Position numbers and translations under genes: made by a program
Shown here: in pieces, positions 1 to 25,724 of the stretch
Layout of the letters: every line of letters begins with the position of its first letter
Numbering within the stretch: the stretch's first letter is position 1
IMG/VR virus record: IMGVR_UViG_3300025314_000091
Coordinates: 1-25,724 of that record
Length of the DNA: 25,724 nucleotides
Origin: a virus
Strand: one strand, 5' to 3'
Notes under the pieces: model-generated
The model's database searches: none
The model's input: the letters and a program-made list of their open reading frames with translations, nothing else
What the model was told of the DNA's origin: nothing

Positions 1-1124
1 AACTTATTGCAAGCCTGGATTTTTACCACCGGGGTGCCGCTGGTGTCTGTTACATCCGGGAAATTAGCCTGCGATACGGTGAATGTAGTAGCAGTTGGTA
101 TGCCGGTGACAACCATTGTGCCGTTAAAAAGATTCGTACCGCCGCTGAAACCGGAGATGTTTACGTCCCGGCCTGATTCGATATTGCAATCTGCGGCGCA
201 GGTGTAAGTTGTCACACCGCTGACTCTGGCGGCCTGCGTCAAGGAGATGGTGTTGGTGCCCACGGTTGCCGCCCCGGTTGTCGTTGTTCCCAATGGCGAT
301 GCTGCCGACAATGCTCCATTGATTTCGTGGGCCACGACTTTATAAGTGTAATTAACCGCGCCTCCAGTGACGCCAATGGGAGTAACCGTGGGAGTTCCAG
401 GAGTTGTCACCGCAGGATTTGCTCCACACTTCCACAGGACGATGCCTTGGCCGTTCTGCCAGTCTCCAGCAGCGGCGATGGCCGCTGTTGTTGAAGTTGC
501 CGTGCAAGTTCCCGTTGTCGAGGGCGGGTTCACGGTGGATGCGTAACCACCAAAGCACATGAGATTATGGCTCGGATTGGGGCCGCAAACAGTGACATTG
601 GCATTGTAGCGATTCACTCCAGTCCAAGTATTGTCGGTCGGCAGGAGATTGGTTCCACCCCCACTCGCTGATGCGCCTCCACCCTTGATTAGAACCGTGA
701 TGTTCCCAGGCGATGCAATGGTTGAAAGTGAAACACCGATGGTCTCGGCGGACGATGACGGTGATGACGAACAACGCACCAAGCCATCCGTTGCGGGACT
801 GATAGCGGCAAATTGCCCTTTGGCGCAAGCTCCATCAGTCACGGCGCTGAACTGACCGAGGATGCCAATGCGAACATTTTGCCCCGCCGCCGCAGCGGTT
901 CCCATTGCTACGCCAACCACCCCCGCAGTGTCCGCTATCGTGACCTCAATGATTTGTCCGGATGTGTTGAGCTTGACGATGTGCCCAATGGCAACGGCAG
1001 CCCCCGAAGTGTAGCTCTGGGATACACCAGCGAACTGATCGAGTTCAACGCCCCCATGCCGGGTCTGTGAAAACACAACCAGCGGCATCAATAATCCGAG
1101 TAGAAGTATCGAGGTCTTTTTCAT
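1..1124 (-). CDS. Exported fibre-like protein with signal peptide, 3' end cut by the window
   Basis: This is an open frame of 374 codons with no stop before the left edge, so the C-terminus is missing. It starts at ATG 1124 behind an AGGA Shine-Dalgarno. The N-terminus is a Sec-type signal peptide: MKKTS, then a Leu-rich core, then VVFSQ with a likely cut after VFS. Residues about 25-130 form a Gly/Ala/Val-rich beta-type stretch like small capsid-fibre or decoration domains. Next comes a TWTGVNRYN motif of the kind seen in phage tail fibres, then a fibronectin-III-like stretch near residues 240-280. It is the last leftward gene visible, just after the spike and a small one-helix protein. I infer a receptor-binding or surface-displayed fibre. 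The signal peptide is odd for a virion protein; a secreted adhesin is the alternative. The open frame is certain, the function is not. Confidence 0.7.
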   Translation of the reverse strand, partial: MKKTSILLLGLLMPLVVFSQTRHGGVELDQFAGVSQSYTSGAAVAIGHIVKLNTSGQIIEVTIADTAGVVGVAMGTAAAAGQNVRIGILGQFSAVTDGACAKGQFAAISPATDGLVRCSSSPSSSAETIGVSLSTIASPGNITVLIKGGGASASGGGTNLLPTDNTWTGVNRYNANVTVCGPNPSHNLMCFGGYASTVNPPSTTGTCTATSTTAAIAAAGDWQNGQGIVLWKCGANPAVTTPGTPTVTPIGVTGGAVNYTYKVVAHEINGALSAASPLGTTTTGAATVGTNTISLTQAARVSGVTTYTCAADCNIESGRDVNISGFSGGTNLFNGTMVVTGIPTATTFTVSQANFPDVTDTSGTPVVKIQACNK

Positions 1125-1164
1125 CGCAATCCTAAAGTACAATAAAGCTCTTTATAATACAAAG

Positions 1165-1485
1165 TCATTGACCTCTTGTGGTGCGTTCCAACAAGGCAAC
1201 CACATCTCGTTGCATTTGTGCATTGCCCTCGGCGACGCTTTTTAGAATATCGGTCTGGCGTTCTATAATGGTTCCCAACTGGTCAAAACGCCGTTCCCAG
1301 TGGAGTGGAAGAAAGTCGCCGGATGAAGAATTGGATTTTTTGCCGCCTCCATTGCGAAATTTGGCAAACAAAATTATCCCTTTCTCAAGAGACCACAACG
1401 CCAGTGCGGCCCCCGTGCCGTATTGCAGCCACGGAAAAGGTTCGTGGTATTCAACCGCCTGTTGAGCTAGTTGAAGGAGCGTCAT
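1165..1485 (-). CDS. Small one-helix protein with C-terminal coiled coil (holin-like or spanin-like candidate)
   Basis: A 106-residue protein beginning MTLLQLAQQAVEYHE. Its ATG overlaps the stop of the spike gene by one base (TGATG), which fixes the start and implies coupled translation. Residues about 20-45 form one hydrophobic stretch (WLQYGTGAALALW followed by GIILFAKF) that could cross a membrane, although a Lys and a Glu interrupt it. A Gly/Lys/Ser linker follows, then a charged amphipathic helix (about residues 65-106, including IIERQTDILKSVAEG) that could form a coiled coil. Single-helix phage proteins with such tails include holins and envelope-associated lysis proteins, but I see no endolysin beside it, so lysis is only a guess. 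It could equally be a fibre chaperone. Confidence 0.6.
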   Translation of the reverse strand: MTLLQLAQQAVEYHEPFPWLQYGTGAALALWSLEKGIILFAKFRNGGGKKSNSSSGDFLPLHWERRFDQLGTIIERQTDILKSVAEGNAQMQRDVVALLERTTRGQ

Positions 1486-3815
1486 CACCGTATCACCCTC
1501 CAATTCACGACAAGCCCCGTGGGAATTAGCGCGGCCCCCGTGGGATTGCAAACCCGCCAGTTCACGTTGTTCGTGCTCACGTAAGGGCTCAGAATGAGCT
1601 TCCCATCCGGTATGCTTGGCACGCTGGCATACGCCCACGCAATGCTATCCGTGGACAATGCATTCGCTGCGGCGGTTGTAACGACAGTAGGGCAAGCTCC
1701 GGCGGATACGGACGAACTCCCAAGCGCCGATGTCCCACTCGCAATGATAACCGGGACCGTGCCTGACACATTTTGAAGCGTCTGCACGCGGTTTCCTGTG
1801 GCGGCGGCGGAGGTCAGCACGACACTGTTCGCACCGCTGTTCCAAACAATTGGCGCGGTACTTTCAGGGAAGATGACACCATCCGCCGCGATTGTCGTGC
1901 CCCTGAATGTGGTGTTGGTATAGCTTGATGATCCTGGTGCTCCGGTCGTCTCGGGAAAGGTAATTGCCGGGCCTGTTGCGCCGGAACGGTAGACATATCC
2001 GTTTGAAAAAGGATTACTCAAGGACGAATTGTTGCTTAGCCCCAAGGCAATCACTCTCGCTCCACCCTGCTGCTTAATGAATTGAGAGATGGATGCATTG
2101 CTGTTGACAATTTCAGCACCATCAATGTGCAAGTATTCGGCGTTCCCAGTACTGCTACCGATAGTGATAATCTGGGCCGGAACGGCCCCAGAGGAGCAAT
2201 TATTGACGAATTGCGCATCAAAAATGCTCATTCGCCCGCGATTGAGAACAATCCAATCGTTAGATGTACAGCCGGTAGGGGTTCCCGCGATGGCCTCAAA
2301 GTGCGGACTGTACATGGTGATGTGGCCATCATTTTGGACAAGTTGACAGGAGTCAAAGCTGGGGGCATACATCTTAAGATGACTGCCGTTGTCCAGTGTA
2401 AAGCAGTTTACAGGCATGGCGAGAAGGTTGCTGCCTAGCTTAATTCGGTCAAAGGTGACATTTTCACTGCCGCCAGCGACGCTTGCAGGGAACACGATGT
2501 TTTGATCATTATTCATAATCGCCGAGTTCCGTACTGTCCATGTCATGCAATTATCTGATTGCAAAATCCCATAGTAGAAACCTTCAATATCCAAGCCTTC
2601 TAGAATGGCCCCCTCGCACCCATTCGCTCCTCCCATCACGACTCCCTGCGCGGTGCCTGATGCTGGTCCTAAAAGGACGATGTTGCGCAGGCCGCTTCCA
2701 TAAAACTGCTGGCTGCCGTTGCGGGGAGAAATGGAACCAAGCCCTCCCATGCCTGGATTGAAGGTAATAGCTGCACCACTTGTGGCCGTATAGTGGATAC
2801 AAGTGGCATTTGGCGTCCCTGCTAACAGCACTGGTTTCTGGTTTATACCAAACACAATGGGTGTTGTGAATTCAACACAAGACCCATCGCTGCTTGGCGT
2901 GATAACAATGGTCCCACCTGCGGGTGGCAGATCAGCGTAAGCAGCGTTTACCTTCGCCCCTATGTCCGCCCCCGTAAAATTCTCGGCATAGCGTGTTTCT
3001 TGAAACACCGATGCGGTAAGGATGCCAGCGGAAATGTTCCAGCGCAGTGCTGGCGATCCCAAGCTCTGCGCCCCGCTTGCCGCTGGGAGCAGGCCGCCTC
3101 CAAGCGTGAGAGCATAGTTCCCAATGGTGGTTTGGTTAGCATTGGGATTCTTGACCAATGCGTCACCGACAACCGTCGTAAGAACCACGTTTCCACCGTT
3201 CATCACGATGCATCGTCCTGATTGCGCAATAGTGAAGGTAACGGTCGTGGTGTTAGCATCAGTCAAGATAACGGTATCAGGATAAAGAACTTGGCCCAGC
3301 GTCGTGGAGCATTGTGCGATGACGTTGGGGTCGCCGAAATTATGTAGAATCGTCCACGTCAGCGCATTCGCGGCCTGTGTGTGAACGTAAGACTTAGCTC
3401 CAAGGATATAGTTGGATGCAAGAGGTGTTATATTTATGGGTGTCGCTGCCGAAAGATCGAATGTTGCGGACTCGATCCTGTAGTCAGCGCAACGATATTG
3501 AGCGGATTTCACGAAAATACAGACACGATAAAAGGTCCCGGATGGTGTGATATAGTCGTTACGAATGATGTTTCCGCTGATTGCCCCGCTGCCATTGGGG
3601 ACGAATTTTTTGACGGGATCGGCGTTGATGCTAGATGACACGATACGCGGGATGAATCCCCCAAAACCGCGCAGCTCGAATTGGACATAGGTGTTTTGGG
3701 AGACAATGGCCGTGTTGCTTACATCACGCAGACTCCCGCTCACTGCCGCTGTTTGTGCGGGCATCAAGACAGGGAATAGGAGCATTAACGCTAAAAATGG
3801 AATGAGCCTCTTCAT
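1485..3815 (-). CDS. Tail spike-like beta-helix protein with Sec signal peptide
   Basis: A 776-residue protein. The N-terminus reads MKRLIPFLALMLLF then PVLMPAQT: basic n-region, long hydrophobic core and a plausible cleavage site near PAQ, hence a Sec signal peptide. About residues 25-270 are Thr/Val/Asn-rich beta structure. From roughly residue 285, ADIGAKVNAAYADLPPAGG followed by TIVI matches the start of the pectate-lyase-like right-handed beta-helix found in phage spikes and family-28-related hydrolases. The next 300 residues have the short Asn/Gly-rich turns typical of that fold. Several Cys residues are present. The C-terminus (about 620-776) looks like a trimerisation or fibre tip. 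The gene is coupled upstream by ATGA to a 56-codon gene and downstream by TGATG. The likely role is receptor binding or polysaccharide degradation. The export signal is unusual for a particle component and leaves a secreted enzyme possible. Confidence 0.75.
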   Translation of the reverse strand: MKRLIPFLALMLLFPVLMPAQTAAVSGSLRDVSNTAIVSQNTYVQFELRGFGGFIPRIVSSSINADPVKKFVPNGSGAISGNIIRNDYITPSGTFYRVCIFVKSAQYRCADYRIESATFDLSAATPINITPLASNYILGAKSYVHTQAANALTWTILHNFGDPNVIAQCSTTLGQVLYPDTVILTDANTTTVTFTIAQSGRCIVMNGGNVVLTTVVGDALVKNPNANQTTIGNYALTLGGGLLPAASGAQSLGSPALRWNISAGILTASVFQETRYAENFTGADIGAKVNAAYADLPPAGGTIVITPSSDGSCVEFTTPIVFGINQKPVLLAGTPNATCIHYTATSGAAITFNPGMGGLGSISPRNGSQQFYGSGLRNIVLLGPASGTAQGVVMGGANGCEGAILEGLDIEGFYYGILQSDNCMTWTVRNSAIMNNDQNIVFPASVAGGSENVTFDRIKLGSNLLAMPVNCFTLDNGSHLKMYAPSFDSCQLVQNDGHITMYSPHFEAIAGTPTGCTSNDWIVLNRGRMSIFDAQFVNNCSSGAVPAQIITIGSSTGNAEYLHIDGAEIVNSNASISQFIKQQGGARVIALGLSNNSSLSNPFSNGYVYRSGATGPAITFPETTGAPGSSSYTNTTFRGTTIAADGVIFPESTAPIVWNSGANSVVLTSAAATGNRVQTLQNVSGTVPVIIASGTSALGSSSVSAGACPTVVTTAAANALSTDSIAWAYASVPSIPDGKLILSPYVSTNNVNWRVCNPTGAALIPTGLVVNWRVIR

Positions 3816-3982
3816 TTCTTGAGCTTCCTTGCCGTGCCAGCTTTCACAAAATGAGTGCCGCCAGTCTTATCATTGCGGCAAATATAGTGCATCCGTCCAT
3901 CTTTGCCAGTGATGCAGTGGGTAACAACACCCTTGGAAGAGCCGTTGAATACCAAACGATCACCGGGAGTAATAGAAGACAT
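3812..3982 (-). CDS. Small 56-residue basic protein of unknown function
   Basis: A short gene filling the gap between the large ejection-type gene and the spike. It starts at ATG 3982, five bases after the upstream stop, with a GGTCGGCGG purine stretch ahead of it. It ends in TGA overlapping the spike ATG as ATGA. The protein starts MSSITPGDRLVFNGSSKG and ends TARKLKK. It contains HCITGKDGRMHYICRND with two Cys, and looks like a compact beta-rich (SH3-like) domain. Exact packing on both sides and coupling to the spike argue that it is real. It might act in spike attachment or folding, but nothing in the sequence proves that. Confidence 0.7.
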   Translation of the reverse strand: MSSITPGDRLVFNGSSKGVVTHCITGKDGRMHYICRNDKTGGTHFVKAGTARKLKK

Positions 3983-3987
3983 AGGCT

Positions 3988-5610
3988 TCACCGCCGACCT
4001 TCCTTTTCAGAATCCCTAGCATTTGCGTGCAAGCGGCCAATGAGCACGGCAGCACGGGGACTACTAGGGCCGATAGTTAGGAACTTACGCAGCAGGCCGC
4101 GCCCCGCTTTGTTTGCCAAGTTGCGTGCGATAAGATATGCGGCTGTCCCCGCTGCCCCCGCTGCTAACGGCGAGACATAGGCTCCAAAGCCAGCAATCCC
4201 ACCGTACATGGTGCCCGCGCCCATCTGCCGAAGACGAGCAGGAAAACTTTTATCCAAATGCGCACGATCAAGCATTTCCGCGACGCTCACGATTTCCTTA
4301 GCTCCCTCTTTGCCAAACGCCTGTTCCAGGCGGGTTGCGCCAGTTTTACCCACGGGGGTCTGCGACATCTTGCGCACACTACTCAAAAACGCCCGTGAAT
4401 TGATTTCCTGTGGGCGTGATTTTACACCGCGAGGAGTGGATGATTCTTGTAGTCCTTTAGTAGCCTTGGATAGCTTCTGTTCAAATTCATTGACAGCATA
4501 CCCGCGTCCCACTAGAGAGTTGGCGTCTGAAAACATGTCTAATAGCTCCGGACGGTCCGCAATCTCGAAGAGCGCCGGTATGTCATCTTCAACTCTTGAA
4601 AGCGCCTTTTCCAAGGCGACATGTTCCTCAGCCGTTATTTGTCTTCCGCTGTTGCGAACGTTCTGAATGCGCTGACGTTCACTCTGTAATTGAATGAAAG
4701 TATCTTTTAATTCAAGAGGTTCCAATTCCCGCTCAATGGTTTTATACAACCTTCCAGCCTGGCGCCGAAACGAATTCCCCGCACCGCGAACATCCTCAAT
4801 GAAATTGGCGGCTCCCCTTCCTATTCTCGCGGCTGGCGCGCCAGATTTACGAGCTTCCCGCACCGCGATGTCGCTAATTGCTTGCCGTGCAGCCTGCGGA
4901 ACGATCTTGGTTTTCATCCGTTTAATTGGTTTGCCTATAAGCGGCACGTCTTCGAGCAAACTTTCGAGCGTTGCTGTCTTGGTCAATGGAGATATCATTC
5001 CCTTGGTTGCTGGGAAAGGCTTTCCAGCAATTTGCAGACCTCTTTGGGCACCCGTTTGGGCACCTTTGCGCAATAACCCCAACCCCAACCCCAGCGTTGC
5101 AACCTGCGTTAAACCCGATGTGACACCCCGCGCTGCCTGCTCGAAGTCCTTACTGCGATACCCCTCGGCGACATCGCCAAGGGCCTTCACTGCGGGCGGA
5201 CCCACAAGCGGTACTTCAGACAGAACACGTAGAATTCCCGCTCGCGGGTTTTGCGTCATTTCTCGCTTGGCTATGGAGATAGCTTCCCGGCGAGGGTGCC
5301 CAAAAAGACCTTCAAAGAGTTCCGCTGCTGCCTTGGTGCCCAAAAACGGGACAGCGGATTTCGCAACTAAGCCGCCTACATGAAGCAGTCCCCGGCCCAG
5401 GTCTCGGACTGGAGTACTTGTCTCTGGGATGCCGAGTCCCTCCGCAATGCCTAACACAGCACCACGAGCGATGGATGGGTCCTCTTGCGCCGGTTGTTGC
5501 AGCTTCATATCCTCTCTGAGCACGGCGGTTATATCATCATCCGACATGGACGCCGGAAACACCACGACGCGGCCATCAGGAAGCTGCACGTTCTTGTCTT
5601 GACCAGCCAT
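3988..5610 (-). CDS. Large ejection-type internal virion protein
   Basis: A 540-residue protein. I take the start at MAGQDKNVQLPDGR (5610), seven bases after the previous stop, rather than an upstream in-frame ATG. Residues about 7-35 read LPDGRVVVFPASMSDDDI, a short module (DG, hydrophobic, FP, M/S-D-x-x-I) that recurs at the N-terminus of phage ejection and internal virion proteins. Ala/Gly/Leu-rich hydrophobic segments follow (about 45-190, for instance VATLGLGLGLLRKGA). Residues about 250-400 form a charged helical region. A second hydrophobic Ala/Gly-rich segment lies near residues 470-510. This pattern suits a protein that leaves the capsid and inserts into the envelope during DNA delivery, like P22 gp16 or T7 gp16-type proteins. 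No lytic transglycosylase motif is visible. It lies between another internal protein and the spike, as in P22-like gene orders. Confidence 0.6.
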   Translation of the reverse strand: MAGQDKNVQLPDGRVVVFPASMSDDDITAVLREDMKLQQPAQEDPSIARGAVLGIAEGLGIPETSTPVRDLGRGLLHVGGLVAKSAVPFLGTKAAAELFEGLFGHPRREAISIAKREMTQNPRAGILRVLSEVPLVGPPAVKALGDVAEGYRSKDFEQAARGVTSGLTQVATLGLGLGLLRKGAQTGAQRGLQIAGKPFPATKGMISPLTKTATLESLLEDVPLIGKPIKRMKTKIVPQAARQAISDIAVREARKSGAPAARIGRGAANFIEDVRGAGNSFRRQAGRLYKTIERELEPLELKDTFIQLQSERQRIQNVRNSGRQITAEEHVALEKALSRVEDDIPALFEIADRPELLDMFSDANSLVGRGYAVNEFEQKLSKATKGLQESSTPRGVKSRPQEINSRAFLSSVRKMSQTPVGKTGATRLEQAFGKEGAKEIVSVAEMLDRAHLDKSFPARLRQMGAGTMYGGIAGFGAYVSPLAAGAAGTAAYLIARNLANKAGRGLLRKFLTIGPSSPRAAVLIGRLHANARDSEKEGRR

Positions 5611-5617
5611 TATTAGA

Positions 5618-7162
5618 TCACTCAACCCTGCCGGGCATCGGCTCAACTTTGCCGGTGCTGGGGTTATATTGGTGAGTCGGCTTTGGGGTGTTGGCAGGCG
5701 CGGATGCGCGTCCGGGAAACGAACTGCGTCCCAAAATTTGCTGAATCTGTCCCAGGACAGTTTGTTCCATCAACCTCAACCGCTGTAGGTTCCAATCGCG
5801 GGTGCGGTCTGGATTAGGCGAGAACTGCGCGATACGCTTCAGTTCTGCTTCATTTATCTGCGCACCAGAACGTTCACGAAGCTGACGGTCTTGCAAACTC
5901 AGCATGATCGCACGCATGGTCATCACGCGAGGGGGCACCCCAAGAATGGACTCCCTTTTCGAACCAGCCACCGCAGCTCGGGTCTGCGCAAAGGGACCGG
6001 ATATGACGCCAAGATATCCAGAGTTTTCCTCGGCCAACTTCTTGCTAACCCGGATGTCCGACAGAATAGTCGCATACAAATCGAGCTTTGCTTGCGAGGT
6101 GCTGGGTAGTTTGCGCAGCCCCTTGGGTTGCAGCTCCCACACAGTTTTGGCGCGAATATCGGCCAAATCTTCATCATCCGTCGGCACAATGGCGCTTGGA
6201 TTCCAGCCCTCGGTGTTGAGCTTTGGCGGTATTTGATTTGCATCGAATTGCAGGTCACTCAATGGCACTGCTGCCCGTGGCACTGAAGTCCCGGCGGTTG
6301 ACCGGCTGCGCGATGGTACATTCACCGATGAGGAAGTTGTGATCTTGGGGACGCGGAACATTTGACCACGGTTGTCGAACACAACTATTTCCCCGGTTGA
6401 AAGCGTTTCCTTGCGCATCGGATAGAAAGGACGGATGTCTTTTAAATTGCCCTTGCGATCACGTATAGCTTGGACAAACTCACTATCTGGCAAGGACTTG
6501 CTGCTACTCAGCCCTTTTGCAGCTTCGGTGGGCAAAATTTCTCCTCTAACATCCGCGCTATCGATCTCACGCCGTGCAACAAGGGCGCTGATTTCATCGC
6601 CAAGGGGCTTTACGGAACCACTTAATATCGCTTCGATCCTTGCCATTCCCAAGCGAGCCTTTTCGTTGGGCGTCTGTTCCCCAAGATCGGGAAGGATTCC
6701 CGCAAAACCACCCTCGGGACCATCCTCAAGAAACTTGGTTTGCAAGTCAAGCAATCTGGCGCGGCGTTCGTGTTCCTGCCGTGTTCGTTGTTCCGCATCC
6801 TGCGCAATGCCAAGGCGTGCTCGATTCTCGGCGGCGTCTTGAACCTTCAGTTGGCGTCCAAATTGGCGCTCCTCGCGGTCTTCCTCGGCTTGCCTCGCCG
6901 CGCCGAATCCCCCAAGGAACTGCGCCGCGAAGCCTGGGGCGGCAAGTCCTGTTGATGACGGCGGAGCAGCGGCAGCTCCGGCGGCGGCACCTTGAAGAAT
7001 CGGTGCCACGTATTGTTGAAAACGGCTGGGCAGCGGCGGCGCAGGGCCTTTTACTTGAACCGGCAAGCCGCCGATATTCTCCGTGGACACAGGTTGCGCA
7101 CCCATACGCCCGCCAAATATGAATCTACCAAGCGAACCAATCTTGCTAGCTGCGTCGCACAT
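5618..7162 (-). CDS. Internal virion (ejection-type) protein, Ala/Gly-rich with coiled coil
   Basis: A 514-residue protein if translation starts at MCDAASKIGSLG (7162), overlapping the upstream stop by 17 bases. An earlier ATG at 7198 and a later one at 7105 (MGAQPVSTEN) are possible, and none has a strong Shine-Dalgarno. I favour 7162 because the two genes before it also begin Met-Cys. After a Gly/Pro-rich start come an Ala/Gly stretch (GAAAGAAAAPPSSTG) and a highly charged coiled coil (about residues 85-150, including RQAEEDREERQFGRQLK). A mixed C-terminal half follows, with helical repeats and the Pro-rich tail NTPKPTHQYNPSTGKVEP. Position and composition resemble phage ejection proteins such as P22 gp20-type, but no family is proven by sequence alone. 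Confidence 0.6.
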   Translation of the reverse strand: MCDAASKIGSLGRFIFGGRMGAQPVSTENIGGLPVQVKGPAPPLPSRFQQYVAPILQGAAAGAAAAPPSSTGLAAPGFAAQFLGGFGAARQAEEDREERQFGRQLKVQDAAENRARLGIAQDAEQRTRQEHERRARLLDLQTKFLEDGPEGGFAGILPDLGEQTPNEKARLGMARIEAILSGSVKPLGDEISALVARREIDSADVRGEILPTEAAKGLSSSKSLPDSEFVQAIRDRKGNLKDIRPFYPMRKETLSTGEIVVFDNRGQMFRVPKITTSSSVNVPSRSRSTAGTSVPRAAVPLSDLQFDANQIPPKLNTEGWNPSAIVPTDDEDLADIRAKTVWELQPKGLRKLPSTSQAKLDLYATILSDIRVSKKLAEENSGYLGVISGPFAQTRAAVAGSKRESILGVPPRVMTMRAIMLSLQDRQLRERSGAQINEAELKRIAQFSPNPDRTRDWNLQRLRLMEQTVLGQIQQILGRSSFPGRASAPANTPKPTHQYNPSTGKVEPMPGRVE

Positions 7163-7514
7163 CAGCGGTATGGCGAGAATCCGCCCCCCCAGAAACATAA
7201 GGCACCACGCTTTGATAATCCTGTTCGGATAGCATCTTGGCTAAGATGGACTGCATGAGAGGACTGCCAAGATCAATGGAGTCATTCATAATCTCCATCT
7301 GGGACTGAGGAGATTGCCGTGGCGGCTGGTTAAGCCCCTCGAATCCACCGCCACCACTGAATCCTTTCAAGAACTTGCCAAAAGTCGTGGGAACTCTCCG
7401 TGTGGATGGCGCGGTGCTAAAATCGGGAGTCGGCTGACCCGGCAATACCGCTGGATTGTTTGCGCCAGCGAAGAATTCAGGCGCCGGTTGTCGTTTTGTC
7501 AAGCCAAAGCACAT
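7146..7514 (-). CDS. Small Met-Cys virion-associated protein, unknown
   Basis: A 122-residue protein starting MCFGLTKRQPAPEFF. Its ATG overlaps the previous stop as TAATG, which fixes the start. It is Pro/Gly-rich and probably disordered for the first 70 residues (FLKGFSGGGGFEGL), followed by a short helical part (MQSILAKMLSEQDYQSVV). Its 3' end overlaps the next gene. It is the second of three consecutive proteins beginning Met-Cys. Its place among ejection-type proteins suggests a minor internal or tail component. No recognisable domain. Confidence 0.6.
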   Translation of the reverse strand: MCFGLTKRQPAPEFFAGANNPAVLPGQPTPDFSTAPSTRRVPTTFGKFLKGFSGGGGFEGLNQPPRQSPQSQMEIMNDSIDLGSPLMQSILAKMLSEQDYQSVVPYVSGGADSRHTADVRRS

Positions 7515-8011
7515 TAAGCTAATCCTATCAATCCACTAAGAGCGCCGCCAAGTATCCCACCCCACGGGCTATTCGCCTGTGGCATCTGAAGAATGCTGGC
7601 ATTTCCTTGCTGCGCGCCGGTTAAATAACCAAGGGGATTGGCAAGACCAGCGGCGCGTGCTCTAGCTTCCTCGTCCAACAAGAGACCTTGCAGCAATTGA
7701 TCGTCGAATGCGCGGCCACGTCTTGTGTCAAAATCAGCGAGCGTCTGTTCTTTAAAGCCGGAGGGCAACGCGGAGCCGAATCTGTTAAGGCGGGAGTTGA
7801 GTTGTGCTTGCTGCGGCGCCAGCGAGCGGGCGAGTGAGCCACCAGAGTAGTCTGTATATTCTTTCAGGAATGGGAGCCCGCCCTCGACGCGAGACTTAAG
7901 GTAAGGAATCTTGAACGCATCCTGCGCCTTACCGGAGCCAACTAAATACTTGGACAAGTCCGATTGAGACTTAGCCGCGTCTTTTTGCTGTCGTGAAGGT
8001 CCACCGCACAT
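7514..8011 (-). CDS. Small internal virion/ejection-type protein beginning MCGG
   Basis: A 165-residue protein, start 8011 behind GAGGTAATATC (good Shine-Dalgarno), nine bases after the previous stop. It begins MCGGPSRQQKDAAKSQSDL. The middle is polar and helical (SLAPQQAQLNSRLNRFGS), and it ends in a Gly/Leu-rich hydrophobic tail (WGGILGGALSGLIGLA) that could insert in a membrane. The Met-Cys start and amphipathic tail recall T7 gp14-like and P22 gp7-like small ejection proteins. That assignment is inference from composition and position. Confidence 0.6.
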   Translation of the reverse strand: MCGGPSRQQKDAAKSQSDLSKYLVGSGKAQDAFKIPYLKSRVEGGLPFLKEYTDYSGGSLARSLAPQQAQLNSRLNRFGSALPSGFKEQTLADFDTRRGRAFDDQLLQGLLLDEEARARAAGLANPLGYLTGAQQGNASILQMPQANSPWGGILGGALSGLIGLA

Positions 8012-8020
8012 GATATTACC

Positions 8021-8458
8021 TCACAGTCGAACCATGTGGCGATGTGCCTCAACAGCGCCAATTCTTGCAAGAAATTTCTCCCACCTATTCGACGCATCGG
8101 GCGCGACGTACACGAATGCATCAAACCCCCGTCCCCCAGCATCCTCAATATAATGCTTCATGCGGTTGTAGAGCAAGTCGCTGCCAGCGAGAGCGTCGCG
8201 GATTGCCGCCCGGTCGCTTGGGTTTGGGTTGCCAACGTGAAACAGTGGAATATCGAATCTCACGACAGCTCCGCTCAGCGCGATAACTTCGCCAGCTTCA
8301 TTGCGAACAGCATAAACACGCTGATAGCTTCCAAGATTTGCTAATCGTTCCCCAAACTCCTTCTCCGCAAAGCGCATAATAGCCTCGAACAGCGCGAGGT
8401 CCTTCGCCTCACCCGTGCCAACGTTCCATTCAAGGGGATCGATTCTAATGGTATCCAT
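8021..8458 (-). CDS. Unknown 145-residue virion-region protein (possibly acetyltransferase-like fold)
   Basis: The likely start is MDTIRIDPLEWNVG at 8458, which overlaps the end of the fibronectin-type gene by 14 bases; longer upstream extensions read like out-of-frame sequence. The fold seems mixed alpha/beta: RVYAVRNEAGEVIALSGAVV (two strands), a helix around RAAIRDALAGSDLLYNRMKH, then FDAFVYVAPDASNRWEKFLA and GAVEAHRHMVRL. The strand-helix-strand order with a final 'F-x-x-x-G-A' segment is faintly like GNAT acetyltransferases. I cannot see the acetyl-CoA-binding loop, so I leave the function open. It sits between a fibronectin-III protein and the first ejection-type gene. Confidence 0.55.
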   Translation of the reverse strand: MDTIRIDPLEWNVGTGEAKDLALFEAIMRFAEKEFGERLANLGSYQRVYAVRNEAGEVIALSGAVVRFDIPLFHVGNPNPSDRAAIRDALAGSDLLYNRMKHYIEDAGGRGFDAFVYVAPDASNRWEKFLARIGAVEAHRHMVRL

Positions 8459-8870
8459 AGCCGTATTGCCCCGTTCCAAGATAAGTGCGATAGTCACCAG
8501 GGGGCGGTGGCGATGTGCCTGGGCTGCCGTTGTCATATAGATCGGAGTTGGCCGTGGCGATAAACGGAATCCTCGGCGATTCCACGCCATTCGCATTTAC
8601 GGCGCTGACGGCTCCAAAGCGGCTGGCCCCCGAGTTGATGGGGATTTCAGTTCGCAGTTCGCTGATATTGGGACGCGAAAAAGGCGTTGTCTCGCTATCT
8701 AAATAGACTATCCAGCCAGTGATCCCCCGCGAGTCTTCTGGAGGACCCCATGTCACGACGGCACCGAAAGAGCTAGGCTGGGCAACGATGTTGCGGGGGG
8801 GTTGTGGAGCGCGCCGGGAACCCAAGAGGCGCTGGTTGATGACATTGTAGGTATTGTATTGTCCGGCCAT
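8445..8870 (-). CDS. Fibronectin type III domain protein, tail-associated
   Basis: A 141-residue protein whose ATG (8870) overlaps the stop of the large tail gene as TGATG. After a 20-residue leader, PQPPRNIVAQPSSFGAVVTW starts a fibronectin-III domain with the expected Trp and Pro. It runs through GWIVYLDSETTPFS and FGAVSAVNANGVESP to about residue 110. The tail is Pro/Gly/Tyr-rich (SPPPPGDYRTYLGTG) and probably flexible. Such domains decorate phage tails and heads and give weak carbohydrate binding. The domain call is strong, its place in the particle inferred from neighbours. Confidence 0.75.
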   Translation of the reverse strand: MAGQYNTYNVINQRLLGSRRAPQPPRNIVAQPSSFGAVVTWGPPEDSRGITGWIVYLDSETTPFSRPNISELRTEIPINSGASRFGAVSAVNANGVESPRIPFIATANSDLYDNGSPGTSPPPPGDYRTYLGTGQYGYGYH

Positions 8871-10819
8871 CAATCTCTCCCCTCTGGTTGGGAAGCACCG
8901 ATCTTGAGCGTTGCGGAGTAGATGGTGCCGTACACAACCAGCGGAACATTGTAGGGCGCGCTGATTGCAAAATTCTCCGTTAAATTGGAGGTTAATTGAA
9001 AACGAACTTGCAGGTAACAGCCATTATCCGATATTTTGTAACCGAAGCGAGAATCACTTTCATCAATCGGTTCTCCTGAGACATCGATGAAGTCCGCCAG
9101 TTCGTCATCAGCGGAAAATGAATAAGAGACCGTTACGTCATCGTCGCCCAGCAGCTCCAATTCCGCAACCTGCGGCGCATCATCTCCCATTGCGGCGAAA
9201 CCAGAGATGAAGTCGGCGCTGTAGGTCGCTCCACCATCCGTGTAGCCATCATCTAATTGAGCGAAGAATCCCGCATTATCGCCAGTCCAATTTCTCAGTA
9301 CGCCATTGGCGTCACGAATGGGGGTCTGCGGCGAGTAGCCGGAGCCAACGAATGTTTTGGGCGTGAGCCCGGCGTAGACGTATTCATAGGCTTGCCCATA
9401 GGGAGACTTTTCATCCTTGAGCTTGAAGTCATGGATGATGATGAATGGTGTCCCGCTGCTATCCCAGCAAAGAACCTTTATGTGCTCAATTCCCTTGGCA
9501 GGATCGCAATGATACGTCATTTCAGTGCTGCCAAGATAAGCATTTCCAATGCGTGCAAGCAGCGTGCGGGTGTATTCGTTACCCATGTCGATAGGGCCGG
9601 ACGAAAACCCGTACAATTGCTTGTTGGCCGTTACCCAAAAGGGGCCATAGGGCGTTGAAACAAACGCTCGCTGCCCAGCGATTCCAACTTGCCATGGACC
9701 AACCCAAGGCAATGTGAGCTGCTGTTTCATGGACTCATCCCACAAAAGCAGCCAGTTGCGTGAAAAGAACCATCCCTTGTAGTCGTGGGCATGGATGCCG
9801 ATGGGGACCTCGTTTACGGGGAACGCTTCGGCATTGTTGGCGGGCCATGACTCCTCCGGGCGGCCAACGAAGAATCCATTGACAGCATCTTCCTCAGCTT
9901 CGCAATAATAGACGTAGGGATCGTTTGTTTTGATGCCGAAGATGCGGGTACCGACTTTAGCGAAAGCAGTGAACCCGGAACCGATAGCATTGCGGGTGGG
10001 AAGCTCCGCAGTGAAATCAAGGTTTGGCAGCGTGATGGTAGCCGTTGTTCCTGTGTTGCTGACGACAACGCGGCTGCCGGTAGAATTAAGCAGCCAATAA
10101 GGGACTTGGCCGCCCTCGGCGGTCATTCCAATTGCTTTAAGCCATTCTTGATCGGCCCCCAATGCTGTCAGATTTGGCAATCCTGTTAATACGGCGGATC
10201 GGCCCGAGCCCGGCACCGTAGTGCGAGCACCAATGGCGGCGCGATTACCTACATGACCAGTGGCGGGGTTATAGTAGGCCATATAAAATTGGAAGCCGAC
10301 AAGACTTGGGTTGGCGGTGCTGAAACTACCCGCTGTCGCTGTTGAAAAGCTGACGGCGGCTCCGCTGACCTGTGCTGCGGATGGTGCAGGGATTCCAAAC
10401 TCCCGCAACGTGGCGCCGTCATAGGACTTAACATATGTTCCATCGCCGATAAAAATACGGTTGTTGGCGCGGAAGTGCCCCCAGCGGTTGCCAGCAAACT
10501 CCCCGGCACCACCGACAGTTGTTACCGCCCCGCTGGCGATAGCCAAGCGTCTAAGCGTAAAACCAAACTCGCCCCCCGAATACAGCACATATTGAGTTCC
10601 ATTAAACTGTTCGTAATAAATGGCACTGTGAAGCTGCGAGAGGAACGTGTCCACGGTGCTCATTGCTGGCTTGGTATAACCAAAACGCAGCCGCAGAGAA
10701 CCGTTGCGCTGTGGAGTCCAGTTCTTGCAGCGAACGGAACGCCCGGCAGGATAATTGACGGGCGTGGATTGGTCGTCAACGCCGCCGAACGCGATTACAT
10801 GGACATTATCCGTTGGCAT
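8870..10819 (-). CDS. Large tail hub/nozzle-type structural protein
   Basis: A 649-residue protein, start 10819 coupled by TAATG to the preceding adaptor gene. Nearly all of it is beta-rich, with repeated blade-like units bearing Trp and Gly: FAGNRWGHFRANNRIFIGDG, YKGWFFSRNWLLLWDESMK, WVGPWQVGIAGQRAFVSTPY, QLYGFSSGPIDMGNEY. This looks like the beta-propeller-type large tail protein placed right after the adaptor in short-tailed phages (P22 gp10-like or T7 gp12-like nozzle role). The C-terminal 120 residues (ELELLGDDDVTVSYSFS onward) form a separate beta domain. No enzymatic motif is seen. The role is inferred from gene order, length and beta content. Confidence 0.65.
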   Translation of the reverse strand: MPTDNVHVIAFGGVDDQSTPVNYPAGRSVRCKNWTPQRNGSLRLRFGYTKPAMSTVDTFLSQLHSAIYYEQFNGTQYVLYSGGEFGFTLRRLAIASGAVTTVGGAGEFAGNRWGHFRANNRIFIGDGTYVKSYDGATLREFGIPAPSAAQVSGAAVSFSTATAGSFSTANPSLVGFQFYMAYYNPATGHVGNRAAIGARTTVPGSGRSAVLTGLPNLTALGADQEWLKAIGMTAEGGQVPYWLLNSTGSRVVVSNTGTTATITLPNLDFTAELPTRNAIGSGFTAFAKVGTRIFGIKTNDPYVYYCEAEEDAVNGFFVGRPEESWPANNAEAFPVNEVPIGIHAHDYKGWFFSRNWLLLWDESMKQQLTLPWVGPWQVGIAGQRAFVSTPYGPFWVTANKQLYGFSSGPIDMGNEYTRTLLARIGNAYLGSTEMTYHCDPAKGIEHIKVLCWDSSGTPFIIIHDFKLKDEKSPYGQAYEYVYAGLTPKTFVGSGYSPQTPIRDANGVLRNWTGDNAGFFAQLDDGYTDGGATYSADFISGFAAMGDDAPQVAELELLGDDDVTVSYSFSADDELADFIDVSGEPIDESDSRFGYKISDNGCYLQVRFQLTSNLTENFAISAPYNVPLVVYGTIYSATLKIGASQPEGRD

Positions 10820-11502
10820 TAGCCGTAAGCCTGAACCGCATCGCCGGATGAGAAGGTCCGCATGTGCTGAGCGGAAAAGGATGATTTGCGCGAGGCATTC
10901 TTGACAAATATATTGTATTGCATATTAGCTGTAAGATAACGCGGGTCTTTTTGACCGTAAAGGAAATCAAGGATGCGCCGCTTGAGAATGATGACCGCGC
11001 CATAGTGAAGCGGGGCAGGGATAAGCGGGATAGGCTCGGCTGGATCGCTACTGCCTGTATCGACCCCGGCGTGGTAGAGCAAACGAATGGGATACACGCC
11101 ATCAGCAGGAGCGCCAAGCCGCAGGGTGTTCCAAGTCCCAGGTTCCTTCATCCATGCCGAGGGTGGAGCAGCAACCATATTTTCAATGGCTATAATTTGA
11201 TCGGCATCCGCGAGAATGGGGGTCATCTCCGATGGGTTCGCCGAATTATCCACTCGATAGACGGCGATAACCTCCTCGACATCGGGCGCATTGGCGATTG
11301 CGTTCGAGGTGAGGTCGTAGGTAGCGACATTGGCTTCAGTCGTGAATCTAGCCGTCTTCCGCGCCCACCAGAAGCGATTCTCATGCAAGAATTCCTGAAT
11401 TCCAAGAATAAGCTCCAAACGCAGGTCGAACTTCTCTTGTTTGACTCTGTGTTCGGTGGCGTCGTGGGCTTGCTTGATAGTCTCGCTGATAGATAAAGGC
11501 AT
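10819..11502 (-). CDS. Head-tail adaptor (connector) protein
   Basis: A 227-residue protein, start 11502 overlapping the preceding stop as TAATG, and itself ending TAATG. The N-terminal half is helical (EHRVKQEKFDLRLELILGIQ) followed by FWWARKTARFTTEANVATYD. This helix-then-beta layout, with Trp-rich turn and a pairwise 'Tyr-Asp-Leu-Thr' entry, is typical of podoviral adaptor proteins placed between capsid and nozzle genes. The C-terminal half contains PIPLIPAPLHYGAVIILKRR and a helical end. It would form the ring under the portal to which the tail binds. No residue-level motif proves it. Confidence 0.6.
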   Translation of the reverse strand: MPLSISETIKQAHDATEHRVKQEKFDLRLELILGIQEFLHENRFWWARKTARFTTEANVATYDLTSNAIANAPDVEEVIAVYRVDNSANPSEMTPILADADQIIAIENMVAAPPSAWMKEPGTWNTLRLGAPADGVYPIRLLYHAGVDTGSSDPAEPIPLIPAPLHYGAVIILKRRILDFLYGQKDPRYLTANMQYNIFVKNASRKSSFSAQHMRTFSSGDAVQAYG

Positions 11503-12437
11503 TACGTCACCGCCGTTGTTTCTGGCTCTTCGACACTGATGTCGCGTTCCTGGACTTGGGCGGTGCGGCCCTCATTTTTACGCCGCTCGACCCATTCATG
11601 GTAATCAGTCACGCTATAGCCGTAAATCCCGATATGACCCGGCAATATCTGCGGGTCGGCCCAGATGCGATAGCCAAGCTGCTTAACTTTCCAACAGAAC
11701 GACAAATCCTCGCCTAGCTCGCCCCACTGCATAGGCACGACATTATCGAGAAACTCAAACCACCAGCAATCCTTCTGTTTCCATGCATCGCCGCCGGAAG
11801 CGCCGTCGAATCGTTTGCGGCGCAACGCCGACTTAGCGTTCCAGTAGATGTCAACCTTGTCTTTATCATACCCCTTGTGAACATCGGCTTCGCGCTCGAA
11901 CTTACACTCGAAATAAGCTTGCTTCATTGCTTCAAGCACCTTGCGCTTGACAAGCATGAAAGCCGCTCCGTTAGCGTCCACCTCCATGAGCTTCTGTGAG
12001 TGCCAATCCCACTCGAAGGGTTCGAGGTATTGCTGCTGCTCCTTGCTCCAGAAACGAATGGTCGGAACAGGGGGGTCTCGGCGGACGGTGCAGATACCCG
12101 ATACAATGTCCTTTTTGTGCTGCAACAGGCGAGTAAGATAGTGTTTCTCAACAAGCATGTCATCATCCATGAGCAGGAAGTATTCGCTGGGGGGACGGCC
12201 AGGACGGCCACCAGTAGGGCCGTGAAGCGCCAACGAAATCATTTGATTGCGCGCCCAGTGGATCACGCACGATCCAAGCTGCGGGAGCCATATAATGTCG
12301 TGCTTCCCGCGAGTACATAGCCACGGTTCATGGTCTCCGCAATAGCACTGTGTTGCGTGAACCATCATGGTCAGCGATGTTCGAGTTTGCTGGGCTAAAT
12401 CATGGTAACTTGGGATGATGATTGAGACAGCAGCCAT
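11502..12437 (-). CDS. GT2-like (GT-A fold) glycosyltransferase
   Basis: A 311-residue protein that starts one base after the previous stop (TAGATG) with a GGAGGATAG Shine-Dalgarno. SIIIPSYHDLAQQTR at the N-terminus is the usual first strand and nucleotide-binding loop of family-2 enzymes. EYFLLMDDDM (residues about 85-94) carries the DxD-type metal and sugar-nucleotide motif. NGAAFMLVKRKVLEAM follows, then WGELGEDLSFCWKVKQLGYR with the acidic GED (about 242-244) typical of the acceptor/catalytic site, and DPQILPGHIG with a late His. It should transfer a sugar from a nucleotide-sugar donor. The target is unknown: virion protein, host glycan or DNA. Its location inside the head-tail genes, with a sugar module 3 kb upstream, suggests particle glycosylation. 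Confidence 0.75.
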   Translation of the reverse strand: MAAVSIIIPSYHDLAQQTRTSLTMMVHATQCYCGDHEPWLCTRGKHDIIWLPQLGSCVIHWARNQMISLALHGPTGGRPGRPPSEYFLLMDDDMLVEKHYLTRLLQHKKDIVSGICTVRRDPPVPTIRFWSKEQQQYLEPFEWDWHSQKLMEVDANGAAFMLVKRKVLEAMKQAYFECKFEREADVHKGYDKDKVDIYWNAKSALRRKRFDGASGGDAWKQKDCWWFEFLDNVVPMQWGELGEDLSFCWKVKQLGYRIWADPQILPGHIGIYGYSVTDYHEWVERRKNEGRTAQVQERDISVEEPETTAVT

Positions 12438-12710
12438 CTATCCTCCATAGAGCGCCTTGCGCGTGGACTTCCGCATGGTGCGGAAATTCTCAGCGACCTG
12501 TGCCTTCACCCGCTGCTCGAAGTTGTAATTCGCTTCTTTGATCTGCTCTCTAGTGGCATACTGGTCTTCGCGCCAAATTTTTCTTCCCGTGTAGAGCTTC
12601 TTGTCTTGTGGAACCTTGGGGTTGCTGTAGCATTGCGAGCAACCCCACACGATGCGGTTCTGGAGATGGCTCCACCAAGCAAGCGTCTTGGGACAACGAT
12701 GGCCAACCAC
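12438..12710 (-). CDS. Small Cys-containing basic protein, unknown
   Basis: A 90-residue protein. It probably starts at GTG 12710, two bases after the upstream stop, and ends directly against the glycosyltransferase ATG. The N-terminal part has HRCPKTLAWWSHLQNR and WGCSQCYSNPK: one Cys, then a CxxC, plus two His, so a small metal site is possible but a fourth ligand is unclear. The rest is a charged helix (REQIKEANYNFEQRVKAQVA) ending in a basic tail. It sits between a post-capsid gene and the glycosyltransferase. No known family recognised. Confidence 0.6.
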   Translation of the reverse strand: MVGHRCPKTLAWWSHLQNRIVWGCSQCYSNPKVPQDKKLYTGRKIWREDQYATREQIKEANYNFEQRVKAQVAENFRTMRKSTRKALYGG

Positions 12711-12712
12711 GG

Positions 12713-13126
12713 CTATCTTGCCTTGGCAGCGTCCGACTGTTTGGTTAGTTGCTCCATCAAGCGATTCTTTTCGGCAAGCGCGGCCTCATATTGAACTTTG
12801 AGACGTTCGGCTTGACGAACCGCCGGGAGCGTGCGAGCATAAAAAACTTCCTTGTCCTCGGTGATGCCGGACGAGGGATTCTTGGCGCAAGCGCGGATAT
12901 GAGCGATAACCCCCGGGTCCGCTGTGCGATAGACACCAAGCCGACTGAATCGCACCTCGTTGCCCGCCCGTTGATAGATGTTTCCATGACCATCCTTATC
13001 GCGTCCTCCACCCCACACAATTGTTTGTGCGCAAGGGACAAAAGGATGGTCAGCATCCGAGCCAGGCATGCTACAAAAGAAGGTAACTTCCTCTTGTTGA
13101 ACCGGTGCTTCCACGACTGCTGACAT
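12713..13126 (-). CDS. Unknown 137-residue protein downstream of the capsid gene
   Basis: Starts at ATG 13126 behind an excellent AGGAGG at proper spacing. The first 95 residues look globular, with VTFFCSMPGSDADHPFVPCA, WGGGRDKDGHGNIY, VRFSRLGVYRTADPGVIAHI and a last Cys. FxxAGNEVRFxxxGVYxTxDPxxxxxI resembles small phage head-associated proteins in which a beta domain ends in a short helix. The final 40 residues form a coiled coil (RQAERLKVQYEAALAEKNR). As the first gene after the major capsid protein it may be a decoration, head-fibre or completion protein. That is inference from position only. Confidence 0.6.
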   Translation of the reverse strand: MSAVVEAPVQQEEVTFFCSMPGSDADHPFVPCAQTIVWGGGRDKDGHGNIYQRAGNEVRFSRLGVYRTADPGVIAHIRACAKNPSSGITEDKEVFYARTLPAVRQAERLKVQYEAALAEKNRLMEQLTKQSDAAKAR

Positions 13127-13149
13127 TGATTGCCTCCTAGTTTTATGTT

Positions 13150-13180
13150 GCGGGGAGGAGAGTTACATCTCCTCCCTCGC
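13150..13180. other. Strong hairpin between capsid gene and downstream gene
   Basis: An 8-bp perfect stem (GGGAGGAG with CTCCTCCC) around an 8-base loop, extended by three more pairs (GCG with CGC) past a one-base bulge. No run of T follows on either strand, so it is not a standard intrinsic terminator. It lies in the 71 bases between the capsid stop and the next start, so it may protect the 3' end of capsid mRNA or damp expression downstream. In the leftward transcript its CTCCTCCC arm is complementary to the AGGAGG of the next gene, allowing an alternative pairing. Confidence 0.6.
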
Positions 13181-13197
13181 GGTTAGTACGCCATTGC

Positions 13198-14415
13198 TTA
13201 AGCGTATCCCTGGACGTTGTAGAGTCGGCCATGCCGTGCTTCATGGCGGATGGACCATCCGCCTTCGCACAGCCACTCATCGGCGTAAACGTCATCGCCA
13301 TTCTTGGCCACATCCTGCAAAAGGTGAGTATCGCGGTTCTCACCATGGCCTGACAATGGGTGGAACTCGATGGACGGTATGTCGATAGCAAAGGCTTCGT
13401 CACCCCAACCAATGTTTCCAAGGGGTCCATCTTGAATCAGCAAATCACGGGTGACGAGCAGTTGCCCGTGTGTTGACTGATAACGCTGGACTTTGACACC
13501 CAGCGTCGTCTCGGAAGGACCATAGAGCAGATTGCCATTGGAAAAGAAATCAAGGGCGGAGATGACTTTGGGGGACGAAAGAAACAACTTCTCCCGCCCG
13601 CTGTAGTAATCATCGAAGACGCCCTCAACAAAGCTTAGGAGCCCTGTTTCGGTAAGAGTTGTCGAGCCATTGACGATGTTGGTCGTGATGCGGGATTTGA
13701 GGCCCATCGTAGTACGAATGGTTCCAGGAGATGCAAGCGTTTCAGATGCGCGGCCAAACAAACCCATGCTCTCAATTTCTCGCTTGAGTTCCTGAAGCGC
13801 CTTCTCTTGTTGGTATTTGCGCTCGTTCTCGACGCCGTACTGTGATTGCGCAACCATTGTCTTGGTGACTCTGGCTGGACGCCGGAAGATTTCTGTGAAG
13901 GAAACCTTCACGACCTTGCTCGTTGAACGGACGGTGCCAATTGAAGCGCCTTCCGCGAACGCCGAGCCGAGGATGCGAAGGTCCTGAGTGGCCCCAATGG
14001 TATCTGCACCAGACCCGCCAACTCCACGGGAAACAGTAATGGTGCCGGTTGTGGTACCCGCAACAGCCGTGACGCGAAGAATCTCCTCCGCCGCGCTAGA
14101 TGTGTCCGCCTTTGGAACAGCGATAAGATCGCTGACCGCGAAGAGAGTGATGTCTACAACAGGAACGCCGGTTGTAACCGAGTCGATGTTGGTGCTGCCA
14201 GCCGATACCTGGCCCCAATATCCAACGAAGTCGTCTTCAACCCATTCGATACGAGTCGAGTTGACTGGTTTGCGATTCCCGGCCTTGGTGGTCATGGTCA
14301 GCAGCGGAGTTACATCGGGGTTGAGCTTAATGTCACGCTCCCCAACGAATACCCGCCGCTGAACATTCTCATTAACTGCTTGATTGAATGAACGCGAGAC
14401 TACATTTACGGCCAT
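13198..14415 (-). CDS. Major capsid protein, SU10-like (DUF5309-type)
   Basis: A 405-residue protein with start 14415 behind AGGAGCCACAA. It begins MAVNVVSRSFNQAVNENVQ, and LNPDVTPLLTMTTKAGNRKP near residues 31-50 is the typical entry of the SU10-type capsid family. It continues with a VEDDFVGYWGQVSAGS stretch, FTEIFRRPARVTKTMVAQSQ, a long charged helix (ENERKYQQEKALQELKREIE) and a C-terminal beta part ending in EGGWSIRHEARHGRLYNVQG. Length, fold elements and position just after a scaffold-type gene fit an HK97-fold shell protein. It assembles the icosahedral head with portal and scaffold. This is the anchor of the virion module, and I am confident in the call. Confidence 0.85.
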   Translation of the reverse strand: MAVNVVSRSFNQAVNENVQRRVFVGERDIKLNPDVTPLLTMTTKAGNRKPVNSTRIEWVEDDFVGYWGQVSAGSTNIDSVTTGVPVVDITLFAVSDLIAVPKADTSSAAEEILRVTAVAGTTTGTITVSRGVGGSGADTIGATQDLRILGSAFAEGASIGTVRSTSKVVKVSFTEIFRRPARVTKTMVAQSQYGVENERKYQQEKALQELKREIESMGLFGRASETLASPGTIRTTMGLKSRITTNIVNGSTTLTETGLLSFVEGVFDDYYSGREKLFLSSPKVISALDFFSNGNLLYGPSETTLGVKVQRYQSTHGQLLVTRDLLIQDGPLGNIGWGDEAFAIDIPSIEFHPLSGHGENRDTHLLQDVAKNGDDVYADEWLCEGGWSIRHEARHGRLYNVQGYA

Positions 14416-14431
14416 TTGTGGCTCCTAGAGT

Positions 14432-15640
14432 TTAGGCCCGTCCCGCACGCCGCTGCTGAGCAAGATTGAATGCCTCGCTTGGTTTGACTGCCGCAGCCCA
14501 CCTATTTCGTGGACTGTTTGAATCATGGGCGAGGAGTTCATCGAAGTAATCACCACCGGCGGGGAAAGCGCCTTTCGATTCTCCGGCTGCCAGATTACCG
14601 GCGCGAGCGTTTCGCTGCGCCTCTTGTGCTCTCTGCTTGCCTTTCTCCGCGACCTGCTGCAAAAGAGCTGGATTCACCTGCTGCCCCCGGGCCATCATGT
14701 AGACAACGTGAAGTTCGCGCTTGCGGTTGTCCAACGCGGATAGGGGTTTTCCAGTCTTGGGGTCGTAGAACTGACCACCCCGCAGTTCGGGATTCTCGGC
14801 ATAGACGGACTCAATGGCCCCCGACTCAAGCATCTTGTTGAGCCCGGGGTATCGAAGCTGACCAGTCGATTTATCCTTGGTGGCTGACAAGTCCTTGATG
14901 GCTCTCTGTTGAATGGTGTCGGAATGCATGTCGGCCAGCATTGGAAAGTTATCACCGACATATCCCTTGATGAGATTGGGAATGAGCTGTGGAAGCATGT
15001 CATTCGCCATTAGCATCCAGCCATGAGTGAGGGCCTGCGTGAATCTTACAGCGCCTTCTGGTTTCATGTCTTTCGCGGCATCCGAACCAAATAGAGCAGT
15101 GAGAACGTTCTTGGCAAATACATTTGCTACCGCCGGGCGAATCATCTTCCCAGCGTATTCGTAGGTGCGATCCAAGAACTTCTGTTCATCTTCGGGTGTG
15201 TCAACTGCAGGTGGTTGTTCCACGGCATCGCTTTCGCCGGGCTCGTCAACAACCTCGTCGGTTGTGGCTTGGCTAGAAGCGATTTTTTGCCCTCGTTCAA
15301 TGATTTCCTTTAACAGGGCACGATGGGTCGGGTCGGTTGGGGAGAGAGTCACATTGAATTGCTTGGAATAGTGTTCGGCGGCTCGTTGATATACGGAATC
15401 CGCGAAGTCGGTCTCCCCGTCTTGCGGGAAGATGGAGCTTTCGTCGAGGGGGTCCGGGGTATCATGGAGCGGCTCTGGTGAGGCAACATCAGTTGCTGGC
15501 GCTTCAGTATCCGCTGCTGGCGTCCCAGAGTCGGAGGAGTCAGCGGGAGCTTCGGGCGTCTGCTGCGAGATGAGGTCACTCAGTCCTGTCACGGGGGCTT
15601 CGTCAACCACCGTTACTGCGCTCGTCGCGGCTGTGGACAT
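14432..15640 (-). CDS. Capsid scaffolding protein
   Basis: A 402-residue protein, start 15640 behind AAGGA, ending 16 bases before the capsid ATG. The first 100 residues are acidic, Pro/Ala/Thr/Asp-rich and disordered (QQTPEAPADSSDSGTPAADT). Helical, charged segments follow, with KEIIERGQKIASSQATTDEV, AGKMIRPAVANVFAKNVLTA and QQVAEKGKQRAQEAQRNARA. The C-terminus is basic (QQRRAGRA), as scaffolds need for binding the coat protein. No protease motif is evident. The arrangement portal, (cargo), scaffold, capsid supports the call. It would guide assembly of the procapsid and then leave. Confidence 0.7.
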   Translation of the reverse strand: MSTAATSAVTVVDEAPVTGLSDLISQQTPEAPADSSDSGTPAADTEAPATDVASPEPLHDTPDPLDESSIFPQDGETDFADSVYQRAAEHYSKQFNVTLSPTDPTHRALLKEIIERGQKIASSQATTDEVVDEPGESDAVEQPPAVDTPEDEQKFLDRTYEYAGKMIRPAVANVFAKNVLTALFGSDAAKDMKPEGAVRFTQALTHGWMLMANDMLPQLIPNLIKGYVGDNFPMLADMHSDTIQQRAIKDLSATKDKSTGQLRYPGLNKMLESGAIESVYAENPELRGGQFYDPKTGKPLSALDNRKRELHVVYMMARGQQVNPALLQQVAEKGKQRAQEAQRNARAGNLAAGESKGAFPAGGDYFDELLAHDSNSPRNRWAAAVKPSEAFNLAQQRRAGRA

Positions 15641-15712
15641 AGTATTCCTTGGTTGCTGAACGATGGGCTAGTCACGCTCGTCGCGGATTACCCAAAGCAC
15701 TTTACGGTGTAG

Positions 15713-15741
15713 AGTGTACAGGCAAACAAAGGGGAGCGCAA
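15713..15741 (-). promoter_or_regulatory. Candidate leftward promoter for scaffold and capsid genes
   Basis: On the minus strand TTGCGC (15736-15741) and TACACT (15713-15718) are separated by exactly 17 bases, a sigma-70-like layout. They lie in the only sizeable gap of the module, about 70 bases before the scaffold start. An internal promoter would let the abundant scaffold and capsid proteins be made independently of the upstream sugar module. The match is partial and untested. Confidence 0.35.
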
Positions 15742-15746
15742 GCGTC

Positions 15747-16352
15747 CTAGCTCAACAAGGAATAGACGATGCCAATGCGGTAGCCACCTAAAGGGAATAT
15801 CTCATGGGAGACCAACTTGTGACCGCCAAGGGACGGCCAATGCTTGAGGTCATCCTCGGAGAAGGACCATTGGTGATCGCCGCCCGATAAATCGCCGCCG
15901 ACATCGCCATCAATGGGATGAGAGATAATCGCAGCAAAGGAACGGGAGAGCCACTTCCTCGCAAGCGTTTCGGGGTCGCTTATGTGTTCAAGGGCCTCGC
16001 AGAGAACGAGGATGCTGGAACTGTGGGGCTCGACTTCCTCAACGTTGGCGTGCTGAAAGAGACCATTGGGAAAGCGTTCTAGCGCCTTCTTGAGTGATTC
16101 GCGGTTGCAGTCATAACCCATGATATTGTGCGTGGTTGCCTCGTGGCCGCTAATGTCAGCAGTTCCACAGCACAACTCGGTTATCAGGAGCGGCCATCTG
16201 GTCATCGGGAACGTGGAGATGGCGCGATGAAGATATTCACGGGACCTAGCAATGCGCTCCTTGTGAACATCGTCCCACTCGTAAACACGAATGGGAAGAG
16301 AAGCATGATGCGCCGTTCCTTCGATGCTAGTGCGAGGTTTTAAGGATTTCAT
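15747..16352 (-). CDS. Class I SAM-dependent methyltransferase (second of the cargo module)
   Basis: A 201-residue protein from MKSLKPRTSIEG; its ATG overlaps the epimerase stop as ATGA. LLITELCCGTADIS (about residues 55-68) is the glycine-containing SAM-binding motif I. IMGYDCNRESLKKALERF follows with the acidic residue expected at the end of strand 2. ILVLCEALEHISDPETLARK (about 114-133) is the E-x-x-E-H motif of the methyltransferase 11/12/23 group. HPIDGDVGGD and a final GGYRIGIVYSLLS give the late strands. The substrate is unknown; next to an epimerase and a glycosyltransferase, a sugar or sugar-linked acceptor is likely. It is the last gene of the module. Confidence 0.75.
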   Translation of the reverse strand: MKSLKPRTSIEGTAHHASLPIRVYEWDDVHKERIARSREYLHRAISTFPMTRWPLLITELCCGTADISGHEATTHNIMGYDCNRESLKKALERFPNGLFQHANVEEVEPHSSSILVLCEALEHISDPETLARKWLSRSFAAIISHPIDGDVGGDLSGGDHQWSFSEDDLKHWPSLGGHKLVSHEIFPLGGYRIGIVYSLLS

Positions 16353-17299
16353 TTTAGAGAATTGATGACCCGGTGGATGCCATCCTCCAACGAGATAGCG
16401 GCGTGAAACCCACAATCCTCACCACGGCTGATGTCGGCAACACGATAGAGAGAACCGATTGGTTTTCCAGCGGCTGTGTGGACTTTTGGGTGGTAGCCGA
16501 CAGCCCGGCTCATTATTTGAACGAGTTCCACGAACGTTTTGCCATCGCCAGTTCCAATGTCAATTGCCTCGCCTATTGGGAACGCGCCCTCAACTGCCAT
16601 CACAATCGCTCGCACGAGATCATCGATATAAATCCAGTCACGCACAGTTTCCGTGTTTCCCCATATCGCAACAGGGTCATCATGGCGCGTAACCCTTTGG
16701 AGAATCGCGGGGAATGGATATTCAAGCGACTGACCAGGACCATATCCGCTGAACGGGCGCAGGATTGTGATTGGCACTCCCTTTTGCGCAAGCGTCGTGG
16801 CGAATCGCTCGCCAACGTATTTCACGAATGCGTAGTTTTCGGTGTCTCTAGCATCCACTGCGCAGGAAGACATCCATACGGCTCGCTGGCGAGGCGGCCA
16901 GCGTTCAAGATACTGCGCCATCGCATAGTCAAGAGTGATGTCGTCAAAAGCAGCGACGCCCATCTTGTTGCGGGAGTCAATGTTGGACTTGGTGAGATTG
17001 GCCCCAAGGTGGAGAACAACATCAAACTCTTCGTCTCGCGGCCATCTGCGCACTTCACACCAATTCTGAAACGTGCAGCGATGTTGATAGTGACGGCTTC
17101 CCAATAAGCAGTCTCCATCATTGCGGGGGTCTATTGTAGTCAAAGCATAACCAGCCTTATATAGTGCTGGCACCACCGCTTTCCCAAGGAAACCCGCGCT
17201 CCCCGTTATCAACGCGGTATTCGGCGCTTTGCTGCGAACCTCCGGAGGCCGCAGAATGTAATTAGGAATGTCAAGTCCGGGCAGGGTTGAGTTTGTCAT
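16349..17299 (-). CDS. NAD-dependent epimerase/dehydratase (extended SDR)
   Basis: A 316-residue protein from MTNSTLPGLDIPNY, with ATG coupled by ATGA to the small membrane-protein gene. ITGSAGFLGK (about residues 31-40) is the TGxxGxxG NAD(P)-binding fingerprint. The catalytic set is complete: Ser about 143-144 in WMSSCAVD, Tyr155 and Lys159 in YAFVK. LRPFSGYGPGQ and DWIYIDDLVRAIVMAV are hallmark motifs of sugar-nucleotide epimerases. Family members act on UDP-, GDP- or dTDP-sugars. Here it probably prepares a donor for the neighbouring glycosyltransferase. Length is normal and nothing looks broken. Confidence 0.85.
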   Translation of the reverse strand: MTNSTLPGLDIPNYILRPPEVRSKAPNTALITGSAGFLGKAVVPALYKAGYALTTIDPRNDGDCLLGSRHYQHRCTFQNWCEVRRWPRDEEFDVVLHLGANLTKSNIDSRNKMGVAAFDDITLDYAMAQYLERWPPRQRAVWMSSCAVDARDTENYAFVKYVGERFATTLAQKGVPITILRPFSGYGPGQSLEYPFPAILQRVTRHDDPVAIWGNTETVRDWIYIDDLVRAIVMAVEGAFPIGEAIDIGTGDGKTFVELVQIMSRAVGYHPKVHTAAGKPIGSLYRVADISRGEDCGFHAAISLEDGIHRVINSLK

Positions 17300-17487
17300 T
17301 TGATCCACCACGCATAAATTCCGAATACAATCATGGTCGTGCCAGCAACAAGCAAAAGAATAAACCAAGTCATTCTTGAGAAAATCAAATAGCTTGGGCA
17401 TCCAGCAGAAGTAGAGGAACATTTGACAGGCACTGCAAGGATACCGGCTGCCCGAACGACCCGCCTGTGTTTGTGCTTTCTACCCAT
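17296..17487 (-). CDS. Small basic one-helix membrane protein of the cargo module
   Basis: A 63-residue protein. Its ATG lies within the final codons of the methyltransferase gene (8-base overlap ATGGGTAG) behind a GGAGAG, and its stop overlaps the epimerase ATG as ATGA. Precise coupling on both sides argues that it is a real gene. The first 40 residues are basic and Cys-containing (MGRKHKHRRVVRAAG). The last 25 form one membrane helix (MTWFILLLVAGTTMIVFGIY) ending WWIK. An alternative start at that internal Met (17373) would give a 25-residue helix only. It may anchor the sugar enzymes to the membrane; function unknown. Confidence 0.5.
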   Translation of the reverse strand: MGRKHKHRRVVRAAGILAVPVKCSSTSAGCPSYLIFSRMTWFILLLVAGTTMIVFGIYAWWIK

Positions 17488-18118
17488 GTCTCTCCGCTAT
17501 GACAAATTGAGTTCCGCACGCGGCGATGACGTAGTGCATCCTGACTTGCCATCCTGCCCTCTCAAACATTTTGCCATAGCTCTCGCCGGTCCATGCCCAT
17601 TGATGATATTCGTAGTGTTTATCCGGGGTCTCGAAGGCTGGAGACGACGCAATGACAAAGCGCGGCAGTGGCTGGAACGCTGGCTTTGCTGGAGCAGCCA
17701 ATCGCAGATGGAGAAGCAAATTGTGCGGGCGCACAAGATGTTCGAGTATCTCCGTGAGGATCATAACATCCCCGGCGCGGCAATTGGACTTGAGGTCTGT
17801 AAAGTCTTGGTAGGTCACATCCGCGTCATAGATGGCGCGTGCGTATTCCACATTCTTGGGCATGAGGTCATAGCCCCAACACTTTAATTGAGGATATTGC
17901 CGCCCGATTTCGTGTAAAAGACCGCCATTGCCCGCGCCCCAGTCAGACAGGGTTTTGATGCTAGGATGGATGGAAACAAGTTCGCCAACACGTGTTAGAG
18001 CTTCCACAAGACGCTCTCTATGGCCAGGCTCGTTGATATGGTCGGCAACCCCGCGGTCGGCGTGGAACTCAGGCGAGTGATAGACAGACTCGCCGGTCCA
18101 TAACTTGAATTCAGCCAT
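17480..18118 (-). CDS. Class I SAM-dependent methyltransferase (first of the cargo module)
   Basis: A 212-residue protein, starting one base after the glycosyltransferase stop. LSDWGAGNGGLLHEIG (about residues 57-72) is the SAM-binding motif I with its Gly-x-Gly-x-Gly-like loop. CWGYDLMPKNVEYAR gives the acidic end of strand 2, and DVMILTEILEHLVRP (about 117-131) has the E-x-x-E-H motif IV. The later HYEYHQWAWTGESYGKMFER and GWQVRMHYVIAACGTQFVIA complete the fold. It differs in sequence from the second methyltransferase downstream, so the two are not a recent duplication. The likely target is a sugar or a small acceptor in the same pathway. Confidence 0.78.
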   Translation of the reverse strand: MAEFKLWTGESVYHSPEFHADRGVADHINEPGHRERLVEALTRVGELVSIHPSIKTLSDWGAGNGGLLHEIGRQYPQLKCWGYDLMPKNVEYARAIYDADVTYQDFTDLKSNCRAGDVMILTEILEHLVRPHNLLLHLRLAAPAKPAFQPLPRFVIASSPAFETPDKHYEYHQWAWTGESYGKMFERAGWQVRMHYVIAACGTQFVIAERHG

Positions 18119-18119
18119 G

Positions 18120-19148
18120 CTATTGCACCAACGTCACGACTCCCATCTTTTCAAGCGCCCATGTCAAACGAGTCTCCAGTGAGTGCTCCCGGTGAACTCG
18201 CACCATGCCAGCGCGTGCAATCGCCTCGCGTTCGGCGTCATGTTCTGGTTTTGACCATTCCATGAGACTGCGCGCAGTCTGAGCAACATTGCCCGCTCGG
18301 TAGTAAACAAGGTCGCGCCCACTCTCGAACAAAACCATATTTTTATGGCCACTGCCCATTGTGCCAAGCAGCGGAGTCATCAAGAAATTTCCGCATGCCA
18401 TGACCTCCGCGATTTTCGTTACCAACAACAGCGACAAGGACGGCAGGTTGAAGAATATCTTCATGCGCCGAATATCAACGGCCATCATCTCCATCGAGCG
18501 GCGAATGTCGACGCCATCAATGGTTTGATAGTTGCATTGGCCTAGCTTGAGCGGGGGATGCTCGAAACGATTGAGGGCTTCGAGGAAGGACATGCGAAGA
18601 CCATAGATAGAACCAATGAAACCGAGACCGATGGTGCTGTTGGCAATGCATGTGTTATTCCTGGGCTTGAATACCTCCGTGTCAACCGCGAACGGACTCC
18701 AATGAGCGTGTCCGCCAACGAATTGCTCCTGGTCGTACAGTTCGGCGTCCTGCACGGCGGGAAAGAAGTGTTCACTGCCAACCCAGAATACTTGCTGGAA
18801 GTCAATTTGCTGGCCGTCGGCACGGCTGCTGGACTCATGGTAAAACGACGCTCGCGGGACCGCGAGGTTGCGCCATTCTAGGGCACCATAAACGGCATCA
18901 ATCCAAGTAGCAATGTGCTCGGGACCGCTGATGAAGATGACATCGCAGGCTGACAGCGATTCAAGCGTTGGGAATTCGGCTTTCAACTTCTCGACAAGCG
19001 AGATGGGAACAACATCCCCACTGGGAGCCATTGGAGCCGGACAATTGGTGACATTGTGCCCCATGCGCCGCAGCGCCTCGGCCATTCCCTCGCAGAGGGA
19101 CCATGCAGCCTGAATTGTCTTGGGGTAGAAGATATATATTTTACTCAT
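18120..19148 (-). CDS. CgeB-like GT-B glycosyltransferase
   Basis: A 342-residue protein starting MSKIYIFYPKTIQAAW at 19148. A GGGAGG seven bases upstream decides this over an earlier in-frame codon, and the start overlaps the preceding stop by 8 bases (ATGAGTAA). The N-terminal half has Rossmann-like features (CEGMAEALRRMGHNV, CDVIFISGPEH). The C-terminal half has GLGFIGSIYGLRMSFLEAL, then MKIFFNLPS, KIAEVMACGNFLMTPLLGTM and the tail helix (ERE..RVHREHSLETR), matching the CgeB / glycosyl-transferase-1-like C-terminal domain where E-x-x-A-C-G precedes the donor pocket. It opens the sugar module, straight after the portal pair. The acceptor is unknown. Confidence 0.75.
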   Translation of the reverse strand: MSKIYIFYPKTIQAAWSLCEGMAEALRRMGHNVTNCPAPMAPSGDVVPISLVEKLKAEFPTLESLSACDVIFISGPEHIATWIDAVYGALEWRNLAVPRASFYHESSSRADGQQIDFQQVFWVGSEHFFPAVQDAELYDQEQFVGGHAHWSPFAVDTEVFKPRNNTCIANSTIGLGFIGSIYGLRMSFLEALNRFEHPPLKLGQCNYQTIDGVDIRRSMEMMAVDIRRMKIFFNLPSLSLLLVTKIAEVMACGNFLMTPLLGTMGSGHKNMVLFESGRDLVYYRAGNVAQTARSLMEWSKPEHDAEREAIARAGMVRVHREHSLETRLTWALEKMGVVTLVQ

Positions 19149-19386
19149 CTGGCTGCCTCCCGGCTTCCCTTGCCAGCACCCCAACTACTCCACGATAGGC
19201 TTGCGCCCGCGAAGCGTATTCGATTACTCGATCCCACGACCTCTTATCAGCGGACTTGAACACCTCGCTTAGGGCCCGCTGCTCCCAATTACCTGCTTCC
19301 TGCTCCAACGCCGCTTGGAGGGCGTTTAGGGTAAGGGAGTTTTCCTCCACCACCGCCGCCAATGCTTGTCTTTGTGTTAGGGTCAT
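19141..19386 (-). CDS. Small helical protein overlapping the portal 3' end
   Basis: An 81-residue protein from MTLTQRQALAAVVEENS, ending with a TAA that overlaps the next ATG by 8 bases. Its first 98 bases share DNA with the portal C-terminus in another frame. It is predicted almost wholly helical and acidic to neutral (NALQAALEQEAGNWEQRAL, then DRVIEYASRAQAYRGVVG). No strong Shine-Dalgarno precedes ATG 19386 (a GGAGG lies 12 bases upstream), so a later start is possible. Tight coupling to the glycosyltransferase supports expression. Function unknown; small helical proteins after the portal can be assembly helpers. Confidence 0.55.
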   Translation of the reverse strand: MTLTQRQALAAVVEENSLTLNALQAALEQEAGNWEQRALSEVFKSADKRSWDRVIEYASRAQAYRGVVGVLAREAGRQPDE

Positions 19387-21427
19387 CAACAGGGGGTGCC
19401 TCCAATTCAGCGGCATGAGCCGCTGCCTCATTTACTTTCCCAGTCAAGTCTAGCACAGCCTGAGCGGAAGTTCCAGCAGTGGGCAATCCGCCAGTGCTCA
19501 GCAGCGCGACTCGCACATCCGCCGGGAGTTCAGTCCACTTAACAGCCACGGAAACGTTGAAACGAACCTCCGGCTGCGGCGGTGGCGGATTGGGGTCCGA
19601 CAGAGCATCAGCTTGCTTCATGCCCGGAATCGTGGAAGCTAACGGCCCAGCGAAGGCCCGCTTGTTGAACACATCGGGATTAGCTGCGGCCAGCGAGAAT
19701 GCCTGTAACAATGTGTTGCGCTTGAATTCATCGTCAGCGGCCAGCGTTGACCCGGCTTCGGGGATAAGTTCAAGGTCTTCTTGAATTTCCATTGGGTCAA
19801 CCACGATGCTGCGAGCCTCGCCGTTTGAGAACAGCGAAAGCGCATCAATCCTATCCGTCTCACCCCTCTGAATCGTCATCGGCTCGTTCATTTGCTGCTG
19901 GGTCATTGCGAGATTGAGATTTAATTGATCGTATAGATACAGATTGATTTGCATTAACTCATCAGCGGTAACGGAGTCGGCGGACTTTTGTTGGAACACT
20001 GCAGTCGTGGCCAGCCGTCCACTGGACGGGATCGTCTCCGTCCCGGATGCAAAATCATTGATGAGCGGTTCAACCTGCTGCATCTCCCGATTCAGCATGG
20101 CTTGATCCTGCCATGCTTCGGGCGGGAAGGTAGGGTCAAACAGCAACTCGATGTCCCCCATGTTCTTGACCGCCATCCCACTCCAATCGGCGCGCTCGAA
20201 GTGGGAATCTTGAACATCGGCGGTGTCGAGCACCTTGAACTTAGGACGGAGTTTCTTGTTGATGAAGTCGCTGGTTTGGTTGGCGCGGGCATTGCGAAGC
20301 TGCATGAGGAAACGGCTGGCACGAATAGCTGACTGACCTATGCCGCCAAGCAGGTCGGGAATCAGCACAAGTTCCCGGTAGATGTACTTGCCATAGGTAT
20401 CCCAGGGATAGTACATTCCACCTAGGTAGTAACCCTGCTCTCCAATCCAGTCAATCCTAATGCGCCCGTCGTCCTGGATAGAGTGCCGTTCGAGGATGTC
20501 GTACCGCTTACCGCGAAGTTGAGCGGTCAAGCGAGGCTCGGTCTGCGATATGGCATCGCGTAGAATCTTTCGCAGCTCCTTTTCTCGCGTGGCCGTTGAC
20601 CCAGCGCCGTCGGATTCATCAACCATCTTTTCAACCGCCCCGAGGTCAAAGACGGGGATCACTTGGCCGGATTCGTCAACCGTTTGCATCTTGGCATAAT
20701 AAACAAGACGCGCGGTGTCCCATTCGCTATGTTCGATGATGTAAGCGGATTTATCAAGCGATTGGAAACCAGGCTCTGGATAACAATCGCCGATGAAAAG
20801 CGCCTGCCCGACGGGACCTTCATACTTCAAGGTGGGATTGTTGAGGCTAACCTCGGGGCCGAATTGTGCAAGGAGCTGAGCCAGCTCTGTCTCATCATGC
20901 GTGGGGCCCAACTCAGCAATCGCTTGGTCAATCTCGTCTTGCGGAGCACCTTGAAGCCGCATCGAAGTTGCACGGTCGAGGGTCGAGGTCTTGCGGCGCA
21001 GCCGCTTGTTGGTCTCAACTTTGTTCCACCAGGTCTTCGAGACATTCCAGCCAAACGTCGTGCAACCGTCTACTACTCCGCGCAAGACCCGCTGCCAACC
21101 GCCAAGGTCCCACTGACGGTACACCAACGCCGTTGTCTTGTCGCGTTGCTCCTGCGAGGTACCTCCACGAACCCGCAAGTTTGGCGGAGACGCGGCTAGT
21201 CTCGCGGTCTTCTTACGCCGCATGACAAAATGGTCGGGAAGGGCGACGTTGGTACGATTCGTGATCTCCTTGTTGTTCTTGTCGAGAAGAGGCTTGACAC
21301 GGCAATTTATCGAACGATAAATCTCCGCAAATTCACCATAGTAGTTGTCGTTGAACCAATCACGGGACTTTGTGTATTGGGCTATGCATTCCTCGACATA
21401 TTGGCTGGGGTTTGTGACTTCGGGCAT
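19289..21427 (-). CDS. Portal protein
   Basis: A 712-residue protein, start 21427 behind GAGGTG at good spacing, 39 bases after the terminase stop. It begins MPEVTNPSQYVEECIAQYTK. Early on it has WFNDNYYGEFAEIYRSINCR and DHFVMRRKKTARLAASPPNL, then a central part with YWLDG-like beta elements (YYLGGMYYPWDTYGKYIYRE). Next comes ADWSGMAVKNMGDIELLFD and the long clip/crown helix region VEPLINDFASGTETIPSSGR to DQLNLNLAMTQQQMNEPM, all typical of P22-like and phiEco32-like portals. Length is close to the 725 residues of P22 gp1. The C-terminus is low-complexity (SIGGGGGGKLPYPKRPP). It forms the dodecameric DNA channel with which the terminase docks. Confidence 0.8.
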   Translation of the reverse strand: MPEVTNPSQYVEECIAQYTKSRDWFNDNYYGEFAEIYRSINCRVKPLLDKNNKEITNRTNVALPDHFVMRRKKTARLAASPPNLRVRGGTSQEQRDKTTALVYRQWDLGGWQRVLRGVVDGCTTFGWNVSKTWWNKVETNKRLRRKTSTLDRATSMRLQGAPQDEIDQAIAELGPTHDETELAQLLAQFGPEVSLNNPTLKYEGPVGQALFIGDCYPEPGFQSLDKSAYIIEHSEWDTARLVYYAKMQTVDESGQVIPVFDLGAVEKMVDESDGAGSTATREKELRKILRDAISQTEPRLTAQLRGKRYDILERHSIQDDGRIRIDWIGEQGYYLGGMYYPWDTYGKYIYRELVLIPDLLGGIGQSAIRASRFLMQLRNARANQTSDFINKKLRPKFKVLDTADVQDSHFERADWSGMAVKNMGDIELLFDPTFPPEAWQDQAMLNREMQQVEPLINDFASGTETIPSSGRLATTAVFQQKSADSVTADELMQINLYLYDQLNLNLAMTQQQMNEPMTIQRGETDRIDALSLFSNGEARSIVVDPMEIQEDLELIPEAGSTLAADDEFKRNTLLQAFSLAAANPDVFNKRAFAGPLASTIPGMKQADALSDPNPPPPQPEVRFNVSVAVKWTELPADVRVALLSTGGLPTAGTSAQAVLDLTGKVNEAAAHAAELEAPPVDDPNTKTSIGGGGGGKLPYPKRPPSGVGAGSR

Positions 21428-21466
21428 GAATCACCTCGTTGCTAATAGCCGCGTCCAGTGGACGTT

Positions 21467-22381
21467 CTAGTAGCCGACGCTAGAATACACGGGAACGAAC
21501 TCATCGAACAAGCCGCCCATCGCGGGACGGACAAAACTGGGCCTCGCGGTCCAAATATAATGGCGAGCATCAATCAAATGCTTGCGGTAGGTTTTGGGTT
21601 TCTCTTGTCCTGGCCGCTCAACGACTCCAGAAGGATAGCGAACATTGGCATATTCGTTCCTCAACTCAACACAGGTCTTGAACACGCGGGACAGTGGAAT
21701 CATCATCTCCCCATTCGTGGTCATGGCCGGGGAGGGCAGCATTCTCTCACCAATTGCGTCCCTCGCGGCAGCAAGCGACTGCTGACTCTTGAGCGCCGGA
21801 TAGAATGATAAACCATGTTTGCGATACGCCTCGAAAAAGTCGCCACCCTCGTCGCTGTTGGCTGCCGAACCGTGAGTGTCCATGATGCGCTTGATAGTAC
21901 GAAGATGATGGCCATTAGACCATCCAAACGAGTGCGGTTTGACGTGACTGTCGGACTCAATCCAATTTATAACCTGGGCATATTCACGGACGCTATATTG
22001 CTCGCTGGGCCAAAGCTCGCCGCACACCACACTGTCCCCACTCTGCGAGAAAGCCTCCCACAGAAATCCATGCGGGGTTCTCATGTGCGGGTCGCAACCC
22101 ATCCAAACACTCCACTCACTTGGATTGCTGACATCAAAGGGATCACAGTCCACGGCGTCCGGCTTGTACTCGCCATACATCAGCTCACCCTCGGTGGCCC
22201 AAGGGTCAATCTCCATCTCTTGCATCCATCTGGCTTCGCTTGCATATTTGGCGCGCAGAGCGGCAATGCGCTCTGGCGTCATGGAAGCATCGGCGTCATA
22301 ATGCACGCGAAGAACGCCAATTCCGGCACCAGGGCAGCCAGCGGGAATACGGCGAAGCGTTACACCCTTGGTTGGACTCAT
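21467..22381 (-). CDS. Large terminase, nuclease-domain polypeptide (split from the ATPase)
   Basis: A 304-residue protein if it starts at ATG 22381, which overlaps the ATPase stop as ATGA; GTG 22393 is an alternative. It carries only the C-terminal half of a large terminase. There is an entry region (MTPERIAALRAKYASEARWM, EIDPWATEGELMYGEY), then EWSVWMGCDPHMRTP with the first nuclease Asp (about residue 97). DSHVKPHSFGWSNGHHLRT follows, and late on HLIDARHYIW with the last conserved Asp (about residue 271) of the RNase-H-like nuclease. The joining frame is minus one relative to the ATPase gene and no slippery heptamer is visible. A natural two-polypeptide enzyme, or a frameshift in the assembly, are both possible. 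Confidence 0.75.
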   Translation of the reverse strand: MSPTKGVTLRRIPAGCPGAGIGVLRVHYDADASMTPERIAALRAKYASEARWMQEMEIDPWATEGELMYGEYKPDAVDCDPFDVSNPSEWSVWMGCDPHMRTPHGFLWEAFSQSGDSVVCGELWPSEQYSVREYAQVINWIESDSHVKPHSFGWSNGHHLRTIKRIMDTHGSAANSDEGGDFFEAYRKHGLSFYPALKSQQSLAAARDAIGERMLPSPAMTTNGEMMIPLSRVFKTCVELRNEYANVRYPSGVVERPGQEKPKTYRKHLIDARHYIWTARPSFVRPAMGGLFDEFVPVYSSVGY

Positions 22382-23100
22382 GCGTAAGGCCACTCCACTT
22401 CCTGCGCGGGCCGCGTCAGTTCGCAGAAATCAGATGGCTTGACGCTGCTAATAGCGACCATCTTAGGAACCCGCGTGGCCAACGCGACGTCCAAAGCCTC
22501 GCCAAACTTTTCATGATCCGCAGCTTCATCGAAGAAAACAATTGTCGGGTGGTAGCCGCGAATCTTATCGGGATTTTTACCGGGCAGCGCAACACCACGC
22601 GAGCCATTTTTGAATTCCATGATGTTATACGCCTGTTTATCACGCGGGCGATCAATGGGCCAAAGTTGCTTGAGATATTCGTCCTGCTGCTCCCAAAGCG
22701 TCCAGCAATAGTCAAGCGGAATCAAGGATCGCTCTTCGTCCTGCGCCATGAAAATCGCGGTTGTTGCAGGAACCGTCATTTCCGCATGAAGGCAGAGAGC
22801 CGCGCAGAACCACGTAGCCATCAGTGTGCGGGATTTCTCAATAAGCAAGACAGGCTCAGCTTTCCATGCCGCAGCGATGTCAGCAAAATACGCACGCATG
22901 GGAAAGGGCTTATATGGGTGCTCCGCATCCTGTTCATCCTTTGTTTTCGTATGTTTTTGCATCCACGTCAATGGGTCCACTATCGGGGCCGCTTGTGGAT
23001 TGTGATGCAAGAACAATCTTCGCTCGTCCGGCGTCAAGGAATCCCAGATTGATCGTAACCCCCCCAAACTGCCCACCAGACTGGCTTGTTGGATCGACAT
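22378..23100 (-). CDS. Large terminase, ATPase-domain polypeptide
   Basis: A 240-residue protein, start 23100 behind GGAG six bases upstream, inside the small-terminase gene. PIVDPLTWMQKHTKT (about residues 39-53) is the conserved N-terminal segment of many large terminases. LLIEKSRTLMATW (about 85-97) is a deviant Walker A of the K-S-R type. IVFFDEAAD (about 187-195) is Walker B with catalytic Glu, and KMVAISSVK (about 213-221) is the coupling motif III. The nuclease half is absent and follows as its own gene. It is the motor that pumps DNA into the head. Length matches an ATPase domain cleanly cut at the linker. Confidence 0.8.
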   Translation of the reverse strand: MSIQQASLVGSLGGLRSIWDSLTPDERRLFLHHNPQAAPIVDPLTWMQKHTKTKDEQDAEHPYKPFPMRAYFADIAAAWKAEPVLLIEKSRTLMATWFCAALCLHAEMTVPATTAIFMAQDEERSLIPLDYCWTLWEQQDEYLKQLWPIDRPRDKQAYNIMEFKNGSRGVALPGKNPDKIRGYHPTIVFFDEAADHEKFGEALDVALATRVPKMVAISSVKPSDFCELTRPAQEVEWPYA

Positions 23101-23590
23101 TCAAGGCTCCGGATTTATCAAGAATCTTCATGGCAACTTCTTTGTCGTTGTTGTTGAGATGAATCTCGGCAACATCCACCGCCTTGGGGATAAGCCCAGC
23201 GATGCGCGACTTCGATACTTCCATGATGCGAGTGATGTTGCTCTTACGCAGAATGTTGCTGACGGTTTGCGGACTGATTCGGCAGTCGCGCGCGATGTCC
23301 CGGTAACTAAATCCTTCAAGATACTTGGCGACGACAAACTTGGTCATGCGTTCGTTGACCGGGGATTCACCTTTGGGAATCCTGCCACGGCCTCGCGGCG
23401 GCGCAGCCTGCCACTTATCAAGCATGGCTTCGGTTTCTTGCTCGGCAATCTCTTCCAGCGTCGGAGGCGGGGGCGGCACAGCGGCGAGTTCGGCATACTT
23501 TCGGATGCGCTCGCTGCGGGTGGCGGGATCGAAATACCTGGTCACGTTTTTCAAAGCTCCTCTATTTGAAGCTAAGGCCGACAATTTCAT
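22934..23590 (-). CDS. Small terminase subunit with helix-turn-helix
   Basis: A 218-residue protein from ATG 23590 (MKLSALASNRGALKN); a TTG four codons earlier is possible. After a linker rich in Pro and Glu (VPPPPPTLEEIAEQETEAM) and a basic stretch (PPRGRGRIPKGES) comes a helix-turn-helix. This is MTKFVVAKYLEGFSYRDIAR then CRISPQTVSNILRKSNITR, roughly residues 82-120, suited to recognising the packaging start site. A helical oligomerisation part follows (AVDVAEIHLNNNDKEVAMKI). The last 55 residues are encoded in DNA that also encodes the ATPase N-terminus. Position directly before the large terminase makes this the DNA-recognition subunit. Confidence 0.75.
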   Translation of the reverse strand: MKLSALASNRGALKNVTRYFDPATRSERIRKYAELAAVPPPPPTLEEIAEQETEAMLDKWQAAPPRGRGRIPKGESPVNERMTKFVVAKYLEGFSYRDIARDCRISPQTVSNILRKSNITRIMEVSKSRIAGLIPKAVDVAEIHLNNNDKEVAMKILDKSGALNVDPTSQSGGQFGGVTINLGFLDAGRAKIVLASQSTSGPDSGPIDVDAKTYENKG

Positions 23591-23632
23591 TATCACATCC
23601 AAGCCCCACCATTGTTGCTTGATAGCGCACCA

Positions 23633-23989
23633 TCACATCTTCTCCATTCGCCCGCCGGATTTATACGCCGGAACACTGCGTCCCTCTCTGCGAAGGTAAC
23701 TGAGCAAAATCGCCTTCGCCTGTTTCTTCTTGCGAACAATCTTACCGCCCTTGCCAGAATGGAGTCTCCTAGCTTCGAAGAGCGGCATGACATCACCAGA
23801 AGGCATCTCAACACCTCCACCTTGCAGTCCGTCCTCCTCTAACACAGTGAGCGCGTTTCTCAATTGCCGCATCAGTTCCTTTTGAGACTCTCTGCTCGTC
23901 GGAACGGAACCGTTCATATGCCCTTCATGCAGGGCAATCGCTTTCTTCAACCATCGGATCGCGCTCTGTCCCCACGCACTATAATTCAT
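23633..23989 (-). CDS. First leftward gene: small basic unknown protein
   Basis: A 118-residue protein. I choose ATG 23989 (MNYSAWGQSAIRWLKKAIAL) because a perfect GGGAGGA lies just upstream; an in-frame ATG at 24037 has no such signal and falls in a structured leader. The N-terminal half is helical (SRESQKELMRQLRNALTVLE), the middle holds MPSGDVMPLFEARRLHSGKG, and the end is very basic (KIVRKKKQAKAILLSYLRRE). A nucleic-acid-binding role beside the packaging genes is plausible but not shown. No known family recognised. Confidence 0.6.
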   Translation of the reverse strand: MNYSAWGQSAIRWLKKAIALHEGHMNGSVPTSRESQKELMRQLRNALTVLEEDGLQGGGVEMPSGDVMPLFEARRLHSGKGGKIVRKKKQAKAILLSYLRREGRSVPAYKSGGRMEKM

Positions 23990-24020
23990 GTGTCCTCCCG
24001 AGTGGCATCCGCCATAATTG

Positions 24021-24093
24021 GCAAGGGCACCCACCATCCCATTGGGAGTGAGGAGGCAGGCCGCATGAGCGGCGATGGGCGGGGTGCCCTTGC
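24021..24093 (-). promoter_or_regulatory. 73-base structured leader element before the first leftward gene
   Basis: A perfect 12-bp inverted repeat, GCAAGGGCACCC (24021-24032) with GGGTGCCCTTGC (24082-24093), encloses a second stem CCATC/GATGG (24034-24038, 24074-24078) and a hairpin GCCGC-ATGA-GCGGC (24060-24073). In the leftward transcript the unpaired interior contains CCTCCT (complement of 24051-24056), which can pair with the GGGAGGA ribosome site of the gene starting at 23989, only about 30 bases downstream. No T-run follows, so it is not a plain terminator. It could be a translational switch or a protein-binding site. Confidence 0.55.
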
Positions 24094-24193
24094 AAGCACA
24101 CAGTACATCTACTCGCTAGCAAGACGCAAGCCGCGAGTGATACCAAACCATCCACCCCACCACGGCCTTACAGCGCAGCGCGTCCTCCACTCG

Positions 24194-24269
24194 AAGCTCC
24201 TGCAAACGGAAAAGCTCGCCGCGCTGGGAGCAAACGATCACCGGCGCAGTCTATGAGACGAACAACCCC
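24194..24269 (+). pseudogene. Degraded histidine-kinase H-box remnant
   Basis: In one frame KLLQTEKLAALG (24194-24229), after a one-base shift QTITGAVYETNNP (24231-24269). Together they track the sensor histidine-kinase H-box (consensus EKLAALGQ-x-x-AG-x-AHEINNP). The phosphorylated His is Tyr here and a frameshift splits the motif, so it cannot be functional. The match is short, so chance similarity is possible, though both halves line up in the right order and distance. Confidence 0.42.
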
Positions 24270-24389
24270 GACCCAGCTCCCCGTGCGCGCTGGTCCCCCG
24301 CGTCTCGGCGGCCAGCATCGTGACGGCAGACGGCACTGACTTTGCAGCGCACGATATTGCGCACGTCGGCGAGTAGATGCGCTTCTACT

Positions 24390-24528
24390 GTACATAGCTG
24401 TGTGCCACCTGGGGATTTCGACCGTCCGCAGCGAGTTCAGCAAGGTGACTGGCACGATACAGATGGACGACAAGAACATCGCCAAGGCCACCGTAGACGT
24501 GACCATCGACACGGCAACGATGAATAGG
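24390..24528 (+). pseudogene. Degraded YceI-like domain remnant
   Basis: Positions 24400-24528 encode HLGISTVRSEFSKVTGTIQM followed by DDKNIAKATVDVTIDTATMN, which matches the central strands of the YceI lipocalin-like (polyisoprenoid-binding) family. Just upstream VHSCV (24390-24404) in another frame fits the preceding family motif (VHSxVxFSVxHLG), so a few codons and the frame have been lost. The similarity stops abruptly after MNR, near the leftward promoter. No start codon or Shine-Dalgarno is present. It is a gene fragment, most likely of cellular origin. Confidence 0.65.
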
Positions 24529-24542
24529 TGCGTAACAAGCAG

Positions 24543-24571
24543 AGCATACAGGACTTACCGCAATTTTTCAA
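24543..24571 (-). promoter_or_regulatory. Candidate main leftward (late operon) promoter
   Basis: On the minus strand TTGAAA (24566-24571) and TATGCT (24543-24548) are exactly 17 bases apart, with an A/T-rich stretch upstream of the -35 that could act as an UP element. Transcription would begin near 24536 and run through a leader of about 545 bases into the gene at 23989 and the packaging and virion genes. This is the best sigma-70-type match on the minus strand of the control region. Confidence 0.5.
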
Positions 24572-24585
24572 AATAATTTTTGAAA
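24566..24585. promoter_or_regulatory. AT-rich palindrome over the leftward -35
   Basis: TTTCAAAA-TAAT-TTTTGAAA is a perfect 8-bp inverted repeat with a 4-base centre. It covers the -35 hexamer of the leftward promoter and the bases behind it, so a dimeric regulator bound here would block or recruit polymerase. Its sequence is unrelated to the GTGACA palindromes, implying a second regulator. Confidence 0.4.
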
Positions 24586-24601
24586 TTTTACCAGCGGTGT
24601 G

Positions 24602-24674
24602 TGGCGGTAGCCTGCATTGCACTAGCAATACCCACCCCATGTCTTTGGGGTACCCGTACTAGTACCTACCGCCA
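24602..24674. repeat. 73-base cloverleaf-like inverted-repeat element
   Basis: An outer 9-bp stem, TGGCGGTAG (24602-24610) with CTACCGCCA (24666-24674), encloses three smaller inverted repeats. These are ATTGC-ACTA-GCAAT (24616-24629), ACCCCA-TGTCTT-TGGGGT (24634-24651) and GGTAC...GTACC (24649-24666); the last two overlap by three bases, so they compete. It does not have the anticodon loop or the TTCRA T-loop of a tRNA on either strand. DNA cruciform, origin-type element or structured RNA are all possible. Confidence 0.5.
24656..24668. repeat. 13-bp inverted repeat, left copy
   Basis: GTACTAGTACCTA here is the exact reverse complement of TAGGTACTAGTAC at 25143-25155. Both copies contain the palindrome GTACTAGTAC or its core. 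The pair brackets the operator array, with about 490 bases between. Confidence 0.45.
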
Positions 24675-24811
24675 AGTTAACATAATACATCTTATAGGAC
24701 ACACTCAAGTAAGTCCCTTGCTATCACATAGATACAAGCAACAGTGCGGAGTACATCACCCCCATAAGCCATTCCCGAGCATGACGTGAAGGCAGCACTG
24801 GTATCCATTGG

Positions 24812-24828
24812 GTGACATTTTGTGTCAC
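24812..24828. promoter_or_regulatory. Isolated 17-bp palindromic operator-like site
   Basis: GTGACATTTTGTGTCAC, identical to the third site of the main array and sharing flanks (GGGTGAC... through ...CACTTGC). It lies about 170 bases left of the array, a distance suited to DNA looping. Confidence 0.55.
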
Positions 24829-24954
24829 TTGCGCGCGCGTCGGCCCACTCGTGGTAGGGAGCAATAGGTGAGGAGTAGTAGATTAGTTTAGGTACATCTT
24901 TTCATATATGGATTTTAATAGATTGCGAAGATTTCACGATTTGGGTGCCGTATG

Positions 24955-24983
24955 AGTCTATGGGTCTTTTGGCGCACACACAA
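24955..24983 (-). promoter_or_regulatory. Weak candidate leftward promoter beside the operator array
   Basis: On the minus strand TTGTGT (24978-24983) and TAGACT (24955-24960) have a 17-base spacer. The -35 abuts the first palindrome of the array, as in divergently repressed promoters. The hexamers are imperfect. Confidence 0.25.
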
Positions 24984-25062
24984 GTGACACTTTTTGTCAC
25001 AGTGACACTTTTTGTCACATGGGTGACATTTTGTGTCACTTGCAAGTGACATTTTTTGTCAT
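24984..25062. promoter_or_regulatory. Cluster of four 17-bp palindromes (operator or iteron array)
   Basis: Sites at 24984-25000 and 25002-25018 (both GTGACACTTTTTGTCAC), 25023-25039 (GTGACATTTTGTGTCAC) and 25046-25062 (GTGACATTTTTTGTCAT). Each is GTGACA-N5-TGTCAC, with a T-rich centre always on the same strand, and start-to-start steps of 18, 21 and 23 bases. CACTTGCAAGTG (25037-25048), a further 12-bp palindrome, joins the last two. Arms fit a dimeric DNA-binding protein. The uniform orientation of the centre also fits replication iterons. No binding-protein gene is visible in the window. Confidence 0.65.
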
Positions 25063-25069
25063 CTACTAT
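25040..25069 (+). promoter_or_regulatory. Candidate rightward promoter with an operator in its spacer
   Basis: TTGCAA (25040-25045) and TACTAT (25064-25069) are 18 bases apart, and the spacer is filled by the fourth palindrome (25046-25062). Binding there would exclude RNA polymerase. Transcription would start near 25076 and reach the gene at 25245. Confidence 0.4.
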
Positions 25070-25142
25070 GGCATACGGGGTGTGTCTATTTGTTCACACT
25101 TGCATTTTGACTGCCGTATGGGAATAACTATTTTTGCGAAAC

Positions 25143-25155
25143 TAGGTACTAGTAC
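25143..25155. repeat. 13-bp inverted repeat, right copy
   Basis: TAGGTACTAGTAC, the reverse complement of 24656-24668. It lies just upstream of the second rightward promoter candidate. Confidence 0.45.
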
Positions 25156-25166
25156 ATAGATTTCAC

Positions 25167-25196
25167 TTGACACGAGTAGCTGGTTTGTTCTAGATT
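25167..25196 (+). promoter_or_regulatory. Candidate rightward promoter close to the divergent gene
   Basis: TTGACA (25167-25172), a perfect -35, is followed after 18 bases by TAGATT (25191-25196). Start of transcription would be near 25203, leaving a leader of about 40 bases before the ATG at 25245. Confidence 0.5.
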
Positions 25197-25244
25197 CGTT
25201 GCTGGGACGAATGCAAGGCGAACGCCCAGGAAGGGAAGCAAAAA

Positions 25245-25724
25245 ATGAGAGACCGCGCGGTCGTATACACCGACGGACAGTCATCATATTCGCCCCGCTG
25301 CCAGGATGCGCGAGCGGGCGGTAGGCTGCCCCTCGGCCAGGCTGCCACGCGCGTGCGGCAACTCTGCAAGGCGGCGGGCAAAAAGGTGACGCTGCTGGCC
25401 GCAAGGGTCGCACTCCGCGATACGCATGACGGTGAGTGGCATCACACCTCGCGCTACGCCAATCGCACTGACTACTACGATGTCGCGGCGGCGGTCGCCT
25501 GGGCGACGCGGACTCCCGCTACGAAGCGGCTGGAAGAAATGCGGGCGGCGATGCGAGCGGCCACGCTCCAGCGTCCGAAGCAGCGCCCCCACGCAAGATC
25601 CACCTACGACTACGTGGCGGTGGCCATGCAGAGAGCGGGCGCGCACCCCGATCTTCTCTACGCTATTCGGGTTCGAATGCGGTCGGGCGAGCGCGACATC
25701 CGCGCAGCTATGGCGCGTCACGCC
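25245..25724 (+). CDS. Rightward gene of unknown function, 3' end beyond the window
   Basis: An open frame of 160 codons from ATG 25245 to the right edge with no stop, preceded by AGGAAGG at good spacing and by a TTGACA promoter. It is the only plus-strand gene. The protein starts MRDRAVVYTDGQSSYSPRC and continues with RVRQLCKAAGKKVTLLAARV, GEWHHTSRYANRTDYYDVAA and a long basic helical part rich in Arg and Ala (LEEMRAAMRAATLQRPKQRP). No catalytic motif is recognised. Divergence from the late operon suggests the first gene of the early or replication region. Its G+C and Arg content seem higher than those of the neighbouring control DNA. Confidence 0.7.
   Translation, partial: MRDRAVVYTDGQSSYSPRCQDARAGGRLPLGQAATRVRQLCKAAGKKVTLLAARVALRDTHDGEWHHTSRYANRTDYYDVAAAVAWATRTPATKRLEEMRAAMRAATLQRPKQRPHARSTYDYVAVAMQRAGAHPDLLYAIRVRMRSGERDIRAAMARHA

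Follow-up and report, generated by a model that had tools for sequence, protein, structure and literature searches.

Genes and noncoding region at the locus

The window, here the entire viral record of 25,724 bases, contains a leftward operon of terminase and structural genes, among them one for a SU10-type major capsid protein (MCP). The first gene of the operon (23633-24037, minus strand; 134 aa, with a weak match to DUF6496) starts about 950 bp from the palindrome array described below. It is followed by a gene for a helix-turn-helix (HTH) protein (22934-23602, minus strand; HTH_23 or sigma70 region 4-like HTH), by position probably the small terminase subunit (TerS). The large terminase subunit (TerL; 21467-23100, minus strand) starts at 23100, about 1.9 kb from the array, and is read leftward from two overlapping ORFs, 22378-23100 and 21467-22393. 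These lie in different frames, as would result from a frameshift, a sequencing error or a split gene. A gene for a NAD-dependent epimerase/dehydratase (16349-17422, minus strand) is located within the structural cluster, near ORFs resembling sugar or methyl transferases.

On the other side of the array a single rightward ORF (25245-25724, plus strand; 160 codons, GC 0.68), without family or database matches, is cut by the end of the contig. The gap between the leftward operon and this ORF includes an A+T-richer noncoding region (24560-25244, GC 0.44). No regulator gene was found in the record. Peptide patterns derived from TerL, MCP and ORF 25245 retrieved no close relatives among viral contigs, and the cultured phages and plasmids searched provided only weak capsid matches and no useful relative.

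The palindrome array

The noncoding region contains five copies of a 17-bp palindrome, GTGACA-N5-TGTCAC (GTGACANNNNNTGTCAC). Four copies are perfect (24812-24828, 24984-25000, 25002-25018 and 25023-25039), while the one at 25046-25062 (GTGACATTTTTTGTCAT) carries a single mismatch, its final C being replaced by T. The last four form an array, with start to start steps of 18, 21 and 23 bp, and 172 bp separate its start from that of the isolated copy on its left. As proposed in the initial annotation, this isolated copy might permit looping. The first two array sites are identical (GTGACACTTTTTGTCAC); the third array site repeats the isolated copy (GTGACATTTTGTGTCAC in both), within 24 shared bases (TGGGTGACATTTTGTGTCACTTGC) that correspond to 25020-25043 in the array. 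In all five palindromes the T-rich centre (YTTTK) is oriented the same way.

The initial annotation had listed these five palindromes, with their steps and the single orientation of their centres, as confined to one noncoding region; the pattern scan and the ORF map bear this out. No further copy with 0 or 1 mismatch exists in the window, and a tolerance of up to 3 mismatches yields 18 matches over its whole length, vs 9.7 +/- 3.2 in shuffled sequences. Perfect sites never appeared in 2000 mononucleotide shuffles of the noncoding gap.

Other repeats are located around the array. A second palindrome, GTACTAGTAC, occurs twice, at 24656-24668 and 25143-25158, thus flanking the array, and its core ACTAGTAC is absent elsewhere in the window. 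Repeats of TGCCGTATG are found on either side as well, at 24940-24954, 25069-25077 and 25106-25120, one of them being inverted and partial.

Promoter-like sequences in the window

Three promoter-like sites of the sigma-70 type were detected in the region, vs 1.1 +/- 1.2 in shuffles. One of them, TTGACA-N18-TAGATT (25167-25196, plus strand), points right, away from the array, and its match to the consensus makes it a candidate promoter of ORF 25245. A weak one, TTGAAA-N17-TATGCT (24543-24571, minus strand; 9/12), points left, to the packaging operon.

Sigma-54 promoters were searched, here and in other genomes, by using the established -24/-12 consensus TGGCACGNNNNTTGCW, fixed beforehand. None was found near the window array: the best leftward candidate, ATGGGGTGGGTATTGCTA (24623-24640, minus strand), scores 5.8 and is probably no promoter, the 95th percentile of shuffled sequences being 6.6 and the array-linked promoters used for the profile scoring at least 15.3. 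Along with this candidate, two others were discarded, one at 25100-25117 and one, a degenerate CGGCACCCAAATCGTG, at 24935-24950.

Tandem arrays in other viruses

Arrays of the same kind were searched by using the pattern TGACANNNNNTGTCAN{2,12}TGACANNNNNTGTCA, which describes two TGACA-N5-TGTCA sites within 12 bp. At least 119 stretches of viral contigs match it, vs 3 for the reversed control pattern. An arbitrary 15-mer matches 33 stretches, a count from which less than one chance match is expected for the tandem pattern. Among 368 Gammaproteobacteria genomes a single one contains a tandem array, at a prophage-like locus, and none was found in 20 control virus records. Tandem TGACA-N5-TGTCA arrays are virus-specific and nearly absent from cellular genomes.

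Most of the arrays are intergenic, and the flanking genes transcribed outward belong mainly to large and small terminase families. A phrog_2 terminase is present in 16 of 30 array records; in every one of the 16 it is transcribed away from the array, and in 12 it is located within 2.5 kb of it (binomial P ~3e-12). The window shares both sequence pattern and layout, with more than one tandem TGACA-N5-TGTCA site, A/T-rich centres and a terminase operon transcribed away within a few kb, and is assigned on these grounds to a class of terminase-side TGACA-N5-TGTCA phage arrays defined in the present work. This position upstream of terminase genes, conserved across unrelated phages, was not foreseen in the initial annotation. 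No description of the class was found in the literature searched. Present at one and the same place in dozens of unrelated environmental phages, the arrays probably serve them in common as a switch for late genes, apparently not described so far.

The nearest matches with full GTGACA arms include three loci (L125, L127 and L129) located beside terminase operons or late genes, without a sigma-54 promoter. Cultured relatives of the array phages, identified through their terminases, do not carry the array; a match in the P2-like phage ACA1 was rejected, being made up of overlapping degenerate sites with no promoter. In a comparison of 20 array genomes, the only genes in common were those of structural families and of one related group; neither a common regulator gene nor a shared family of small DNA-binding proteins was found.

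Association with sigma-54 promoters

Near the arrays (within 300 bp), sequences matching 11 or 12 of the 12 consensus positions of a sigma-54 promoter reach 0.60 per kb, vs 0.007 per kb in the remainder of these loci. Such promoters point away from the array in 32 instances and toward it in 4. The spacings between array and promoter cluster near 42, 53, 64, 75, 88, 97 and 109 bp and thus recur about every 11 bp, a periodicity that random spacings did not attain. Within a set of 83 intergenic arrays, a clear sigma-54 promoter faces away in 40 and toward the array in 6, a large effect even though the loci are partly non-independent, some of them coming from one phage group. In the 37 arrays with a sigma-54 score below 8, a good sigma-70-like promoter was found facing away in 11 and toward in 1.

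As far as sequence can tell, an array combined with a sigma-54 promoter has the anatomy of the enhancer sites of NtrC-type activators. Many relatives of the window array feature a -24/-12 promoter at 40-110 bp, as is the case for the upstream activating sequences (UAS) of the NtrC family. None of the 30 array records codes for an enhancer-binding protein, so that a host factor is likely.

A candidate binding protein

In the 368 bacterial genomes, the combination of one site and a sigma-54 promoter was found in four places, three of them in one genome. At one of these places, in a gammaproteobacterial genome, some 50 bp separate a perfect site from a downstream promoter which matches the consensus at 12 of 12 positions and precedes two type IV prepilin-like reading frames; another pilin adjoins them. 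A near-perfect site and a promoter are found in the corresponding position in a second genome from this order, whose pilin is 86% identical, but the site is missing from most of the order's other pilin loci. Pilin genes are controlled in several bacteria by PilR, a sigma-54 activator (PMC3262810, PMC6058289, PMC3224663). Sites matching the array precede pilin genes in the two genomes. UAS bound by enhancer-binding proteins of the NtrC family, such as PilR at pilA, also resemble the array class in their 6-bp inverted arms, N5 centre and copies arranged in tandem to one side of the promoter.

Since site and sigma-54 promoter precede genes of the kind which PilR controls in several bacteria, this host activator of the NtrC family is the best candidate binder for the sigma-54-linked arrays, through a link made by two related genomes. 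Differences from the pilA arrangement are that the window has no sigma-54 promoter and that the genes regulated in its relatives would be phage terminase operons. The palindromic sites of regulators compiled in one survey do not match.

Interpretation of the array

The five palindromes are best explained as stacked sites for a dimeric HTH transcription regulator, which would control the packaging operon, the divergent rightward gene, or both; we assign to this reading a probability of about 0.5. The region would thus work as a control region between the leftward packaging and structural operon and the rightward gene, and its array would be a member of the recurrent phage class, with TGACA-(A/T-rich N5)-TGTCA sites upstream of terminase. 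Binding of a dimeric protein to a stacked array, already proposed in the initial annotation, is well supported by the constant N5, the A/T-rich centre and the tandem, noncoding and recurrent arrangement of the sites. The sites, their position and recurrence, the orientation of the terminases and, for other members of the class, the association with sigma-54 were read directly from the sequences, and from them we infer control of the late operon by the window array. Points against this reading are the distance of about 950 bp to the first gene of the packaging operon, with a cellular gene fragment in the gap, the absence of a regulator gene from the record, the lack of a sigma-54 promoter near the array, and the failure to find either close relatives that would show conservation or arrays in the cultured phages related by terminase.

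In about half of the class the array would serve as a UAS, in most cases 40-110 bp upstream of a sigma-54 promoter, and in these members it would be bound by a host enhancer-binding protein of the NtrC family, e.g. PilR. More tentatively, many environmental tailed phages may time their packaging or late operon through the host sigma-54 polymerase and a PilR-type activator, recruited by TGACA-N5-TGTCA enhancer arrays, with the window carrying such an array and being, or descending from, a member of the class. Use of sigma-54 or PilR in the window itself is doubtful, because no recognizable -24/-12 promoter is found there. Transcription in the window may instead depend on a sigma-70-type promoter, as seems to be the case for other members of the class, or its promoter could have been lost through a rearrangement adjoining the array.

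The recurrent terminase-side array, often linked to sigma-54, is a more interesting result than the window array itself. A single short DNA word marks the control region of the late operon in numerous phages, unrelated to one another and for the most part uncultured. If the reading based on sigma-54 and PilR is true, virion production would be tied to a host regulon for surface organelles, and the word would be a simple means of looking for late promoters and candidate hosts, i.e. T4P-bearing bacteria with RpoN. Even without sigma-54 and PilR, the array would represent a testable control element for phages lacking cultured relatives.

Alternative explanations

A replication origin, in which the palindromes would be iterons for a lambda-O-like initiator and melting would take place in the adjacent A+T-rich DNA, is a rather unlikely explanation for the window array, despite a close similarity in architecture. 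The iteron of lambda O, TCCCTC-AAAAC-GAGGGA, has 6-bp arms and a 5-bp A-rich centre (PMC7466680), and the window shares with such iterons the tandem 17-bp dyads, the arm length, the A/T-rich N5, the conserved outer G/C and the A+T-rich flanks. Moreover, the exact 17-mer, or tandem sites, occur in Phage_rep_O genes. The 17-mer is frequent in IMG/VR, where most copies fall inside one prophage gene family, so that counts of exact matches taken alone are misleading, reflecting mostly O-gene iterons; the tested genes of this family are Phage_rep_O, and cultured examples are annotated as replication protein O. Arms identical to those of the window, GTGACA and TGTCAC, are found in the O genes of Enterobacteria phage mEp043, Salmonella phage SEN22 and Shigella phage Sf101. 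By homology and position, the 17-mer of lambdoid phages is thus predicted to be an origin iteron. In O-type phages, however, the iterons lie within the initiator gene and typically vary in spacing, with few N5, whereas the window array is noncoding, is placed on the terminase side, has N5 in 5/5 sites and has neither O-like neighbours nor an O gene in the record. In addition, phages with terminase-side arrays show no enrichment of O-like initiator families, which indicates that the origin reading does not extend to this class. Replication iterons, one of the two functions suggested in the initial annotation, do have real backing as a rival reading in the O genes of lambdoid phages, which carry this 17-mer.

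The other function suggested there, a lambda-type operator set, received no specific support, as the record lacks a repressor/cro pair. Operators for a phage-encoded repressor (cI/Cro of lambda or similar), acting on divergent early and late promoters, would account for the closely stacked sites with a distant copy, and lambda OR/OL are indeed similar to the window in their stacked 17-bp palindromes, steps of about 20 bp and distant copy. Sigma-70-like promoters adjoin the array, ORF 25245 on the right being faced by one of them, and in the arrays without sigma-54 such promoters, where present, are likewise mostly oriented outward. The reading is nonetheless unlikely: neither repressor, Cro, integrase nor immunity region is found in the record, whose contig ends 660 bp right of the array, the presence of the same site in many unrelated phages speaks against one phage-specific repressor, and no small DNA-binding protein family is common to the 20 array genomes. 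Still less can be said for a packaging-initiation (pac) site, bound by a small terminase subunit with a sigma-70 region 4-like HTH, a very improbable reading of the sequence data. The array is found closely upstream of TerS and TerL in many phages, and the TerS-like protein of the window has an HTH, but the same site adjoins unrelated TerS families and is also found in O genes and before pilin genes, and a pac function would leave the link to sigma-54 unexplained. It is also improbable that the array is not phage DNA, the sequence right of about 24040 being cellular (a provirus edge) or a chimeric join. A fragment of the YceI family (PF04264, E 7e-8; 24397-24525, plus strand), with no intact gene around it, suggests cellular DNA by the packaging operon. 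From about 24040 rightward GC is 0.61, then 0.44, then 0.68, vs 0.52-0.56 in every structural gene; GC3 reaches 0.76 in ORF 25245, and the trinucleotide distance of 24540-25724 is outside the range of the rest of the window. Phage genomes, however, are often mosaic, the position upstream of terminase matches that of other phages, and cellular genomes contain tandem arrays far less often than viral contigs do, a rarity which argues for phage DNA. Candidates for the DNA right of 24040 are mosaic phage DNA, the edge of a provirus and a chimeric join.

Further repeats at other loci

Some additional repeats were observed. Lambdoid prophage Phage_rep_O genes (L200, L088, L154, L374 and the 17-mer family of IMG/VR) contain GTGACA-N5-TGTCAC iterons within the coding sequence. 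At L129, three CTAGCAAATTGCTAG-like palindromes are located at 3404-3632, between the array and the TerS-like gene, besides the TGACA pair. In two Desulfobacteraceae loci (L128 and L130) perfect tandem GTGACAATTTTTGTCAC sites are found between genes of the chromosome, close to one for a GTPase (Der-like). Finally, four loci belonging to one group of phage contigs (L142, L147, L161 and L173) contain a different repeat, AAATTTTTTGACA-N5-TGTCAAA, in several copies per array.
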